Under the pieces are notes generated by a model. That model was not told where the DNA came from. It did no database searches and was given only the letters and a program-made list of their open reading frames with translations. A stretch of DNA of 64,000 nt, from contig JAFSBW010000072.1 of assembly GCA_017437095.1 (NCBI GenBank), forward strand, positions 1 through 64,000. The letters run 5' to 3'. Source of the stretch: Oscillospiraceae bacterium. GTDB lineage: Bacteria > Bacillota > Clostridia > Oscillospirales > Oscillospiraceae. Position numbers and translations under genes: made by a program. The stretch's first letter is position 1; every line of letters starts with the position of its first letter. Shown here piece after piece: positions 1-64,000 of the stretch.

Positions 1-78
1 ATAAGCTACAGTTCTGGAAATTCGCTCCAAACTGCTCAAAATCGCATTTTGACGGTTTGGGGCTTTATCGACACTCTG

Positions 79-114
79 AGATCCGGCAAAGGTGTTCCTT
101 TGCCGGATCTTTTT
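79..114. terminator. Intrinsic terminator
   Basis: A 14-bp perfect stem (AGATCCGGCAAAGG pairing with 97-110) with a 4-nt loop is followed by a T-run. It would end a plus-strand transcript entering from outside the window, and it lies just beyond the stop codon of the minus-strand nucleosidase gene, so it may act in both directions. Bases 1-78 hold nothing I recognise. Confidence 0.85.
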
Positions 115-117
115 GCT

Positions 118-825
118 TTACATACCCGCCAGCGTTTCAGCCAGCATCATAGTGATCAAAGCGCAGCGCTTGGCGGCGATGGCTTCAAAGGTTGGGTAAT
201 CCATTTCGGAGCTATCATCTGCCTTATCTGAGATAGCCCGAAGAATAACAAACGGTACGCCGTTGCGCCATGCGCCGTGAGCAATGGCCGCGCCCTCCAT
301 TTCCGTACAAAACGCGCCGGTATCGGAAATGATCTTGGTTTTCTGCTCTTTGGAGCAAATAAATTGGTCACCACTGGCAACTCTGCCAATGCGGTTGTGG
401 CCGGGGTTGACCGCTTCTGCCGCGGCAAAAGCCATGCGGATCAAGCCTTCATCCGCCGGGAAAGCCCGCACACTAAGCCCAGGCACCTGGCCGACAACAT
501 AGCTTCCGTTAAGCACATGGCAGTCAAAATCATGGTAGATAGCATCCTGGCTGATAACCAGGTCGCCAATGTCCAGCTGGGCATTTAATGAACCAGCCAC
601 ACCGGTATTGACAATATGGCTAACAGCGAACAAATCGCAAAGGCACTGGGCGCACAGCGCGGCATTGACCTTACCTACGCCGCACTGAACAACAACGCAC
701 TCCAGCCCATTCAGGCTGCCGCAGTAAAAGACCATACCGGCCTTTTCTACCGCTTGCATATTGGTCATATTTTCCCGCAGCGTTGCGATCTCTACATCCA
801 TTGCGCCGATAATTCCAAGCTTCAT
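118..825 (-). CDS. mtnN: 5'-methylthioadenosine/S-adenosylhomocysteine nucleosidase
   Basis: This 235-residue cytosolic enzyme hydrolyses the glycosidic bond of S-adenosylhomocysteine and methylthioadenosine, releasing adenine. The protein opens MKLGIIGAMDVEIATL, the family hallmark with the N-terminal catalytic Glu. It also has the purine-binding VASGDQFI segment and the EMEGAAIAH plus AISDKADD motifs that carry the ribose-contacting Glu and the catalytic Asp. The length is normal for the family. A good AAGGAGA ribosome site precedes the ATG. luxS ends 12 bases upstream on the same strand, so the two are probably co-transcribed; its product S-ribosylhomocysteine is the substrate of LuxS. Confidence 0.97.
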   Translation of the reverse strand: MKLGIIGAMDVEIATLRENMTNMQAVEKAGMVFYCGSLNGLECVVVQCGVGKVNAALCAQCLCDLFAVSHIVNTGVAGSLNAQLDIGDLVISQDAIYHDFDCHVLNGSYVVGQVPGLSVRAFPADEGLIRMAFAAAEAVNPGHNRIGRVASGDQFICSKEQKTKIISDTGAFCTEMEGAAIAHGAWRNGVPFVILRAISDKADDSSEMDYPTFEAIAAKRCALITMMLAETLAGM

Positions 826-837
826 ATCATTTCTCCT

Positions 838-1314
838 TTACTCCGGATAAACCAGGTGATCTTCAGAGATATTCTCCAAAAGCGCCCCATAGCGTTTGGC
901 CCAATATTTGGCAGCGGGTAAGTTCATATCCAGGTAATTGCCGCAATCTTTTGCGCTGGCGCCGGGGATCTGACCCTCATAATGGCGGATAAAGCGGAAG
1001 CAATCGGTAACCAAGGGCAAAATATCCCGGGAGGACAGATCGCCTTTCATCAGCAAATAAAAGCCGGTACGGCAACCCATAGGCCCAAAATACAGTATAT
1101 TATCCTTTTGCTGGGGATGATTTCGCAGGAAGGTTGCTGCCAGATGCTCTATAGCATGGATCTCCGCGGTATTCATAACCGGCTCGTCATTGGGGCTGGT
1201 AATGCGAAGATCAAAGGTAGTAACCACACCATCGCCCACCGGGTCTTTTCTGGATACATAGACACCGGGCTGCAGGCGAATATGGTCAATGGTAAAGCTT
1301 GTTATTTTTTCCAT
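838..1314 (-). CDS. luxS: S-ribosylhomocysteine lyase LuxS
   Basis: LuxS cleaves S-ribosylhomocysteine to homocysteine and the AI-2 precursor DPD, completing the activated methyl cycle begun by the adjacent nucleosidase. The 158-residue product shows the metal-binding HAIEH motif, the catalytic-Cys context PMGCRTGFY, and the third metal ligand in AKDCGNY. I start it at MEKITSF; the frame is open 11 codons further upstream, but that extension is absent from the family. A minus-strand promoter lies about 30 bases upstream. Whether AI-2 is a signal here cannot be read from the sequence; recycling of SAM by-products is the safe role. Confidence 0.97.
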   Translation of the reverse strand: MEKITSFTIDHIRLQPGVYVSRKDPVGDGVVTTFDLRITSPNDEPVMNTAEIHAIEHLAATFLRNHPQQKDNILYFGPMGCRTGFYLLMKGDLSSRDILPLVTDCFRFIRHYEGQIPGASAKDCGNYLDMNLPAAKYWAKRYGALLENISEDHLVYPE

Positions 1315-1342
1315 AGCTATTCTCCTATATTTTCTTTGTATT

Positions 1343-1371
1343 ATCATACTCTAAAGTAACAGCAAATGCAA
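1343..1371 (-). promoter_or_regulatory. Promoter of luxS-mtnN
   Basis: On the minus strand TTGCAT (1371-1366) and TATGAT (1348-1343) are separated by 17 bases, a good housekeeping-sigma match placed correctly for luxS. Prediction only. Confidence 0.6.
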
Positions 1372-1419
1372 GAAAAATGCTTTTTTTCTTTGCCTATTGG
1401 CATTATCTGCGAAAACTGC

Positions 1420-1448
1420 TTGCCTTTTTATGGAAAAGGTAGTAAAAT
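1420..1448 (+). promoter_or_regulatory. Promoter of the deacetylase-like gene
   Basis: TTGCCT at 1420-1425 and TAAAAT at 1443-1448 have a 17-base spacer and lie about 60 bases before the ATG at 1511. Prediction only. Confidence 0.5.
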
Positions 1449-1510
1449 AGAACTGGAATGTACCCACATTTCGTATCCCTTATGCATTTTTCCCAAAGGA
1501 GGATATATTT

Positions 1511-3082
1511 ATGGACAATAACGGCTTTGATCCCAGCCTGAATCCCCAGAATCAGCAGCCTGCATACGATAATGCTGCCTATACGCAGCAGAGCATGGCC
1601 CAGCAAAGTGCAGCGCCCCAGGCTCGGCCTGCCCGGCAGCGTCCCGCCGGCCAGCGCAGCGCCCAGCAGAGCAGCGGAAACCGCCGGCCTGCCAATGCCC
1701 GCCGCAGACGCCGCAGCAAAATGCAGCAGTTTAAGGAATCCTATCTGCCTTTTATCCTGATCGCTATTGCTGTCATTCTGGTGCTTGTAGTAATTTTTAC
1801 CCTTTCTTCCAAATCCAAGAAGCGCAAGGAAGCGGCCAAGGCTTCCAGCATCCATGCTCACCAGTCTGAGCAGGCTTACCACCTGCAGCTGGATCAGGAA
1901 GCGGCCTCGTTGATCCTGGAAGCAGACAAGAAGGCAGCGACCTTTGATTACGATGGCGCCATTGCGATCCTGGACAGCTTCTCCAACGAAGCCCGCTTTA
2001 ACGAATTTACCCAGCTGGTAGAAAAGCGCAACGAATATGAGGAAGCTAAGAAAGCTATGGTGGCCTGGTCTGATCCCAGCAAGGTTGCCCACCTTTCTAT
2101 GCACCACCTTGTTGCCGAGCCTGCACGCTCCTTTGCGGACCCTGTTTACAAAAGCACCATTAAATACAACTTTATCACTGTAGATGAGTTCCGCGCAATT
2201 CTGGAAAGCCTTTATGATAATGGCTATATCCTGGTTGGCATGGATGATATTGTAGAGAAAACTGTGAGCGCTGACGGTGTCGTAACATACACGGCTAAGA
2301 CCCTCTACCTCCCTGCCGGCAAGAAGCCCATTATGATCACCCAGACCCATAACTCCCCCAGCTATCTGTACGACAACAACGGCGACGGCGATACAGACAG
2401 CATTACCGGCTTTGCAAACCGCCTGGTTATTACCAACTCCGGCAAGATCGCTGCCGAGTATACCGACCGCAAGAACAACCAGAATGTAGGCGATTATGAA
2501 TTGGTTCCCATTCTGGAGACTTTCATTGCAGAGCATCCTGAATTTTCTTACCACGGCGCCAGAGCTACCCTTGCTGTTACCGGCCGACATTATCTGTTTG
2601 GCTATCAGACCAACCCCACCATCAAGGATAAAAAGGGTACTGACTATTATGAAGACCAGGTAGCCAAGGCAACCGCTGTAGCTACTAAGTTGAAGGAAAT
2701 GGGCTATGATTTCGCCTGCTATACCTACGGCAACACGCGCTACGGCGAGCTGGACATTGCCTCTATCCAAGAAGATCTCAAGGCCTGGAAGGCCGAGGTA
2801 GAGCCTATTCTTGGCCCCGTAGATACTCTGGTTTACGCGCTTGACAGCGACATCGCCGAGCCCGGTATTGGCTACTCCGGCAGCAAGTTTGAAACCCTTA
2901 CCGCATCCGGCTTTACCTACTTTGTAGGCTTCTGTGAGGATGAGACCCCCTGGATGAATGTGTACGGCAGCTATGTGCGCCAGGGCCGCCTGACCGTATT
3001 TGGCAGCCGCCTGATCTCCGATCCCGGCATTTATGAAGACATTTTCGATGCCGTTTCTGTCAAGGATCAAAACCGAAACTAA
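1511..3082 (+). CDS. Membrane-anchored polysaccharide-deacetylase-like protein, probably inactive
   Basis: The product has 523 residues. Residues 1-70 are Gln/Pro/Arg-rich and cytoplasmic, about 79-98 form one membrane helix, and the rest should lie outside the cell. The outer part resembles the NodB-type polysaccharide deacetylases of Clostridia: HLSMHHLV near the start of the domain, then an F-x-FITVDEFRAILESL/GYILVGM stretch, then an ALTG-like segment with FGYQTNP. Where active relatives have a metal-binding SHTWGH-type motif, this protein has CYTYGNTRYG, so both expected histidines are missing, and the TFDDG-like aspartates are replaced by ITQTHNSPSYL. I infer a non-catalytic glycan-binding or structural role. 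AGGAGG precedes the ATG and a terminator follows. Confidence 0.65.
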   Translation: MDNNGFDPSLNPQNQQPAYDNAAYTQQSMAQQSAAPQARPARQRPAGQRSAQQSSGNRRPANARRRRRSKMQQFKESYLPFILIAIAVILVLVVIFTLSSKSKKRKEAAKASSIHAHQSEQAYHLQLDQEAASLILEADKKAATFDYDGAIAILDSFSNEARFNEFTQLVEKRNEYEEAKKAMVAWSDPSKVAHLSMHHLVAEPARSFADPVYKSTIKYNFITVDEFRAILESLYDNGYILVGMDDIVEKTVSADGVVTYTAKTLYLPAGKKPIMITQTHNSPSYLYDNNGDGDTDSITGFANRLVITNSGKIAAEYTDRKNNQNVGDYELVPILETFIAEHPEFSYHGARATLAVTGRHYLFGYQTNPTIKDKKGTDYYEDQVAKATAVATKLKEMGYDFACYTYGNTRYGELDIASIQEDLKAWKAEVEPILGPVDTLVYALDSDIAEPGIGYSGSKFETLTASGFTYFVGFCEDETPWMNVYGSYVRQGRLTVFGSRLISDPGIYEDIFDAVSVKDQNRN

Positions 3083-3089
3083 AACCATA

Positions 3090-3124
3090 AATGCACCGGC
3101 AAATAATCTGCCGGTGCATTTTTA
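3090..3124 (+). terminator. Intrinsic terminator
   Basis: Arms at 3090-3101 and 3109-3120 (AATGCACCGGCA with its complement) form a perfect stem with a 7-nt loop followed by TTTT. It ends the deacetylase-like transcript just before the DUF1653 gene. Confidence 0.85.
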
Positions 3125-3138
3125 TAGGAGGATCGTGT

Positions 3139-3351
3139 ATGGAAATCAAGCCTGGAATATACCGCCATTTTAAGGGCAACAAATATGAGGTACTCGCCAT
3201 CGCCAAACACTCGGAAACTTTAGAGCCAATGGTGGTATACAAAGCGCTGTACGGCGAAGGCGGGTTTTGGGTAAGGCCGGCGGCCATGTGGAACGAGCAT
3301 GTGGAAAAAGATGGCTACAAAGGGCCCCGGTTTATAAAAATTGAAGAATAA
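3139..3351 (+). CDS. DUF1653 domain protein
   Basis: This is a 70-residue cytosolic protein made of a single DUF1653 domain (GIYRHFKGNKYEVLAIAKHSET, then a VVYKALY and GGFWVRP pattern). The family is a small SH3-like beta-barrel of unknown function that is common in Bacillota and Proteobacteria. The start is set by AGGAGG at 3127-3132, seven bases before the ATG; an earlier in-frame ATG at 3091 lies in the preceding terminator and is rejected. It sits between two terminators. No promoter is obvious, so it may be expressed by read-through. Confidence 0.85.
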   Translation: MEIKPGIYRHFKGNKYEVLAIAKHSETLEPMVVYKALYGEGGFWVRPAAMWNEHVEKDGYKGPRFIKIEE

Positions 3352-3354
3352 AAG

Positions 3355-3390
3355 AGGCTCTGCCGATGATAATTCGGCAGAGCCTTTTTG
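3355..3390. terminator. Bidirectional terminator
   Basis: A 12-bp perfect stem (AGGCTCTGCCGA, arms 3355-3366 and 3374-3385) is flanked by AAAAG and a T-run. It lies between the converging DUF1653 and ABC-transporter genes and can serve both. Confidence 0.85.
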
Positions 3391-3391
3391 G

Positions 3392-6007
3392 TTATTCGGT
3401 GCGAAGGGCAACAACGGGATCTTTGTTGGCAGCGCTGTGGGCAGGCACAAGGCCGGCAATCGCGGTAAGCAGCATAGAAATACAAACGAGTATAACAGCG
3501 GCAACCGGGGGCAAATAGGCGCTGGCATCGATCTTTGCCACATTGTGCAGCAGCAGGTTGATGGGAATGATCAGCAGCTCAGTAAGGGCAATGCCTACCA
3601 AACCTGCGGCAAGGCCAACCAGCAGGGTCTCAGCATTGAATACATGGCTGATATCCCGCTTGGATGCGCCGACACTTCGCAGAATACCGATCTCCTTGGT
3701 GCGCTCCAAAACAGAGATATTGGTAATAATACCGATCATAATGGAAGATACAACCAGAGAAATACCTACGAAAGCGATGAGAACATAGCTGATAGCATTG
3801 ATAATGGTAGTAACGCTGGACATCATAGCGCCAACCATGTCGGAATAGACGATCTGCTCTTCTTCAGGCTTGGCGGAGTTATAATCGGCAATGATGTCAG
3901 TAATGGCATCCTTCGCTTCAAAATCGATGGGATACAGCATAATACCGGAGGGATCCTGCAGATCGGATACGCCAAAGGTCTTCAGGTTGTCCTCCAGAGT
4001 AGCAGTTGAGGCGCTGGCCATGCTCATAGAAATATTGGCAGCGATCTCTTCTTCTGGCATGCCGTAGCCCTGCATCTGGGCGATCATGCCCTGGATATAG
4101 GTCTGCTGCTCCTGGGGCATAGAAGGAAGCATAGCCAGGATCTGATCGAAGCTGTAGATCACCGGCTCAGCGTTGGGATCCGGGAAGGGTCTGCCGGTAA
4201 GGATATCCACAGTAGGGTTGGCTCTCTGCTCCGCAACCACCTGGCTGTTGTCTACTACCTGGATCAGATGCTCCATCAGCTCTCCCGTATAGCCAATCAC
4301 GCCGTAGCTGGTAGCGATAGAAGCATCTTCAGAGGGCTTTACAACGCCAACTACAGTAAGCTCCTCTGCGGCAGAAACAAGAGCGCTCATGTACAGCGGA
4401 TCCTGGCTCTTATCTACCCAGACGCCGTTTTCCTTCTGGTAATAGCTGCTGCTAGGCACAAGCTTAAAGGTCTTGCCAATAAACTCATCGTAAGAGAAGG
4501 TTTGCATGGTGGTGTCGATGGAAACATCTTCGCCCATCATCTTCTTTTGCATAGCCTCCTGCAGGGGCGCTATGTCCAAAATGCCCAGGGCGTAAAGCGT
4601 ATAGTCGGTAATACCGCCGTTCTTATCCAGAACAAGGATCACTTCATTCCATTGCTGGGGCATTCTTCCCTTTACTACCTGATACTGGCTCTTTAACAGC
4701 TCCTTATTGCCGGTAAGCTGGTGCCATACATCCATTGTCATGGTAGGCATTCCGTCAACAGAGCCCATACTCATGCCCATGTTTTCAAAAACAGCGCTGG
4801 GGTTTACACGGTAAGCACCCTTGGAGGTATCGCTGCTATAAACATTCAAAGGTGTAGAATAGCGGTAGCGGATCTCCGTAGTAAGCGGCTCCAAACCGCT
4901 TTTACCGCTCTCTACAAAAGCCTTAAATTCGGCCAGGTTATTGGTAGTAGCGCTGCTGAAAACCATATCCATCATGCCGGACATGATATTCTGGGAATAA
5001 ACCTTGCCCTGAGGGATCTCCTGCTGACCCTTTTCGGACATAGAGCCCATGGCGGTCATCATGCTGGTAAGGTCCAAAGCGGTTTCTTCCAGGGTAATGG
5101 GATAGCTGGAAAGGGTATCCCGCTCAACATCCTCGATATAGTTGTTTACGCCGGTAGAAATGCTGAGGATCAGCGCAATGCCTACAATACCGATAGAGCC
5201 GGCAAAGGCCGTCATGATCGTGCGGCCCTTTTTGGTCATCAGGTTGCTCAGCGAAAGCATAAACGCAGTAAGCATAGACATGGACGCCCGCTTTTTCTTC
5301 ACTTGCGGCTGAATTTCTTCCTCTTCTGCGTTATAGGGGTTAGAATCGGCAGTGATCAGGCCATCATGCAGCCGGACGATACGGCTGGCATACTCGTCTG
5401 CCAGCTCAGGGTTATGGGTAACCATAATAACCAGACGATCCTTAGCTACTTCACGCAGAATATCCATGATCTGCACGGAGGTATCAGAGTCCAGCGCGCC
5501 GGTAGGCTCGTCTGCCAAAAGGATCTCGGGGTCGTTCACCAAGGCTCTAGCGATGGCAACGCGCTGCATCTGGCCACCGGAGAGCTGGTTGGGCTTTTTA
5601 TGAAGCTGATCGCCAAGACCTACCTTTTCCAAGGCGGCTTTTGCCTTTGCCTTGCGCTCGCTTCGTTTCACGCCGGAAAGGGTAAGCGCCAGCTCAACAT
5701 TGGCAAGAACACTCTGGTGCGGGATCAGGTTATAGCTCTGGAAAACAAAGCCAACGCTGTGATTGCGGTAGGTATCCCAATCCTTGGATTTATATTCCTT
5801 GGTAGATTTACCGCGGATGCTCAGATCGCCGGAGGTATAACGGTCCAAACCGCCAATGATGTTCAGCAGTGTGGTTTTACCGCAGCCGGAATGGCCCAAA
5901 ATAGCAACAAATTCGGAGGGCCTGAAAGCGATGCTGACTCCCTTGAGGGCTTCAACCTTGTTTGCGCCGGAATCGTAATGCTTTACGATATCGGTTAGTT
6001 TTAACAT
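3392..6007 (-). CDS. MacB-like ABC transporter, ATPase fused to FtsX-type permease
   Basis: The product has 871 residues. The N-terminal 225 residues are a complete ABC ATPase with Walker A GHSGCGKTT (38-46), signature LSGGQMQRVAIARAL, Walker B EILLADEPTGALDS and switch His in VTHNPE. A membrane helix follows at about 263-285, then a large extracytoplasmic domain of about 430 residues. The last 130 residues are the FtsX domain with three helices (VSSIMIGIITNISVLERTKEIG, and further segments to the C-terminus). This matches the MacB/LolD-LolCE type, which uses mechanical work to move substrates that are already outside the membrane. Antimicrobial-peptide resistance or lipoprotein handling are typical roles; the substrate is not readable here. 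No partner protein is adjacent. Confidence 0.88.
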   Translation of the reverse strand: MLKLTDIVKHYDSGANKVEALKGVSIAFRPSEFVAILGHSGCGKTTLLNIIGGLDRYTSGDLSIRGKSTKEYKSKDWDTYRNHSVGFVFQSYNLIPHQSVLANVELALTLSGVKRSERKAKAKAALEKVGLGDQLHKKPNQLSGGQMQRVAIARALVNDPEILLADEPTGALDSDTSVQIMDILREVAKDRLVIMVTHNPELADEYASRIVRLHDGLITADSNPYNAEEEEIQPQVKKKRASMSMLTAFMLSLSNLMTKKGRTIMTAFAGSIGIVGIALILSISTGVNNYIEDVERDTLSSYPITLEETALDLTSMMTAMGSMSEKGQQEIPQGKVYSQNIMSGMMDMVFSSATTNNLAEFKAFVESGKSGLEPLTTEIRYRYSTPLNVYSSDTSKGAYRVNPSAVFENMGMSMGSVDGMPTMTMDVWHQLTGNKELLKSQYQVVKGRMPQQWNEVILVLDKNGGITDYTLYALGILDIAPLQEAMQKKMMGEDVSIDTTMQTFSYDEFIGKTFKLVPSSSYYQKENGVWVDKSQDPLYMSALVSAAEELTVVGVVKPSEDASIATSYGVIGYTGELMEHLIQVVDNSQVVAEQRANPTVDILTGRPFPDPNAEPVIYSFDQILAMLPSMPQEQQTYIQGMIAQMQGYGMPEEEIAANISMSMASASTATLEDNLKTFGVSDLQDPSGIMLYPIDFEAKDAITDIIADYNSAKPEEEQIVYSDMVGAMMSSVTTIINAISYVLIAFVGISLVVSSIMIGIITNISVLERTKEIGILRSVGASKRDISHVFNAETLLVGLAAGLVGIALTELLIIPINLLLHNVAKIDASAYLPPVAAVILVCISMLLTAIAGLVPAHSAANKDPVVALRTE

Positions 6008-6097
6008 ATTATGAGTTCCCCTTTATTTTGAAAACAATTTCCATTCAAACAATAAACAGCAATTGTGAACTAGGTATAAATAAGCAGAAAAATTTTG

Positions 6098-8068
6098 TCA
6101 GGATATTCCATTTCCCCGCAATTCGATGATCTGATCCCGCAGGATCGCCGCGTATTCGTATTCCATCATGCGGGCAGCTTCCTTCATCTGCTTTTCCAGG
6201 CGGGCAATTTCCTTCTCCTTCTCTGCCTTGGTCATCTTAATGCCGCTGCGGCCCTTGCGCTCAGCGGTAGAGGAAGATATCTCAATGAGATCCCGAACAG
6301 ATTTAATAACCGTTTTGGGAACAATGCCATGAGCTTTGTTATATGCATCCTGGATGGCCCGGCGGCGCTCCGTTTCATCTATCGTCGCCTGCATAGAGGG
6401 CGTGATCTTATCGGCATACATAATTACCTTGCCCTCGGCATTTCTGGCTGCACGGCCTACCGTTTGGATCAGGCTGGTTTCGCTGCGCAGGAAGCCTTCT
6501 TTATCCGCATCCAATATGGCTACCAGGCTAACCTCCGGCAGATCCAAGCCTTCGCGCAAAAGGTTGATGCCAACCAGCACATCGAACTTTGCCATGCGCA
6601 GGTCACGAATGATCTCCATGCGCTCCATTGCGCCAATGTCGGAGTGCATATAGCGCACTTTGATGCCGGCTTTTTGAAGGTAGACCGTAAGATCCTCTGC
6701 CATTTTTTTGGTAAGGGTAGTAACCAAAACCCGCTCATTGCGCTTGGTGCGCTGATTGATCTGGCCGATCAAATCGTCGATCTGACCTTCAATAGGCTTG
6801 ACCTCGATAACAGGATCCAGCAGGCCTGTTGGGCGGATCACCTGCTCCACGATCTGCCCGGAGCGGCTGCGCTCATATTCCGCTGGAGTAGCGGAAACAT
6901 AGATCGCCTGATTGAGCTTGCTGTCAAATTCCTCAAAATTCAGCGGCCGGTTATCATAGGCAGAGGGCAGGCGGAAGCCGTAGTTAACAAGCGCATCCTT
7001 GCGGCTGCGATCGCCTGCGTACATAGCACGGCACTGGGGCAGAGTAACATGGCTCTCATCCACAAACAGCAGGAAATCTTCAGGAAAATAATCCAAAAGG
7101 GTTGTGGGGGGCGTACCGGGCTGACGGCCCTGGATCACCCGGGAATAGTTTTCGATGCCGTTGCAAAAGCCGATCTCCGTTAGCATCTCCAGATCGTAAG
7201 CGGTGCGCTGGGCGATGCGCTGAGCCTCCAGGAGCTTGCCCTGACTATGGAACATAGCTACCTGCTCATCGCACTCTTTTTGGATCTCCACCATAGCCCG
7301 GTGGAGCTTTTCTTTTGAAGCCACATAATGGCTGGCAGGATAAATAGCCACATGGTCGATAAACCGCTCAACCACGCCGGAAACCGCGTTGATCTCGCTG
7401 ATACGGTCGATCTCATCCCCAAAGAACTCTACCCGGATAGCCCTACCGGACCAATAGGCCGGGTAAACTTCCAGTGTATCTCCCCGCACACGGAACTTAT
7501 TGCGTGAAAAATCCATATCGTTGCGCTCATAGCGGATCTCGGTAAGCTTACGCAGGATATCGTCCATAGGCCGCTGCTGGCCTACCCGCAGGGAAATGAC
7601 CATGCTTTTATAGTCGATAGGGTCGCCCAGGCCGTATAGGCAGCTGACAGAGCTGACTACGATCACATCCCGCCGCTCAAACAGCGCAGAGGTTGCGCTG
7701 TGGCGCAGGCGGTCGATCTCTTCGTTAACGGAAGCATCCTTTTCGATATAAGTATCAGTATGGGCTATATAAGCCTCCGGCTGGTAGTAGTCATAGTAGG
7801 AAATAAAGTATTCTACAGCATTATTGGGGAAAAACTCCCGAAATTCACTGCATAGCTGGGCAGCCAGGGTTTTGTTATGGGCCAGCACAAGGGTGGGCCG
7901 GTTGAGCTTTGCGATCACAGAAGCCATGGTATAGGTCTTTCCGGAGCCGGTAACGCCCAGCAAAGTTTGCTCACGCAAGCCCCAGTTTACGCCGTTTACA
8001 AGGCCTTCAATAGCGGTCTGCTGGTCGCCTGCGGGCTGATATTCCGAAACAAGCTGAAACTGCTCCAA
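6098..8068 (-). CDS. uvrB: Excinuclease ABC subunit B
   Basis: UvrB is the damage-verifying helicase-like subunit of nucleotide excision repair; it receives DNA from UvrA and recruits UvrC. The 656-residue protein has Walker A GVTGSGKT, the beta-hairpin region [11 protein letters not shown], the DESHVTLPQ motif, the helicase C-domain [17 protein letters not shown] and [10 protein letters not shown], and the C-terminal UvrC-binding [11 protein letters not shown]. The start codon is TTG: GGGAGG, lying in the last codons of radC, is nine bases upstream and no ATG fits. The 5-base gap to radC suggests translational coupling. uvrA and mfd lie nearby, so the excision-repair genes are clustered in this window. 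Confidence 0.97.
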
Positions 8069-8073
8069 AACAG

Positions 8074-8772
8074 TTAACCTCCCTTGTGAATGCTGCAGGA
8101 TTGAGCTATAGAAACATAGTCATCATCCGCAACGATAATATGATCTGCCAAATAGATGTCTACCGCCGCAAGTGCGCTGGCAAGGCGCTGGGTAGTAACG
8201 ATATCCTCCCGGGACGGAATCGCCAGACCGCTGGGATGGTTATGGGCCAAAACCACGGTAGAAGCATTCACGCTTAAGGCAATTTCCGCAATGCTCCTGG
8301 TAGAAATGTTAGCCGAGTTCACGCTGCCCTGGGCGATCTCCCTGCAGCAAAGAAGCTTACATTTTGCATCCAGGCAAAGCAGCATTACGGTTTCATGGCG
8401 CAGGTTTTGAAATCTGGGAACCAGGTAGCGTCCGTAGCTTTCCGCATCTGCCAATATGCGGACATCCGCTTCCTTCTTAACCTGATAGTATCTGCCGGCA
8501 TCCGCAACGAGCTTGAGGAAAAGAGCGGCATTTTCGCCGATGCCCTCCACCTTCATAAGCTCCTCCATGGGAGCTTCCAAAACAAGAGGAAACGAGCCAA
8601 AACGGGAGATCAATTCCTTCGCCAAAGGCTTGGTGTCCTTTTGGGGGATGGCGTAAAAGAGCAAAAGCTCCAAAGCATGAAAATCCTTAAAATTATCCAG
8701 CCCCTCCGCCTTATACCTGGCCTTTACCCGGCTGCGATGGCCGGCGGATGAATTTATATTTTTCTCATTCAT
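8074..8772 (-). CDS. radC: RadC-family JAB domain protein
   Basis: The 232-residue protein has the RadC plan: an N-terminal helix-hairpin-helix part ([15 protein letters not shown], about residues 72-90) and a C-terminal JAB/MPN metalloprotease-like domain with LAHNHPSG followed by a downstream Asp in SREDI. The HxHx(n)D residues needed for zinc are present. Despite its old name, a role in DNA repair is unproven in this family; JAB peptidase or nuclease activity is suspected. It is the first gene of a likely radC-uvrB transcript. The start has a GAGGTAA ribosome site. Confidence 0.93.
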
Positions 8773-8820
8773 TTTGGGTTACCTCTTGCTATTTTCATAA
8801 TTATTTTATACAATAGCTGT

Positions 8821-8850
8821 GTCGAAAGCGGTCGAAAAGCATCGAAAACC
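8821..8850. repeat. Three 10-bp phased direct repeats between divergent genes
   Basis: GTCGAAAGCG, GTCGAAAAGC and ATCGAAAACC follow each other without a gap, so a TCGAAA core recurs every 10 bp, one helical turn. They lie between radC (minus) and the kinase-like gene (plus). Phased A-tracts can bend DNA, or this may be a regulator site. Confidence 0.5.
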
Positions 8851-8902
8851 TTTTTGTTATTTACCGCTTTATTGCACATGATACTCATACAGGAGGTGCG
8901 CA

Positions 8903-9985
8903 ATGGAACATTCGCAAAGTATGAGCAATATTCTGGCCCATTATATTGCGCCTGCGTTCTTTGTGGAAAACGGAACAGTTATTCAAGCAAACAGCACCGC
9001 CCAAGCCCTGATGGTCACTGCGGGAACGGAAATATTCCCTTTGATCACCGCGGGAGAAGAAGAATACAGAGCCTTTACCCATGGCTGTTTAAGCGTAACC
9101 TTGCTTCTGATGGAAGAGCCCTACAGCGCGGATATTACCGCCGAAGATGGCGCGCATCTGTTCGTTTGCCAAAGTAACGGCGAAAACAGCCCGCTGCAAG
9201 CCTATGCTTTGGCAGCAAGGGAGCTTCGAGCCCCCCTTGCCGAAATGATGATGCTTACCAAAAGGCTTTTCAGGGATCTGCCTGAAAACAGTGACGATGC
9301 GGCGTGCCAGCAAGCTGCCGCTGTAAACCAGAGCATGCACCAAATGCTCAGGCTGGTCAGCAATATGTCGGACGCTGGCCGGTTTGTAAACGGAACAGAT
9401 GTGCGCCGGGAATACGCAAATATCACTCAGGTACTACAGGAAATGCTGGAGCAGATCCAATCCACCTGCAATGAAGCCGGAATTGCCTTTGCATATAGCT
9501 GCCCGGAAAACGCTGTATACGGCCCCATCGACCGGGACAAGCTGGAGCGGGGCATTTACAACCTGATCTCCAATGCCATAAAGTTCGGCGGAAAAGAAGC
9601 CGGCGTAGAAGTAACTGTAAAAGCTTCCCAAAAGCGGCTTTACATTACCGTGAAAGATAAAGGCAGCGGAATCCCCCAGGGAATACGCAAAACTCTGTAT
9701 CAGCGCTACCGCAGAATGCCCGGGCTGGAAGATGCCAGCCAAGGTATTGGATTGGGCATTGTTGTTGCCAAGGGCGCAGCAGCTATGCATGGCGGCGCGC
9801 TGCTGATGGAGATCTTGCCAGACGCCGGCACAAAGATCACCATGTCCATCTCCCTGGAAACAAAGGATATGCCCCTTCGCTCCCCCGTTATGCGCATAGA
9901 TTACACCGGTCACCACGCCCATTGCCTGGTGGAGCTGGCAGACAGCTTGCCCGCCCAGCTTTACGCGCCAAAATTACTGAAATGA
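8903..9985 (+). CDS. Soluble histidine-kinase-like protein lacking the phospho-acceptor His
   Basis: The 360-residue product has no membrane helix. The first 95 residues look like a small PAS-type sensor (APAFFVENGTVIQANSTAQAL). A dimerisation helix then reads AARELRAPLAEMM (104-116) where normal kinases have SHELRTPL, so Arg106 takes the place of the phosphorylated His. The HATPase_c part appears intact: N-box NLISNAIKFGG, G1 VKDKGSGIP, G2 GIGLGIVVAKGAAAMHGG. It could be a pseudokinase, an ATP sensor, or a kinase acting on another substrate, as SpoIIAB-type HATPases do. No response regulator is adjacent. AGGAGG precedes the ATG and a terminator follows. The family assignment is firm; the role is unknown. 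Confidence 0.8.
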   Translation: MEHSQSMSNILAHYIAPAFFVENGTVIQANSTAQALMVTAGTEIFPLITAGEEEYRAFTHGCLSVTLLLMEEPYSADITAEDGAHLFVCQSNGENSPLQAYALAARELRAPLAEMMMLTKRLFRDLPENSDDAACQQAAAVNQSMHQMLRLVSNMSDAGRFVNGTDVRREYANITQVLQEMLEQIQSTCNEAGIAFAYSCPENAVYGPIDRDKLERGIYNLISNAIKFGGKEAGVEVTVKASQKRLYITVKDKGSGIPQGIRKTLYQRYRRMPGLEDASQGIGLGIVVAKGAAAMHGGALLMEILPDAGTKITMSISLETKDMPLRSPVMRIDYTGHHAHCLVELADSLPAQLYAPKLLK

Positions 9986-9991
9986 TTCTCT

Positions 9992-10023
9992 TTCCCCCAC
10001 CCTTTCAGGTGGGGGATTCTTCT
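9992..10023. terminator. Intrinsic terminator between converging genes
   Basis: Arms CCCCCACC (9994-10001) and GGTGGGGG (10008-10015) with a 6-nt loop are followed by ATTCTTCTTT. It ends the kinase-like gene and lies against the stop codon of uvrA. Confidence 0.75.
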
Positions 10024-12846
10024 TTACAAATAACGCTTGAGGTACTGCCCGGTATAGCTTTCAGGCGTTGCAGCCACCTCTTCCGGCGTACCGCAGGCAA
10101 CTACATAACCGCCCTGATCTCCGCCCTCAGGCCCAAGGTCTATAATATAGTCAGCGCTTTTAATTACATCCAGGTTGTGCTCTATCACAAGCACCGTATT
10201 GCCGGCATCCACCAGCTGCTGCAATACATCGATAAGCTTGTGGATATCGGCTGCGTGCAGGCCGGTGGTTGGCTCATCCAGCACATAAATGGTCTTGCCC
10301 GTAGCAACTCTGGCAAGCTCGGTTGCCAGCTTGACCCGCTGGGCTTCGCCGCCGGATAGGGTCGTGCTGGATTGGCCCAGCTTTACATACCCCAGGCCTA
10401 CTTCTACCAGGGTTTGGGCTTTTCTGCGGATCTTAGGCAGGTTTTCAAAGAAATCTACCGCTTCCTCTGCCGTCATATCCAAAACCTGGGAAATGTTTTT
10501 GCCCTTATAGTGAACTTCCAGGGTCTCCCGATTGTAACGCTGGCCGCGGCAGACCTCGCAGGGAACATAAACATCCGCCAAAAAATGCATCTCGATCTTT
10601 ACCAGACCGTCGCCGGAGCAGGCTTCGCAGCGGCCGCCCTTTACATTGAAGGAAAATCTGCCAGGGCCGTAGCCGCGTACCTTGGCATCGTTGGTAGAAG
10701 CAAAAAGGTCACGAATGTCGTTAAACAGCCCCGTATAGGTTGCGGGATTGCTGCGGGGCGTTCTGCCGATAGGGCTTTGGTCAATATCGATCACCTTGTC
10801 CAGGTTTTCCAGGCCCTGCACGCAGCGGCATTTGCCGGGACGGGTACGGGCATGATTGAGCTTATTGAGCAATGTTTTATTAAGAACTTCGCCCACCAGG
10901 CTGGACTTGCCGGAGCCGGAAACGCCGGTAACGCAGGATAGCGTACCCAGAGGGATGGTAACATCCACATTTTTCAGGTTGTTTTCCGTAGCGCCCTGGA
11001 TGGTTACGGCCTTTCCGTTGCCTTTGCGGCGGTTAGACGGAACGGGAATCTTTTTAAACCCGGATAGATACTGGCCGGTTATGGATTCCTTGCAGGCAGA
11101 AATATCTTCAAACGAGCCTGCGGCAACGATACTGCCGCCATGGCTTCCCGCGCCGGGGCCAACATCTACGATATAATCCGCCGCGCGCATGGTATCTTCA
11201 TCGTGCTCTACTACGATCAGGGTATTGCCAATATCCCGCAGGTGCTTCAAAGTACCCAGGAGCTTATCGTTATCCCGCTGGTGCAGGCCGATGGACGGCT
11301 CGTCCAAAATATACAGAACGCCCATCAGGGAAGAGCCGATCTGGGTAGCCAAGCGGATGCGCTGGCTTTCGCCGCCGGAGAGGGTGGCCGCTGCCCGGGA
11401 AAGGGTAAGATACTGCAAGCCCACATCCATTAAAAACTGCAAGCGGGACTGGATCTCCTTTACGATCTGCTGGGCCACCAGAGCCATATTACCTTCCAAA
11501 TGAAGGTTATTGATAAAATCCAAAGCATCCCGGATGCTCATTCGGCAAAAATCCATAATGCCGATGCCGCCTACCGTTACAGCTCTGGCGATCGGAGAAA
11601 GGCGATCGCCGTTACAGTCGGGGCAAGGAGCGCTGGACATACACTCTTCCAGCTCTTTGCGCGCGGCGTCGGACTGGGTTTGGGTATAGCGGCGGCTGAT
11701 ATTCGGCAAAATGCCCTCAAAGGGCTGCTCCAAAACGCCCATGCCGCTGCCCCGGTTGTAGGTCATGCGCAGCTTTTCCCCTTTGGTGCCGTAGAGAATA
11801 ACATCCATAGCTTCTTTGCTAAGGGTACTAACCGGGGCAGTAAGAGAAAAGCGGTACTTTTGCGCCAATGCTTCAAAATACATACGGAAAATAGAATCCG
11901 TACGGGCGCTGCTCCAGCCGGAAGCCTGGATAGCGCCGTCAAAAATGCTCTTGGATTTATCGGGAATGACCAAATCTGCATCCGCTACCAGCTGAAAGCC
12001 CAGGCCGGTGCAGCTGGGGCAAGCACCGCTGGGATTGTTAAAAGAAAACATTCTGGGCTCAAGCTCGGAAAGGCTTACGCCGCAGTCTTCGCAGGCGTAG
12101 TTCTGAGAAAAGCTCAGCTCCATCTCCGTATTCGGCAGGAAGATGGTGACCAAGCCGCCGGAATGGTTGCAGGCGGTTTCGATGGAATCGGTAAGGCGGC
12201 GGCGCTGGCCTTCCTTAATTACCAGGCGGTCAACAACCAGGTCAATATTGTGCTTTTTGTTTTTTTCGCATTTGATCTCTTCCGTCAGGTCGTATAGAAT
12301 GCCATCTACACGCACACGGGCAAAACCACTCTTACGGGCATCCTCAAATACCTTCACATGCTCGCCCTTTTTGCCCCGGATCACCGGGGAAAGAACAATA
12401 AAGCGAGTTCCCTCCTCCAAAGCTTCTACCCGGTCTACGATCTGATCCACCGTCTGCCGGGAGATCTCTTTGCCGCATTTGGGGCAATGGGGAATGCCAA
12501 CTCTGGCCCAAAGCAGGCGCAAATAGTCATAAATCTCGGTAACAGTGCCAACCGTAGAGCGGGGGTTTTTGGAGGTTGTTTTCTGGTCAATAGAAATGGC
12601 CGGAGAAAGGCCGTCAATGGAATCTACATCGGGTTTATCCATCTGGCCTAAAAACTGGCGGGCATAGGAGCTAAGGCTCTCCACATAGCGGCGCTGACCT
12701 TCCGCATAAATGGTATCAAAAGCCAGGCTGGATTTGCCGGAGCCTGAAAGGCCTGTAAATACAACCAGCTTATCTCTGGGAATGGTCAGATCCACATTTT
12801 TCAGGTTGTTCTCTCTGGCGCCCTTAATTATAATTTTATCGTTCAT
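10024..12846 (-). CDS. uvrA: Excinuclease ABC subunit A
   Basis: UvrA is the dimeric ATPase that finds bulky DNA damage and loads UvrB. The 940-residue protein has the full family length with two ABC modules: Walker [10 protein letters not shown] near residue 32 and GVSGSGKSS near 640, signatures [12 protein letters not shown] and [12 protein letters not shown], and Walker B motifs [12 protein letters not shown] and [12 protein letters not shown]. The zinc modules show CPKCGKE, CEDCG...CPSC and CEACSGDG...CEVCRGQ. It is transcribed alone from a good minus-strand promoter. I found no Bacillus-type LexA box in front of it. Confidence 0.98.
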
Positions 12847-12881
12847 TTTATCTCTCCCGGGGCATGAATTCAGTACCCAAT

Positions 12882-12910
12882 ATTATACCACATAATCATA
12901 TAAATCACAA
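12882..12910 (-). promoter_or_regulatory. Promoter of uvrA
   Basis: TTGTGA (12910-12905) and TATAAT (12887-12882) on the minus strand are 17 bases apart, about 35 bases before the uvrA ATG. Confidence 0.7.
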
Positions 12911-12953
12911 GGGAAAAATCAAACATAATTTCGCTCCAAGCGGTAAAATATCC

Positions 12954-12983
12954 TTGCTTTTTCCCATAAGGTAATGGTATAAT
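12954..12983 (+). promoter_or_regulatory. Promoter of pth-mfd
   Basis: TTGCTT (12954-12959) and a perfect TATAAT (12978-12983) with an 18-base spacer lie 36 bases before the pth ATG. Confidence 0.7.
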
Positions 12984-13018
12984 AGGATGAAATTTGAAAC
13001 AGGGAGCGAAAGCATATC

Positions 13019-13606
13019 ATGTTTGGAAAAACCAAAGAAAGCTGGCTGATCGTAGGCCTGGGCAATCCCGGCCGGGAATACGAAAGATCCAGGCATAATT
13101 GCGGCTTTCGGGCGATAGATATTCTTGCGGATAAGCTTGGCTGCAAAATAGATAAGCTGAAATTTCAGGGCCTTTATACCCAGGTAAATTACGGCGGCAT
13201 AAAACTCTTTCTGCTCAAGCCTATGACATTTATGAATCTTTCCGGCAGAGCGGTTTTACAGCTTAGCAGCTTTTTCCGCATCCCGCCTCAAAGGATCATA
13301 GTGCTTTTTGATGATATTTCTCTTGCGCCCGGCAGGCTGCGTGTGCGCGGCGATGGCTCTGCCGGCGGACATAACGGGATCAAATCCATCATCGGCGAGC
13401 TGGGAAGCCAGGATTTTCCCCGGGTGAAGATCGGCGTTGGCGCAAAGCCTAACCCGGAATATGATCTGGCCGACTGGGTGCTTTCCGGGTTTACCGCCCA
13501 GGAAGAAAAGGCCCTTGGCCCTGCCCTTGAAAGGGCCGCGGATGCTGCCCTTTGCATTATCGACAAAGGCACCATGGAAGCTGCCAACCGCTATAACGGC
13601 GGTTAA
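13019..13606 (+). CDS. pth: Peptidyl-tRNA hydrolase
   Basis: Pth releases tRNA from peptidyl-tRNAs that fall off stalled ribosomes. The 195-residue protein begins with the family motif GLGNPGREYERSRHNCGF, containing the catalytic His, and continues with KPMTFMNLSGRAV, the catalytic-Asp segment FDDISLAPGRLRVR and GSAGGHNGIKSI. Length is normal. pth followed by mfd is a conserved gene pair in Bacillota and holds here, with a 69-base gap containing a hairpin. Confidence 0.97.
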   Translation: MFGKTKESWLIVGLGNPGREYERSRHNCGFRAIDILADKLGCKIDKLKFQGLYTQVNYGGIKLFLLKPMTFMNLSGRAVLQLSSFFRIPPQRIIVLFDDISLAPGRLRVRGDGSAGGHNGIKSIIGELGSQDFPRVKIGVGAKPNPEYDLADWVLSGFTAQEEKALGPALERAADAALCIIDKGTMEAANRYNGG

Positions 13607-13624
13607 GCATTAACACAATACCTA

Positions 13625-13653
13625 CGGAAAGGGGTGCAAAACTCCCCTTTCCG
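13625..13653 (+). promoter_or_regulatory. Hairpin in the pth-mfd gap
   Basis: CGGAAAGGGG (13625-13634) pairs perfectly with CCCCTTTCCG (13644-13653) across a 9-nt loop. No T-run follows, so it is not a standard terminator. It lies just before the mfd ribosome site and may protect or separate the two messages. Confidence 0.6.
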
Positions 13654-13675
13654 CATTGCTGCGTGGAGGAAAACC

Positions 13676-16600
13676 ATGGAAATTTTGATAGATTCTCTAC
13701 AAACAATTTCTGAATATCGGCTGCTTTTAGACGGTCTTAAGCGAAAGGAAAGCGCGGCGGTATCCGGCATCGGTCAGATCAACCGCAGCCATATGATCGC
13801 GGGCCTGCGCAGACATACTGCTGCGCCTATGGTGATCATCTGCCAGGATGATATGGCGGCAAAGCGGCTTCAGGAGGAATTAAACCTGTTTCTGGGTGAG
13901 AATTTCCCCGTGCTGCCCAGCCGGGAGCTTACACTGTACGATACCGCTGTAGTTTCCCGCAGCTGGGAGCAGAAACGGCTGCGCCAGCTTTATGACCTGG
14001 CCGCAGGAGAAACTCAGCTGCAGATCATGAGCTGGGAAGCCCTTAGCCAGCGCACCATGCCAAAGAGCGTTCTGTTAAAAGCCGCCTTTACCCTGCGCTG
14101 CGGCGAAGAATATGACCAGCTGATGCTTCTGGAAAACCTCACCTGCGCCGGTTACAGCCGCTGCCCCATGGTAGAAGGCCCGGGGCAGTTTGCGGTTAGA
14201 GGCGATATTGTGGATGTATTCTCCCCTGCCGCGGATCAGCCGGTAAGAATGGAATTTTTTGGCGATGAGCTGGATACTATGGGATATTTTGACCCGGACA
14301 CCCAGCGCCGTACGGAAAATATTGAAACCATAACAATTCTGCCCATTGGCGAAACCCAGCCCAGGCTCCACGAAAAAGGCATAGAGGGCTTATGCGAAGA
14401 TCTTCGCCGTATGATCGCCCGGCAAAGGCGGAGAAAAGTGATCAACGAGCCGCTGATCAAGACTCTGGAAAAAGACCTGGAAAAGTATGAAAATGGGCTA
14501 AATAACCCAGCTTCCGACCGGTATATGGCGCTCATTTATCCGGAAATGGCCACTGCTCTGGATTATATCCCCGGCGGCGCGTTATGGGTGATCTGTGACC
14601 AAAGCGCTGTGCATAGAGCAGCCAGAAACCGCACCGAAGAGGTAGGCATGCAGCTCGACAGCATGCTGCAAACCGGTTTGGTAGCCGGCGAGCTTTGCGA
14701 TTATGTTTGCCAATGGGAGGATTTTTGCCAGAAATTAACGGGTGTAACTGCCGTTTATCTGGATGCGTTCGGCGGCGTTTCTTACCCGGCCCAATGCCTT
14801 CCCAAGCAGCTTCTGCCCATAACCGGCAAGCAGCTTCCCGGCTATGGCGGCAATATGGATACGGCTGCTGCGGATCTTACCCATTATCAGAAAATGGATT
14901 TTGCAACTCTTGTGCTTTGCGGCACACGGCGCAGAGCGGAGCTTTTGCAGCAGATGCTCAGCAGCAAAAGCCTTTCGTCTTTTCTTTGCATTCCCCTAAG
15001 CGCTATGCCCAAGCCCGGCCAGATCCTGCTGGCAGAGGGCAGCCTGCCCTTTGGCATGGAGTATCCTACCGCGAAGCTGGCTGTGCTTACAGAGGGTCAG
15101 CTTTTGGCCAGAAGCGCCCCAAAGAAAAAACAGAAAAAATCTGCCACCAACCGGCAAAAGCTCAATTCCTTTACGGATCTTTCCCCCGGCGACCTGGTCG
15201 TGCATGAAAACTACGGCATTGGCCGTTTTGTAGCCATGGAGCAGATCCGAATCGACGGAGCTGTAAAAGACTATGTTAAGATCGCATACCAGGGGTCTGA
15301 CACCCTGTTTGTTCCCGCTACCCAGCTGGACATGGTCAGCAAATATATTGGCAACGGCGGCGAGGACGGCAATGTTCGCCTGAATAAGATCGGCAGCGAT
15401 GCCTGGCAGAAAACCAAAGCCAAGGCCAAAAAAGCGGCCAAGGATATGGCCGGCGAGCTGATCCAGCTTTACGCCGCCAGAAAGCGGCAGCAGGGCTACG
15501 CTTTTGCCGCGGATGCTCCCTGGCAGCTGGAATTTGAGGATAATTTCCCCTACCCGGAAACAGACGATCAGCTGCGCTGCATCGGGGAGATCAAAAGCGA
15601 TATGGAATCCCCTGCCCCCATGGATCGGCTGCTGTGCGGGGATGTGGGCTTTGGCAAGACGGAAGTAGCCCTGCGGGCAGTTATGAAATGCATTATGGAC
15701 GGCAAGCAGGCTGCCATTCTGGTGCCCACTACTGTGCTTGCTCAGCAGCATTATCAAACCGCAATTGCAAGATTCCGGGGTTTCCCGGTAAATATCGAGG
15801 TGCTTTCCCGTTTCCGCAGCGCTACGGAGCAAAAGCGCACCCTTGCCAACCTGCGCAGCGGCAGCTGCGATCTGGTGATCGGTACCCATAAGCTGCTGCA
15901 AAAGACCGTTGAATTTAAGGATCTGGGCCTTTTGATCGTGGACGAAGAGCAGCGCTTTGGTGTAAGCCATAAGGAGCGGCTGAAGGAGCTTGCCAAGTGC
16001 GTGGATGTGCTTACCCTTTCCGCTACCCCCATCCCCCGCACCCTGAATATGGCGCTGTCCGGCATTCGGGATATGTCTACCCTGGAAGAGCCTCCGGCAG
16101 ACCGTTACCCGGTGCAGACCTTTGTTATGGAGCATAACAACGCTATTATCGACGATGCCATCCGCCGGGAGATCGAGCGGGGCGGCCAGGTATACTACCT
16201 GCATAACCGGGTAGAAACCATCGACCAGTGCGCCTCCGCTATGAAACGGCGCATTCCTGGGCTGCAGGTTGCCGTAGCCCACGGAAAGATGAGTGAGGAT
16301 GCCTTGGGCGAAGTAATGCAGGCGATGGCAGACGGCGAGATCCAGGTTTTGGTATGCACTACCATCATTGAAACCGGCCTGGATATTCCCAACGCCAACA
16401 CACTGATCATAGAAAACGCCGACCGTTTTGGCCTGAGCCAGCTGCATCAGCTGCGAGGCCGTGTCGGCCGCTCTACCCGCCATGCCTACGCCTATTTTAC
16501 CTATCGGCCGGACAAGGCATTGACAGAAATTGCAGACAAGCGGCTGAGCGCTATCCGCGATTTTGCGGAGTTCGGCTCAGGCTTTAAGATCGCCATGCGG

Positions 16601-17191
16601 GATCTGGAGATCCGGGGCGCAGGTAACCTTTTGGGCGCGGAGCAATCGGGCCATATGATGAGCGTAGGCTACGATATGTACCTGAAGCTGCTGGACGAAG
16701 CAGTTCTGGAAGAAAAGGGCGAAAAGCCCAGAGAAGTGGATTGCACCGCAGACTTGAATGTTACCGCGAATGTAGACAAAAGCTTTGTTTCCCGGGGGGA
16801 GGAGCGCATGGATCTGTACCGCCGTATGGCTGCTATCCGCACCCAGGAGGATGCGGACGATCTGCTGGACGAGATCGTGGACCGCTACGGGGAGCCGCCT
16901 AAAGGCGTGCTGAATTTGATCGACATCGCTCTGCTCAGAGCCAACGCCAGAAAGCTTGGCATTACCGATATTAAGCAAAAAGCCGGAGATGTTCTGTTTG
17001 CCCTGGCGGACATTCATTTTGAAGCCTTCAGCGCCCTATGCGGAGAGAAAGAATACAAAAACAGGGTGCAGTTGGTAGCCAGCGCAAAAGTGCCTACCAT
17101 TCGGCTGAAGCTGGCTTCCGGTGTGGACAGCCTGAAGCAATGCAAGGTTTTTATCAGTAAATACCAGAATTTTACCCGGATGAATCGTTAA
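13676..17191 (+). CDS. mfd: Transcription-repair coupling factor
   Basis: Mfd removes RNA polymerase stalled at lesions and recruits UvrA. The 1171-residue protein has the usual order: a UvrB-homology N-terminal part (RGDIVDVFSP, MEFFGDELD), the polymerase-interacting CarD-like domain beginning DLSPGDLVVHENYGIGRFV, a RecG-like translocase with Walker A GDVGFGKTEVALRA, VDEEQRFGVSHKERLK and LSATPIPRTLNMAL, the helicase C-domain with LRGRVGRS, and the TRCF C-terminal domain. I start at MEILIDSLQ, preceded by TGGAGGA; the frame is open 14 codons upstream but there is no ribosome site there. Confidence 0.97.
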   Translation: MEILIDSLQTISEYRLLLDGLKRKESAAVSGIGQINRSHMIAGLRRHTAAPMVIICQDDMAAKRLQEELNLFLGENFPVLPSRELTLYDTAVVSRSWEQKRLRQLYDLAAGETQLQIMSWEALSQRTMPKSVLLKAAFTLRCGEEYDQLMLLENLTCAGYSRCPMVEGPGQFAVRGDIVDVFSPAADQPVRMEFFGDELDTMGYFDPDTQRRTENIETITILPIGETQPRLHEKGIEGLCEDLRRMIARQRRRKVINEPLIKTLEKDLEKYENGLNNPASDRYMALIYPEMATALDYIPGGALWVICDQSAVHRAARNRTEEVGMQLDSMLQTGLVAGELCDYVCQWEDFCQKLTGVTAVYLDAFGGVSYPAQCLPKQLLPITGKQLPGYGGNMDTAAADLTHYQKMDFATLVLCGTRRRAELLQQMLSSKSLSSFLCIPLSAMPKPGQILLAEGSLPFGMEYPTAKLAVLTEGQLLARSAPKKKQKKSATNRQKLNSFTDLSPGDLVVHENYGIGRFVAMEQIRIDGAVKDYVKIAYQGSDTLFVPATQLDMVSKYIGNGGEDGNVRLNKIGSDAWQKTKAKAKKAAKDMAGELIQLYAARKRQQGYAFAADAPWQLEFEDNFPYPETDDQLRCIGEIKSDMESPAPMDRLLCGDVGFGKTEVALRAVMKCIMDGKQAAILVPTTVLAQQHYQTAIARFRGFPVNIEVLSRFRSATEQKRTLANLRSGSCDLVIGTHKLLQKTVEFKDLGLLIVDEEQRFGVSHKERLKELAKCVDVLTLSATPIPRTLNMALSGIRDMSTLEEPPADRYPVQTFVMEHNNAIIDDAIRREIERGGQVYYLHNRVETIDQCASAMKRRIPGLQVAVAHGKMSEDALGEVMQAMADGEIQVLVCTTIIETGLDIPNANTLIIENADRFGLSQLHQLRGRVGRSTRHAYAYFTYRPDKALTEIADKRLSAIRDFAEFGSGFKIAMRDLEIRGAGNLLGAEQSGHMMSVGYDMYLKLLDEAVLEEKGEKPREVDCTADLNVTANVDKSFVSRGEERMDLYRRMAAIRTQEDADDLLDEIVDRYGEPPKGVLNLIDIALLRANARKLGITDIKQKAGDVLFALADIHFEAFSALCGEKEYKNRVQLVASAKVPTIRLKLASGVDSLKQCKVFISKYQNFTRMNR

Positions 17192-17260
17192 CAATTTAGT
17201 AAAGTATAAATTATCTATGTGTGGTAAAATGTGGTTATCCTGCGAAAAGGAGGATTGAAT

Positions 17261-19021
17261 ATGCAACCGAAAAAGTATACGCAAAAAAAGCCCAGCCGGG
17301 AAGAGCTGGAAATCGACGATGCCTACTACGGCCTTACCGGCAGAAAACCTGTAGTCAACAAAAGCAAAAACCCGCTGCTTTTTGTTGCCATTGGGCTTGG
17401 CATCGTGCTGATCGCAGCGGTTATCTTTGCGCTGGTGCTTACCAATAAAGAAAATAAGAAATTCCCTGCCGTATCTGTATCCGGGTGGAGCATGGAGGGG
17501 AAAACACAGCAGCAGATCCAGAAATATCTGGACAGCCAGGAAGAAATATACCGCAACACTTTGATGACCATAGAGGTTATGGGCAAAAATATTACCCTTA
17601 CCCCGGATATTGCCGGCATCCGGCTGGATTCCAAGCAGCTTTTGAAGGATGCCAAAGCAGCTTCCCCCGGAACGGACTTAAACCTTTGGTCTTACTTTAC
17701 GGTGGATGAAGTATCCATCCGCCAGGCATTGCAGCCGCTGGAAGAGGAATACGGAGTAGCCCCCAGCAAGACCCACTGGTCCATTATCGGAGAAGATCCC
17801 AAAGCGGATGACCCTAACGACCTTGGCACAAAAAAGCTGGTTGTAACCATGGGCGTGCCGGATTACGGCCTGGATGTGGATAAGCTGTATCAGCTGATCC
17901 TGCAGGGCTACCGGCAGAGAAACTTTTATGTAAGCATGGATTGCTCCATAGTAGAGCCGGAAATTCCCAACCTGGAAGAGATCTATGCTCTGGTATGCAC
18001 AGACAGCGCCGATGCCGTTTTGGATGAAAAGACCTTTGAGATCACGCCGGAGGTTTACGGCTACGGCTTCGATCTGCCGGCTGCCCAGGCGGCTATGGAA
18101 GGCTGCGGCTACGGCCAAACTTTGGAGTTCCCCTTCCTGCCAAAGCTGCCTCAAATCACCCAGGAAAGCATAGAAAACGAGCTTTACGGCGATGTTCTGG
18201 GCGAATACAAAACGCCCCACACCCCGGAAGCAAACCGCAATGTTAACCTAAAGCTTGCCTGCGAAGCCATCAACGGCACTGTGGTGCTTCCCGGAGAGGT
18301 TTTTTCCTACAACAAAGCCTTGGGTGAACGCACAGAAAAGCGGGGTTATTTGCCCGCGCCCAGCTATGTAAACGGCCTGACCGTGGATACCGTAGGCGGC
18401 GGCATTTGCCAGGTATCTTCTACGCTTTACTATGTTTGCCTGCTTTCGGATATGAATGTTACTGTGCGCGCGCCCCACGGCTTTGTATCCAGCTATATCC
18501 CCATGGGCATGGATGCCGCGGTAAGCTGGGGCTCTCAGGATTATAAATTTAAAAACCCTCTGTCCACTCCCATTAAGATCCAAGCCTGGATGGAAGGCGG
18601 CTATGTTTATGTAAAGATCCTGGGCAAAGAAACTCGGGATTACTATGTAGAGCTTTACTACAAAGAGCTTGCAAGCGAACCTTATGATGTAGTTTACAAG
18701 GAGTATCCCCCCAATAACGAAGAGGGGTACGCCCACGGCGATGTGATCATAACCCCTTATACCGGCTATACAGTTAAAAGCTACAAAAGGCTGATCAGCA
18801 AAACCACCGGCGATACCATCAAAAACGAGTTTATTACAGAAACTACCTATGTCAAGCGGGATAAAGTAATTTGCCTGATCGTAGATCCTGCCGCAACAAC
18901 GCCCCCGGAAACTACCCCCGCGGAAACAACGCCGGAGCAGACCGATCCCCCGCAAACTACGCCGGAGCAAACAGCCCCTCCGCAATCCACTCCTTCCCAG
19001 CAAACAACCCCTGAAAGCTAA
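17261..19021 (+). CDS. VanW-family cell-wall protein
   Basis: This is a 586-residue, single-pass membrane protein. A short basic cytoplasmic tail is followed by a membrane helix at about 38-60 and an extracellular part. That part carries a putative peptidoglycan-binding domain (about 70-320), then the VanW domain (NLKLACEAINGTVVLPGEVFSYN, VGGGICQVSSTLYY, FKNPLSTPIKI), then a G5-like segment. The last 40 residues are a Thr/Pro repeat of the ETTP and EQT type, a likely wall-spanning linker. VanW domains occur in vancomycin-resistance clusters and many ordinary Gram-positive genomes, and their biochemical role is unknown. AAAGGAGG fixes the start; an in-frame upstream start at 17231 overlaps no such site. 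ddl and murC lie close by. Confidence 0.9.
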   Translation: MQPKKYTQKKPSREELEIDDAYYGLTGRKPVVNKSKNPLLFVAIGLGIVLIAAVIFALVLTNKENKKFPAVSVSGWSMEGKTQQQIQKYLDSQEEIYRNTLMTIEVMGKNITLTPDIAGIRLDSKQLLKDAKAASPGTDLNLWSYFTVDEVSIRQALQPLEEEYGVAPSKTHWSIIGEDPKADDPNDLGTKKLVVTMGVPDYGLDVDKLYQLILQGYRQRNFYVSMDCSIVEPEIPNLEEIYALVCTDSADAVLDEKTFEITPEVYGYGFDLPAAQAAMEGCGYGQTLEFPFLPKLPQITQESIENELYGDVLGEYKTPHTPEANRNVNLKLACEAINGTVVLPGEVFSYNKALGERTEKRGYLPAPSYVNGLTVDTVGGGICQVSSTLYYVCLLSDMNVTVRAPHGFVSSYIPMGMDAAVSWGSQDYKFKNPLSTPIKIQAWMEGGYVYVKILGKETRDYYVELYYKELASEPYDVVYKEYPPNNEEGYAHGDVIITPYTGYTVKSYKRLISKTTGDTIKNEFITETTYVKRDKVICLIVDPAATTPPETTPAETTPEQTDPPQTTPEQTAPPQSTPSQQTTPES

Positions 19022-19023
19022 AA

Positions 19024-19062
19024 AACGGTGCAGCCCAAACCGGGCTGCACCGTTAATTTATT
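19024..19062. terminator. Bidirectional terminator
   Basis: A 13-bp perfect stem (AACGGTGCAGCCC, arms 19024-19036 and 19042-19054) with a 5-nt loop lies between the converging VanW and DUF1934 genes. Confidence 0.85.
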
Positions 19063-19480
19063 TTGCTTGCACATCCAGATGGTAAATAATAAGGCCGGAA
19101 GAGGTATTCTCAATATCGATGGCGTAGACCAGATCCAGCGTGCCGCCGGTTTCGTTTAGAGAATAATCTACCTGGGAGGCGTAAACCGTGATCTGCAGCG
19201 CGCCAAACTCCATTTGGTACAAGCTGTGGTGATACTGCCCTACCTCAAAATGCATTTCCGAGCGCAAAGCGCCGCTGCGGCTAAGGGTTACCTTGCCGGG
19301 CTTGATGTAAAAGGTAGTGGTAACGCCTTTAAGCCCAGTAAGCTCGCTTTCTTCGTAGCTGATGCGCCAGCCGTTTTCCCAGTCTTCCAGAATGCCCTCC
19401 GTGGTCAATTCAATGACCTCCGGGTCTTGATCCAGGTAGGACTGGCGGCCTGTCAGCTTCAGCATGACTGGTTTTTTCAT
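19058..19480 (-). CDS. DUF1934 domain protein (YwiB-like)
   Basis: This 140-residue cytosolic protein covers a single DUF1934 domain, a calycin-like beta-barrel of unknown ligand. Recognisable parts are the start MLKLTGRQ...DPEVIELTTEG, the central GWRISYEES and GVTTTFYI, and the final LDLVYAIDI segment. Its ATG overlaps the ddl stop codon by four bases (ATGA), showing translational coupling and suggesting a link to cell-wall synthesis. No catalytic residues are known for the family. Confidence 0.85.
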   Translation of the reverse strand: MKKPVMLKLTGRQSYLDQDPEVIELTTEGILEDWENGWRISYEESELTGLKGVTTTFYIKPGKVTLSRSGALRSEMHFEVGQYHHSLYQMEFGALQITVYASQVDYSLNETGGTLDLVYAIDIENTSSGLIIYHLDVQAK

Positions 19481-20547
19481 TGGGCTGCCTCCTGGGCCAG
19501 ATCCAGCAGCTGGTCGATCAGCTGGGTATAGGGAATACCGCTGGCGCCAAACAGCTTGGGGTACATAGAGATGGAGGTAAAGCCCGGGAGGGTATTGATC
19601 TCGTTGAATACGATCCGCTCCCCCTCATAGGTAACAAAGAAATCTACCCGGCTAAGACCCTTGCAGCCGATGGCCTGGTACACCTTAATGGCGGCTTCCC
19701 GCACCTGCTCAGCGGTTTCCTCCGAGATCCGTGCGGGGATATAGGCAACGGAGGTATCGGTAAGGTACTTGGCATCGTAATCGTAAAATTCCGCGCCGGA
19801 GTCGATCTCGCCGCAAACAGAAGCTACGGGGCTGTCGTTACCCATAACGGCAACCTCTACTTCCCGGCCATGGATAAACTCCTCTACCAGGATCTTATCG
19901 TCAAACCGGCCGGCTTCGTAAAGGGCGGCGCAAAGAGCGTTGCGGTCGGCCGCTTTGGAAACGCCAACGGAGGAGCCGGTGCCCGCAGGCTTAACAAACA
20001 TGGGATAGGTGAATTTATTCTCCAGCTTGTTTACCACGCTGTCCATATGGGCAGCCAGCTCGCCGGAGCGCACCAAAAGCCAATCCGCCTGGGGAATGCA
20101 GGCATTGTCCGCAACCAGCTTGGTAAGGGTTTTATCCATAGCTACGGCAGAAGCAGCCACATGGGGGCCAACATAAGGAATGCCGGCCAGCTTCAGCAGG
20201 CCCTGCATAGCGCCGTCCTCACCGTTTTCACCATGCAGCACCGGGAAGCATACATCGATACGAATCTGCTGCATGCCCTCAGGGGTAAACAGCAGCAGGC
20301 CCTGGCCCTTAACCGGGGAGATCATAGCATCGCAGTTGGCTTCGCAGCTGAGCCAGATATCGCCAGGGAGCATAGAATAATCGCTGCCGCCAAAATAGAC
20401 CCATTTACCCTTGCGGGTAATGCCCACGGGATACACGCAGTTATTTTCCTGGTCGATCTGGTTGAGAACGCTTTCTGCGCTGCGCAAAGAAACCGCGTGC
20501 TCCGGGCTAACGCCGCCAAAAAGAATGCATACATTTCGTTTGTTCAT
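19477..20547 (-). CDS. ddl: D-alanine--D-alanine ligase
   Basis: Ddl joins two D-Ala with ATP to give the dipeptide added by MurF to the peptidoglycan precursor. The 356-residue protein has the N-terminal CILFGGVSPEH motif, the ATP-grasp KPAGTGSSVGVSK loop, the metal-binding end NEINTLPGFTSISMYPKL, and LSRVDFF. The start at MNKRNVC follows a weak GAGGCGAG; the open frame continues 30 codons upstream without family similarity. A Tyr in the omega-loop region (VAYIPARIS) fits a D-Ala-D-Ala rather than D-Ala-D-Lac ligase, but this is a soft inference. Confidence 0.95.
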   Translation of the reverse strand: MNKRNVCILFGGVSPEHAVSLRSAESVLNQIDQENNCVYPVGITRKGKWVYFGGSDYSMLPGDIWLSCEANCDAMISPVKGQGLLLFTPEGMQQIRIDVCFPVLHGENGEDGAMQGLLKLAGIPYVGPHVAASAVAMDKTLTKLVADNACIPQADWLLVRSGELAAHMDSVVNKLENKFTYPMFVKPAGTGSSVGVSKAADRNALCAALYEAGRFDDKILVEEFIHGREVEVAVMGNDSPVASVCGEIDSGAEFYDYDAKYLTDTSVAYIPARISEETAEQVREAAIKVYQAIGCKGLSRVDFFVTYEGERIVFNEINTLPGFTSISMYPKLFGASGIPYTQLIDQLLDLAQEAAQ

Positions 20548-20623
20548 AACTCTCGCCTCACTTAGTAGGAAATTGGAAATGCGTAAATGTTTACAATTTA
20601 CCCCTGGAAATTTGCAGGAGTTG

Positions 20624-20632
20624 TGATATAAT
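20624..20632 (+). promoter_or_regulatory. Extended -10 promoter for the 136-residue gene
   Basis: TGATATAAT is a perfect extended -10 element, 33 bases before the ATG at 20666. No good -35 box is present at the right spacing. Confidence 0.5.
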
Positions 20633-20665
20633 AGCATAAAACTAAAACGGGAAAGGAGATAGAAT

Positions 20666-21076
20666 ATGGAGCTTCATCTTAGCAAAAAGGAATTCCGCCG
20701 CCTGCTGGACTTGGTTTACATGGGCAACTGGGTATTAAACTCTACCAGAATGGATCGCTTTGCCGATTATGACGCAGTTGAATCCAAGCTGTTCGAGCTT
20801 TGCCTGCACGAAGACATGCAGGAGCTTGCCGTGAAAGAAAACGGCGTTGCCTACCCCTCCAGAGCATATATGGATGGCGGCATCCACGAAGCCATTAACG
20901 CCTATGAAGACACCGTTTTCTATGAGATCCTGGCCGAAGAGCTATCCCGCAGGGATATGGACTACCCGGAGATCACAGAAGAAAACTACGATGAGATGCT
21001 TGGCCGCATGAATGGCTACATGCAGGAATTTCACCATAGCGGCGTTGACCGCCTGGTGCTGGACGACAGCCAATAA
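20666..21076 (+). CDS. Conserved-looking hypothetical protein
   Basis: I do not recognise a named family. The 136-residue product is acidic, soluble and helical, without signal or membrane segments (LSKKEFRRLLDLVYMGNWVLN, then alternating charged helices ending YMQEFHHSGVDRLVLDD). A strong AAAGGAGA ribosome site, an extended -10 promoter and its own terminator argue that it is a real gene. It is divergent from ddl and converges on murC. The function is unknown. Confidence 0.75.
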   Translation: MELHLSKKEFRRLLDLVYMGNWVLNSTRMDRFADYDAVESKLFELCLHEDMQELAVKENGVAYPSRAYMDGGIHEAINAYEDTVFYEILAEELSRRDMDYPEITEENYDEMLGRMNGYMQEFHHSGVDRLVLDDSQ

Positions 21077-21082
21077 CTTACT

Positions 21083-21113
21083 AAAAATCGGGGTGATTAC
21101 CCCGATTTTTTAT
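21083..21113. terminator. Bidirectional terminator
   Basis: AAAAATCGGGG (21083-21093) pairs with CCCCGATTTTT (21100-21110), with A- and T-runs on both sides. It separates the hypothetical gene from murC. Confidence 0.85.
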
Positions 21114-22468
21114 TTAAGAAGGGCTTCTCCTGCCCGGTAAATGTCGCCTGCGCCAACGGTAAGGATCACATCCCCAGGCTGGGCCAGAGCGCGAAGGGTT
21201 TCGGTAACATCAGGCAAGGTAGCGCAATAGATGGCGCCGGGGATCTGATCGGCCAGATCCTTGGAGGAAATGCCGGTAGTATTGCTTTCCCGGGCGGCAT
21301 AGATCTCCGCCAAAACCACAACATCCGGCTTGCGAAGCTGGGCTACAAATTCTTGGAACAAAGCAGTGGTGCGGGTATAGGTGTGGGGCTGGAAAGCAAC
21401 GATCATGCGGCTATGCTCCATGGTTTTAACCGCATCGATGGTAGCGCACAGCTCATCGGGATGATGGGCATAGTCATCATACACACTAGCGCCGTTATAC
21501 TTGCCCTTATACTCCATACGCCGGCGAGCGCCATGGAAGGTAGCCAGGCCATGCTCGGCAGCTTCCGCGGGAATCCCCAGCATCCAGGCCACACCGACGG
21601 CTGCCAGGGCATTCATAGCATTGTGCTTGCCCAGAACAGACAGCTCCAGGTGGCAATAATGCTGCCCATCGCACACAACATCAAAGCTGCGCCACTGATG
21701 GCAAATGTTTACCGCGCGCACCCGGTTGTAGGCTTCAGTACCAAAGCAAACATAATCCATCCCCTCCAAAGCCTGGCGGGTATGGGGATCATCACCGTTG
21801 GCGAGGATGCCGCCGGAAGAAAGCTTTGCAAAGGCGCGGAAGGATTTCTGCACATCGGCCAGATCCTTAAAATAGTCCAGATGGTCGGCTTCTACATTGA
21901 GGATCACAGCAAGGGTGGGGAAGAAATTCAGAAAGCTATCGCAATATTCGCAGCTTTCCAGCAAAATGGTATCCCCGTTGCCAACTCTGTGGCCGGCGTG
22001 AAGCAAAGGAAGGTCGCCGCCGATCATAACGGTAGGATCCTGCTGCGCTTCCATAAGGATATGGGTAACCATGGAAGTGGTAGTGGTCTTGCCGTGGGTG
22101 CCGGAAATGCAGATGGCATTGCGGTAAGCCTGCATAATAACGCCCCAGGCCTGAGCCCGCTCAAAAATAGGCATGCCGACAGCTCTTGCAGCCGCGATCT
22201 CAGGGTTATCGTTGTGGGCAGCGGCGGTACGGATCACGCATTGGGCCCCCTGAATATTTTCAGGGCGGTGACCGATAGAAACCTGAATACCCTTGGCGAT
22301 CAGCTCATCGGTAGAAACCGAGCTGTTCATATCAGAGCCGGTAACATGAAGGCCCATGCCTTTCAAAACAAGGCCCAGCGGGCGCATGGATACGCCGCCA
22401 ATACCTACAAGATGCACATGGTTACCGGGCTGAAGATAGCTTTTTAATTCTGCGCTAGAGAAATTCAT
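21110..22468 (-). CDS. murC: UDP-N-acetylmuramate--L-alanine ligase
   Basis: MurC adds the first amino acid, L-Ala, to UDP-MurNAc in the cytosol. The 452-residue protein has the Mur-ligase order: N-terminal nucleotide-binding HLVGIGGVSMRPLG, central ATP-binding GTHGKTTTTSMV, LESCEYCDSFL...NVEADHLDYF, and the C-terminal domain with YDDYAHHPDE and QPHTYTRT. Length is normal. It has its own promoter. murB lies 34 kb away and ddl next door, so wall-synthesis genes are partly clustered. Confidence 0.97.
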   Translation of the reverse strand: MNFSSAELKSYLQPGNHVHLVGIGGVSMRPLGLVLKGMGLHVTGSDMNSSVSTDELIAKGIQVSIGHRPENIQGAQCVIRTAAAHNDNPEIAAARAVGMPIFERAQAWGVIMQAYRNAICISGTHGKTTTTSMVTHILMEAQQDPTVMIGGDLPLLHAGHRVGNGDTILLESCEYCDSFLNFFPTLAVILNVEADHLDYFKDLADVQKSFRAFAKLSSGGILANGDDPHTRQALEGMDYVCFGTEAYNRVRAVNICHQWRSFDVVCDGQHYCHLELSVLGKHNAMNALAAVGVAWMLGIPAEAAEHGLATFHGARRRMEYKGKYNGASVYDDYAHHPDELCATIDAVKTMEHSRMIVAFQPHTYTRTTALFQEFVAQLRKPDVVVLAEIYAARESNTTGISSKDLADQIPGAIYCATLPDVTETLRALAQPGDVILTVGAGDIYRAGEALLK

Positions 22469-22517
22469 TGAATATACTCCTATAAACCTATAAAGGCATA
22501 AATTACATAACTTATAT

Positions 22518-22546
22518 ATTATAACCGAAATGCTTACTCTTTACAA
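22518..22546 (-). promoter_or_regulatory. Promoter of murC
   Basis: TTGTAA (22546-22541) and TATAAT (22523-22518) on the minus strand have a 17-base spacer, about 50 bases upstream of the murC ATG. Confidence 0.65.
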
Positions 22547-22848
22547 CCAGCAAAATATCCAAAAATGTGATTTATTCCGACAAAATTCAAGCTTCTGTAT
22601 TGTTAACCCTAGCAATTTCCAGGCTTTCCAAACGCATCCGGTTGATTCTGAGCGGTTACATTTGGATATTATATTGAATACTATTGTGCATAAATATTCA
22701 TTTCATTCCCCATTAAAACCAACACAATTCCATAAAAATCAGATGAACAATCTATCAAATATTCAATTATGCAGCTGGGAATTTTCATTTTTGTAAGTAT
22801 TTTCCATATAGTTGCGAATTTTCTGGTTGCAATTGTATTGTTATACAG
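22547..22848. other. AT-rich intergenic region without a recognised gene
   Basis: The gap between murC and the importer operon is 461 bases and is clearly more AT-rich than its surroundings. Apart from the two divergent promoters I see no structured RNA. A frame of 88 codons at 22530-22796 has no ribosome site and an atypical composition, so I do not call it. Confidence 0.5.
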
Positions 22849-22907
22849 TTGACATTGCATATTATTCATGATATAATCCCAGCATAAATCAGCTCCCCTT
22901 TGGGAGC
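22849..22907 (+). promoter_or_regulatory. Strong promoter and 5' leader hairpin of the amino-acid importer
   Basis: TTGACA (22849-22854) and TATAAT (22872-22877) are both perfect consensus with the ideal 17-base spacer. The leader then holds a small hairpin GCTCCC-CTTT-GGGAGC (22892-22907) before AAAGGAG and the ATG. The hairpin is too short for a riboswitch; it may stabilise the message. Confidence 0.85.
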
Positions 22908-22929
22908 GCAATATAAAAGGAGTATAATT

Positions 22930-23799
22930 ATGAAAAAGTTTTTTGCACTGCTTCTGGCTTTGGTTATGATCCTTGGCCTTATGGCCGGCTGCTCTAAGGA
23001 AGAAGAAAAGGGCCCCGGCGAAAACAAGTACAACCTGAAAACCGTTAAGGAAGGCTACCTGACCGTTATCACCTCCCCTGACTATGCCCCCTATGAGTTC
23101 TACGCCATCGACGAGAAGGGTAACCCCCATCTGGCCGGCTTTGATATGGCTCTGGCTCAGTACATCGCTGACTACCTGGGCCTGACCCTGGAAGTTATCC
23201 CCATGGACTTCAACGGCATCATCGGCGAGATGGGTACCGGCAAGGCTGACCTGGCTCTGGCTGGCCTCTCCCCCGATCCCGACCGTCAGGAAAAGATGGA
23301 CTTCTCCGACATCTACTACGATGGCAAGCAGGCTTTCATCACCTCCAAGGCTAACGCCGCCAGCTTTAGCGACCTGGCTTCCACCAACAAGGCAGAGTTC
23401 TCCATCGGCGCTCAGTCCGGCACCATCCAGATGGAGCTGGCCGAAGAGTTCAGCCCCAACGCAGACATCATCTCCCTGGTAAAGGCTACTGACATCATCG
23501 CTGAGGTTATGTCCGGCAAGCTGCACGGCGCCTATGTAGAATGGGATGTTGCCGTTGCTTACCAGGCTAACTACCCCGATCTGGTGATCGTTTGCGAAGT
23601 TCCCTACGAAGCCGAAGGCAATGTAATCGGCGTAGCCAAGGGCAATGCGGACCTTCTGAAGTATGTAAACGAAGCCCTGCACAAGTGCGTAGACGACGGC
23701 GACTTTGCTGAGTTCCTGGCTGAGGCTCTGGATCTGGCTGCCGGCGAAAACTACCAGGGCATCCTGGATGAGGACGGCAAGGTTCCTACCGGCGAATAA
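22930..23799 (+). CDS. Polar amino-acid ABC transporter, substrate-binding lipoprotein
   Basis: This 289-residue protein captures an amino acid outside the cell for the adjacent importer. It has a lipoprotein signal (MKKFFALLLALVMILGLMAGC, with Cys as the lipid anchor) and a family-3 solute-binding fold: TSPDYAPYEFYAIDEKG, LAGFDMALAQYIADYLG, GKADLALAGLSPDPDRQEKMDFSD, SIGAQSGTIQ and GAYVEWDVA. Codon use is strongly biased to C-ending codons, fitting the consensus promoter and high expression. The start has AAAGGAG; an in-frame ATG at 22900 lies inside the leader hairpin. The ligand cannot be set by eye; GlnH/ArtJ/TcyA-type ligands are all possible. Confidence 0.93.
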   Translation: MKKFFALLLALVMILGLMAGCSKEEEKGPGENKYNLKTVKEGYLTVITSPDYAPYEFYAIDEKGNPHLAGFDMALAQYIADYLGLTLEVIPMDFNGIIGEMGTGKADLALAGLSPDPDRQEKMDFSDIYYDGKQAFITSKANAASFSDLASTNKAEFSIGAQSGTIQMELAEEFSPNADIISLVKATDIIAEVMSGKLHGAYVEWDVAVAYQANYPDLVIVCEVPYEAEGNVIGVAKGNADLLKYVNEALHKCVDDGDFAEFLAEALDLAAGENYQGILDEDGKVPTGE

Positions 23800-23806
23800 T
23801 GAAACT

Positions 23807-23845
23807 GCAGAATTCCTCCCGGTTTTTCCGGGGGGAATTCCCTGC
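23807..23845 (+). promoter_or_regulatory. Hairpin between binding protein and permease genes
   Basis: A stem of about 16 bp (GCAG then AATTCCTCCCGG against CCGGGGGGAATT and CTGC) has a loop of T residues and no T-run after it. In transporter operons such structures usually protect the abundant upstream message or reduce read-through to the permease. Confidence 0.7.
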
Positions 23846-23871
23846 GTTTATAACAAAGAGGTTTTCAGTTT

Positions 23872-24660
23872 ATGAGTAATTTTATTTCCGGGGAAGGTTT
23901 TGAAAAAACTTTCCGATTCGGTAGAATGATCCTGGAGGGCACCGGCGTTACGGTGCTGCTGGCTTTGTTTACCGTTATTATCGGCTTTATTTTGGGCATT
24001 TTGCTGGCGATCATGCGCATGAGCGATGTGCGCCCCTTGCGTTTTCTGGGCCAGGATCGCCAGGGCCGTCCCCGCAACAACCGGCTGCTGGTTGCCATCA
24101 GCCGATTCAATCCCCTTTCCGTAATTGCAACGACTTATGTAGAAGTGATCCGCTCTACCCCCGTGCTGGTGCAGATCATGATCATCTACCACGGCATTTT
24201 CAGCTACCTGATCGACCTGCCCTCTATTACCATCCTGGGCTTTATCCGGCTGAACAGATTTGTTCCCGGCGTGGTAGCTTTGGGCATCAACTCCGGCGCT
24301 TACCTTTGCGAGATCATCCGCTCCGGCATTCAGTCCATTGACGGCGGCCAGACCGAAGCAGCCCGCAGCCTTGGCCTGAACAAGACCCAAACCATGTACA
24401 GCATTATCCTGCCCCAGGCCATCAAAAACATTCTGCCTGCCATTGCCAACGAATTCGTTGTTATTATCAAAGAATCCTCTATTACCTATACCATCGGTGT
24501 TCAGGAGCTTATGAGCGTAGTAAACGATGTGCGCGGCAGCTTCTTTATCATTATGGAGCCGCTGCTGGTAGCTACTGTAATTTACTTCTGCCTCTGCTTC
24601 CCCACATCCAAGCTGATCGCATACTTTGAAAGGAGGATGAGCCGCGGTGACAAGCGATAA
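23872..24660 (+). CDS. Polar amino-acid ABC transporter, permease
   Basis: The 262-residue membrane protein belongs to the HisM/GlnP family. It has a first helix at about 22-45 ([25 protein letters not shown] region), the sequence [16 protein letters not shown], the ABC-contact EAA loop ([32 protein letters not shown]) and a last helix near 225-245. A charged insert, [18 protein letters not shown] (about 53-70), is longer than in the E. coli proteins and probably cytoplasmic. It sits between the binding protein and the ATPase, and its end overlaps the ATPase start by 14 bases. Confidence 0.94.
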
Positions 24661-25420
24661 ACTCATTCAGGTAAAAAACCTGAAAAAGCATTATAACAAG
24701 GGCACCATCAAAGCTCTGGACGATGTTTCTATCGACATCCACTCCGGCGAGGTCATCGTTGTGATCGGCCCTTCCGGCTCCGGTAAATCCACCTTTCTGC
24801 GCAGCCTGAACCTGATGGAGCAGCCTACTGACGGCCAGATCATTTTTGACGGCGTAGACATTACCAAGAAGAAAGCCCCCGGCCCTGACGGCAAGCTGAA
24901 AAAGGTGAACATCGACCTGCACCGCCAGAAGATGGGCATGGTATTCCAGCATTTTAACCTCTTTCCCCATAAGACCATTTTGCAGAATATGATCCTGGCG
25001 CCTATGAAGGTTAAAGGCATTTCCAAAGATGCGGCTACCAACAAGGCCATGGAGCTTCTGCGCAGAGTTGGCCTGGAGGACAGGCACAGCGCCTACCCCA
25101 TTCAGCTCTCCGGCGGCCAGAAGCAGCGTGTAGCCATTGTGCGCGCCCTGGCTATGGAGCCTGAGGTCATGCTCTTTGACGAGCCTACCTCCGCTCTTGA
25201 CCCGGAAATGGTTGGCGAAGTGCTGGCAGTTATGAAAGAGCTTGCCAAGGAAGGCATGACCATGGTTGTAGTTACCCACGAAATGGGCTTTGCCAGAGAG
25301 GTTGGCAGCCGGGTAGTGTTTATGGACGAAGGCAAGATCCTGGAGCAAGGCACTCCCGAAGAGATCTTTACTAGCCCCAAGCACCCCAGACTGAAGGATT
25401 TCCTGTCTAAAGTATTGTAA
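24647..25420 (+). CDS. Polar amino-acid ABC transporter, ATPase
   Basis: This is the 257-residue ATPase of the importer, GlnQ/HisP type: Walker [11 protein letters not shown]-loop FQHFNLFPH, signature [15 protein letters not shown], Walker [15 protein letters not shown] and H-loop VTHEMGF. An insert of about 20 residues ([16 protein letters not shown]) lies before the Q-loop, as in several clostridial relatives. The start is GTG with AGGAGG ten bases upstream, inside the permease gene, so translation is coupled. A terminator follows directly. Confidence 0.95.
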
Positions 25421-25424
25421 TCGC

Positions 25425-25460
25425 AAAACCTCCGGCTAGCGGCCGGAGGTTTTAATTTTT
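25425..25460. terminator. Bidirectional terminator
   Basis: AAAACCTCCGGC (25425-25436) pairs with GCCGGAGGTTTT (25442-25453), followed by AATTTTT. It overlaps the stop codon of the converging minus-strand gene. Confidence 0.85.
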
Positions 25461-26119
25461 ACGATCCTGCTATTTTCGCTATCATAATAAAATGGCTCTG
25501 CATAATAGATTTCCCCGGGGGATAGATGGGCAATGTTTATTTCGTAGGCGATTCCTCCCATAAAAAGCTGGGCTGACCAGTCGTAATTCTTGAAATAAAG
25601 GGTAAGATCTCGCAGCGGGATCGGCCCAGGGTTTGTAACCAGAAGGGCTCTTGGGGGAATCTGGCGCAGGGTCACCAGGCCGGGAATACCCTTGGAAGCC
25701 TCCTGGGAAACACCTTGGGCTTGGGTGATATTGCCGGGAAGCAGCTTTTGGCGGCTTGCTTCCAGCACCAGCACCCGTTCTCCGGGTGGGAGATATTCCA
25801 GCCGGAACTCGTAGCGACGGCTTCCCTGCCAAAGCTCCAGGGTAGCATTTTGGATCAACGCGCTGCCGGAGTTTTCCAAAATACACGCGGCAATGCCCGC
25901 TACATTTTCCCGGCCGCCGTCTTCCAGGTATAGGCCGCTGTAGCTGCGAAGCTCCTGGGCGATTAGAGGCGTGCCTGGAACAGAAAAGGGAAAAGATAAT
26001 TCCATATTCTCTTGGCCGGAAACCCTGACAGCAGGAAACAGCCTGAACGCAAACGCCGCCGATCCCAGCCCAAAGCTCAATGCCGCCAGCAGCAAAAGCA
26101 AACCCCGTTTAAATACCAT
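25436..26119 (-). CDS. Secreted hypothetical protein
   Basis: I do not recognise the family. The product has 227 residues with an N-terminal signal anchor (MVFKRGLLLLLAALSFGLG, then AAFAF) and an otherwise extracellular beta-rich sequence. It contains two similar halves around ILENSGSALIQNATLELWQGSRRYEF and LVTNPGPIPLRDLTLYFKNYDWSAQLF, which look like a repeated immunoglobulin-like or CARDB-like fold; this is an inference from pattern. I chose ATG 26119 because GAAAGGG is eight bases upstream; a GTG at 26128 would touch the ribosome site. It stands alone between a terminator and nth. Confidence 0.7.
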   Translation of the reverse strand: MVFKRGLLLLLAALSFGLGSAAFAFRLFPAVRVSGQENMELSFPFSVPGTPLIAQELRSYSGLYLEDGGRENVAGIAACILENSGSALIQNATLELWQGSRRYEFRLEYLPPGERVLVLEASRQKLLPGNITQAQGVSQEASKGIPGLVTLRQIPPRALLVTNPGPIPLRDLTLYFKNYDWSAQLFMGGIAYEINIAHLSPGEIYYAEPFYYDSENSRIVKIKTSGR

Positions 26120-26342
26120 AGCCTGCACCCTTTCTCATTGGTATAGCCGAATTATAGGCTTTGCCAAAGCTGCAAAACAAGGGAAACGGAGCGGGCATCC
26201 TGCTTATTTATCCCCCATAAATAGGAAAAAGAATTGCCATTCAAAGCCAATGCTACCCTACCGGCCAAGATGCCGCACAAAATTCTGTCGCTCATTATCC
26301 CTAGCGGCGTAATTTTTGATACTAGGCAAATTTCGCAAAGCA

Positions 26343-26351
26343 TGATATAAT
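26343..26351 (+). promoter_or_regulatory. Extended -10 promoter of nth
   Basis: TGATATAAT lies 20 bases before the nth ATG, the same extended -10 form seen at 20624. The -35 region is poor. Confidence 0.45.
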
Positions 26352-26371
26352 CAGCAAAAAGGAGGGCGATT

Positions 26372-26992
26372 ATGGAACATAAGGTACAGAGAATCATCAG
26401 CATTTTAAAGGAGAAATACCCAAACCCGGAGTGCGCTTTGCATTATAAAGAGGATTGGCAGCTGCTTATTGCTGTTCGGCTTTCGGCTCAATGCACCGAT
26501 GCCCGGGTAAACCAGGTCACCCCTGCCCTTTTCGCCGCCTACCCTACCCTGGAGGCTATGGCCCAGGCGGATATTGGGGATGTAGAAGAATATGTACATA
26601 GCTGCGGGTTTTATAAGCATAAGGCCAGGGATATTGTGCTGGCCAGCCAGATGCTGCTGCAGCTGCATGGCGGAAAAGTCCCCGGCAGCATGGAAGCCCT
26701 ATTGGCCCTGCCCGGTGTAGGCAGAAAAACCGCCAATCTGCTTTTGGGCGATCTATACAAGGTACCAGGCAGCGTAGTTTGCGATACCCACTGCATACGC
26801 ATCTGCGGCCGGCTGGGGCTTTCCCAGGGAAAAGAGCCGGAAAAGGTAGAGCAGCAGCTGCGCAAGATCCTGCCGCCGGAGGAAAGCTCCGATTTTTGCC
26901 ATAGGATCGTACTGTTTGGCCGGGAGATCTGCACAGCCAGAAGCCCCAAATGCGGCGAATGCCCGCTATCGCCCTGGTGTAACCAGGTATAA
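26372..26992 (+). CDS. nth: Endonuclease III
   Basis: This DNA glycosylase/AP lyase starts base-excision repair of oxidised pyrimidines. The 206-residue protein has the helix-hairpin-helix LPGVGRKTANLLL with the catalytic Lys, the catalytic Asp in VCDTHCIRI, and a C-terminal 4Fe-4S loop CTARSPKCGECPLSPWC matching C-x6-C-x2-C-x5-C. LSAQCTDARVN is also typical. The length is normal. Confidence 0.97.
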   Translation: MEHKVQRIISILKEKYPNPECALHYKEDWQLLIAVRLSAQCTDARVNQVTPALFAAYPTLEAMAQADIGDVEEYVHSCGFYKHKARDIVLASQMLLQLHGGKVPGSMEALLALPGVGRKTANLLLGDLYKVPGSVVCDTHCIRICGRLGLSQGKEPEKVEQQLRKILPPEESSDFCHRIVLFGREICTARSPKCGECPLSPWCNQV

Positions 26993-26997
26993 TATTT

Positions 26998-27028
26998 CCC
27001 CCTTGTCCGAATACACTGGACAAGGGGG
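26998..27028 (+). promoter_or_regulatory. Inverted repeat covering the flippase ribosome site
   Basis: CCCCCTTGTCC (26998-27008) pairs perfectly over 11 bp with GGACAAGGGGG (27018-27028). The right arm contains the only plausible Shine-Dalgarno sequence for the next gene, so folding should hide it. No T-run follows. Confidence 0.65.
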
Positions 27029-27035
27029 TATGTTT

Positions 27036-28541
27036 ATGGCCAAAAAGCTTCCGATCGTTTACAGCGCGCTGCTTCTAACAGGGGTAAATTTATTGCTCAG
27101 GTTTGTGTCCACCTCCTTCCAGGTGCATATTACCGCTAGGATCGGCCCGGAGGGAGTTGGGCTGCTGCAGCTGGTAATGAGCGTAGGAAGCTTGGCGTTA
27201 ACTGCCGCCATGGCAGGCATCCGTACCGCAACTATGTACCTAACCGCGGAGGAGCTGGGAAAAAAGCGGCCGCAAAATATTAAATGGGTGCTGCGGGGGT
27301 GCTTTTGCTATAGCTGCGTAGCAAGCCTTACGGTTGCTGCCGGGCTGTACATAATTGCTCCAACGGTGGCTAAAAGCTGGATCGGTAACGCAGCGGTTAC
27401 CGGGGCTATCCGCTTATTTTGCCTGAACCTGCCGGTTGTGTGCCTTTGCGGCTGCCTGACCGGCTACTTTACCGCTGCCAACCGCATACAAACTCTGGCA
27501 GCTGTAGAGATCGCGGAGCAGCTTTGCTACATGGTGTTTACTCTGGCCTCCCTCAACCTCTGGGGGAAGACCCCGGAAAAAGCCTGCTGCTGCGTAGTAA
27601 TGGGCAGCGGCGTAAGCGCTTTGTTTACTGCCCTTTGCCTGACGGTGCTGCGAAGCGCAGAGAAGCAAGCCCCCGGAGAACGGATCGCCATTCGCAAAAG
27701 GCTGCTGGGCTGCGCTGTGCCGCTAGCGGCGGCAGACAATGTAAAAACCGGGATCAATACCCTGGAAAATCTGCTTGTGCCGCAGCGCCTTGCCCAGTAC
27801 CCCGGGGAGCTATCCCCTCTTGGCGCTTTTGGCCGAGTATGCGGCATGGTTTTCCCGATCCTGATGTTTCCGGCGGCTATACTATTTGCCCTGGCGGAGC
27901 TTTTGATCCCGGAAATGGCCCGGTGCGCCGCCGGGGGTGAGCAAAAACGCATTGCCTATCTGGCCCGGAAAAGCCTGGGCATCGCAATGGTATATGGGTT
28001 TGTATGCGCAGGGCTGCTTTACCTGTTGGCAAAACCGCTGTGCCTTCACATTTATAAAGACCCGGAGGCCGGAATGTACCTAAAATGGTATGCGCTGCTG
28101 GCCCCTATGCTCTACTGCGATGCCATAACCGATGCCATTTGTAAGGGTCTGGGGAAACAAAGGGTAAATGTGATTTTCAACATTGTTACCTCTGCCATGG
28201 ATGTGGCGCTGCTGTATCTGCTGCTGCCCAAAATGGGCATGACGGGCTACTATATCAGCTTTTTGGTGACCCATGGGGTAAACCTGATGCTCAGCCTAAA
28301 CCTGCTGCACAAAACTGCCGGGATCTCCATTCCCTTTTACGCCCCGGTTTATACCGGGTTTGGGATCTTCCTTGCCGCAAAACTCGGCGGTCTGCTTAGG
28401 GGCTGGCCAGCCCAAACGGCAGCATTTCTATGCCTGGCGATGCTTGCGCTGGCAGCCCTGGGGATCATAAAGCCAAGGCAAATAAGGTGGCTCATTGGTC
28501 TGCTGAAACGGCCAACCGCCAAAAACGCCCCTGCCGGATAA
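27036..28541 (+). CDS. SpoVB/MurJ-like polysaccharide or lipid flippase
   Basis: The product has 501 residues and about 14 membrane helices, and belongs to the MOP exporter superfamily. Typical parts are the N-terminal SALLLTGVNLLLRFVSTSFQVHITARIGPEGVGLLQL region, the gap-filling TGYFTAANRIQTLAAVEIAEQ and the C-terminal MGMTGYYISFLVTHGVN. SpoVB proteins are needed for spore cortex formation; relatives in non-sporulating Clostridia act as general lipid-linked precursor flippases. Whether this strain sporulates is not shown by the window. The start (27036, or 27030) lies just after the inverted repeat. Confidence 0.85.
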   Translation: MAKKLPIVYSALLLTGVNLLLRFVSTSFQVHITARIGPEGVGLLQLVMSVGSLALTAAMAGIRTATMYLTAEELGKKRPQNIKWVLRGCFCYSCVASLTVAAGLYIIAPTVAKSWIGNAAVTGAIRLFCLNLPVVCLCGCLTGYFTAANRIQTLAAVEIAEQLCYMVFTLASLNLWGKTPEKACCCVVMGSGVSALFTALCLTVLRSAEKQAPGERIAIRKRLLGCAVPLAAADNVKTGINTLENLLVPQRLAQYPGELSPLGAFGRVCGMVFPILMFPAAILFALAELLIPEMARCAAGGEQKRIAYLARKSLGIAMVYGFVCAGLLYLLAKPLCLHIYKDPEAGMYLKWYALLAPMLYCDAITDAICKGLGKQRVNVIFNIVTSAMDVALLYLLLPKMGMTGYYISFLVTHGVNLMLSLNLLHKTAGISIPFYAPVYTGFGIFLAAKLGGLLRGWPAQTAAFLCLAMLALAALGIIKPRQIRWLIGLLKRPTAKNAPAG

Positions 28542-28558
28542 ACGGCAGGGGCGTTTTG
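28524..28558 (+). terminator. Intrinsic terminator overlapping the flippase stop
   Basis: A 13-bp perfect stem (AACGCCCCTGCCG, arms 28524-28536 and 28543-28555) is followed by TT. The stop codon lies in the loop. Confidence 0.8.
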
Positions 28559-28620
28559 CGTAGCTTGCTGGTCTATAAAAACTGTATTTCTGCATTGCAG
28601 GAACGAAATGCGGCAGCGGA

Positions 28621-28644
28621 CGAGCGATGCTCGCCCCTACGGGG
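28621..28644. repeat. Short palindromic element
   Basis: CGAGC-GAT-GCTCG is followed at once by CCCC-TAC-GGGG, two micro-hairpins back to back. The CCCCTACG ending recurs in elements at 57147 and 59160. Confidence 0.6.
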
Positions 28645-28662
28645 TGAACGACATTACAGAAA

Positions 28663-29916
28663 TTATTTGTACAGGGGGAACTTTTCGCAGATGTCGGCTA
28701 CGATGGCCTTAACCTGGGCGGAAGTGCCCTCAAAGTCACGGGCGGTCATGCCGATGCACTTGGCGATGGTCTTCATCTCCTCAGCGCCCAGGCCGCGGGT
28801 AGTAACAGCGGCAGTACCAACACGCACACCGCTGGTAATAGAGGGCTTCTGGGGATCGCCGGGGATGGCGTTCTTGTTCAGGGTGATGTGGTTGGCATCC
28901 AGGCGCTCCTGCATCTCCTTGCCGGTGATGTTCAGGGGGCGCAGGTCAGCCAGCATCAGGTGGTTATCGGTACCGCCGGAAACCAGGTCGAAGCCTTCCT
29001 CCAGCAAGCCATCAGCCAGCACCTTGGCGTTGGCCACGATGTTGTGGGCATAGGTCTTAAACTCGGGGGCGAGGGCTTCCTTGAAGCAAACGGCCTTGGC
29101 GGCAATGATATGCTCCAGAGGGCCGCCCTGGGTGCCGGGGAATACGGCGGAGTTCAGCTTCTTGGCAAACTCCTCCTTGGCCAGGATCAGGCCGCCGCGA
29201 GGGCCGCGAAGGGTCTTGTGGGTGGTGGTGGTAACGATATCGGCGTAAGGAATGGGGCTCATGTGGGCGCCGCCGGCAACCAGACCGGCAATATGGGCCA
29301 TGTCTACCATCAGCACAGCGCCAACTTCATGGGCAATGTCTGCAAAGGCCTTGAAATCAATGGCGCGGGGGTATGCGGAAGCGCCGGCAATGATCAGCTT
29401 AGGCTCGTTCTTCTTAGCCAGGTCACGGATCTGGTCGTAATCGATCAGGCCGGTTTCGTGGTTAACATCGTAGGAAACTACATTGTAATACTTGCCGGAA
29501 ATGTTGGCGGGGCTGCCGTGGGACAGGTGGCCGCCGTTGGCCAGGCTCATGCCCATCATGGTATCGCCGGGCTTGAGCAGAGCCAGCTGCACTGCTGCGT
29601 TGGCCTGGGCGCCGGAGTGGGGCTGGACATTGGCAAACTCAGCGCCGAACAGCTCCTTGGCGCGGTCGATGGCCAGCTGCTCGATCTCGTCTACAGCGAA
29701 GCAGCCGCCGTAGTAACGCTTGCCGGGAAGACCCTCGGCATACTTGTTGGTAAGAATGGTACCCATAGCGGCGATCACAGCGGGAGAAGCCAGGTTTTCA
29801 GAGGCGATCAGCTCCAGACCGTCCTGCTGGCGCACCAGCTCCTTGTTCATCAGCTCCGCCAGGGCGGGGTCATACTGGGCAACAAATTCGATGGATGCGA
29901 GAGGTTTTCCGTACAT
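28663..29916 (-). CDS. glyA: Serine hydroxymethyltransferase
   Basis: GlyA interconverts serine plus tetrahydrofolate with glycine plus methylene-tetrahydrofolate and is the main source of one-carbon units. The 417-residue PLP enzyme has the expected [14 protein letters not shown] start, [27 protein letters not shown] and the PLP-Lys segment [14 protein letters not shown]. The coding sequence is strongly codon-biased, suggesting high expression. The upstream region is a tandem glycine riboswitch followed by a terminator. Confidence 0.98.
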
Positions 29917-29951
29917 AGCGCTTTACTTCCTTTATCTAAGAATTTTAAGTA

Positions 29952-29981
29952 TAAAAAATGCAGCCCTAAAAAGGACTGCAT
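29952..29981 (-). terminator. Terminator between glycine riboswitch and glyA
   Basis: Read on the minus strand, ATGCAGTCC (29981-29973) pairs with GGGCTGCAT (29966-29958), followed by TTTTTTAT. It lies between the aptamers and the glyA start and is the probable expression platform. Confidence 0.85.
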
Positions 29982-30013
29982 AAAAAGCAAGCGTACTCCT
30001 GATAGAAATACGC

Positions 30014-30162
30014 CCCTCTGTCCTTTTGCCTGAGAGATTCGGCCTAAGCCTTGCACCTTCGGCACACAACTGAATGTGTTCTCCAGAGAGTCCTCTGCCG
30101 ATCAGTCTGATTGCCTGAAAGCGTAACTCCTTCGGCGGGCTTTGCCTCTTTCCTGATCGGCT
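30014..30162 (-). ncRNA. Tandem glycine riboswitch
   Basis: On the minus strand two aptamers follow one another. Aptamer 1 (about 30162-30097) is bounded by GCCGATCAGG and CTGATCGGC and contains GCCGAAGGAG and CAGGCAA. Aptamer 2 (about 30097-30014) is bounded by CAGAGGACTCTCT and GGACAGAGG and contains GCCGAAGGTGCAAGGC and CTCTCAGGCAAAAGGACAG. These are the hallmark core sequences of the gcvT glycine riboswitch class. The link between aptamers is only a base or two. The terminator at 29952-29981 lies downstream, so glycine binding should change read-through into glyA; I cannot tell by eye whether glycine turns it on or off. Confidence 0.95.
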
Positions 30163-30188
30163 TCTTAGGTTGTATTTATTCTACCAAT

Positions 30189-30216
30189 AGTATACTCTTT
30201 TTGGAACATTTGTCAA
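30189..30216 (-). promoter_or_regulatory. Promoter of the glycine riboswitch-glyA transcript
   Basis: A perfect TTGACA (30216-30211) and TATACT (30194-30189) on the minus strand have a 16-base spacer. Transcription would begin about 20 bases before the first aptamer. Confidence 0.75.
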
Positions 30217-30266
30217 CAGGGGAAAGACATTTTCCCCTGCTGACTCATGTTTTTTGTAGAATTTGC

Positions 30267-30575
30267 TCAAGGAAGCAGCGCAAGAACGCTATTCTTGGGC
30301 ATTGCGCCGAGAGCCTGGTTGATGATCTTACCCTTTTCCATTACGATCAGAGTAGGGATGGACATGATCTGAAACTGCCTAGCCAGCTCAGGCTCCTGAT
30401 CCACATCGATCTTGCAAACTTTTACATCCTCCCGTTCCTGGGCAACCTCTTCCAGAACAGGGGCGATCATGCGGCAAGGGCCGCACCAGGTTGCCCAAAA
30501 GTCCAAAAGGACGGTCTTTTCGCTTTCCAGAACTTCCGCCTGGAAGGTATCCTTGGTAATATGAAGAACTGCCAT
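30267..30575 (-). CDS. trxA: Thioredoxin
   Basis: This is a small cytosolic disulfide reductase of 102 residues. It has the active site WCGPC in FWATWCGPCRMIAP, the cis-Pro loop SIPTLIV and the DVDQEPELA segment. Length and order match classical thioredoxins. Its start is 19 bases after the stop of the SDR gene on the same strand, so the two are probably co-transcribed. No thioredoxin reductase is in the window. Confidence 0.96.
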   Translation of the reverse strand: MAVLHITKDTFQAEVLESEKTVLLDFWATWCGPCRMIAPVLEEVAQEREDVKVCKIDVDQEPELARQFQIMSIPTLIVMEKGKIINQALGAMPKNSVLALLP

Positions 30576-30594
30576 AACGGTCTCTCCTTGAAAA

Positions 30595-31341
30595 TTAAGT
30601 TCTTGCCAGGCCGTCTACGCTGAGCACAACGCCGGTAATATAAGAAGCATCCTCAGAAGCCAGGAAAACGAAAGCATTGGCAATGTCTTCCGGCTGGCCG
30701 AGGCGGCGCAGGGGGATCTGAGCGATCAGCGGATCGATCATATGCTTGGGCACGGCTTTCATCATGTCGGTTTCGGTAATGCCGGGTGCAACAGCGTTTA
30801 CTCGGATGCCCTTGGGGCCAAACTCACGGGCCAGGGACAGAGTAAGGCCGTTAACGGCAAACTTAGAGGTGGGATAAGCAAAGCCGCTGGGCTGGCCGTA
30901 CTTGCTTACCATGGAAGAGGTGTTCAAAATAACACCGCTGCCCTGGTTTTCCATATAGGAAATTGCGCACTGGGTGCAGTTGTAGAGAGCTTTTACATTC
31001 AGGTCCATAACCTTGTCGAAAAGCTCAGGGGTGTAGGCGGTAAAGGGGGTAGATTCGGATACGCCGGCATTGTTTACCAGAATATCGATGGTGCCGTAAT
31101 CGGCCGCAACCTTATCGAAGCATTCCTTTACGGAAGCAAAATCGGCCAGGTTGGGAGCGATGCCGGCGATCTTGCTGTTGGGGAACTCCTGGCGCAGCTT
31201 ATCAGCCGCTTTGTCGGCATTGGCCTGGCTGCTGGCGGTGATCACCACCACAGCGCCCTCCCGGGCAAAGGCCTGAGCGGTGGCATAACCGATACCGCGG
31301 CTGCCGCCGGTAATGATAGCTACTTTGTTTTCTAATTTCAT
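30595..31341 (-). CDS. Short-chain dehydrogenase/reductase (FabG/HSDH-like)
   Basis: The product is a 248-residue classical SDR. It has the cofactor loop TGGSRGIG, NNAG at about 90, catalytic Ser in NTSSMVSKYG, the YPTSK active-site pair and PGITETDMM. The sequence would fit a 3-oxoacyl-ACP reductase, but also hydroxysteroid or hydroxy-acid dehydrogenases, which cannot be told apart by eye. The start at MKLENKV has AAGGAGG upstream. It is divergent from an ene-reductase/aconitase-X operon across a shared control region with a palindrome, so I favour a catabolic or redox partner role over fatty-acid synthesis; no fab genes are nearby. Confidence 0.9.
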   Translation of the reverse strand: MKLENKVAIITGGSRGIGYATAQAFAREGAVVVITASSQANADKAADKLRQEFPNSKIAGIAPNLADFASVKECFDKVAADYGTIDILVNNAGVSESTPFTAYTPELFDKVMDLNVKALYNCTQCAISYMENQGSGVILNTSSMVSKYGQPSGFAYPTSKFAVNGLTLSLAREFGPKGIRVNAVAPGITETDMMKAVPKHMIDPLIAQIPLRRLGQPEDIANAFVFLASEDASYITGVVLSVDGLART

Positions 31342-31370
31342 AATAGAATCCTCCTTGCGTAATAGTATGC

Positions 31371-31390
31371 ACAAATTTTTAGAAATTTGT
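31371..31390. promoter_or_regulatory. Palindromic operator candidate in the divergent control region
   Basis: ACAAATTT-TTAG-AAATTTGT is a perfect 8+8 palindrome. It lies directly upstream of a possible minus-strand -10 (CATACT, 31371-31366) for the SDR gene and 27 bases from the -35 of the ene-reductase operon. It suits a dimeric repressor; no regulator gene is adjacent. Confidence 0.5.
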
Positions 31391-31416
31391 TTACATTAAA
31401 TGATAAGCGCCAAATC

Positions 31417-31445
31417 TTGACAGCTTTCTTTTGATATATTATACT
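31417..31445 (+). promoter_or_regulatory. Promoter of the ene-reductase/aconitase-X operon
   Basis: A perfect TTGACA (31417-31422) and TATACT (31440-31445) with a 17-base spacer lie 60 bases before the ATG. Confidence 0.8.
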
Positions 31446-31504
31446 AAAAATGCTTGGAAATCTCAAGATGCAATTTATACAATTCACAAAGGAGATGTAA
31501 ATAA

Positions 31505-33565
31505 ATGGATGTTAAATATGATGCATTGTTTACGCCCTGGAAGATCGGCAATGTTGAGATCAAAAACCGCATTGTTCTTTGCCCCATGGGTGGCACTTCC
31601 CTATTCGGCTGGTTTGAGCTGACAGGCTGCAAATTTGACAAGGAAGCGGCCAAGTTCTTCCTGGAGCGGGCGAATAACAATGTTGGCCTGATCATCCCCG
31701 GCATTGCTCCCCTGCGGGATACCTTCTGGGGCAAGTGGCTTTGGCAAAACCCCAAAATGTTTGAAGATCTCAAGCCTTTTGTAGACCAGATCCACGCCAC
31801 CGGCGCAAAGATCTTTATTCAGCTTACCGCGGGTATGGGCCGTTCCTGGGCCATTACCGAGCTGATCGCCCCTATGCATAAAAACAAGCTCCTGCGCAAG
31901 ATCATCAAGCCCATCATCGATACCAACCATGAGCTGGCCAGCCCCAGCCCCCTGCCCTCCCGTTGGGATCCGGAGATCACCACCCCGGAAATGACCAAGG
32001 AGCAGATCCATGAGATCATTGAAGCCTTTGCCAAGACCGCAAAGCTTTGCAAGGATGCGGGCGTAGACGGCGTAGAAGTTCACGCGGTGCATGAAGGATA
32101 CCTTCTGGACCAGTTTACCATGGAATGGACCAACAAGCGCACAGACGAATACGGCGGCAGCTTTGAAAACCGCTACCGCTTCCCGGTTGAGGTCGTTCAG
32201 GCCATCAAGGAAAGCTGCGGCAAGGATTTCCCCGTTTCCCTGCGCTACAGCGTGGAATCCAAGGTAAAAGATTTCCGCTCCGGCGCTGTACCCGGGGAGG
32301 TTTACGAAGAAAAGGGCCGCTGCATGGCCGAAAGCGAAAAGGCCGCCAAATACCTGCAGGATGCTGGCTACGATATGCTCAACGCCGACAACGGCACTTA
32401 CGACAGCTGGTACTGGGCCCACCCGCCTATGTACATGCCCCAAAACTGCAACCTGGAAGATGTAGCCCACATTAAGCAGTTTGTGGATATCCCTGTTGTA
32501 TGCGCGGGCCGCATGGAGCCGGATGTAGGCGCCCAGGCCGTGGCCGAAGGCCGCATCGATGCGGTAGGCGTTGCCCGGCAGTTCCTGGCTGATCCCCAGT
32601 GGATCACCAAGATGATCGACGAGCGGCTGGAAGACATTCGCCCCTGCATCTGCTGCCACGCAGGCTGCTTCAACTTCTCCAGCTCCAAGGGCCACGCCAA
32701 CACCCAGGATCTTTCCGATACCATGGGCCTTGCCCGGTGCGCTCTCAACCCGGAAACCATGCAGTCGGAAAAATACTACATTAAGCCCGCCAAGAAAGCC
32801 AAGAACATCGCCGTGATCGGCGGCGGCATCGGCGGCATGGAAGCTGCTATTTTGCTGAGCAAGCGGGGCCACAAGGTAACGCTGTACGAAAAGACCGGCG
32901 AGCTGGGCGGCGTATTTATCGCTGCGGCAGCTCCCAGCTTTAAAGAAAAGGACAAAGCCCTCATCGCCTGGTACAAGCGGGAGCTTGCCAAGCAGCCCGT
33001 TACTGTAAAAATGAACACCGAGGTTACGGATATTGAAGCCCTTGGCGCTGACGAGGTTATCATCGCTACCGGCTCTACGCCCAACCGCATTCCCGTAAGC
33101 GGCATTGAAAAGGGCATTGAAGCCATCGATTTTCTGCGTGGACGCAAAGAGGTCGGGCAAAAGGTTGCCATTATCGGCGGCGGCCTTACCGGCTGCGAGA
33201 TCGCCTACGAGCTGTACCTGCAGGGCAAGACCCCGGTTATCGTAGAAATGCAGGACGATCTGATCACCACCAAGGGCGTTTGCCTGGCAAACACCAGCTT
33301 CCTGCGGGATTTCTTCAACGCCAACAAGGTGGAAGTCCACCTGGAAACTGCCCTGAAGGCCATTGACGATACCGGCGTGACCGTAGCGGATAAGGATGGC
33401 AACCAGCGCCATATCGATTGCGATAATGTGATCCTTTCCACCGGCTACCGCAGCGCTCCCATCGCCAAGAAGGGCCGCCATGTGCATATCCTGGGCGATG
33501 CCCAGAAGGTAGGTAACCTGCGCACCGTGATCTGGGGCGTATGGGATAAGTGCATGAAGCTGTAA
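31505..33565 (+). CDS. Ene-reductase: old-yellow-enzyme/2-enoate reductase with Fe-S and FAD domains
   Basis: The 686-residue protein resembles 2-enoate and 2,4-dienoyl-CoA reductases and BaiCD-type enzymes. Residues 1-375 are an FMN TIM barrel (LFTPWKIGNVEIKNRIVLCPM, EVHAVHEGYLLDQF with the proton-donor Tyr, and NRYRFPVE). A 4Fe-4S motif CICCHAGC with a later Cys in ARCALNP follows near 382-412. Two Rossmann motifs then bind FAD and NAD(P)H: IAVIGGGIGGMEAA and VAIIGGGLTGCEIAY. Such enzymes pass electrons from NADH to an activated C=C bond. A distinctive segment around residues 115-160 (GRSWAITELIAP onward) is not in classical members. It is followed after 14 bases by the aconitase-X subunits. 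The substrate is unknown. Confidence 0.9.
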   Translation: MDVKYDALFTPWKIGNVEIKNRIVLCPMGGTSLFGWFELTGCKFDKEAAKFFLERANNNVGLIIPGIAPLRDTFWGKWLWQNPKMFEDLKPFVDQIHATGAKIFIQLTAGMGRSWAITELIAPMHKNKLLRKIIKPIIDTNHELASPSPLPSRWDPEITTPEMTKEQIHEIIEAFAKTAKLCKDAGVDGVEVHAVHEGYLLDQFTMEWTNKRTDEYGGSFENRYRFPVEVVQAIKESCGKDFPVSLRYSVESKVKDFRSGAVPGEVYEEKGRCMAESEKAAKYLQDAGYDMLNADNGTYDSWYWAHPPMYMPQNCNLEDVAHIKQFVDIPVVCAGRMEPDVGAQAVAEGRIDAVGVARQFLADPQWITKMIDERLEDIRPCICCHAGCFNFSSSKGHANTQDLSDTMGLARCALNPETMQSEKYYIKPAKKAKNIAVIGGGIGGMEAAILLSKRGHKVTLYEKTGELGGVFIAAAAPSFKEKDKALIAWYKRELAKQPVTVKMNTEVTDIEALGADEVIIATGSTPNRIPVSGIEKGIEAIDFLRGRKEVGQKVAIIGGGLTGCEIAYELYLQGKTPVIVEMQDDLITTKGVCLANTSFLRDFFNANKVEVHLETALKAIDDTGVTVADKDGNQRHIDCDNVILSTGYRSAPIAKKGRHVHILGDAQKVGNLRTVIWGVWDKCMKL

Positions 33566-33579
33566 AAGGAGGAAACACC

Positions 33580-34854
33580 ATGATATTAACCCAAGAACAG
33601 CAAGAGATCTTAAACGGCAGCAAGGGCGATACTATGGCCAAGGTTATGAAGACCCTGGTTATGTACGGCGAAGCCTTTGGTGCAGAAAAGCTGGTGCCCA
33701 TTACCGGCAAATATAACCACCTGGTTACTTCCTTCGGCCTGGGCGTGATCGAGCCGGTGTATGAGCTGATGGATAAGCTGATCGAAGCCGGGGCTGTATC
33801 CGGCCAGCGCTTCAGCGTAGATCCCCGGCCGCTGGATAAGAATGTACCGAAAAATTTCCTGCAGAACATCATCTTTAAATTCTTTATGTATAACAAGCAG
33901 GATTTCTACGAGGAGCAGCTGAAAAAGCTGGGCCTTATGGACAGCGATGCCTTTACCTGCGCCTGCTACCTGGATCAGGTTGGCAATAAGCCGGAAAAGG
34001 GCGAGGTGCTTAGCTGGGCAGAAAGCTCCGCTGTGGTATACGCCAACTCCGTGCTGGGCGCCCGGTGCAACCGCAACTCCGGCATTATGGACATTATGGG
34101 CTCTATTGCCGGGTTTGTCCCCTATTTTGGGCTGCTGACTGACGACGGCAGAAAGGCCAGCTGGGTAGTGAAAATCGAAACCACCAAGAAGCCGGAGGCT
34201 CAGCTGCTGGGCTCTGCCATCGGCATGAAGGTTATGGAGGATGTGCCTTACATCGTTGGTCTGGATAAATGGCTGGGTACAGAGCTTGACGAGCAGGCCT
34301 GCACCTACCTGAAGGACTTTGGCGCGGCTACCGCCTCCAACGGCGCGGTTGGCCTTTACCACGTAGAAAACCTGACCCCGGAAGCTGTGGAGCAGGGCAA
34401 AAAGCTGATCCTGGACGGCGCACGGGAGTATGTCATTGATGATGCGGAGCTGGAGCGGGTTAAGAACGATTATCCGGTGATCTGGAAAGATCCCAACGCA
34501 AAGCCCAAGCTGTGCTTCATGGGCTGCCCCCACATGACGCTGCAACAGCTGAAAGACTGGACGGACAAGGTAGAAGCAGGGCTTAAAAAGGCGGGTAACG
34601 CCAAGGTTGTGATCCCCACGGTGTTTACCGCTGCCCCGGCAGTTTTGAAGGAGTTTGAAAAAACGCCCTATGCTCCCCGGCTGAAGGCTACCGGCGTGAT
34701 CACCAGCTACATTTGCCCGCTGATGTACATGAATAATCCCCTGTGCGCCAAGATGCCCGTGATCACCTCCTCCAACAAGCTTCGCACCTATACCACCGCC
34801 CGGTACTATACCGACGACGAGATCCTGCTGCAGATCACCAAAGGAGGGAAATAA
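33580..34854 (+). CDS. Aconitase X catalytic (large) subunit
   Basis: The 424-residue protein belongs to the AcnX catalytic family (formerly DUF521). Diagnostic stretches are TCACYLDQVGNKPEKGEVL, SWAESSAVVYANSVLGAR(C/T)NR, PYFGLL, MGCPHMTLQQL and ICPLMYMNN...ITSSNKLRTYTTARYY. Cys316 (GCPH) and Cys379 (ICP) correspond to Fe-S ligands, and Cys128 or Cys130 is a likely third. Known AcnX enzymes dehydrate phosphomevalonate in archaea or cis-3-hydroxyproline in bacteria. Neither pathway's partners (UbiD-type decarboxylase, pyrroline-carboxylate reductase) are here. AGGAGG sets the ATG start. The pairing with an ene-reductase suggests dehydration then reduction of a hydroxy acid. Confidence 0.9.
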   Translation: MILTQEQQEILNGSKGDTMAKVMKTLVMYGEAFGAEKLVPITGKYNHLVTSFGLGVIEPVYELMDKLIEAGAVSGQRFSVDPRPLDKNVPKNFLQNIIFKFFMYNKQDFYEEQLKKLGLMDSDAFTCACYLDQVGNKPEKGEVLSWAESSAVVYANSVLGARCNRNSGIMDIMGSIAGFVPYFGLLTDDGRKASWVVKIETTKKPEAQLLGSAIGMKVMEDVPYIVGLDKWLGTELDEQACTYLKDFGAATASNGAVGLYHVENLTPEAVEQGKKLILDGAREYVIDDAELERVKNDYPVIWKDPNAKPKLCFMGCPHMTLQQLKDWTDKVEAGLKKAGNAKVVIPTVFTAAPAVLKEFEKTPYAPRLKATGVITSYICPLMYMNNPLCAKMPVITSSNKLRTYTTARYYTDDEILLQITKGGK

Positions 34855-34857
34855 GCT

Positions 34858-35301
34858 ATGAGACAGTTTCAAGGCCGAATCGTAACCCCCGGCAATGCCA
34901 AGGCAGAAGCCGTAGTGACCCACGCCGGATTTAATACCCTGGCTTCCCTGCAAAAATCTCTGCAGTTTGGCGATAAGACCGCCAAGGTAAACGACCAGAA
35001 CAACCCCGAGCTTTACGGCAAGCCCATTGCGGGCAAGGCCCTGTGCCTGCCCCAGACCATCGGCTCTACCACCGGCGGCATGGTGCTATACTGCGCCTGC
35101 GCTATGAAGCGCCAGCCTGCCTGCATGCTCTTTGCCAACCATATCGATTCCCTGGCCGCTGCCGGGGCGATCCTGGCGGATGTTTGGCTGGAGGATATTT
35201 CCATGCCGGTGATCGACTGCCTGGGCGAGGAATTCCTCAGCTATGTTAAAGACGGCATGACCGTTACCGTAGGCGACCACGGCGTAGTTACCGTAGAATA
35301 A
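34858..35301 (+). CDS. Aconitase X swivel (small) subunit
   Basis: The 147-residue protein is the AcnX swivel domain (formerly DUF126), which completes the active site of the large subunit. Its signature is ALCLPQTIGSTTGGMVL with the GSTTGG substrate-binding turn; the C-terminal part ending GMTVTVGDHGVVTVE is the usual swivel beta-barrel. It starts three bases after the large-subunit stop, with AAAGGAGGG upstream, so a stoichiometric complex is expected. A UUCG-loop terminator follows, defining a three-gene operon with the ene-reductase. Confidence 0.9.
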   Translation: MRQFQGRIVTPGNAKAEAVVTHAGFNTLASLQKSLQFGDKTAKVNDQNNPELYGKPIAGKALCLPQTIGSTTGGMVLYCACAMKRQPACMLFANHIDSLAAAGAILADVWLEDISMPVIDCLGEEFLSYVKDGMTVTVGDHGVVTVE

Positions 35302-35314
35302 GGCAATACTTACC

Positions 35315-35346
35315 AATACCCCCGGCTTCGGCTGGGGGTATTTTAT
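35315..35346 (+). terminator. Intrinsic terminator with UUCG loop
   Basis: AATACCCCC (35315-35323) pairs with GGGGGTATT (35334-35342), with an inner GGC-TTCG-GCT extension, followed by TTA and TTG. It ends the ene-reductase/aconitase-X operon. Confidence 0.85.
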
Positions 35347-35348
35347 TG

Positions 35349-35377
35349 TTGCAATCGGGCCAAAATTGCGGTATAAT
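35349..35377 (+). promoter_or_regulatory. Promoter of the flavodiiron gene
   Basis: TTGCAA (35349-35354) and a perfect TATAAT (35372-35377) with a 17-base spacer lie about 30 bases before the ATG. Confidence 0.75.
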
Positions 35378-35408
35378 TTAGAATGAAATACTATGCAGGA
35401 GGAAGCTT

Positions 35409-36560
35409 ATGTATATTTCCAACGATATCCGCTACATTGGCGTGAACGACCATGAGATCGACCTTTTTGAGGGCCAGTATGTTGTTCCCAACGGCATGGC
35501 CTACAATTCTTATGTGATCTTGGACGAGAAGATCGCGGTTATGGACAGCGTAGACCGCAATTTTGGCAAGCTTTGGCTGGAAAACCTGGAAAAGGCCCTG
35601 GATGGCCGCAAGCCGGACTACCTGATCGTGCAGCATATGGAGCCTGACCACAGCGCAAGCATTACTGCCTTTACCGATGCTTACCCGGAAGCTACGGTAG
35701 TTTCTTCCGCCAAGGCATTTGTTATGATGCAAAACTTTTTCGGCACCGACTTTGCCAGCCGCCGCATTGTAGTTGGCGAGGGGGATACCCTGCGCCTGGG
35801 CCGCCATGAGCTTACCTTTGTTACCGCGCCCATGGTGCATTGGCCGGAAGTGATCGTTACTTACGACAGCGCCGATAAGGTGCTTTTCTCTGCCGACGGC
35901 TTCGGCAAGTTCGGCGCGCTGGATGCCCAGGAGGATTGGGCCTGCGAAGCAAGGCGGTATTATTTTGGCATTGTGGGCAAATACGGCATGCCGGTGCAGA
36001 CCCTGCTGAAAAAGGCCAGCAAGCTGGACATTGCCACCATCTGCCCCCTGCACGGCCCGGTGCTTACGGAAAACCTGGGCTACTATCTGGATCTTTACAA
36101 CACCTGGTCTTCCTACGGCGTAGAGACCCAGGGCGTTATGATCGCCTATACCAGCGTATACGGCAACACCAAGAAGGCCGTAGAGCTGCTGGCGCAAAAG
36201 CTGACGGAAAAAGGCTGCCCCAGAGTTGTGGTGGCTGACCTTGCCCGGGATGATATGGCTGAAGCTGTGGAAGATGCCTTCCGCCATGGCAAGCTGGTGC
36301 TGGCTACTACTACCTACAACGGCACCATCTTCCCCTTTATGCGCACCTTTATTGACCACCTGACGGAACGGGGCTACCAAAACCGCACCGTTGCCTTTGT
36401 AGAAAACGGCTCCTGGGCCGCTACTGCCGCAAAGACCATGCGCAAAATGCTGGAAAACTCCAAAAATATTACCTTTGCGGAGAATACCGTTACCATTACC
36501 TCTGCGCTGAACGATAAGAGCGCGGCGCAAATTGAAGCTCTGGCCCAGGAACTGGCATAA
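35409..36560 (+). CDS. Flavodiiron protein
   Basis: The 383-residue cytosolic protein reduces O2 to water or NO to N2O and protects anaerobes. Residues 1-250 are a metallo-beta-lactamase-like di-iron domain with H-x-E-x-D-H (HMEPDH, 76-81), further ligands in PMVHWPE and SADGFGKFG, and CPLHGPV. Residues 255-383 are a flavodoxin domain starting MIAYTSVYGNTKKA. It has the class A two-domain layout without a rubredoxin tail, so electrons must come from a separate rubredoxin or similar protein. It has its own promoter and terminator. Confidence 0.95.
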   Translation: MYISNDIRYIGVNDHEIDLFEGQYVVPNGMAYNSYVILDEKIAVMDSVDRNFGKLWLENLEKALDGRKPDYLIVQHMEPDHSASITAFTDAYPEATVVSSAKAFVMMQNFFGTDFASRRIVVGEGDTLRLGRHELTFVTAPMVHWPEVIVTYDSADKVLFSADGFGKFGALDAQEDWACEARRYYFGIVGKYGMPVQTLLKKASKLDIATICPLHGPVLTENLGYYLDLYNTWSSYGVETQGVMIAYTSVYGNTKKAVELLAQKLTEKGCPRVVVADLARDDMAEAVEDAFRHGKLVLATTTYNGTIFPFMRTFIDHLTERGYQNRTVAFVENGSWAATAAKTMRKMLENSKNITFAENTVTITSALNDKSAAQIEALAQELA

Positions 36561-36565
36561 ATTTG

Positions 36566-36595
36566 ACCGCCCGGTCAACCTCCGGGCGGTTTTTC
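36566..36595 (+). terminator. Intrinsic terminator
   Basis: ACCGCCCGG (36566-36574) pairs with CCGGGCGGT (36582-36590), followed by TTTTTC. It ends the flavodiiron gene. Confidence 0.85.
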
Positions 36596-36641
36596 TGAAG
36601 CAAGATTTGGGCATAAAATACTGGATAGGAGGATGCTTATT

Positions 36642-37394
36642 ATGCAGATGGTATTGCTTACTGCCCTGGGTGTTGGCGGCGCTACATTGATCGGCGCTGT
36701 GCTGGGCATGGCTTTTCGCAACCTTTCCCACAGATTCAGCGATATCGTGCTGAGCTTTGCCGCGGGCGTTATGCTGGCGGCCGCTGTGCTTGGGCTTATT
36801 CTGCCCTCCCTGGAATACGGCGGAAAATGGGGCATCCTGACTACCGTGGCCGGAATTTTTGCAGGCGCTCTTTGTCTGAATGTGATCGACCGTCTGGTGC
36901 CGCACCTGCACCATATCATGGGCGGCGATTCGGAAGCCCATAACAACGGCCAGCTGAGCAAGGTTTTGCTGTTTGTTACCGCCATCGCCATTCACAATCT
37001 GCCGGAGGGCATTGCCGCAGGCGTCAGCTTCGGTACCGACGATACCAGCGGCGCTCTGCTCATCGCCGGAGGCATTGCGCTGCAGAATATCCCGGAGGGC
37101 ATGGTGATCATCGGCCCTATGCTCAACGCCGGCATTAAACCGGGGCGTACCTTTGTATGCGCCGCTGCCACGGGGCTTATCGAGGTCATAGGTACTTTGG
37201 CGGGATACTACGCAGTAAACCTTGCGTCCGCTATCCTTCCCTTCGCATTGGCCTTCGCCGGGGGCACCATGCTGTATGTAGTCAGCGATGAAATGATCCC
37301 GGAGACCCATGCCCACGGCAGTGAACGGGGCGCTACCTATTCCCTGCTGGTCGGCTTCTGCGTGATGCTGGTAAGCGATGTTCTGCTGGGGTAA
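36642..37394 (+). CDS. ZIP-family divalent metal transporter
   Basis: The 250-residue membrane protein has eight predicted helices. It shows the ZIP signatures in helices 4 and 5, AIAIHNLPEGIAAGVSFG and GIALQNIPEGMVI, whose His/Glu residues bind the metal, and a short His-rich loop (HLHHIMGGDSEAH) typical of cytosolic metal sensing. It is closest in layout to ZupT/GufA-type transporters, so zinc, iron or manganese uptake is likely. AGGAGG at 36627-36632 favours the ATG at 36642 over 36633. The gap to the next gene is only 6 bases. Confidence 0.92.
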   Translation: MQMVLLTALGVGGATLIGAVLGMAFRNLSHRFSDIVLSFAAGVMLAAAVLGLILPSLEYGGKWGILTTVAGIFAGALCLNVIDRLVPHLHHIMGGDSEAHNNGQLSKVLLFVTAIAIHNLPEGIAAGVSFGTDDTSGALLIAGGIALQNIPEGMVIIGPMLNAGIKPGRTFVCAAATGLIEVIGTLAGYYAVNLASAILPFALAFAGGTMLYVVSDEMIPETHAHGSERGATYSLLVGFCVMLVSDVLLG

Positions 37395-37400
37395 GATGCT

Positions 37401-38897
37401 ATGAAGATTACAAAAAATAACGCCTTTGGCAAATATTTGGAGAGCCTGAGCGAAGACCAGCTGGCTAAGACCGATGCCCTTTTCCAGGATCTCCAGGAGC
37501 ATTGCACCCTGCCTAAGCACTGGGCCAAAAAGCTGGTAAAAGACTTTGAAAATGCCCTGGTATATTACCACCAATCCGGCGTTGCCCCAGATGAAGCCCA
37601 CCGGCGGCTGCAGCCGAGAAAATTGGGAGGCTTTTATGCCCGGGGTGCTGCCGCCTGGTTCGCTCTGGATGACGCGGCAAAGGTATATCCCCTTTCCATG
37701 GGCAGAAGCTCTATGGCAGTATTCCGTCTTTCGGCATACCTGAAAGAGGATGTTGTTCCTGCGCTGCTGCAAATGGCCCTCAATTTTACCATCAAGCGGT
37801 TTCCCGGCTTTGCTACTACCCTGAAAAAGGGCTTTTTCTGGCATTATCTGGATACCGCCAAGCGGCGTTTCCGGGTAGACGAGGAGCATGATCTCCCCTG
37901 CCAGCCTTTAAAGGTTTCCGCCAGCGGCTCTCAGAGCTTTCGGGTGCTGTATTGGAAAAACCGGGTAAGTGTAGAATTTTTCCATGTGCTTACCGACGGC
38001 ACCGGCGGCATGGAGTTTTTAAAGGTGCTACTGGGGGAATATATCCGGCTGCTGGGAGCGGAGTTTGTGCCTGAAGACATGCTGCTGGATGTATACGACA
38101 GCGCTGCCCCCCAGGAAACGGAAAACGCCTTCCGCAATGTAGCCAGCGAAAAGCATGGCGCCGGATTTGTGGATAAAACCGTTGTGCAGATGACCGGGCC
38201 TTTGGCCAAGACCCATCCCTGCCGGATCTTACACATTAAAATGGATGCCAAAAAGCTTAGCCAGGTAGCCAAAAGCTACGGCGCCACGGTTACGGAGTAT
38301 CTGCTGGCCCTTATGTTCCTGGCAGGCAAGGCCGCAACCGACGAGCTGGAGGGCCAATGCTCCATTCAAGTGCCTGTAAATATGCGCAAATTTTACCCCA
38401 GCGAAACGCTGCGAAATTTCTCTATGTACTGCGGCGTGCGGCTGGACATTGGTGATATTACCACGGTAGAAAAAATGCTCCCCAGCATCCACGCACAGCT
38501 TACGGAAAAAGCCGGCAAGCAGCCTATGACCCAGATGATCACCTCTACCAAAAAGCTGGTAAGCTCTGTGCGCTATGTGCCGCTGATGGTCAAGCAGCCC
38601 GTAGCCAAGGCTGTGTACGGCTTTTTGGGGGACAAGATCTTCTCCAACACTCTTTCCAATTTGGGCATTGTGAGGCTGCCGGAGGTCTTCTACGAATATG
38701 TGCAGAGTATGGATTTTGTGCTGGGTACGGCTATGACCAACCGGGCGGAATGCACCTTAGTTACTTTTGGAGATTGCGCAACTTTCTCCATCTCCAAATT
38801 GACCCGAGATCCTTCCTTTGAAGAAAAGCTGGAAAGTCTGCTCCAGCTCGACGGCATTCCTTTTACCATAGAAGGGAGCGGCTACTATGGACATTAA
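37401..38897 (+). CDS. Condensation/alcohol-acetyltransferase-like protein
   Basis: The 498-residue soluble protein has the fold signature of the chloramphenicol-acetyltransferase superfamily: HVLTDG at residues 195-200 fits HxxxDG with the catalytic His, and a VNMRKFYPSETLRNFSMYCG segment near 330-350 plus LSNLGIVRLP near 412 match WES/condensation enzymes. These transfer acyl groups to alcohols or amines. There is no carrier-protein or adenylation domain, so it is stand-alone and not an NRPS module. The start follows a weak CTGGGGTAAG site. Its 3' end overlaps the next gene by 11 bases, implying joint function in lipid or surface modification. Substrates are unknown. Confidence 0.75.
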   Translation: MKITKNNAFGKYLESLSEDQLAKTDALFQDLQEHCTLPKHWAKKLVKDFENALVYYHQSGVAPDEAHRRLQPRKLGGFYARGAAAWFALDDAAKVYPLSMGRSSMAVFRLSAYLKEDVVPALLQMALNFTIKRFPGFATTLKKGFFWHYLDTAKRRFRVDEEHDLPCQPLKVSASGSQSFRVLYWKNRVSVEFFHVLTDGTGGMEFLKVLLGEYIRLLGAEFVPEDMLLDVYDSAAPQETENAFRNVASEKHGAGFVDKTVVQMTGPLAKTHPCRILHIKMDAKKLSQVAKSYGATVTEYLLALMFLAGKAATDELEGQCSIQVPVNMRKFYPSETLRNFSMYCGVRLDIGDITTVEKMLPSIHAQLTEKAGKQPMTQMITSTKKLVSSVRYVPLMVKQPVAKAVYGFLGDKIFSNTLSNLGIVRLPEVFYEYVQSMDFVLGTAMTNRAECTLVTFGDCATFSISKLTRDPSFEEKLESLLQLDGIPFTIEGSGYYGH

Positions 38898-39462
38898 GAT
38901 CACCTACCCTGCCGTAAAAAAGCGGCAAAATTTCCTGGATTGGGTGCGGTTTATCCTGAAATGCCTGGCGGCGGCGGCTGTAATCGCCTGCCCCATCGTA
39001 AACCTTTTCACCGGGGGCAAGCCCTGGAGCCTGGTTGTGATCATGGGCGTATACACCGCCTGGACGCTGGTGCTGGACCCTGACCTGGTAGAATATAACC
39101 GCATCAGCCAGTTTGTAAAGGCGGTGCTGTGCGCCGTGGCGCTGCTGGGGCTTATCGATTACGCCCTCGCTCCGGGGTTTGCGATAAAGGTTTTGCCCAT
39201 CGTGATTTTCAGCGCCCTGCTGGTAGCCGGCGGGCTGTTCTTTTCCGATCTGCAGCGGCAAAAGCAGAATATGATGCCTATGCTTACGCTGATCCTTATT
39301 AGCTTTATCGGCACGGCGCTGGGCCTGAGCCTTTACCACGGCACCGGCCGCTGGGCTATGATCGTTATGGGCTGCGTGGCCTTTGGGCTGCTGGTTGGCT
39401 GCATTGCCATATTGCGCAAGGATTTTATAAGAGAGCTGAAAAAACGGTTTCATACCAAATAA
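38887..39462 (+). CDS. Polytopic membrane protein paired with the acyltransferase
   Basis: The 191-residue protein has about six hydrophobic helices (about 25-43, 50-68, 80-95, 100-117, 128-147 and 154-173), a short basic N-terminus and a basic C-terminal tail (KKRFHTK). I associate the pairing with DUF6320-type proteins found beside such acyltransferases, but this is from memory of gene order and only moderately sure. The start has AAGGGAG within the upstream gene and an 11-base overlap, so the two are translationally coupled. It may present or flip the acylated product. Confidence 0.65.
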   Translation: MDIKITYPAVKKRQNFLDWVRFILKCLAAAAVIACPIVNLFTGGKPWSLVVIMGVYTAWTLVLDPDLVEYNRISQFVKAVLCAVALLGLIDYALAPGFAIKVLPIVIFSALLVAGGLFFSDLQRQKQNMMPMLTLILISFIGTALGLSLYHGTGRWAMIVMGCVAFGLLVGCIAILRKDFIRELKKRFHTK

Positions 39463-39463
39463 C

Positions 39464-39500
39464 AAAAACGGACACCTCCAAAAGAAGTGTCCGTTTTTAT
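39464..39500. terminator. Bidirectional terminator
   Basis: AAAAACGGACAC (39464-39475) pairs with GTGTCCGTTTTT (39487-39498) between two converging genes. Confidence 0.85.
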
Positions 39501-39508
39501 TATCTGCT

Positions 39509-40792
39509 TTAGCTGCCCAGCATGATCTGGATGATCTCTTTATCGGTTTGGCTCATGCCGTCCCGGGCAAGACGGCCGATATTGCGGATGGTATTTTCCA
39601 CGCCCTTGGTAATGATGCCGTCGCCGCCGTAGAACTGGCGGCCTGCTTTCATCATCTCGTAGCCCATAATGCCGGCTTCCACAGCCATGGCGATCTTGGC
39701 GGCGCAGGAGGGCTTGGCGCCGTCGCAAATGGTGCCGGAAAGGATGGCTACGGCGTTTACCAAAGTATGGGCGATCTCATAGAAGCCGCCCCCTTCCAGG
39801 AAGCAGATGCCGCAGCCGCAGCCGCAGCCTGCGCTGATCGCGCCGCAGTAGGCACTCAGGCAGCCGATACCCGTCTTTTGGTGGATGGTAATTAAATCTG
39901 AAAGGGCGATGGCGCGCAGCAGCTTTTCATTGTCTGCCCCCATGGCCTGGGCGTAGACCACAACGGGTACGCTGGCGGTAATGCCCTGGTTGCCGGAGCC
40001 GGAAATAATGCTAACCGGCATTTCGCAGCCGCTCATGCGGGCATCCGACCCGGCAGCCGCCAAGGCTCTGGCCGTATCCCGCAGGGATGCCTGGCCGCCC
40101 CGGTAAAGCACCTGGCCGATGCCTGCGCCGTATTCCCCGGATAGGCCCTCCCGGGCGATGGCCATATTCATATCCGCCTGGCGCTGCAGCAGGGGCGCTA
40201 CCGTGTCCAAAGGCGCTTCCTGGGCGAAGGTTACGATATCGCGCACATTTAAAAGGCTTCTGTCGTAGCTGCGGCGCTCATGGCGCTGGAGGGTATCCAA
40301 ATATTGGGGAGTAAGATCCCGGCCATTCAGGTCTACCAGCACTACATTGGTATGGTACTGCTGAATATGTACCCGGCAGCAGCTCTCACCGGCGGCAGCG
40401 GTAAGCAGAAGATCGAAGGTACAATCGGTAACCATTTCTTCCACCGTAAAGCGGCAGCGCTCCATAAAGGGCTTGATGCAGCAGCGGTTATCGTCCGTAA
40501 TGGCGGAAAGCACCTCCAGCCGCAGCTGGGGGGCGTTGGCGACGATGCCGGCGGCCACCGCAGCTTCGATGCCCCGCAGGCCACCGGTAGCGGGAACTAC
40601 CACACTTTTTACATTTTTGATAATATTGCCGCTGAGGGCGATATGGATCTGCTCCGGCTCTTGGCCCAGGGTAGCCCGGGCGATGGATGCGCCGTAGGCA
40701 ATGGCGATAGGCTCTGTGCAGCCCATGGCAACCATAAGCTCCTCGGCAAGGATTCCGTTATAGGCTTCTAAAATAGCAGCAGGCAGGCTCAT
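39509..40792 (-). CDS. cyuA: L-cysteine desulfidase family protein (UPF0597)
   Basis: The 427-residue protein belongs to the CyuA/UPF0597 family, whose studied members use a 4Fe-4S cluster to convert L-cysteine to pyruvate, ammonia and H2S. The conserved N-terminal AMGCTEPIAIAYG, the SGSGNQGI turn and the C-terminal cysteine cluster (GIGCLSAYCGAISAGCGCGCG and GTICDGAKPSCAAK) are present. It is transcribed alone; no cysteine transporter or CyuR regulator is adjacent. Serine or another beta-substituted amino acid could also be the substrate. Confidence 0.88.
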   Translation of the reverse strand: MSLPAAILEAYNGILAEELMVAMGCTEPIAIAYGASIARATLGQEPEQIHIALSGNIIKNVKSVVVPATGGLRGIEAAVAAGIVANAPQLRLEVLSAITDDNRCCIKPFMERCRFTVEEMVTDCTFDLLLTAAAGESCCRVHIQQYHTNVVLVDLNGRDLTPQYLDTLQRHERRSYDRSLLNVRDIVTFAQEAPLDTVAPLLQRQADMNMAIAREGLSGEYGAGIGQVLYRGGQASLRDTARALAAAGSDARMSGCEMPVSIISGSGNQGITASVPVVVYAQAMGADNEKLLRAIALSDLITIHQKTGIGCLSAYCGAISAGCGCGCGICFLEGGGFYEIAHTLVNAVAILSGTICDGAKPSCAAKIAMAVEAGIMGYEMMKAGRQFYGGDGIITKGVENTIRNIGRLARDGMSQTDKEIIQIMLGS

Positions 40793-40886
40793 ACAAGCCC
40801 TCCTTTCCAGTATTGCGTAGGTCTATTATACTACGCCTGGTTGGTTTTGCCAAGAAAATTCGACGAAATTCCGCAAATTTTTATCT

Positions 40887-40914
40887 TTGACTTTTGTAAG
40901 TTTTGCTATATAAT
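40887..40914 (+). promoter_or_regulatory. Promoter of the cytidylate-kinase-like gene
   Basis: TTGACT (40887-40892) and a perfect TATAAT (40909-40914) with a 16-base spacer, about 30 bases before the ATG. Confidence 0.75.
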
Positions 40915-40945
40915 AACAGTACAAAAACATTAAGGAGGTAATACT

Positions 40946-41557
40946 ATGGAAAAGAAGATCATTACCATCAGCCGTGAGTTTGGCAGCGGCGGCCGCAGCG
41001 TTGGCCGTAAGGTTGCTGAAAAGCTGGGTATCCCCTTCTACGATAAGGAGCTGGTAGACCAGGTTGCGCTGGAATCCGGTTTTGCTCCCAAGTATGTGGA
41101 GGAAAACGGCGAGCATTCCCCGGGTAAGAGCATGTTTTCCTATGCCTTTGCCTCCCAGGGTGTGCCGGGGATCATGAGCGGACTGTCTACCGCGGATTTC
41201 CTTTGGAACATCCAATGCAATGTGATCATGCAACTGGCGGAAAAGGGCCCCTGCGTGATCGTGGGGCGCAACGCCGACTACATCCTGAAAGACCGCAGCG
41301 ATTGCCTGCACGCCTTTATCCACGCGGATAAGGATTTCCGCGCAGACCGGATCGTGCGCCTTTACGGCGAATCGGAAAAAAGCCCGGAATCCCGCCTGAA
41401 CGAAAAGGACAAGCGCCGCCGGGTAAACTACCAGCACTACACCGGCCGCACCTGGGGCGAAAGCCGCAATTACGACATCTGCCTTAGCACCAGCCGCCTG
41501 GGCGTAGAAGCCTGCGCAGACCTGATCGTAGCGCTGGTAAAGGCCAACAAGGAATAA
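40946..41557 (+). CDS. Cytidylate-kinase-like protein
   Basis: The 203-residue protein starts KKIITISREFGSGGRSVGRKVAEKLGIPFYDKELV, the signature of the cytidylate-kinase-like family common in gut Clostridia, with a modified P-loop (GSGGRSVG). Further matches are CVIVGRNADYIL, FIHADKDFR and the lid-like KDKRRRVNYQHYTGRTWG. Family members often occur in several copies and are not the essential Cmk, so a role in nucleotide metabolism is plausible but unproven. AAGGAGG precedes the ATG. Confidence 0.85.
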   Translation: MEKKIITISREFGSGGRSVGRKVAEKLGIPFYDKELVDQVALESGFAPKYVEENGEHSPGKSMFSYAFASQGVPGIMSGLSTADFLWNIQCNVIMQLAEKGPCVIVGRNADYILKDRSDCLHAFIHADKDFRADRIVRLYGESEKSPESRLNEKDKRRRVNYQHYTGRTWGESRNYDICLSTSRLGVEACADLIVALVKANKE

Positions 41558-41580
41558 GCCAAAATAAAAGCCAGGGGCTT

Positions 41581-41786
41581 TTGCGTGTTATCCTTAACGG
41601 AAACACGCAAATGAATTGCAACGGCATTGCATGAATCGACACGGTGTGTCATGAATTGCAGTAAACTGCATGATTTGCCCTACGGGCATTATATTCGTGG
41701 CAATTCAATTCATGGAGTCGGCGTTACGCCGGCGAGAAATCATGGCGCAGCCAATTCATGATGCTTTCGCATCAATTCATTGATAA
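41581..41786. repeat. Micro-hairpin array 1 (ATGAATT-linked)
   Basis: A 9-bp hairpin (TTGCGTGTT...AACACGCAA, 41581-41610) is followed by small stem-loops: TGCAA/TTGCA, GACAC-GGT-GTGTC, GCAGT-AA-ACTGC, TGCCC-TAC-GGGCA, CGGCG-TTA-CGCCG, TGGC-GCA-GCCA, GATGC-TTTC-GCATC. Between them are near-constant linkers ATGAATT, ATGATT or their reverse AATTCATG. Stems differ from each other while linkers repeat. It fills most of the 409-base gap after the cytidylate-kinase-like gene. Confidence 0.85.
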
Positions 41787-41791
41787 TAACG

Positions 41792-41837
41792 AAAGAGCAA
41801 GAATAAAAGGATCAGTTCCTTTTACTCTTGCTCTTTT
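41792..41837. terminator. Long terminator-like stem
   Basis: AAAGAGCAAG and TAAAAGGA pair with TCCTTTTA and CTTGCTCTTT, an about 19-bp stem with one interruption and a T-run. It lies between converging genes. From 41838 to 41966 I see nothing further. Confidence 0.75.
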
Positions 41838-41966
41838 CTGCTGTTAATGGGTTTGGCCTGTAGATCAACCGTATTTGTGCGCGCAAATGCAAAAATATTG
41901 CTTAATGGGAATTGAAAGCATCTTCAATTTCTCCAATAAAAGATTACACATTCGCCCCTGGTATTT

Positions 41967-42524
41967 TTATTTGGAAGAGATTTGCTTGCCCTCCAGGCTG
42001 AAGCTCAATGCGCTCAGGGCGGCAACGCCGCTGATATGGCTCAGGTGGGGCAAATAATCCTTGAGCTTTAAGGGTATGATGTAGGCCGCAAGATCCTTCC
42101 AGAAGATCTGCAGCAGAACGATCGCGCCCAGCAAGGTAGCAATATAATACTTGCCGGGGATAATGCCCATAGTAGTAGCTACCAGGGCGGCGGCGCAGAG
42201 GATATAGATAATAGCCCCAAACACGCTGCCGAAGAAGCTGCCGCCGAAGAAGATCATAAAAATGCACCAAACAGCGCCCATGCAGCCGTAAACAAAGGGC
42301 ATATTCAGCCGGATGCCTTTCAGAAGCACCACAAAGCCTACCAGCCAAATAAGCGGCAGGATCACGCTGCCAAACAGCTTGCCGAAGCCCAGGGAAGCAA
42401 TGTCCCCCAAAACGATATAGCCCAGCGCAATGCAAAAAATAGAAAGCCCGGCAAAGAAAGCAGCGGCAGTAGCCGCGGCGCTATCCAGCTTCAGGCGGTA
42501 CTTAACTACCTGCTTAAGCTCCAT
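41967..42524 (-). CDS. Hypothetical polytopic membrane protein
   Basis: The 185-residue product has five clear hydrophobic helices (about 18-40, 49-71, 75-98, 101-122 and 127-145) and a short polar C-terminal tail. No motif points to a transport or enzyme family. AAGGGGG eight bases before the ATG supports a real gene. The DUF4317 gene ends 69 bases upstream on the same strand, so co-transcription is possible. Confidence 0.65.
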   Translation of the reverse strand: MELKQVVKYRLKLDSAAATAAAFFAGLSIFCIALGYIVLGDIASLGFGKLFGSVILPLIWLVGFVVLLKGIRLNMPFVYGCMGAVWCIFMIFFGGSFFGSVFGAIIYILCAAALVATTMGIIPGKYYIATLLGAIVLLQIFWKDLAAYIIPLKLKDYLPHLSHISGVAALSALSFSLEGKQISSK

Positions 42525-42593
42525 AAAAGCAGCCCCCTTACAGTATGCTAAAAAACATTATACGCCAAACGGCAACAAATAGCAAGCATTATG

Positions 42594-43736
42594 CTAATTT
42601 TTTTCGCCCCGGAAATGGATGCTCACGCCGTTTACCTGCACATCCTCCTCGGCGTTGATCAGGATATACTTTACGCCGCCGATGATGCGGGTCTCGATCA
42701 GGTCGGTACGGTCACGGGCTACCTGGATGGAAACATCCGGCGTGCGCACCTGGAAGCGCTTATCGTCGATAATGTTCTTGGGATGCACCGCCGCTTCAAA
42801 GCCAAAGGCTTCATCGTAATCTACGCTGAACTTGGCGATATGCTCCTGAGATACCCCAACCTCCTGCAGCACGCCGGTGATCTGACCCTTGGTAAGGGTA
42901 AGCGCTTCCGGCACTTTGCTTTCCTTATGCATATCGATGTACTGGCAAAGCTGCTCATGCACCGTTTGCACCAGATCCATGGAGCAATCTTCCTCCAAAG
43001 AATTGGTAAGCAGCGCTTCAAAGCTCTGCTTTTGCGCATAAGCGGGCTTGGGAATGGGAGTATTGAACACAGCTGCTACAAAAGCTTCATAGTTTTCCTT
43101 GGGGCTGTGGTTATAGTAAAGGGCGTTGTAGATATTGGTAGCCCGGTTATCAAAGGCCGGGAACAAAAAGCCCAGCTCCGGGGCGCAGACGATGTTCATA
43201 ATATTGCCATCGTGGAACTGCTTGCTCTCGGCTTCGTAGAAAAGCTGGGGCTTGGTCTGCTTTACCGGGCAGATGGCGCAGAGCAGATAGGTATAGACCT
43301 GGCTGGAATTGTCATCCTGGGTATCGCCATCCTTGCTCTTAAAGGGAACATCGTATTTATCCAGGCCCAGCAGGATCACATAGCCGCCGTCAAAGCTGAC
43401 ACTGTCCATAACCTTGCGGTAGAAGGCGAAGCGGGTTTCATCGTCCTTCAGCTCGCTATCGCGCAGATCCATAAGCAGCTTATGCTCCGGGCTGGAGGCT
43501 ACCTGGCTGGTAGCAAAATTGATGTCGATCAGGTTTTTGCCCAAAGTGCCGGAAAGGGTGCGCTTGAGCAAAGAAAAGTATTTGTCGCTCTCGTTTTCCG
43601 ACATGGTGGCGCAGCTGCAGCGAAACTCGGATACGATCAGCTTGTTATCCCCCACATAGCAGCCGTAGATGGCGGCCATGTTGCTGCGGTCCCGGCGCAC
43701 ACGGCGGCGGATCTCGTTGATTTCCTTAGTATTCAT
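42594..43736 (-). CDS. DUF4317 domain protein
   Basis: The 380-residue soluble protein matches DUF4317 over its full length: the start TKEINEIRRRVRRDRSNMAAIYGCYV, the middle EFRCSCATMSENESDKYFSLLKRTLSG and the end GGVKYILINAEEDVQVNGV. The family is common in gut Clostridia and has no known function. No signal peptide or membrane helix is present. It stands before the small membrane protein and is separated from pgsA by repeat elements. Confidence 0.85.
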   Translation of the reverse strand: MNTKEINEIRRRVRRDRSNMAAIYGCYVGDNKLIVSEFRCSCATMSENESDKYFSLLKRTLSGTLGKNLIDINFATSQVASSPEHKLLMDLRDSELKDDETRFAFYRKVMDSVSFDGGYVILLGLDKYDVPFKSKDGDTQDDNSSQVYTYLLCAICPVKQTKPQLFYEAESKQFHDGNIMNIVCAPELGFLFPAFDNRATNIYNALYYNHSPKENYEAFVAAVFNTPIPKPAYAQKQSFEALLTNSLEEDCSMDLVQTVHEQLCQYIDMHKESKVPEALTLTKGQITGVLQEVGVSQEHIAKFSVDYDEAFGFEAAVHPKNIIDDKRFQVRTPDVSIQVARDRTDLIETRIIGGVKYILINAEEDVQVNGVSIHFRGEKN

Positions 43737-43763
43737 AGTGATTCCTCTTTTCTAAGGCATAAT

Positions 43764-43843
43764 AGACAGATATAAGATAAAAGATATAATATATAAGATA
43801 ACAAAAAACAAAAATATCTCATATCTTATATCTTATATCTCTA
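43764..43843. repeat. Folded-back AGATATA repeat
   Basis: The left half (about 43766-43800) is a run of AGATATAAGATA-like units and the right half (43814-43842) is its complement, a run of TATCTTATATCT, with an A-rich centre. It could form an imperfect stem of about 25-30 bp. Confidence 0.7.
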
Positions 43844-43860
43844 TAATTACGGAAGCAAAT

Positions 43861-43932
43861 AGATTGAGGATTTGACAGTGGAGAGTGAAGATCACGATAT
43901 CTCCACTGTTCAATCTTCAATCTCCAATCTCC
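43861..43932. repeat. Folded-back GAAGATTGA repeat, copy 1
   Basis: A purine-rich half (AGATTGAGG...GAGAGTGAAGAT) faces a pyrimidine-rich half (CAATCTTCAATCTCCAATCT). The core ACAGTGGAGA/TCTCCACTGT is a perfect 10-bp arm. Related copies lie at 51494, 55991 and 60771. Confidence 0.75.
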
Positions 43933-43961
43933 ATATAACATTTGATATTTGGGGTCTGGTG

Positions 43962-44492
43962 TTAATCCCAGAGGCACTTCCAGTTCTGCACGAAGTACTC
44001 CACGCCGGAATACAGCGTAGTAACCACGATCACAGCGGTAACTACCCAGCCCAGCCATTCCACCTGGGGAAAAGCCGTCCAAACGCACAGGCCGATCATG
44101 GTAGAAGCGGTTTTTACCTTGCCGCTCCAGCCAGCGGCGATGACGCTGCCCTTGCCAACGGCCACCAGGCGCAGGCCGGTAACCGCAAACTCCCGGGTAA
44201 GCACCAGCATCAGCGCCCAAGCGGGGAACAGGCCCCACTCGGTAAAAATAGCCATGCAGGCAATGACCAGCAGCTTATCGGCCAGAGGGTCCAGGAATTT
44301 GCCGAAATCGGTAACCTGGTTGTACTTACGGGCAATGTGGCCATCCACATAGTCGGTAAGGCTCAAAACGATAAACAGCGCCAGAGCGCTATACAGCAGC
44401 ACGCCGGGTACGCCGTGGCTCAGGTACATAAGCAGCATATACACCGGGATAAACAGCACCCGAACAAAGGTAATTTTACTGGCAGTGGTCAT
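43962..44492 (-). CDS. pgsA: CDP-diacylglycerol--glycerol-3-phosphate 3-phosphatidyltransferase
   Basis: PgsA makes phosphatidylglycerol phosphate, the first committed step to phosphatidylglycerol. The 176-residue membrane protein has the CDP-alcohol phosphotransferase motif D-x2-DG-x2-AR-x8-G-x3-D-x3-D (within LTDYVDGHIARK and FGKFLDPLADK) and about four to five helices. It begins three bases after rimO on the same strand. rimO-pgsA is a common neighbour pair in Bacillota. Confidence 0.95.
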   Translation of the reverse strand: MTTASKITFVRVLFIPVYMLLMYLSHGVPGVLLYSALALFIVLSLTDYVDGHIARKYNQVTDFGKFLDPLADKLLVIACMAIFTEWGLFPAWALMLVLTREFAVTGLRLVAVGKGSVIAAGWSGKVKTASTMIGLCVWTAFPQVEWLGWVVTAVIVVTTLYSGVEYFVQNWKCLWD

Positions 44493-44495
44493 AGC

Positions 44496-45824
44496 TTAAT
44501 CCTCCACAAGATAGCCGGAGAGATCTCCGTCCAAAATAGCATCGACGGTCACGCGCACAAAAGAGCCTTCCATAATGCTCTCGTCAGTTGCGATCCATAC
44601 CCGGCCATCGATCTCCGGGGAATCGGCATAGGTGCGGCCGTAGAACTGGCCGTATTCTTCGTCAAACCCATCTACCACAACCTCCAGGGTGCGGCCGATG
44701 TAGCTTTCACACCAATCGTCCATAATGGAAGACTGGATCTGCTCGATCTGCTGGGCCCGCTCAAGGGCAATTCCCTGATCCGGGTGGGGCATTTCGGCAG
44801 CGGGTGTCCCCTCCTCCGGGGAGAAGGCAAAGGCGCCGACCCGCTCCAGGCGCTGCTCCTTGAGAAATTCGCAAAGCTCCGTAAACTCCGCCTCGCCCTC
44901 GCCGGGCAGGCCGGTGATCACGCTGGTACGCAGCACCAGACCGGGAATGCGGCTGCGAAGCTTGGCAAACAGCGCTTTCAGGAACGCCCCATCGCCCCGG
45001 CGGTTCATAAGCTTAAGGATCTTGTCGGAGCAATGCTGGATGGGAATATCCAGATACTTTACGATCTTATCCTCCTGGGCGATCACATCGATGAGCTCAT
45101 CGTCAATTTCATCCGGGTAGAGGTAATGTACCCGCACCCAATGGAGCTTTTCGATCTTGCAAAGCTCTCGCAGCAGCTGGGGAAGCAGCCGCTTGTGGCC
45201 GGGCTGATCCGTGCCGTAGCGGCAGGTATCCTGGGCGACTACGATCAGCTCCTTTACCCCGCTTTCGGCCAGCATGCGGGCTTCGTAAAGCACATCGTCC
45301 AGGCTGCGGCTGCGGTATTTGCCCCGCAGGTAAGGAATGATGCAGTAGCTGCAGCGGTTGTCGCAGCCCTCGGCGATCTTGATGTAGGCGTAATGCTCCG
45401 GGGTGGTGACGATGCGGCCGATCTCCTCCTCCGGGGCATCGATGTCCCCAAAATCGGAAACGGTTTCGTCCTCCAGCAGCTTTTCGATAGCGTTTACTAC
45501 CTGGGTATAGCTGCCGGTGCCAAGAACGCCGTCAACCTCCGGCATTTCTTTCATAATTTCATCCTGATAGCGCTGGGATAAGCAGCCGGTTACCAGGATC
45601 TTGCCCACCAGGCCCTGGGCCTTAAGCTGAGCGGTCTGCAATATAAAATCGATGGCTTCCGCTTTGGCAGAATCGATAAAGCCGCAGGTATTGATCACCA
45701 CCACATCGCTGCCTACAATATCCGCTTTTACCTCATGGCCGGCTTCCTGCACCCGGTACATCATCCGCTCGCAGTCTACCTGATTTTTGGCACAGCCTAA
45801 GGAAATAAAGCCTATTTGCGCCAT
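44496..45824 (-). CDS. rimO: Ribosomal protein S12 methylthiotransferase RimO
   Basis: RimO is a radical-SAM enzyme that adds a methylthio group to an Asp of ribosomal protein S12. The 442-residue protein has the N-terminal UPF0004 domain (FISLGCAKNQVDCE, INTCGFIDSAK), the radical-SAM CDNRCSYCIIPYLRGKYRSR cluster motif, and a C-terminal TRAM domain. GGGAGGA in the end of recX fits the second ATG at 45824 better than an ATG at 45830, which nearly touches the ribosome site. It is tightly packed between recX and pgsA. Confidence 0.95.
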   Translation of the reverse strand: MAQIGFISLGCAKNQVDCERMMYRVQEAGHEVKADIVGSDVVVINTCGFIDSAKAEAIDFILQTAQLKAQGLVGKILVTGCLSQRYQDEIMKEMPEVDGVLGTGSYTQVVNAIEKLLEDETVSDFGDIDAPEEEIGRIVTTPEHYAYIKIAEGCDNRCSYCIIPYLRGKYRSRSLDDVLYEARMLAESGVKELIVVAQDTCRYGTDQPGHKRLLPQLLRELCKIEKLHWVRVHYLYPDEIDDELIDVIAQEDKIVKYLDIPIQHCSDKILKLMNRRGDGAFLKALFAKLRSRIPGLVLRTSVITGLPGEGEAEFTELCEFLKEQRLERVGAFAFSPEEGTPAAEMPHPDQGIALERAQQIEQIQSSIMDDWCESYIGRTLEVVVDGFDEEYGQFYGRTYADSPEIDGRVWIATDESIMEGSFVRVTVDAILDGDLSGYLVED

Positions 45825-45826
45825 AG

Positions 45827-46453
45827 TCATTCCTCCCGGAAACTGTTTGATAATTCCAGCTGCTCCAGGCAGCTGCGCACCAAGCTGTAGCTATGCCCAC
45901 GGCGAATAAGAGCATCTACAGCGCGCTTGACCTCCCGGGGGTCTTCCCGGGAGGTAATTTTAGATTTTAAGAAGGCAAGCACCTTTTCCCTTTGGTCGGG
46001 ATATCCTGCCAGGGCCGCTTCCCAATGCGCCTTGGGGATGCGCTTTTCATACAGCGCCTGCTTGGCTCTTGCAATGCCGTAGCCCTTGGCGATGCAGCTT
46101 TGCACGGTTTGCCGGGCAACCTGGGCATCGTCCAGCAGCTGCAGCTCCGAAAGCCAGGCCACCGCTTCCTTTGCCTGCTGGGGGCTCTCCCCTTTTTGCA
46201 CCAGGCGGCGCTGCAGATCGTCCTTAGATACGCTGGCGGCGGAAACGATGCGCACAGCCCGCATCTTGGCAGAGGTCTGCCCCGCATGCTCCAAAAGCTG
46301 CTCCATTTGGCTATCGGTCAGCTCCAGGCCGGGGTAAAGGCCGAGATCCTCCACGGTTTGGCGGTACAGCCTAAGCGCCTGGCCGTCAGACAGCTTTACA
46401 AGAAACCTGCCGGCCCTGTCCGGCTTGGAAGCCAGGGAATCAATTCTCGTCAT
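45827..46453 (-). CDS. recX: Regulatory protein RecX
   Basis: RecX binds RecA filaments and limits or tunes recombination. The 208-residue helical protein shows the repeated three-helix pattern of the family: [54 protein letters not shown], and the C-terminal [21 protein letters not shown]. It overlaps the recA stop by 14 bases, so translation is coupled to that of its target protein. Confidence 0.92.
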
Positions 46454-47537
46454 CGAAATCGTCAGCGGCCAGCATTACCGCTTCAAGGGCAGCCTGGGCG
46501 GGGTTAACGGGGGTAGCGCCGGAGAGGTTGGCGCGCACCTTGGCTTCCACATCCTCGGCGATCTCAGGATTGTTGATCAGGAAATTCTTAACGCTTTCCT
46601 TGCCCTGGCCGATGCGCTCATCGCCCATGGAGAACCAGGAGCCGCTCTTTTGGATAATGTTCATATTTACAGCCATATCCACCAGCTCAGTCCACTTGCT
46701 GATGCCCTGGCCGTACATAATATCAAACACAGCCTCGCGGAAAGGAGGCGCAACCTTATTCTTGACCACCTTGACCCGGGTGCGGTTGCCGATGACATTG
46801 CCGCCCTCTTTCAGGCTTTCAATGCGGCGCACATCCAGACGGACGGAAGCATAGAACTTCAATGCGTTGCCGCCGGTGGTGGTTTCGGGGTTGCCGTAGA
46901 GCACGCCGATCTTCATACGCAGCTGGTTGATAAAGATGACCACGCAGTTGGTCTTGGAAATAGATCCGGCCAGCTTACGCAGAGCCTGGGACATAAGCCG
47001 GGCCTGCAGACCCATAAAGCTATCGCCCATTTCGCCCTCGATCTCTGCCCGGGGGGTAAGGGCGGCAACGGAGTCCACAACGATGGCATCCACAGCGCCG
47101 GAGCGCACCAGAGCATCGGTGATCTCCAGAGCCTGCTCGCCGGTATCCGGCTGGGAGACTAGCAGATCGTCAATATTTACGCCCAGAGCCTTGGCATAAA
47201 CCGGGTCAAGAGCATGCTCGGCATCTACGAAGGCTACTTCGCCGCCGGCTTTCTGGCACTCGGCCAGGATGTGCAGCGCCAGGGTAGTCTTACCGGAGGA
47301 TTCCGGGCCGTAGATCTCAATAATGCGGCCCTTGGGTACGCCGCCGATGCCCAGAGCGGCATCCAGCGCCAGAGAGCCGGTAGGAATGGCTTCCACATTC
47401 ATTTCAGGCCGGTCGCCCATGCGCATAACAGCGCCCTTGCCGAAAGTTTTCTCCAGCTGGTGCAGGGCAGAATTGAGGGCCTTTTTCTTATCGTAAGCGG
47501 GGGTAATGGGATCGTAGGTGTTTTTCTTAGTAGCCAT
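46440..47537 (-). CDS. recA: Recombinase RecA
   Basis: RecA forms the strand-exchange filament and co-activates the SOS response. The 365-residue protein has Walker [14 protein letters not shown], the VDAEHALDP segment, VVDSVAAL, loops L1 and L2 ([38 protein letters not shown]) and an acidic C-terminal tail. No LexA box was found upstream; the gene appears to be transcribed with prmC and DUF1385. Confidence 0.98.
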
Positions 47538-47540
47538 AAA

Positions 47541-48416
47541 TCATTCTTCCTCTCTTGGGCGCTGGGCAACGATGGCCCGCTCCCGGTCATTATAGTCTTT
47601 TGTGCGCTGCAGAACAGTATAGCCGTTTTCTTCCAGGATAGCGCTTACCGCGCTGCCCTGCCCCATGCCAAACTCAAAGCAGATAAAGCCGCCGGGCTTT
47701 AGCGCCCCGAAGTAGTTGCGGGCGATGGCGCGGTAAAAATCCAGGCCGTCTTCGCCGCCAAACAGGGCCAGATGGGGCTCGTGATCCTTAACGGAAGGCT
47801 CCAGATCTTCCATTTCCCCGGCGGTAATGTAGGGCGGGTTAGAAACGATTAGATCGAACTGGCCCAAAAAGGCGGGGGGCGCAGCCAGGGCATCGGCCTG
47901 CACCGCGCTTACCCGGCTGCCTAAGCGGTTGCGGGTAATGTTGCGCCGGGCCACTGCCAGAGCTTCCTTGGAAATATCCGCCAGGGTAACTCTGGCATCG
48001 CTCACACGGCTGGCAACGGCAAGACCGATGCAGCCTGTTCCTGTACACAAGTCCAGTATACGGGGAGAAGTGTCCAAAAATATGGACTTATTGATCGCCA
48101 GCTCCGCAACGGCCACCGTATCGTCCCGGGGGATCAAAACATGCTCGTTGACATACAGCGGCAGGCCGTAAAACTCCCACTCCCCCAAAACATAGGCAAA
48201 GGGAACGCCCCGGCGAAGCTTAGCAAGGTCTTCATTTACCTGGGCGCACACATCGTCCATCAGGTAGGTATCCAGATCCAGCAGAACTTCCTCCCGGGTC
48301 TTGCCCGTGGCCTTGGCCAGCAGATCCCGGGTCATCAGCGAAGCGGTGGAGAAATCCTGCGTAGCCAGCAGGGCCTTGCGGGTATCCAGATACAGCTGGG
48401 AAAGCTTGGTTACCAC
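47541..48416 (-). CDS. prmC: Peptide chain release factor N5-glutamine methyltransferase
   Basis: PrmC methylates the GGQ glutamine of RF1 and RF2. The 291-residue protein has a helical N-terminal domain, the SAM-binding motif ILDLCTGTGCIGLAVAS and the catalytic NPPYI in IVSNPPYITAGEM. It overlaps the DUF1385 gene by seven bases upstream and is three bases from recA downstream. prmC next to DUF1385 is a common arrangement in Clostridia. Confidence 0.95.
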   Translation of the reverse strand: MVTKLSQLYLDTRKALLATQDFSTASLMTRDLLAKATGKTREEVLLDLDTYLMDDVCAQVNEDLAKLRRGVPFAYVLGEWEFYGLPLYVNEHVLIPRDDTVAVAELAINKSIFLDTSPRILDLCTGTGCIGLAVASRVSDARVTLADISKEALAVARRNITRNRLGSRVSAVQADALAAPPAFLGQFDLIVSNPPYITAGEMEDLEPSVKDHEPHLALFGGEDGLDFYRAIARNYFGALKPGGFICFEFGMGQGSAVSAILEENGYTVLQRTKDYNDRERAIVAQRPREEE

Positions 48417-49414
48417 CGGTCCGCTCCCTCCTCGCTGGGAAGCACCGCGGTCAAAGCGGCGATGCCAACCTCGATCATGCTGTCATCCGGCTCGTTGGTG
48501 GTAAAATTCTGAAACCACATACCGGGGAAGGTCAAAATTTTGGTAAAGGCATTGTCGTGCCGGCCCACCCAGCGGTTGATCTCATAAGCGATGCTAACCA
48601 CCACCGGCAGCAGCGCCAGCTTAAAGGCAACCATGATCAGCTTATAAACGATGGGGCTATCCAGCCGCAGGCCTGCCAGGCCGGGGATCACCGCAAGCAG
48701 CGCGGAAGAAGCCACGGAGAAGATCAAAATAGACAGCACCATAACTACCAGCAAAAAGCTTGTACCGCACCGGGGGTGCAGCCGGGTAAACTGCTTAACA
48801 TTTTCTACCGTAAGGGGCTGGCCGGCTTCGTAGCAGCGGATGGTCTTATGCTCCGCGCCGTGGTAGGAAAATACCCGCTTCATTTCTTCCATCCTGGATA
48901 CCAGGAAGATATAAGCCACAAAGATGGCTATGCGCACTGCGCCCTCAACCAGATTGAGCAGCAGGATATTACGGATCACGCCGTCGAGCAAGCTGCTGGC
49001 CAGCATAGGCAGCAGGAAAAACAGCAGAATGCTCAGCCCCAGGCCCATAAACACCGCCGTGCCAATGAGAAAGCTTTGAAATTTTTCGTTGCCCAGCTTC
49101 TTTTCCAGCCATTTGTCCAGCTTGGAAGGCTCGCCCTCCTCGCTGAACTCCGGGGAAAGATCCGCCGAGCGCATGAGCGCCTTAACGCCCACCACCTGGC
49201 TGTCGAAAAAGTTGACACAGCCGCGGATCAAAGGCCAGGTAGCAAAGCTGCCCTTTTTGCGAATCTTCCGGGGCTTGACCTCTACCGTAAGACCCTCCTT
49301 GGTGCGCACTACAACGGCATCATTTTCCGGACCGCGCATCATAATGCCTTCAATGAGCGCCTGGCCGCCAATGGCGGTTTTGAACTTTTCGCAGCAATTT
49401 TTATTATCTGACAT
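48410..49414 (-). CDS. DUF1385 membrane protein (YqhQ-like)
   Basis: The 334-residue protein matches DUF1385: TAIGGQALIEGIMMRGPENDA at the N-terminus, FSYHGAEHKTIRCYE in the middle and a HPRCGTSFL motif. There are about four membrane helices (near 117-145, 150-170, 213-240 and 255-275). The conserved His/Glu/Cys residues suggest a metal site but no activity is known. The overlap with prmC shows a conserved operon link. Confidence 0.88.
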   Translation of the reverse strand: MSDNKNCCEKFKTAIGGQALIEGIMMRGPENDAVVVRTKEGLTVEVKPRKIRKKGSFATWPLIRGCVNFFDSQVVGVKALMRSADLSPEFSEEGEPSKLDKWLEKKLGNEKFQSFLIGTAVFMGLGLSILLFFLLPMLASSLLDGVIRNILLLNLVEGAVRIAIFVAYIFLVSRMEEMKRVFSYHGAEHKTIRCYEAGQPLTVENVKQFTRLHPRCGTSFLLVVMVLSILIFSVASSALLAVIPGLAGLRLDSPIVYKLIMVAFKLALLPVVVSIAYEINRWVGRHDNAFTKILTFPGMWFQNFTTNEPDDSMIEVGIAALTAVLPSEEGADRW

Positions 49415-49434
49415 AAGAAAATACCTTTTGGAAA

Positions 49435-50478
49435 TTATTGGGAATCCGGCAGCTGAACGGTAACCAGAGTACCGCCGCCGGGGGCGTTGGAAAGGCTCAG
49501 GGTGCCGCCATGCATGGCCACGATCTCGTCAGAAACCGCCAGGCCGATGCCCGTGCCTCTGGCCTTGGAGCTGCCCTTAAAGAACTTATTTTTTACCAGG
49601 GGGATCTCGTCTTCCGGGATGCCGCAGCCGAAATCCCGGATGCGTACGGTCACCCAAGGCTCTTCGTAGCAAATAGAAGCTTCGATGCGCCGGCCCTCCC
49701 CGCCATGCTTGGCGGCATTGTCCAGAATGTTCAAAAACACCTGGCGCATGCGCTTGGCATCGCAATCGATGATGGGGATGGGGCTGTCGTTTTCCAAATA
49801 GATAAGCTCCAGGCCCTCCTGGCGCAGCCGGTTGCCGTACATAAACACCGTATCTTCAAACTCCGAGCGCAGATCTGCCGGCTCGATGTTCAAGGTAAGC
49901 TTGCCGTCGCCCATGCGGGTAAAGTCCAGAAGGTCGATGACCATTTCGTTAAGCCGGCGGCTTTCCCGCAGGATGATGTTCATGCCCCGCTGGGTATCCG
50001 TATCCAGATCGTCGCTGTTTACCAGGGTTTCGCTCCAGCCGGTGATCACCGTAAGGGGGGTGCGAAGCTCATGGGAAAGGGAAGAAATAAACTCAGTTTG
50101 GGATTTTTCGTTTTGGGAAATGGCGGCGGACATATCGTTGATGTTGTCAGCCAGCTCCCCCAGCTCGCCGGGGTAAGGGCCGGGGATCTGCACGCCGTAG
50201 GAGCCGGCGGCGATGCGCTGGGCCTTTTCGCTGATAAGCTGCACCGGGCCAAGGATGCCCTTGAGCAGAGAATTTACCGCCAGCAGGGCAACCGCGGATA
50301 TGGCCAGGCCGCTGCCCATGGTAAGGGCGCTGAGGGTAGCCACCCGGCTGGTTAGCTTAGCCCCCTCGAAAAAGAAGGCCACAAGCCCTACCAAAACCGT
50401 AAGCACCACCGTAGCCGCGCAAAAAATAGCGGCAGTTTCCAAAAGCCGGCGCTGACGCAGGCTGGATTTATTGTTCAT
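49435..50478 (-). CDS. Membrane sensor histidine kinase
   Basis: The 347-residue protein has two helices (about 15-40 and 50-73) with only a very short external loop, a HAMP domain (LLKGILGPVQLISEKAQRIAAGSYG), the HisKA box SLSHELRTPLTVITGW with an intact His, and HATPase_c boxes NILDNAAKHGG, DFGCGIP and GTGIGLAVSDEIVAMHGG. The lack of a sizeable external domain suggests envelope or intramembrane sensing. The start at MNNKSSL is preceded by AAAGAAG. The cognate regulator is encoded upstream, separated by an array of micro-hairpins. Confidence 0.93.
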   Translation of the reverse strand: MNNKSSLRQRRLLETAAIFCAATVVLTVLVGLVAFFFEGAKLTSRVATLSALTMGSGLAISAVALLAVNSLLKGILGPVQLISEKAQRIAAGSYGVQIPGPYPGELGELADNINDMSAAISQNEKSQTEFISSLSHELRTPLTVITGWSETLVNSDDLDTDTQRGMNIILRESRRLNEMVIDLLDFTRMGDGKLTLNIEPADLRSEFEDTVFMYGNRLRQEGLELIYLENDSPIPIIDCDAKRMRQVFLNILDNAAKHGGEGRRIEASICYEEPWVTVRIRDFGCGIPEDEIPLVKNKFFKGSSKARGTGIGLAVSDEIVAMHGGTLSLSNAPGGGTLVTVQLPDSQ

Positions 50479-50520
50479 ATAAACACGCTTCTTTGGGAAA
50501 GAGTTTGGTGAGAGGAGATT

Positions 50521-50727
50521 ACAAATAATGATGCGAAGCATCAAATCATGGAGCGCAGCGAAAAATCATGATGCTCTGCATCTATTCATGACGCATTGCG
50601 TCAAATCATTCCCTTCCAGGAAGATATGATTTGCCCTTCGGGCATGAATTGCCCAAGCATGAATTGGCTTACGCCATGAATTGCCTTACGGCACAAATTG
50701 CCGGGCAATTTTATTGCCCTTACGCGC
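50521..50727. repeat. Micro-hairpin array 2 (ATGAATT-linked)
   Basis: Stem-loops GATGC-GAA-GCATC, GATGC-TCT-GCATC, GACGC-ATT-GCGTC, TTCC-A-GGAA, TGCCC-TTC-GGGCA, TGGC-TTAC-GCCA, TGCC-TTAC-GGCA and TTGCC-G-GGCAA are joined by AAATCATG or CATGAATTG linkers. Same linker family as array 1. It fills the 241-base gap between the response regulator and the kinase genes. Confidence 0.85.
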
Positions 50728-51406
50728 CCCACTTGTAGCCGTAGCCCCAGACGGTGGTGATATAGGTGGGGTTGGCGGTGTCGTCTTCGATCTTGATGCG
50801 CAGGCGGCGGATATTAACATCCACGATCTTCAGCTCGCCCTCGTAATCTCTGCCCCAAACGGCGGCCAGAATATCCTCACGGGACAAGGCTCTTCCGGGG
50901 TTTTGCATAAACAGCTTCATAATGGCGTACTCCACCTGGGTAAGCCGGATGCGCTCGCCCAGCTTTTCCAGGGTATGGTTGCGCATATTCATCACAAAGG
51001 GGCCCTGGCTGAGCAGCTCGCTCTGGGCGCCTACATCGCCGCCGATCCGGCGGTACAGCGCGTCAATGCGGGCGGTAAGCTCCGCGGGAGAAAAGGGCTT
51101 GGTAACATAATCGTCCGCCCCGGTCATCAGGCCGGTAACCTTGTCCATCTCCTGAGTGCGGGCGGTAAGCATAATAATACCCATCTGCTTATTGGTGGCG
51201 CGGATGCGGCGGCAGACCTCAAAGCCGTCGATACCCGGCAGCATAATATCCAAAATGGCAACGCCGATATCCGGGTTTTCCTTGATGCGCTCCAGGGCTT
51301 CCTCCCCGGTGCCAGCTTCGATGGGGGCATAGCCAGCCCGTTTCAGGTTGATCACCACGAAAGAGCGGATATTATCTTCGTCTTCCAGAATCAATACTTT
51401 TTTCAT
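50720..51406 (-). CDS. OmpR-family response regulator
   Basis: The 228-residue protein has a receiver domain (VLILEDEDNIRSF, phospho-acceptor Asp in VAILDIMLPGIDG, Thr in MLTART and Lys in YVTKPF) and a winged-helix DNA-binding domain (LTQVEYAIMKLFMQNPGRALSREDIL, then VNIRRLRIKIE...TVWGYGYKW). It is the probable partner of the membrane kinase encoded downstream on the same strand, though 241 bases of repeat separate the pair. The target genes are unknown. Confidence 0.94.
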   Translation of the reverse strand: MKKVLILEDEDNIRSFVVINLKRAGYAPIEAGTGEEALERIKENPDIGVAILDIMLPGIDGFEVCRRIRATNKQMGIIMLTARTQEMDKVTGLMTGADDYVTKPFSPAELTARIDALYRRIGGDVGAQSELLSQGPFVMNMRNHTLEKLGERIRLTQVEYAIMKLFMQNPGRALSREDILAAVWGRDYEGELKIVDVNIRRLRIKIEDDTANPTYITTVWGYGYKWGA

Positions 51407-51472
51407 AGTGTACCTCTTTGTGTTTCAAATCACTTTATTATAGCATATTCTCGGGAAAAAGGGAAGCAAAAG

Positions 51473-51595
51473 TAATTACAAATTACAAATTAAAGATTTG
51501 AGATTGGAGAGTGAAGAGTGAAGATAGCGGTAATCTCAACTCTTCAATCTTCAATCTTCAATCGCAACCCATGGTTGCCTGGCGGCAGAGCCGCC
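51473..51595. repeat. Composite repeat: AATTACAAATTAC run, GAAGATTGA fold-back copy 2 and two hairpins
   Basis: Three elements lie end to end. AATTACAAATTACAAATTA is at 51475-51493. A fold-back element runs to about 51563, with purine half GAGATTGGAGAGTGAAGAG, centre GATAGCGGTAATCTC and pyrimidine half CTTCAATCTTCAATC. Micro-hairpins GCAACC-CAT-GGTTGC and GGCGG-CAGAG-CCGCC come last. They fill the gap between dnaE and the response regulator gene. Confidence 0.8.
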
Positions 51596-54500
51596 TTATT
51601 TTACCACTACATTCTCTTTGCCCAGCAGGCTTTCCAGCTCGGTGAGCATGCGGCTGTCCAGGGCGCAGCGAGTGCCGCGGCGGGCGGCGGTATCGGCAAA
51701 GTACAGCACCGCGTCGCTAGCGCCGGGGAACATGGAAAGGATGGCCTTTACCTTTTGGTAATGGGGGCTATCTTCGCTTTGCAGGCGCAGGTACAGCTTG
51801 CCGGAAATAACCTGGGGCTGAGCCGGGGGCTGGGGCTGGGGCTGGCGGTTTTCAAAATCCGAAATGGGGCGCGCCCGGTTTACTACGATCTGGGGGTCTT
51901 TGTCCTCCCGCAGGGAGATGCGGCCCGTGATCACCACCGGGGCGTTGGCCTGGATATAGTTGCCGTACTGGCTGAGCACATTGCTAAAGCACAGCAGCTC
52001 CATGGCGGCGGTATCGTCTTCCACCGTTACATAGGCCATCAGCGAGCCGCTGCGGGTAGCCTTGGTCTTGACCTCCTGGACGATGCCCGCTACGGAAACG
52101 ATCTGATCGTCCCGGTAGCCGCTGTCTTCCATAAGCAGCTCGGCGATAGGCACCACATGGCTGCCCTTTAGCAGCTTGCGGTAATCGTCCATAGGGTGGC
52201 CGGAGAGGTAAAGGCCGGTAGTAGCCTTTTCCATGAGCATCAGCTCGTTTTTGGGAAGCTCCGGCATATTCGGCAGGGTAAAAGCTGCCCCGGGGTCATC
52301 CTCCAAAGCGCCGAACAGGCCCAGCTGGCCCTCTAGGTTGCGCTTGCGGGAAGCCGCCAGCTCGTCCATAAGCAGCTCAAAGCCTGCCAGCATGGAAGCC
52401 CGGGTATGGCCGAAGCTGTCAAAAGCGCCGCACTTGATAAAGTTTTCTACGGCCCGCTTGTTGATATCCTGGCCCATGCGCTTGAGGAAATCCTCCAGGT
52501 CTTTAAAAGGCCCGTCCTGATTTCGCCGCTGCACCATGGTGCGGATCAGCCCCACGCCCACATTCTTTACCGCGCCCAGGCCGAAGCGGATGGCATCGCC
52601 CTCTACGGTAAAGGTATCCTCCGAGGTGTTTACATCCGGGGCAAGCACGGGAATGCCCAGCTCCTTACACTCGGCGATATAGCCTACGATCTTGCTGTCC
52701 GACCCCAGCACAGAGGTCATCAGCGCGGCCATATACTGCCGGGGGTAATGGCATTTTAAGTAAGCCGTCTGGTAGGACACCACGGCGTAGCAAACGGCGT
52801 GGGCCTTGTTGAAGGCGTAGTTGGCAAAGGCGACGATCTCATCGTAAATGCTCTGGGCGGCAGCTTCGCTTACCCCCCGGTTGATGGCGCCGGGGATATT
52901 TTTGGCGGCATCGCCGTAGACGAACACCTTGCGCTCGGCTTCGATGACCTTTTGCTTTTTCTTGGAGATGGCCCGGCGGATATTGTCTGCCTGGCCCATG
53001 GTATAGCCGCCCAGCTGGCGGAAGATCTCAATAACCTGCTCCTGGTAGACGATGCAGCCGTAGGTAACCTTCAAAATAGGCTCAAGGGCGGGGGTCTTAT
53101 AGGTAATTTTCCGCCGATCCAGCTTGTTGGCGATAAAGGTTGGGATAGAATCCATAGGGCCGGGGCGGTAAAGGGCTACGATAGCGGTAATATCTTCAAT
53201 AGACCCCGCCTTCATGCCTACGCATACCCCGGTCATGCCCGCGCTTTCCAGCTGGAATACGCCCTGGGTGCGGCCGTCGGCCAGCATACGGAAGGTTTCG
53301 GCATCGTCATCGGGCACATTGGCCATGGAAAAGCCGGGGTTGAGCTTTTGCACCTGGGTCTCCGTGTCTTTAATAACCGTAAGGTTGCGCAGGCCCAAAA
53401 AGTCCATCTTTAATAGGCCCAGCTCCTCTATGGTGGTCATGGTGTACTGGGTGACCACCGTATCGTCATTGCGGGACAGCGGCACATAGGTATCCACCGG
53501 GTCGGCGGTGATCACTACGCCGGCGGCGTGGGTAGAGGTGTTGCGGGGCATGCCCTCCAGGCTCATGGCGGTATCGATAAGCAGCTTTACCCGCTCTTCA
53601 TTATCGTATTTTTCTTTCAGCTGGGGGGAAACCTCCAGGGCTTCTTTCAGGGTAATATGCAAGGTGGTCGGCACAAGCTTTGCTACCTGGTCGGTTTCCG
53701 CGTAGGTAAAGTTCATAACCCGGCCCACATCCCGGATAGCGCCACGGGCCGCCATGGTGCCGAAGGTAGCGATCTGGGCCACATGGTCAGCGCCGTACTT
53801 GGCGGTAACATAGTCGATAACTTCCCCACGGCGCTCCTGGCAGAAATCCGTATCAAAGTCCGGCATGGAAACACGCTCGGGGTTCAAAAACCGCTCGAAG
53901 ATCAGGGCGTATTTCATGGGGTCTACTTCCGTAATGTGCATACAGTAGGCCGCGATGGATGCCGCGCCGGAGCCACGGCCCGGGCCTACGGGGATACCCT
54001 GCTCCTTGGCGTAGCGGATAAAATCCCAAACGATCAGGTAGTAGTTGGTATAGCCCATGGAGGAAATTACGCCGATCTCGTATTCCAGGCGCTGGCGGTA
54101 TTCCTCCGGCTGGTGGGGGTAGCGCTCCCGGAAGCCGTCCATGCAGAGCTTGCGGAAATATTCCTCGTTGGTATACCCTTGCGGCACGGGGAAAGAGGGC
54201 AGATGGTACTGGTGGAATTCAAACTCCAAATTGCACCGGTCGGCAATGGCTTGGGTATTATCGATCGCCTCCGGGCAATTGGGGAAGAGGGCGCGCATCT
54301 CAGCTTCGCTCTTGAGGTAAAATTCTTCCGTTTCAAATTTCATGCGGCCGGGGTCATCCAGGGTCTTGCCGGTTTGGATGCACAGCAAAACATCCTGCAT
54401 GGTTGCGTCTTCCCGGCGCAGGTAGTGGGCATCGTTGGTAGCGATCAGGGGCAGGCCCGTTTCCCGGGATAGGCGCATAATGCCCTGGTTTACCGGGCGC

Positions 54501-55045
54501 TGGGCTTCGATGCCGTGATCCTGCAGCTCCAGGTAGAAGTTATCCCGGCCAAAGATCTCCGCCAGGGTAAGGGCGTGGGCCTTGGCGCTGTCGTAGTCCT
54601 CTTCCAGCAGAAACTGGGCAACGCCGCCGCCTAAGCAGGCGGAGGTTGCGATCAGCCCTTCGTGGTAGCGCCGCAGCATATTCAGGTCTACCCGGGGCTT
54701 GCCGTAGAAGCCCTGGATAAAGGCCTGGGAAACCAGCTTGCAAAGGTTTTCGTAGCCGGTGCGGTCTTTGCACAGCAGCACCAGGTGGTAGGGGTCGTCA
54801 TCGATCTTATGCACCCGGTCGGAGAGCTTGCGCCGGGTCAAATACACCTCGCAGCCGATGATGGGCTTGATGCCCGCGGCCTTGGCGGCTTTGTAAAAAT
54901 CGATACAGCCGTACATAACGCCGTGGTCGGTTATGGCGATGGCGGTCTGCCCCAGCTCCTTCACCCGGTCCATCATGCCGCTGATGCGGCAGGCTCCGTC
55001 CAGGAGGCTGTATTCACTATGGACATGCAGGTGAACAAAACTCAT
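51596..55045 (-). CDS. dnaE: DNA polymerase III subunit alpha (DnaE type)
   Basis: The 1149-residue replicative polymerase has an N-terminal PHP domain (FVHLHVHSEYSLLDGACR), the C-family polymerase palm with PDFDTDF carrying the catalytic aspartates and GPGRGSGAASIAAYC, a tandem helix-hairpin-helix region and a C-terminal OB fold (VSVAGIVQEVKTKATRSG, AYVTVEDDTAAMELLCF). In Bacillota DnaE usually extends primers while PolC does the bulk of synthesis; PolC is not in this window. It starts three bases after whiA, so the two are co-transcribed. Confidence 0.97.
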   Translation of the reverse strand: MSFVHLHVHSEYSLLDGACRISGMMDRVKELGQTAIAITDHGVMYGCIDFYKAAKAAGIKPIIGCEVYLTRRKLSDRVHKIDDDPYHLVLLCKDRTGYENLCKLVSQAFIQGFYGKPRVDLNMLRRYHEGLIATSACLGGGVAQFLLEEDYDSAKAHALTLAEIFGRDNFYLELQDHGIEAQRPVNQGIMRLSRETGLPLIATNDAHYLRREDATMQDVLLCIQTGKTLDDPGRMKFETEEFYLKSEAEMRALFPNCPEAIDNTQAIADRCNLEFEFHQYHLPSFPVPQGYTNEEYFRKLCMDGFRERYPHQPEEYRQRLEYEIGVISSMGYTNYYLIVWDFIRYAKEQGIPVGPGRGSGAASIAAYCMHITEVDPMKYALIFERFLNPERVSMPDFDTDFCQERRGEVIDYVTAKYGADHVAQIATFGTMAARGAIRDVGRVMNFTYAETDQVAKLVPTTLHITLKEALEVSPQLKEKYDNEERVKLLIDTAMSLEGMPRNTSTHAAGVVITADPVDTYVPLSRNDDTVVTQYTMTTIEELGLLKMDFLGLRNLTVIKDTETQVQKLNPGFSMANVPDDDAETFRMLADGRTQGVFQLESAGMTGVCVGMKAGSIEDITAIVALYRPGPMDSIPTFIANKLDRRKITYKTPALEPILKVTYGCIVYQEQVIEIFRQLGGYTMGQADNIRRAISKKKQKVIEAERKVFVYGDAAKNIPGAINRGVSEAAAQSIYDEIVAFANYAFNKAHAVCYAVVSYQTAYLKCHYPRQYMAALMTSVLGSDSKIVGYIAECKELGIPVLAPDVNTSEDTFTVEGDAIRFGLGAVKNVGVGLIRTMVQRRNQDGPFKDLEDFLKRMGQDINKRAVENFIKCGAFDSFGHTRASMLAGFELLMDELAASRKRNLEGQLGLFGALEDDPGAAFTLPNMPELPKNELMLMEKATTGLYLSGHPMDDYRKLLKGSHVVPIAELLMEDSGYRDDQIVSVAGIVQEVKTKATRSGSLMAYVTVEDDTAAMELLCFSNVLSQYGNYIQANAPVVITGRISLREDKDPQIVVNRARPISDFENRQPQPQPPAQPQVISGKLYLRLQSEDSPHYQKVKAILSMFPGASDAVLYFADTAARRGTRCALDSRMLTELESLLGKENVVVK

Positions 55046-55048
55046 AGC

Positions 55049-55954
55049 TTACTCCTTTGATAAACTAACCAGCTTTTTAAGCCTTTGATTCATGGCGGGC
55101 TTGGTAATGGGCGGCTGCATCATGGCGGCCAGCTCCGTAAGGGAGGCTTCCGGGTTGTTAAGCCGGGCATAGGCGGCATCGGAAAGCTTTTTGGGCAGGT
55201 GCTGCAAGAGCCTGCGCTGCTGCAGAATGCGAATGGCGGCCAGCTGCTCCTGGGCGGCCTTGACCACCTTGGAGATATTGGCATCGTCGCAATTGCAGCG
55301 GCGGTTGACCTTGTTGTTCAGCTCTTTTTCTAAGCGGGCTTCCATAATGCCCATAGCGGCTACGGGAGCGCCCAGCCAGGTAAGAAAATCGGAAATATTG
55401 TCGCTGTGCTTAAAATACAGCACATGGCTGCCGGAGCGGCGCACCAGCCCGGGGGCAAAGGGCAGCACCTCCTGCATCAGGGCAAAGCACTGCCGGGCCA
55501 CACCGGCGTGGGTAGTGGTAAGCTCCAGGTGGTAGCCCTTTTCCGGGTCGGCCACCGAGCCGCCCGCCAGAAACGCACCCCGCAAAAAGGCGCTGTGGCA
55601 GCAGGAATCTTCAAACACAGAGTAGTTCAGGTGCAGCTGCAGCAGCTTGTCCCGGTCGAAGCCGAAGCGGCTAAACACAGCTTGCAGCTTGGCAGGGTCG
55701 GTAAGGGTAAAAATCAGCTTGGCAGCGGTATCCTCCTGGGGCTGGGAATCGAACTCCAGGGAAAAGGCCTTTTTAAAAAGCTTGGGCAGGGCCTGGGCAA
55801 ACTCCCGGCTTTCGGTAACGATGCGTATGCCCTCCGGGGAGAAGCTGTTGCAAAACAGCAAAATGCCAAAGCACTCTGCCACAGCGCAGCAGGGTTTGCT
55901 GGGCAAGCCCCGGCAAATTTCAGCCTTAGCGCTTGCGGAAAAAGAAATTGCCAT
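55049..55954 (-). CDS. whiA: WhiA, LAGLIDADG/HTH DNA-binding protein
   Basis: The 301-residue protein belongs to the WhiA family, which descends from homing endonucleases and links cell division and chromosome organisation in Gram-positive bacteria. FLRGAFLAGGSVADPEKGYHLE is the LAGLIDADG segment, RRCNCDDANISKVVKAAQEQ lies in the middle, and the C-terminal helix-turn-helix is in EASLTELAAMMQPPITKPAMNQRLKKL. The start at MAISFSA has GGAGTG upstream. The usual neighbours rapZ and the gluconeogenesis factor are absent; dnaE follows instead. Confidence 0.94.
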   Translation of the reverse strand: MAISFSASAKAEICRGLPSKPCCAVAECFGILLFCNSFSPEGIRIVTESREFAQALPKLFKKAFSLEFDSQPQEDTAAKLIFTLTDPAKLQAVFSRFGFDRDKLLQLHLNYSVFEDSCCHSAFLRGAFLAGGSVADPEKGYHLELTTTHAGVARQCFALMQEVLPFAPGLVRRSGSHVLYFKHSDNISDFLTWLGAPVAAMGIMEARLEKELNNKVNRRCNCDDANISKVVKAAQEQLAAIRILQQRRLLQHLPKKLSDAAYARLNNPEASLTELAAMMQPPITKPAMNQRLKKLVSLSKE

Positions 55955-55990
55955 AACACACTCCAAAGGAATTGATAAATTATTGACGGC

Positions 55991-56067
55991 TACAGATTGA
56001 AGATTGGAGATTGAAGAGTTGAGATGGCGGAATCTTCACTCTTCACTTTTAAATCTCCACTCTCGAA
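55991..56067. repeat. Folded-back GAAGATTGA repeat, copy 3
   Basis: AGATTGAAGATTGGAGATTG and following purines face a centre GATGGCGGAATC and a pyrimidine half CTTCACTCTTCAC. It lies in the whiA-murB gap and resembles the copies at 43861, 51494 and 60771. Confidence 0.75.
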
Positions 56068-56071
56068 ATAT

Positions 56072-56992
56072 TTATTTCTGCTCCCAGATCCTTACTTCCG
56101 GCTCTAGGCGGATGCCGGAATTTTGGAACACCATATCGCTTACCTGGCGCAGAAGCGCTTTGAAATCCTCCGCGGAGGAAGCGCCCAGGTTTACGGCAAA
56201 GCCGGCATGCTTGGTAGAAATAGCGGCATCGCCTACCCGGAAGCCCTTCAGCCCCGCCTGGTCGATCAGCGCCGCGGCATAGCCCCCAACGGGCCGCTTA
56301 AAGGCAGACCCGGCAGAGGGCATATCCAAAGGCTGGGATGCGGAGCGCTTTTGCTGGAGGGTGCGCATGGTGGCGCGGATGTCCTCCGGGTCAGCCGGGG
56401 TCAGGGCAAAATCGGCGCTGAGGACGATGCCCCCCTCCTCTTCCAGCCGGCTGTGCCGGTAGGAAAAGCCCATTTCGCTGCCGCTAAGCTCCCGCACAGA
56501 GCCATCCATAGCCATTACCCGCACGGCCTTGCACACAGCGCTGATCTCTCCGCCGTAAGCGCCGGCGTTCATATATACGCCGCCGCCCACCGTGCCGGGG
56601 ATGCCGTGGGCAAATTCCAGACCGGAAAGGCCGTTTTTTGCGGCAAATACGGCGGCCCGGGTCATGGTCACGCCGGCGGCAATGCGCAGGGTGGTTTCGT
56701 CCAGAAGCTCCATGCCCTCCAGGCAGTCCTTCAGGCAAACAACAAGGCCCTTGATCCCCTCGTCCGGGGCAAGCACATTGGTGCCGGCGCCCAAAATACG
56801 CACCGGCGCACCCTCCTGCCGGGCAAAGGCCAGCAGCCGGGAAAGCTGGGCATCATCGGCGGGAAAGGCCATAGCTTCCGCCGCGCCGCCAATGCGCAGA
56901 GAGGTATGCTTTGCCAAAGGCTCTTGTATAAAAATCGTAACTTCCGGTAAAGAAAGCGTAATTTTCTTTTGGAAATCGGTTAATTCCGTCAT
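56072..56992 (-). CDS. murB: UDP-N-acetylmuramate dehydrogenase
   Basis: MurB reduces UDP-GlcNAc-enolpyruvate to UDP-MurNAc with NADPH and FAD. The 306-residue protein has the FAD-binding VRILGAGTNVL, GIPGTVGGGVYMNAGAYG, the catalytic Ser in MPSAGSAFKRPVGGYAAALID and the terminal Glu segment. It is a type II enzyme lacking the extra loop of the E. coli form. In many Clostridia murB-whiA-dnaE lie together, as here, although the usual rapZ is missing. Confidence 0.96.
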   Translation of the reverse strand: MTELTDFQKKITLSLPEVTIFIQEPLAKHTSLRIGGAAEAMAFPADDAQLSRLLAFARQEGAPVRILGAGTNVLAPDEGIKGLVVCLKDCLEGMELLDETTLRIAAGVTMTRAAVFAAKNGLSGLEFAHGIPGTVGGGVYMNAGAYGGEISAVCKAVRVMAMDGSVRELSGSEMGFSYRHSRLEEEGGIVLSADFALTPADPEDIRATMRTLQQKRSASQPLDMPSAGSAFKRPVGGYAAALIDQAGLKGFRVGDAAISTKHAGFAVNLGASSAEDFKALLRQVSDMVFQNSGIRLEPEVRIWEQK

Positions 56993-57086
56993 AAAAACAA
57001 CTCCAATGCATAGTTAAAAGCATTATATCATACTTGGCCTGTTTTTGCAATTGTTACCCTTCTTAAATTTCGGTAACAAAAGAAGC

Positions 57087-57165
57087 AATTATAAATTACG
57101 AATTACAAATTACAAATTAGAAATAATTCATTATTCATTACAGCGCGGGACGGGAAACCCGTCCC
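57087..57165. repeat. AATTACAAATTAC run and GGGACGGG palindrome
   Basis: AATTATAAATTACGAATTAC and following units (57087-57120) form a short tandem repeat. GGGACGGG-AAA-CCCGTCCC (57147-57165) is an 8-bp perfect hairpin followed by CTACG. Both lie in the 432-base gap after murB. The remaining bases from 56993 hold nothing else I recognise. Confidence 0.75.
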
Positions 57166-57210
57166 CTACGCTCATGAGATTGCCGCCGTTAAAAAATGAA
57201 AGCTATTGTT

Positions 57211-57423
57211 GTCGATATGCCTTCGGCTCGATATTTTTGCCGGTGGCAAAATCGATATAATTCTGCGATGCAGAATTTCTATATGTTGCCTATAGGCAAC
57301 GATTTCGATATAAATCCTCTCTCGCCCCGCAGGGCATATCGAATGCGAAGCATATATCGATTCCCAAAGGGAAATAGCGAAAATCCCGCAGGGATTTATA
57401 TCGACGGACGGCACAGCCGTCCA
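57211..57423. repeat. Micro-hairpin array 3 (TCGATAT-linked)
   Basis: Nine small stem-loops appear in order: GCC-TTC-GGC, TTGCC-GGT-GGCAA, ATTCTGC-GAT-GCAGAAT, GTTGCC-TATA-GGCAAC, GCCC-CGCA-GGGC, ATGC-GAA-GCAT, TTCCC-AAA-GGGAA, AATCCC-GCA-GGGATT, GGACGGC-ACA-GCCGTCC. They are separated by TCGATAT, ATATCGA or close variants. Loops are 3-4 nt. All stems differ. The array abuts the stop codon of the helicase-loader gene. Confidence 0.9.
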
Positions 57424-57424
57424 A

Positions 57425-58261
57425 TTATAATTCCAATACGCTTTTCATGCGCCAGTTTTTGCTCATATCCCGGCTGATGCGCAGCAGATTGCCTGCCGCC
57501 TTTTCCAGGATCCGCCCGGCCAAGGCTTCGTCGATGGCGGTAAGCTCCTCGGGGTAAAGCTCCGTAGAGATCACCGTAGGCAGATCCTGCAAATAGCGGT
57601 GGTTTAAGATCTCAAAGGCCAGCATAATGTCCGCCCCCGTGGGGTTGGTGCGGCCCTGAGGGCCAGCGGGGGTCTTGAGCAGGTCGTCAATATACAGCAC
57701 CGGGGCGTTTTTGATCCTTTCCAGCTCCTGGGCGGCTTCCCTGCTTTCGTAGCGGCCGGCCTTCAGCGCCTGGGCGGATTGGCACCAGGCCATATACACC
57801 AGCTCCCTGCCCTCCAGCATCAGCTTGCCGGCAATGGCGGTGCATAAATGGGTCTTGCCGCTGCCGCTTTGCCCGCCCATAAAAAACCAGCCCTTAGGGT
57901 CTTGGGCGTAGCCTTCAGCCACCTGCTTGGCCTTGGCCTGCCAGGGGGTTTTGGCCTGGAACCTATCGAAGCTGTAGCTTTGCAGCACATCCTTCAGCCC
58001 GGAGCGCTCCATGGCCGCCAGGGTCTTGCGCAGCGCCCGGCAATCGCACTCCCGGGATACGATCTCCCCGTTTTTGATATAGGGAATAAAGCCGTTGTTA
58101 CGGCATTTTCGGCAATCGTAGCCGGTGTAAGGCCCTTCCTGCTCCAGAAGGGTTTTTAGCTTCATCTGCAAAAACTCCTCCGGGCTACAAAGTGATACCG
58201 AGCGGCCCGAGATCCTGCCGAGCTTTTGTAAAAGCGTCGTTTCCATGTCCAGTTTTTCCAT
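57425..58261 (-). CDS. DnaC/DnaI-like helicase loader
   Basis: The 278-residue AAA+ ATPase has a zinc-finger-like N-terminal part (YDCRKCRNNG...ECDCRAL), Walker A GGQSGSGKTHLC (about 128-139), Walker B VLYIDDLLK and a sensor-1 Ser in PTVISTELYPEEL. Such proteins load the replicative helicase; this form is typical of phages, integrative elements and some clostridial chromosomes. It starts 77 bases inside the upstream gene, with an excellent AAAGGAGGA site, so the long overlap is real. The pair has no phage structural genes, integrase or att repeats nearby, so it may be a domesticated remnant. Confidence 0.88.
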   Translation of the reverse strand: MEKLDMETTLLQKLGRISGRSVSLCSPEEFLQMKLKTLLEQEGPYTGYDCRKCRNNGFIPYIKNGEIVSRECDCRALRKTLAAMERSGLKDVLQSYSFDRFQAKTPWQAKAKQVAEGYAQDPKGWFFMGGQSGSGKTHLCTAIAGKLMLEGRELVYMAWCQSAQALKAGRYESREAAQELERIKNAPVLYIDDLLKTPAGPQGRTNPTGADIMLAFEILNHRYLQDLPTVISTELYPEELTAIDEALAGRILEKAAGNLLRISRDMSKNWRMKSVLEL

Positions 58262-58925
58262 AATTCCTCCTTTGTGTGTGGGCCCAGGCTTTTACGGCAG
58301 CTTTCCAATCCCGCATAGGGGCGTTGCCTAAATACCAGCCCCGGGCTGTGTAATACTCAACAAAATACCTGGCATCTACCGAAAGCCCCTGGCTTTGGCA
58401 AAAACCCTCTACTTGAGAAACAGAAGGAGGAGAAAATGTTTTTTCATCCGGCGAAGCCGCCAAGGTTTCAGCCCCCGCCATAGCCTGCTTGGAAGCTTCG
58501 CCGGATAAAAGAATATTATTCTCTTTCTTATTCTCTTTCTCCTTATCCTTATTATTCTCCTTGCCTTTTCTAGGTTCTGAAAAAAACCCAGGGGTTTCGC
58601 TGGGTTTTTCAAGAAACCCAGGGGTTTGGTCAGGTTCTTCCAAATCCGTATAGGCCGTTGCTTCATCCTCGGCTTTCTTTTTTCGCCCACCTTTTTTGCC
58701 GTTGATGCGGCTGGCTTCAATACGGGCCTGATAAGCCTGGGCATCCCGCAGGTATCGCCCCCTTAGGCTTGGCCAAATGTGGCGCAGCGTTCCGGCAAAG
58801 GTTGGCTCCTGGCCAGCGTTCAGCTTCAAAAGCCCTCTTACCAAAGCGCCGAACTGGCTATCCGTTAAGGTGGCAAATTCTTCCAGATAGCTGGCGTACA
58901 CATGCACGCAGGGCATGATATCCAT
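58185..58925 (-). CDS. Replisome-organiser-like protein (DUF6291-like N-terminus)
   Basis: The 246-residue protein has an N-terminal domain (about 8-75: YLEEFATLTDSQFGALVRGLLKL, then ASRINGKKGG) like those of phage replication-initiation proteins. A long charged, low-complexity linker rich in Lys/Glu/Asn (about 85-165) follows, then a C-terminal helical region with a DnaD-like YFVEYYTARGWYLGNAPMRDWKAAVKAWA. Such proteins bind the origin and recruit the helicase-loader complex. In the ATG-ATT-ATG start region, AAGGAGG fits the second ATG (58925). Its 3' end overlaps the loader gene by 77 bases. Confidence 0.75.
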   Translation of the reverse strand: MDIMPCVHVYASYLEEFATLTDSQFGALVRGLLKLNAGQEPTFAGTLRHIWPSLRGRYLRDAQAYQARIEASRINGKKGGRKKKAEDEATAYTDLEEPDQTPGFLEKPSETPGFFSEPRKGKENNKDKEKENKKENNILLSGEASKQAMAGAETLAASPDEKTFSPPSVSQVEGFCQSQGLSVDARYFVEYYTARGWYLGNAPMRDWKAAVKAWAHTQRRNYGKTGHGNDAFTKARQDLGPLGITL

Positions 58926-59284
58926 AATCATCCTCCTTTTAAAATCACGGCAATACCGCTCGTTTGTTCGCACTTATAATAGCACATTTGTTTTACAATG
59001 TCAAGGGCGATATGATCTATTTTCCAAAATTATTTCATATTTTCTCATTTTTGAACACAAAATTAAAAAGCCTGCCCCTTTCAAAAGGCAGGCTCTTAAA
59101 GCATCAAAAACCGCAATTATTCATTATATCGCAGCTGCAATGCGAAATCCCAACGCAAAGGGCTGTCGAGGACGCCAGCCCCTACGATAGCATCTGCAAC
59201 AATGGTAAAATTTGGCGCTTAATTTTCGGTTACTTTTTGACCGGCGGCGCATAATAACCTTGCAACAAAAAAGGAGGTATCCAA
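58926..59284. other. 359-base gap with a hairpin and a palindromic repeat
   Basis: AGCCTGCC-loop-GGCAGGCT (59069-59094) is a terminator-like hairpin followed by CTTAAA. GGGCTG...CAGCCC followed by CTACG (59160-59186) is another member of the palindrome/CTACG repeat group. No gene longer than 90 codons looks credible here. Confidence 0.6.
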
Positions 59285-59566
59285 ATGAAGCACACAGTTT
59301 GTTTCGCCCTGGCGGTATTGCTGGTGGGCTCTTTGTTTGCAGGCTGCCGGATGTCCAAGCCCCAGGAAGCTACGCCTACTACGGCGGTAACCACTCCCAT
59401 GGCTACCACGCCCCAGCCGACTACCACCAGACCCACAACTCCCGCACCCACTTCCAGCCACGCCGAGACCAGCAACCCGGAGCATACGGAAACTATGCCC
59501 GGCGCTATTGAAGACGGCCTGGACAAAATGATCCCTGGCGATCAGGGCCGCAGAGGAAAGCGGTAA
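59285..59566 (+). CDS. Small Thr/Pro-rich lipoprotein
   Basis: The 93-residue product has a lipoprotein signal ending in the lipobox SLFAGC, then a Thr/Pro-rich spacer of about 40 residues (ATPTTAVTTPMATTPQPTTT type) resembling a cell-wall linker, and a short conserved-looking tail (ETMPGAIEDGLDKMIPGD). AAGGAGG sits seven bases before the ATG. I do not know the family. It may be a surface-anchored peptide; no neighbouring gene indicates a role. Confidence 0.75.
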   Translation: MKHTVCFALAVLLVGSLFAGCRMSKPQEATPTTAVTTPMATTPQPTTTRPTTPAPTSSHAETSNPEHTETMPGAIEDGLDKMIPGDQGRRGKR

Positions 59567-59596
59567 TATGGGCGATTCTTCGCCCATACATAGCCA

Positions 59597-60430
59597 TTAC
59601 AAAAGCTGGATATAGCTAAGAATGTTCTTTTTCATCCGCTGGGCGGCCTTGCGGGCGGCCTCTTCCAGGCCCTCCTCCCCCTCTTTCCAGGCGGTAAGGA
59701 TGCTGCTTCCTGCGCAGACGATAGCGCCGTGGCCAAACTTATCGAAAGCGCCGGCGCAGTTTTTGGCGTTGGCGCCCTTGGTATCGTAGCCCTCTACCAG
59801 CAGGAACATGTTTTTATATTTGCTGCGCAGGCCGGAATTGATCTGGGCCGCGGCAGCGGAGCTAACGCCGCCTACGGCGCTGTAGCCGCAGCGGGCCATA
59901 TGGTCCTTGCCGTAGTGGCTGGCCTGATCGGCGGCGGCCTGATGCACCAGCCGGGAGCCGGTAAGCAGATCCTGCAGCTGGGCAGCGGAGCGGCTGCCGG
60001 AGCGAAGGGTCAGGAAAATATCCTTGCCCTGGCGGCAAAGGGGCATATATCCCTTCCAGCCGTCAGACCCCGCCCAAGGGGAAACGATCAGAGCATCATA
60101 CTGCCAAAGCTCCCCTGAAAGGCTGGCGGCGGCAGCTTCGGCTTCCGCTTCCTCCCAAACAGCCGGGGCATCCAGGGCCACATAGTAGCCCAAAGCCTTG
60201 GCCTTGGAAAGCAGGCTGCGCAGCAGCGCTACCCCCTGCTCCCCCTGCAGGGCAAACCCGGCAAGAGAAAACCGCAGGGCAGGCACAGTATCCTTCAGCG
60301 CTTCCATAACCGCAGCGGCCCCCTGCTCATAGCCCATACCCTCCGGCAGCCAGTGGTCAGCGGCAGGAAAAGAAAGCATGCAGGGGCTTTTCAGCTTGCG
60401 GATCTTATTTTGCAAAACATCGATACTCAT
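59597..60430 (-). CDS. Orotidine-decarboxylase-fold protein lacking catalytic residues
   Basis: The 277-residue protein follows the layout of type 2 orotidine-5'-phosphate decarboxylase (PyrF): LRFSLAGFALQGEQGVALLRSLLSKAKALGYYVALDA at the start, YDALIVSPWAGSDGWKGYMPL, a VKTSN-like position reading LRSGSRSAAQLQDLL, and FLLVEGYDTKGANAKNCAGAFDKFGHGAIVCAGSSIL near the end. The catalytic DAKRGD is replaced by DAPAVW (87-92), so the essential Lys and second Asp are missing. I infer a protein that is inactive as a decarboxylase. The start is the ATG at 60430; the frame continues 100 codons upstream without similarity. The fold is inferred by eye. Confidence 0.65.
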   Translation of the reverse strand: MSIDVLQNKIRKLKSPCMLSFPAADHWLPEGMGYEQGAAAVMEALKDTVPALRFSLAGFALQGEQGVALLRSLLSKAKALGYYVALDAPAVWEEAEAEAAAASLSGELWQYDALIVSPWAGSDGWKGYMPLCRQGKDIFLTLRSGSRSAAQLQDLLTGSRLVHQAAADQASHYGKDHMARCGYSAVGGVSSAAAAQINSGLRSKYKNMFLLVEGYDTKGANAKNCAGAFDKFGHGAIVCAGSSILTAWKEGEEGLEEAARKAAQRMKKNILSYIQLL

Positions 60431-60544
60431 GGTTTTTCCCTCCAAATTCCCCTTTTCTTTGATTGTATCACAGTTTTTTCCCATTGAAAAGGGGGAAAGT
60501 TTCCGCAAACCGGGGAAAAATAAGCAAGGAAGGAGGCGAATACT

Positions 60545-60724
60545 ATGACCGTAAAAGCTATGATGCTGGGCGCGGGCCTGGGAGCTGCCGCGGGGGCTGT
60601 AGCCGTTATGATGATGGGCTCGGAAAACCCCACCCGCAAGCTTGCCACCAAGGCCGCGGACAAGGTTGAGCAGGCCGCCTGCCGGGTAGGCAGCAAGCTC
60701 AACCAGGCGCTGGATAAGATGTAA
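60545..60724 (+). CDS. 59-residue membrane protein (YtxH-like)
   Basis: The small open frame encodes 59 residues: a hydrophobic, Gly/Ala-rich N-terminal helix (MTVKAMMLGAGLGAAAGAVA, then VMMMGS) and an amphipathic basic tail (KLATKAADKVEQAACRVGSKL). AAGGAGG is nine bases before the ATG. The plan resembles YtxH-type stress proteins, but the match is weak because the sequence is short. It lies divergent from the PyrF-like gene, about 115 bases away. Confidence 0.7.
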   Translation: MTVKAMMLGAGLGAAAGAVAVMMMGSENPTRKLATKAADKVEQAACRVGSKLNQALDKM

Positions 60725-60745
60725 ACGCCAATAACCCACGCAGCA

Positions 60746-60886
60746 GGGACGGGAAACCGTCCCTGAACTCTTTAGGTGTAAAGAGTGAGGAGTTAAGAGT
60801 GAAGAGTGGAGATAGCAGAAATCTCAACTCTTCAATCTTCAATCTTCAATCTTAATTGGCAGCATAATTTGTAATTTGCAATTATA
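60746..60886. repeat. GGGACGG palindrome, GAAGATTGA fold-back copy 4 and AATTTGTAATT run
   Basis: GGGACGG-GAAA-CCGTCCC (60746-60763) is a perfect 7-bp hairpin. It is followed by a fold-back element (60771-60855: GAGTGAGGAGTTAAGAGTGA, centre GATAGCAGAAATCTC, then CTTCAATCTTCAATC) and by AATTTGTAATTTGCAATTA. The order of the last two is inverted relative to 51473. Confidence 0.8.
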
Positions 60887-60891
60887 TTTCC

Positions 60892-60920
60892 TTGCACTTT
60901 GCTGCGCTATTGTGTACAAT
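60892..60920 (+). promoter_or_regulatory. Promoter of the zinc-ribbon gene pair
   Basis: TTGCAC (60892-60897) and TACAAT (60915-60920) with a 17-base spacer, about 30 bases before the ATG at 60952. Confidence 0.55.
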
Positions 60921-60951
60921 ATAATAAGAAAATAGGAAAGAAGTGAGCATT

Positions 60952-61536
60952 ATGGGCGTATGGATCGCCATTGGCGCGGGCGCTGGGGCGCTGCTGGGCA
61001 TAGGCGGCATTTTTCTTTGGGCAAGGCGGCGTGTGCGCCGGTTTTCCCGGCAGGTATTCGGCACGGATAGCCTTTTGCAGGGGCTGAAGGAAGCGGATGT
61101 GGCCCATTTGGAGAGCCCCCGCTCCCTCAACGGCTGCGATGCCCTGCTGCTGCCCAAAATACTGGCCGATTTCCCGGATTTTGACCCGAACCTGGCCTTT
61201 ACCTACGCCAGGCGCTACATAACCGAGCAGCTTGCAGGCAAGGAAAAGCTGACGGTCTACCGCATCGTCATCAGCAAATACCTGCGTACTCTGGCGCAAA
61301 AGACCATCGTTATGCAGGCGGCGGTGGGCTTTACGGAAAACGGCCAGCGCTTTCAAAACCGCTACGAGCTGGACTATACCTTCATCCTGGACGAAGGCAG
61401 CGAGCATATCGCCGCCAACTGCCCCAACTGCGGCGGCGCTCTTGGCTTCGGCGAAACCGATTGCCCCTACTGCGGCTGCCGGGTAGCGAGTGTATTGAAC
61501 AACACCTGGAAATTTACCGCCATGCGGGAAAATTAA
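60952..61536 (+). CDS. Membrane-anchored protein with C-terminal zinc ribbon
   Basis: The 194-residue protein has one N-terminal helix (GVWIAIGAGAGALLGIGGIFL, split by small residues), a basic stop-transfer, and a soluble domain. The central part (NLAFTYARRYITEQLAGKEKLTVYRIVI, VGFTENGQRFQNRYELDYTFIL) recalls Tim44-like domains, and the end has a zinc ribbon CPNCGGALGFGETDCPYCG. The role is unknown. It is followed after 10 bases by the SH3 protein gene, so the two are an operon. An in-frame GTG at 60943 is possible, but ATG 60952 has better spacing from GAAAGAAG. Confidence 0.7.
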   Translation: MGVWIAIGAGAGALLGIGGIFLWARRRVRRFSRQVFGTDSLLQGLKEADVAHLESPRSLNGCDALLLPKILADFPDFDPNLAFTYARRYITEQLAGKEKLTVYRIVISKYLRTLAQKTIVMQAAVGFTENGQRFQNRYELDYTFILDEGSEHIAANCPNCGGALGFGETDCPYCGCRVASVLNNTWKFTAMREN

Positions 61537-61546
61537 GGAGGTTTCT

Positions 61547-63460
61547 ATGGAAAATAAGCCCTATTCTCCGGAAAGCATCAACAATTCCGACCATTTCAGC
61601 GCCGATGAGCTGGCCGCCCAGGTAGATGCCCTGCTGGGGGAAGCTGACAGCCCTGCCGAAGCCCCCGCTGACGGCCCTTCCCAGGAAATTCCCGCAGAAG
61701 CCGCCGCAGCCCCCCAGGTAAATGCGGCCTATCCGCCCCCGCCGGAGGGTTATGTGCTGCGCTATGTGCAGACCCCTCAGGGGTATCAGGCTATGTATGT
61801 TCCCGCCCAGCAGGCGGCCTATGCCCAGCAGGCAGCTTACGCCCAGGCTAACCCCTGGACACCTCCCAGCCAGCCCCGGCAAGAGCCTGCCCAGCGGAGG
61901 CAAAGCTCCAGCCCTAGGCCCTCCCCTGCCCGGCCCGCAGGCGCTTTGAGGGAAAGGCCCCGGAAAAAGCCCTGGGGCAAGATCCTAGGCGCTTGCCTGC
62001 TGAGCGTGGCTGTGGTAGCGCTGGTGGTTTGGGCCGTGGTAGCAGGGTCTACCGCATTGATCCGCAGCTTCGGCGATGACCGCCGGGGCAGCTCTTTGGG
62101 CGGCGACCAGGGCGGCCAATGGGGCGGCGATGGCTACTATGGCGAAGGCTATATCGTAGACGAAAACGGCAACCTGATCCCCAACGGCGGCTTCTCTTTC
62201 AATGAATACAGCTACATCATAGACGAAAACGGAAATCTGGTCATCAGCGATGGCAGCTTCTCTTTCAGTATATACAGTTACACCATAGACGAAAACGGCA
62301 CCATCATATTAGACCCCAACACCAACAGCTCCGGCTTTATTGTCCACAGCAACGGCGATATCGTGGATGAAAACGGCAACATCGTTGGCCGCATCAATGA
62401 TTCTTTCAACCAGGACGGCGAAGACCCCTACTCCCCCATCGACCCGGAAGTCTCTTTGGCCTTTGTCCGCGCCGAGGGTGGGCTGAATATGCGCAGCCAG
62501 CCTGACGGCGAGCGCATAGATACCATCCCCAACGGCTTCCCGGTGTATATGCTGGGCCACCGGGGCAACTGGTTTGAGGTAGACTACCGGGGAAAGCAGG
62601 GCTGGGTCAACGGCGATTATCTGTCCAGCGAGCCGGTAAACGGCACTAAGGCCTACTATGTCCATGCCGAGGGCGGCCTGAATATGCGCGCTGAGCCTAC
62701 CACCGCAAGCGAGCGTGTGGAAAACATCCCCGACGGCACCCAGATCTACAGCCGGGCCCAGTATGACAACTGGGTATTTACCTACTACGGCGGCACCTAC
62801 GGCTGGGTAAGCGCCGACTATATTTCTACCTCTGCATACCGCCCCCAGCCTACCCAGGGCAGCACCTCCGGCGGCTACACCATGGCAGATATCGAAGCCG
62901 CCATGGAAGAAGCAAAGCAGTTCTACCGCTCCCGCAAAGGCAAAGCTCCCTCCGGCGGCCTGCGCTCTGACAGCCTGACGGAAAAGCAGGTAGAAGAGCT
63001 TTACTGGGATGCCGTTGGCCTGGTGGTGGGTATGGATTACTTCCCCGCCGGTCAGTTTGAAACCGTTGTAGGCTCGCTGGAAGTGAAAGACGACCCCTAT
63101 GCATGGTTCTACCAGGTATCCGACCCCAAGATCAAAACCATGGAAGACTGGGCGGATCTGTTCTACAGCACCCTTACCGACGACCTGGCCTGCGATATCC
63201 TTTGCGGCACGCCTATGTTTATGCTGGACGGCAAGATGTACATTTCCGCCGGCGCCATGGGCGATGAGGGCCTGGGAACAGACTATACCATCCGGGTAGA
63301 AGAAGAAAACGGCGGCTATAAGCTCATCATGGATGTGGTCAACACTCGCGAGGACTACTACACCGGCGCAGTTGAGCGCATGGAGTGGACTTTTACCGCC
63401 CATTGCTTCAAAGAAGACGGCGTTTGGGTCTTCGACGATGCCGACACACCCTACCGCTAA
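61547..63460 (+). CDS. Large SH3-domain surface protein
   Basis: The 637-residue protein has a cytoplasmic Pro/Gln/Ala-rich region (1-140), a membrane helix (about 146-168), and an extracellular part. That part begins with a Gly-rich stretch and four [I/V]-DENG-[N/T] repeats (YIVDENGNLI, YIIDENGNLV, YTIDENGTII, DIVDENGNIV). Two bacterial SH3 domains follow (AEGGLNMRSQPDGERIDTIPNG...GWVNGDYL, about 306-355, and AEGGLNMRAEPTTASERVENIPDG...GWVSADYI, about 370-425). The C-terminal 200 residues are an unrecognised globular domain. SH3b domains bind peptidoglycan peptides. Codon use indicates a well-expressed gene. Confidence 0.8.
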   Translation: MENKPYSPESINNSDHFSADELAAQVDALLGEADSPAEAPADGPSQEIPAEAAAAPQVNAAYPPPPEGYVLRYVQTPQGYQAMYVPAQQAAYAQQAAYAQANPWTPPSQPRQEPAQRRQSSSPRPSPARPAGALRERPRKKPWGKILGACLLSVAVVALVVWAVVAGSTALIRSFGDDRRGSSLGGDQGGQWGGDGYYGEGYIVDENGNLIPNGGFSFNEYSYIIDENGNLVISDGSFSFSIYSYTIDENGTIILDPNTNSSGFIVHSNGDIVDENGNIVGRINDSFNQDGEDPYSPIDPEVSLAFVRAEGGLNMRSQPDGERIDTIPNGFPVYMLGHRGNWFEVDYRGKQGWVNGDYLSSEPVNGTKAYYVHAEGGLNMRAEPTTASERVENIPDGTQIYSRAQYDNWVFTYYGGTYGWVSADYISTSAYRPQPTQGSTSGGYTMADIEAAMEEAKQFYRSRKGKAPSGGLRSDSLTEKQVEELYWDAVGLVVGMDYFPAGQFETVVGSLEVKDDPYAWFYQVSDPKIKTMEDWADLFYSTLTDDLACDILCGTPMFMLDGKMYISAGAMGDEGLGTDYTIRVEEENGGYKLIMDVVNTREDYYTGAVERMEWTFTAHCFKEDGVWVFDDADTPYR

Positions 63461-63461
63461 G

Positions 63462-63494
63462 CAATTGACAATTGACAGTTGACAGTTGACAATT
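63462..63494 (+). repeat. Tandem CAATTGACAGTTGA repeat
   Basis: CAATTGA, CAATTGA, CAGTTGA, CAGTTGA, CAATT run consecutively: a 7-bp unit repeated about 4.5 times directly after the SH3 gene. Confidence 0.85.
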
Positions 63495-63678
63495 CCCGCC
63501 CCCATGCCTTCCCCCGGGGGGAAGGTGGCACGGCTTTAGCCGTGACGGATGAGGAATGCGGGCAGAAGCCTTACGATTTTGCATCTGTCCGGGCTTCTTC
63601 CCAAACTTCCACATTTCGCCGTTCCTCACCCGCCCCCTACGGGGGCACCCTCCCCCCGGGGGAGGGTATTCCCGCCCC
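63492..63678. mobile_element. MITE-like element with flanking direct repeats
   Basis: ATTCCCGCCCC occurs at 63492-63502 and again at 63668-63678. Between them, 63503-63667 has imperfect terminal inverted repeats of about 45 bp: the left end CCTTCCCCCGGGGGGAAGG...CGGATGAGG matches the reverse complement of the right end CCTCACCCG...CCCTCCCCCCGGGGGAGG. Each end also folds on itself (CCCCC/GGGGG; GCACGGC-TTTA-GCCGTG; GCCCCC-TAC-GGGGGC). No transposase is inside. Apparent frames through it have no ribosome site. Confidence 0.8.
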
Positions 63679-63713
63679 AATTTGTAATTTATAATTGTTC
63701 TTTCGAGGTTCTT

Positions 63714-64000
63714 ATGGACTACTATGCCCTTGTGGATTTTGTGGTGGATCTTGGCTACCGGCTGGCTATGAACGGCGCCGAGACCTTCCGCGTAGAAGAA
63801 TCCATAACTTACATTCTAAAAACCTACGGCATCAAGGCCGAGGTGTTCGCCATCCCCAACTGCCTTACGGTAAGCATCGAAACGGAAACCGGCAAGCCCA
63901 TGACCCGTATGCGCCGCATTCACGACCACGGCAACGACCTGGACTCTGTTGAGCGCTACAGCAATCTTTCCCGCCGTATCTGCGCCGAAAAGCCGGAGCC
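63714..64000 (+). CDS. ThrE-family threonine/serine exporter, N-terminal part (cut by window end)
   Basis: The window holds the first 95 codons. The sequence LGYRLAMNGAETFRVEESITYIL...IPNCLTVSIETETGKPMTRMRRI is the N-terminal, cytoplasmic domain of the ThrE family (DUF1212), with the conserved NGAET motif. Membrane helices should follow beyond the window. Such proteins export threonine and serine. GAGG lies eight bases before the ATG, and the upstream gap is filled by the MITE-like element. Confidence 0.85.
   Translation, partial: MDYYALVDFVVDLGYRLAMNGAETFRVEESITYILKTYGIKAEVFAIPNCLTVSIETETGKPMTRMRRIHDHGNDLDSVERYSNLSRRICAEKPE

What the first reader, a model, noticed from the sequence alone, without database searches (positions are those of the whole stretch)
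57211..57423. Array of nine different micro-hairpins joined by a constant TCGATAT linker
Every unit is a perfect small palindrome with a 3-4 nt loop, but no two stems share sequence, whereas the linker TCGATAT/ATATCGA recurs nearly unchanged. This is the inverse of a CRISPR array, with repeats as linkers and palindromes as variable parts. Stem structure seems conserved rather than sequence, as expected of compensatory change or of a dedicated copying process. I know of no named element with this plan. It abuts the stop codon of a helicase-loader gene, so it may be the 3' UTR structure of that transcript.
Basis: seen in the sequence. Interest (0 to 1): 0.82.

Follow-up and report, generated by a model that had tools for sequence, protein, structure and literature searches.

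The report
Mirror-image hairpin-array DNA repeat family
The nine little hairpins are one copy of a repeat scattered through gut Clostridia genomes, made of two mirror-image rows of hairpins, that likely spreads and is kept as folded single-stranded DNA and whose sister copies contain a piece so far catalogued as an RNA called Gut-1.

Summary
The array is real: 6 linker-flanked hairpin units versus at most 1 in 1000 shuffles. It is one copy of a dispersed intergenic element with two inverted half-arrays of "7-nt linker + mini-hairpin" units (TCGATAT left, ATATCGA right). Stems differ within an array but largely recur by position between copies. Other elements in this genome use other linkers (GCGATAT, GTGAAAT, GTGAAGT, GTGATGT), mostly one type per element. 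The GTGAAAT kind contains Rfam Gut-1 (RF01706). GTGAWRT arrays match in 79 of 197 genomes of the order, some by chance; outside it I saw none of this plan. In 458 distinct hairpins, loops are mostly C(GNA)G or C(GNNA)G on one strand, with tandem G·A mismatches there and few G·U pairs. This fits single-stranded DNA better than RNA. Most sites lie at gene 3' ends. tRNA-linked copies seem to carry their own terminator, identical at different tRNAs in two families. All 27 relatives read lack it after groEL. The moving enzyme is unidentified: REP transposases here flank other, GTAG-tagged REPs. I read it as a new variant of REP/BIME-like repeats.

The parts
57212..57311 (+). Half A: units linker+hairpin in TCGATAT orientation: GCCTTCGGC (57219-57227), TTTTGCCGGTGGCAAAA (57235-57251), AATTCTGCGATGCAGAATT (57259-57277), GTTGCCTATAGGCAAC (57285-57300); linkers 57212, 57228, 57252, TCTATAT 57278, 57305
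   Evidence: much the same order of stems at G000 C17 and C34
57305..57404 (-). Half B, inverted: units GCCCCGCAGGGC (57324-57335), ATGCGAAGCAT (57343-57353), TTCCCAAAGGGAA (57361-57373), AAATCCCGCAGGGATTT (57381-57397); linkers ATATCGA 57336, 57354, ATAGCGA 57374, 57398
   Evidence: weak Gut-1 match, minus strand 57331-57406, 21.4 bits
57305..57317 (+). Left strand of the closing stem TCGATATAAATCC; complementary to 57392-57404; competes with the local hairpin at 57381-57397
   Evidence: I4, 13 nt, 100%; follows linker and first hairpin in other elements
57392..57404 (+). Right strand of the closing stem GGATTTATATCGA
   Evidence: I4
57406..57422 (.). Outer hairpin H0 GGACGGC-ACA-GCCGTCC at the gene-proximal end; in tRNA-linked GTGAAAT elements this place holds a T-tailed terminator
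   Evidence: comparison
57425..58261 (-). DnaC/IstB-like ATPase gene (helicase loader) whose stop codon lies 2 nt from H0
   Evidence: PF01695 27.3 bits, PF00308 26.1 bits
56072..56992 (-). murB, next gene downstream of the array (219 nt away)

Best explanation
This is one copy of a dispersed intergenic DNA repeat family, built as two inverted arrays of linker-plus-mini-hairpin units, that likely spreads and is maintained as folded single-stranded DNA and is probably moved in trans by an enzyme not yet identified. Shown: the copies, the dyad layout, the several linker types, the strand-specific loop and mismatch rules, presence after groEL here and absence in the relatives read, and identical terminators beside elements at different tRNAs. 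Inferred: that the folding molecule is DNA. On each strand the half that lies 3' (reading ATATCGA) carries mostly C(GNA)G and C(GNNA)G hairpins and the tandem G·A mismatches, so each strand would expose its 3' half as a row of very stable mini-hairpins when single-stranded. Left and right linkers are complementary, so the whole is predicted to fold as a ladder of 7-bp linker helices with hairpins at the junctions. Also inferred: insertion prefers gene 3' ends, just after a stop codon or a tRNA, and the linker acts as the recognition tag, as GTAG does in REPs. Untested: the enzyme and any benefit to the host.
For: Copies: 27 TCGATAT-spacer-TCGATAT matches in the genome, 26 with hairpin spacers by eye; near-identical copies with unrelated flanks in G034. 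Patchy: exact TCGATAT triples in 0 of 24 other same-genus genomes but in G034 of another family. Loop rule over 458 distinct hairpins and six linkers: per-linker sums TNC 159 vs GNA 1 of 271 triloops, TNNC 137 vs GNNA 0 of 189 tetraloops, closing C-G 440 of 486; pooled T·C/C·T 87 vs G·A/A·G 2, G·T 16, A·C 24 of 2776 pairs, against 6.2% G·T in 83 tRNAs. GNA and GNNA loops are the published extraordinarily stable DNA mini-hairpins (PMC4686876, passages). Of the TNNC loops 57 of 133 correspond to GNYA, so they are not RNA GNRA loops. DNA folds of 81 full elements pair on average 84% of left-linker bases with right linkers. Gain: the groEL 3' flank has an array in 1 of 28 genomes read (own) and a T-tailed hairpin in 16 of the other 27. 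The terminator seems to move with the element: identical after tRNA-Pro in G000 and tRNA-Tyr in G035. Same tRNA-Gly site in the genus: GTGAAAT, GTGAAGT-like and GTGATAT-like elements in different species, none in 13 of 21 loci.
Against: No enzyme found. Y1 transposase presence does not track Gut-1 or KCGATAT arrays (Fisher p 0.75 and 0.38), and G027 (34 Gut-1 matches, 98% complete) has neither Y1 nor REP transposase hits. Within the genus REP transposase and Gut-1 presence do associate (p 0.005 to 0.017), but several of those genes are flanked by GTAG-tagged REPs. No target-site duplication was recognised. The folding programs give the two strands nearly equal energies, so the DNA claim rests on published loop stabilities and on mismatch statistics. 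In the trimmed window copy itself the scripted DNA fold pairs 0 of 21 left-linker bases with right linkers (L022), although a slightly longer stretch does pair outer linkers. Solitary half-elements exist, so the full ladder is not always needed. Units were collected with a filter (at least 4 pairs, at most 2 mismatches), which caps total mismatches, though not their kind.
Confidence: 0.5

Rival explanations
1. A structured RNA, as Rfam's Gut-1 is filed: the array is transcribed and acts as a noncoding RNA or a 3' UTR stabiliser or terminator.
For: [quoted passage not shown] Elements sit right after stop codons: in 6 of 8 TCGATAT sites of the genome the outermost linker lies within 21 nt of a stop codon pointing in. 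RNA folding z is about -6 on both strands. groEL of this genome has no T-tailed hairpin starting within 100 nt, only the array.
Against: G·U pairs are scarce (0.6-0.9% versus 6.2% in tRNAs) and show no clear strand bias (16 vs 24). The tetraloops are not limited to GNRA. All 22 distinct tRNA-linked arrays listed lie beyond a T-tailed hairpin, by eye. The loop rule is tied to linker orientation, so either transcript would have only half of its hairpins in the favoured form.
Confidence: 0.2
2. Repeats bound as DNA by a host nucleoid or topology protein (as recalled for REPs/BIMEs with gyrase, IHF or Pol I), kept for chromosome organisation, with spread by homologous recombination or template switching.
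For: Intergenic, 3'-biased, tens of copies in some genomes; near-strict Watson-Crick stems would also follow from arm-to-arm correction by template switching.
Against: Linker types differ between elements of one genome and the family is patchy within a genus, unlike a constant host binding site. Arm correction would not keep tandem G·A mismatches on one strand (87 vs 2).
Confidence: 0.15
3. A passenger of a retroelement or other hairpin-targeting machine that inserts beside terminators (as group IIC introns do) or homes to GRNA-looped DNA hairpins (as diversity-generating retroelements do).
For: tRNA-linked copies lie beside terminators in one orientation. Phage DGR target hairpins have GC-rich stems with GRNA loops, and stem structure rather than stem sequence is needed; [quoted passage not shown]
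Against: Not tested: I searched for no reverse transcriptase or intron core. The elements are short and show no gene of their own. The terminator seems to move with the element rather than be its target.
Confidence: 0.1
4. Chance or low-complexity artefact.
For: A linker-only pattern also hits by chance in large collections (282 of 410 triple-linker matches have no hairpin spacer).
Against: Shuffles; order-wide recurrence, 79 of 197 genomes against a reversed-pattern control in 5; loop rules.
Confidence: 0.01

Closest known systems
Gut-1 RNA (Rfam RF01706; Weinberg et al. 2010, PMC2864571)
   Same: Three hairpins separated by a constant (G)UGAAAU linker; strong matches elsewhere in this genome (up to 76 bits) and in relatives. 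The full elements around those matches that I read have the window element's plan.
   Different: Gut-1 covers one half only and was filed as a noncoding RNA known only from human gut sequences. The window copy uses TCGATAT and scores 21.4 bits against a gathering score of 50.
REP / BIME repeats with REP-associated tyrosine transposases (TnpA-REP; PMC8266576, PMC3733652, passages)
   Same: Intergenic, many copies, a short conserved tag beside a ssDNA-capable hairpin, units in inverse orientation.
   Different: The tag is a 7-nt KYGAWRT linker, not GTAG or CGTC; several different hairpins per half instead of one; no cognate transposase found; a terminator seems to be carried along.
IS200/IS605-derived elements
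   Same: Strand-specific ssDNA hairpins near element ends (PMC8266576 and PMC6006769 abstract; passages and listing only).
   Different: Those have a hairpin near each end on the same strand (recalled); here many hairpins per half in dyad symmetry.
DGR target hairpins and group IIC intron sites (PMC3240598, passages)
   Same: DNA hairpins with GNNA-type loops, structure rather than sequence required, near a stop codon or terminators.
   Different: Single hairpin targets, not dispersed hairpin arrays.
CRISPR arrays
   Same: Constant short motif alternating with variable parts.
   Different: Variable parts are palindromes homologous between copies; two inverted halves; dispersed copies at many sites.

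Membership tests
Gut-1 RNA (RF01706) | Covariance model score at or above 50 bits | tested here: not met
   Window copy 21.4 bits; sister elements in the same genome meet it (15 of 35 matches over the cut-off)
Gut-1 RNA (RF01706) | Three tandem hairpins with (G)UGAAAU linkers | tested here: not met
   Same plan, but the linker is TCGATAT
Gut-1 RNA (RF01706) | Expressed as an RNA | not testable with these tools
   No transcript data held
REP/BIME | GTAG or CGTC tag beside the palindrome | tested here: not met
   Linkers are TCGATAT, GCGATAT, GTGAAAT, GTGAAGT, GTGATGT, GTGATAT
REP/BIME | Many intergenic copies, units in inverse orientation | tested here: met
REP/BIME | Cognate tnpA-REP gene flanked by the repeat | tested here: not met
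   REP transposase-like genes present, but in the 11 gene flanks printed (250 nt up, 330 nt down) I see no KYGAWRT array; several have GTAG-tagged hairpins. Not every such gene was read
Mobile element | Occupied and empty versions of one site | tested here: met
   groEL: array in 1 of 28 genomes read; tRNA-Gly occupied and empty in the same genus. These are different species, not strains
Mobile element | Target-site duplication or defined junction | tested here: inconclusive
   Similarity starts sharply at the linker in G034 copies; no duplication recognised
CRISPR array | Direct repeats with unrelated spacers | tested here: not met
   Spacers are hairpins that recur by position between copies; cas genes were not searched
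Intrinsic terminator | GC stem followed by a T run | tested here: inconclusive
   Terminator-like scan of 56900-57700 gives 4 sites vs 0.7 expected, none with a continuous run of five T; tRNA-linked GTGAAAT sisters carry a true one

The most novel reading that the evidence does not exclude
An order-wide class of mobile DNA that lives as single-stranded 'hairpin trees': about eight mini-hairpins tuned for DNA (GNA/GNNA loops, sheared G·A pairs) on paired linkers, where the 7-nt linker is a swappable identity code copied concertedly through the whole element, and the element brings its own transcription terminator so that it can settle right behind genes and tRNAs without harm. What is called Gut-1 RNA would be a piece of this DNA.
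Probability: 0.35. Interest if true: 0.82.

Novelty: new variant of a known kind. Interest (0 to 1): 0.62.

Why it matters
If right, an Rfam family is part of a mobile DNA element rather than an RNA gene, and a large order of gut bacteria carries a repeat class with its own rules: concerted linker types, stems free to change if paired, loops chosen for DNA stability. It gives a natural data set for selection on single-stranded DNA folding, and sets a clear search for the enzyme that reads the linker. It also warns annotators that covariation alone does not show RNA function.

Tried and rejected
CRISPR-like array: rejected, spacers are homologous hairpins. RNA GNRA or UNCG loops as the driver: rejected on loop counts. 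RAYT mobilisation as for REPs: weakened; co-occurrence holds within the genus but not outside it, and several RAYT genes carry other REPs. IS200 Y1 co-occurrence: none. E. coli REP loops as a parallel: only partial, 7 of 25 REPs found in three K-12 stretches have C-TNNC-G loops. Window helicase loader as a conserved neighbour: closest matches are one paralogue here and one in G005; the other 31 matching genomes give weak matches. Viral carriage: viral-contig loci with linker triples mostly lack hairpin spacers; four (L196, L203, L209, L289) have triples with two hairpin spacers, not followed further. Literature: searches for 'gut-1 rna', RF01706, 'Gut-1'+Rfam+intergenic, 'GNA triloop', 'REP-associated tyrosine transposase'+Firmicutes, palindromic repeats in Faecalibacterium/Clostridiales, and REP+Clostridia+tRNA+terminator gave no description of this element beyond the 2010 Gut-1 paper; the library is open-licence papers only, and several searches demanded many terms at once.

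Selection to bear in mind: Gut-1 loci were fetched from the best-listed matches (60 stretches, plus the loci). The tRNA-linked list (25 rows, 22 distinct elements) shows only arrays within 330 nt downstream of a tRNA. An earlier count gave 27 for these rows; 25 is correct. The 79 of 197 includes chance matches without hairpins (for example G036, G134, G147, G161), which I did not count out.

Full report
WHAT IS THERE. Reading 57205-57430 gives, on the plus strand, TCGATAT-GCCTTCGGC-TCGATAT-TTTTGCCGGTGGCAAAA-TCGATAT-AATTCTGCGATGCAGAATT-TCTATAT-GTTGCCTATAGGCAAC-GATT-TCGATAT-AAATCC-TCTCTC-GCCCCGCAGGGC-ATATCGA-ATGCGAAGCAT-ATATCGA-TTCCCAAAGGGAA-ATAGCGA-AAATCCCGCAGGGATTT-ATATCGA-C-GGACGGCACAGCCGTCC. 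The linkers are oriented: left half TCGATAT (half A), right half ATATCGA (half B). A 13-nt perfect complement joins 57305-57317 with 57392-57404. Shuffling 1000 times gives at most one linker-flanked hairpin unit against 6.

IT IS A FAMILY. The genome held (1.73 Mb, 85 contigs, 77% complete) has 27 TCGATAT-N6-30-TCGATAT matches; 26 spacers are hairpins by eye, and the exception (L010) appears to lie in a coding sequence. Much the same stems come in the same order at several sites: GCC, TTTTGC(C), AATTCTGC at C17, C34 and the window; AAATCCC, then TGGC(C) or TTCCC, then ATGC at C19 and the window, with TCCGC as the third at C41. So stems differ inside an array but are homologous between copies. 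Some sites hold only half A or half B (L001, L004).

GUT-1 IS A SISTER. A search against Rfam finds only a weak Gut-1 match in the window (minus 57331-57406, 21.4 bits, gathering 50), but 31 Gut-1 matches in the genome at E<=0.001 (35 at E<=0.01) and matches in 18 of 40 genomes, the own one included (E. coli rings below the cut-off among 14 control genomes). Around the ten matches first read is the same element with linker GTGAAAT/ATTTCAC, in some of them partial. The 2010 paper places Gut-1 among likely noncoding RNAs found only in human gut sequences (PMC2864571, passages).

LINKER TYPES. Within this genome I read GCGATAT, GTGAAAT, GTGAAGT and GTGATGT elements besides TCGATAT, and GTGATAT in other genomes: consensus KYGAWRT. 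An element uses largely one type, with its reverse complement in the other half; some mix two, e.g. C10, C71 and C78 with one TCGATAT among GCGATAT. The closing stem follows linker and first hairpin: TCGATATAAATCC:GGATTTATATCGA; GAAATAAATCC:GGATTTATTTC; GAAATCCGTCC:GGACGGATTTC; AAGTTTGCCC:GGGCAAACTT; GATGTTTGCCC:GGGCAAACATC. A scripted count finds a complement of 10 nt or more downstream for 51 of 255 first units and 40 of 86 hairpins just before a run, against 12 of 349 later units. Thus the 5' arm of the first hairpin has two possible partners, local and long-range.

LOOP AND MISMATCH RULES. Over the loci then held (E. coli stretches left out), six exact linkers give 458 distinct hairpins. 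Read in the KYGAWRT direction, per-linker sums are: closing pair C-G in 440 of 486; triloops TNC 159, GNA 1 of 271; tetraloops TNNC 137, GNNA 0 of 189. The remaining loops follow other patterns, TTT and TAAA being common. In the pooled 458, stem mismatches are T·C/C·T 87, G·A/A·G 2, A·C 24, G·T 16 of 2776 pairs. The rule holds separately for the linker types with enough units. On the other strand these are C(GNA)G and C(GNNA)G loops and G·A mismatches, 36 times in tandem. GNA and GNNA loops with at least two G-C pairs are described as extraordinarily stable, nuclease-resistant DNA mini-hairpins, GCGAAGC melting at 78 C (PMC4686876, passages). Of 133 TNNC loops, 57 would read GNYA, which RNA GNRA does not allow (the GNRA rule is recalled). 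G·U pairs on either strand are 0.6-0.9%, against 6.2% in 83 distinct tRNAs of the same loci (these are predicted tRNAs, so their pairing is constrained by the predictor). The energy model used here hardly separates the two strands, so this argument rests on the paper and on the counts.

WHOLE-ELEMENT FOLD. For 81 elements with at least three exact linkers per half, DNA minimum-energy folds of both strands pair on average 84% of left-linker bases with right-linker bases: a ladder of linker helices with hairpins at the junctions. For the trimmed window element that value is 0 in the same script (L022), while the slightly longer stretch does pair its outermost linkers, so the window copy, with two damaged linkers, is a poor example.

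WHERE IT SITS. Of 8 TCGATAT sites in this genome, 6 have their outermost linker within 21 nt of a stop codon pointing in (L001 21, L007 16, L014 20, L020 3, L022 20, L025 1 nt; genes were called as long open frames); L004 lies between divergent genes and L011 upstream of a gene start. tRNA-linked GTGAAAT elements (22 distinct) read tRNA, then a T-tailed hairpin, then array, half B first where it can be told. The terminator appears to belong to the element: GAAAAAGACCTTGTCGAAAGACAAGGTCTTTTTCAACGAAATAAATCCC is identical after tRNA-Pro in G000 and after tRNA-Tyr in G035 of another family, and one stem (CTCCGATGC) follows both tRNA-His and tRNA-Leu in G000.

GAIN AND TYPE CHANGE AT ONE SITE. groEL was found in 39 of 40 genomes and 28 flanks could be read: 1 has an array (the own one: TAAGAG then TCGATAT), and 16 of the 27 others have a T-tailed hairpin starting within 100 nt. 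After tRNA-Gly(gcc), among 21 same-genus loci read (one tRNA copy per genome; the own one and G020 cut by contig ends), G009 and G004 have GTGAAAT elements, G016 a GTGAAGT-like and G022 a GTGATAT-like one, both with degenerate linkers; G002 has one after the next tRNA and G003 a remnant there; the other 13 show none in 260 nt. Between G004 and G009 one stem changed on both sides (GCCC/GGGC to GCGC/GCGC), one stem of G004 has a mismatch, and several loops changed within the TNC/TNNC class (read in linker direction), linkers unchanged; the terminator stem is wholly different.

DISTRIBUTION. TCGATAT triples: own genome and G034 only, of 40. KCGATAT: 6 of 40, reversed-pattern control 0. GTGAWRT triples: 79 of 197 genomes of the order, control in 5; some of the 79 are non-hairpin chance matches. 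In the phylum sample (249 genomes), 22 of 247 outside the order match, near the control (12 of 249), and none of the listed matches has hairpins between linkers as here; one (G354) is a palindrome of another plan.

WHO MOVES IT. Y1 transposases do not track the arrays. Matches to the REP-associated tyrosine transposase model NF047646 occur in 15 of 40 genomes, 2 over its cut-off, some of them IS200-type genes. They associate with Gut-1 inside the genus (Fisher 0.005 to 0.017) but are missing from G027, G034 and G035 with about 30 Gut-1 matches each. Several of the 11 gene flanks printed have GTAG-tagged hairpins such as GTAGGGGCGGGTCATGACCCGCCC instead. For the E. coli TnpA-REP the GTAG tag is crucial, while other REP systems tolerate changes in it (PMC8266576, passages). 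So these elements work like REPs but are not shown to be REPs.

VERDICT. Real, order-wide, and mis-filed in part as an RNA. The mechanism (ssDNA folding, trans mobilisation) is the best fit at about 0.5.

Noticed in passing
window 57147-57169 (minus strand): A GTAG-tagged REP, GTAGGGGACGGGTTTCCCGTCCC, 42 nt from the array; similar GTAG-tagged hairpins flank several REP-transposase genes of the genus.
   Followed up: partly
L358, L369, L356 (groEL 3' flanks of relatives): Another dispersed-looking repeat, such as CATTGCGAGGAGCGAAGCGACGTGGCAATCC with a mirror part, shortly downstream of groEL.
   Followed up: no
L341, L342 (G034 contigs 9 and 21), L125: Near-identical arrays in direct repeat flanking one or a few open frames (HTH-like frames, an ATPase-like frame), which could act as cassette borders.
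   Followed up: partly
G000 contig 33 (L345): An IS200/IS605 transposase gene (NF033573, 149.9 bits) about 600 bp from a GCGATAT element on a 4.2 kb contig that holds two such elements.
   Followed up: partly
window 41551-41776: Another 226-nt stretch with six perfect hairpins in the window, without the known linkers.
   Followed up: no
window 58188-58973 and 57425-58261 (minus): A DUF6291 protein followed by a DnaC/IstB-like loader; the pair could be a replication module of a mobile element, with one close paralogue in this genome and one in G005.
   Followed up: no
window 57087-57142: AT-rich imperfect direct repeats AATTATAAATTACGAATTACA / AATAATTCATTATTCATTACA beside the REP.
   Followed up: no
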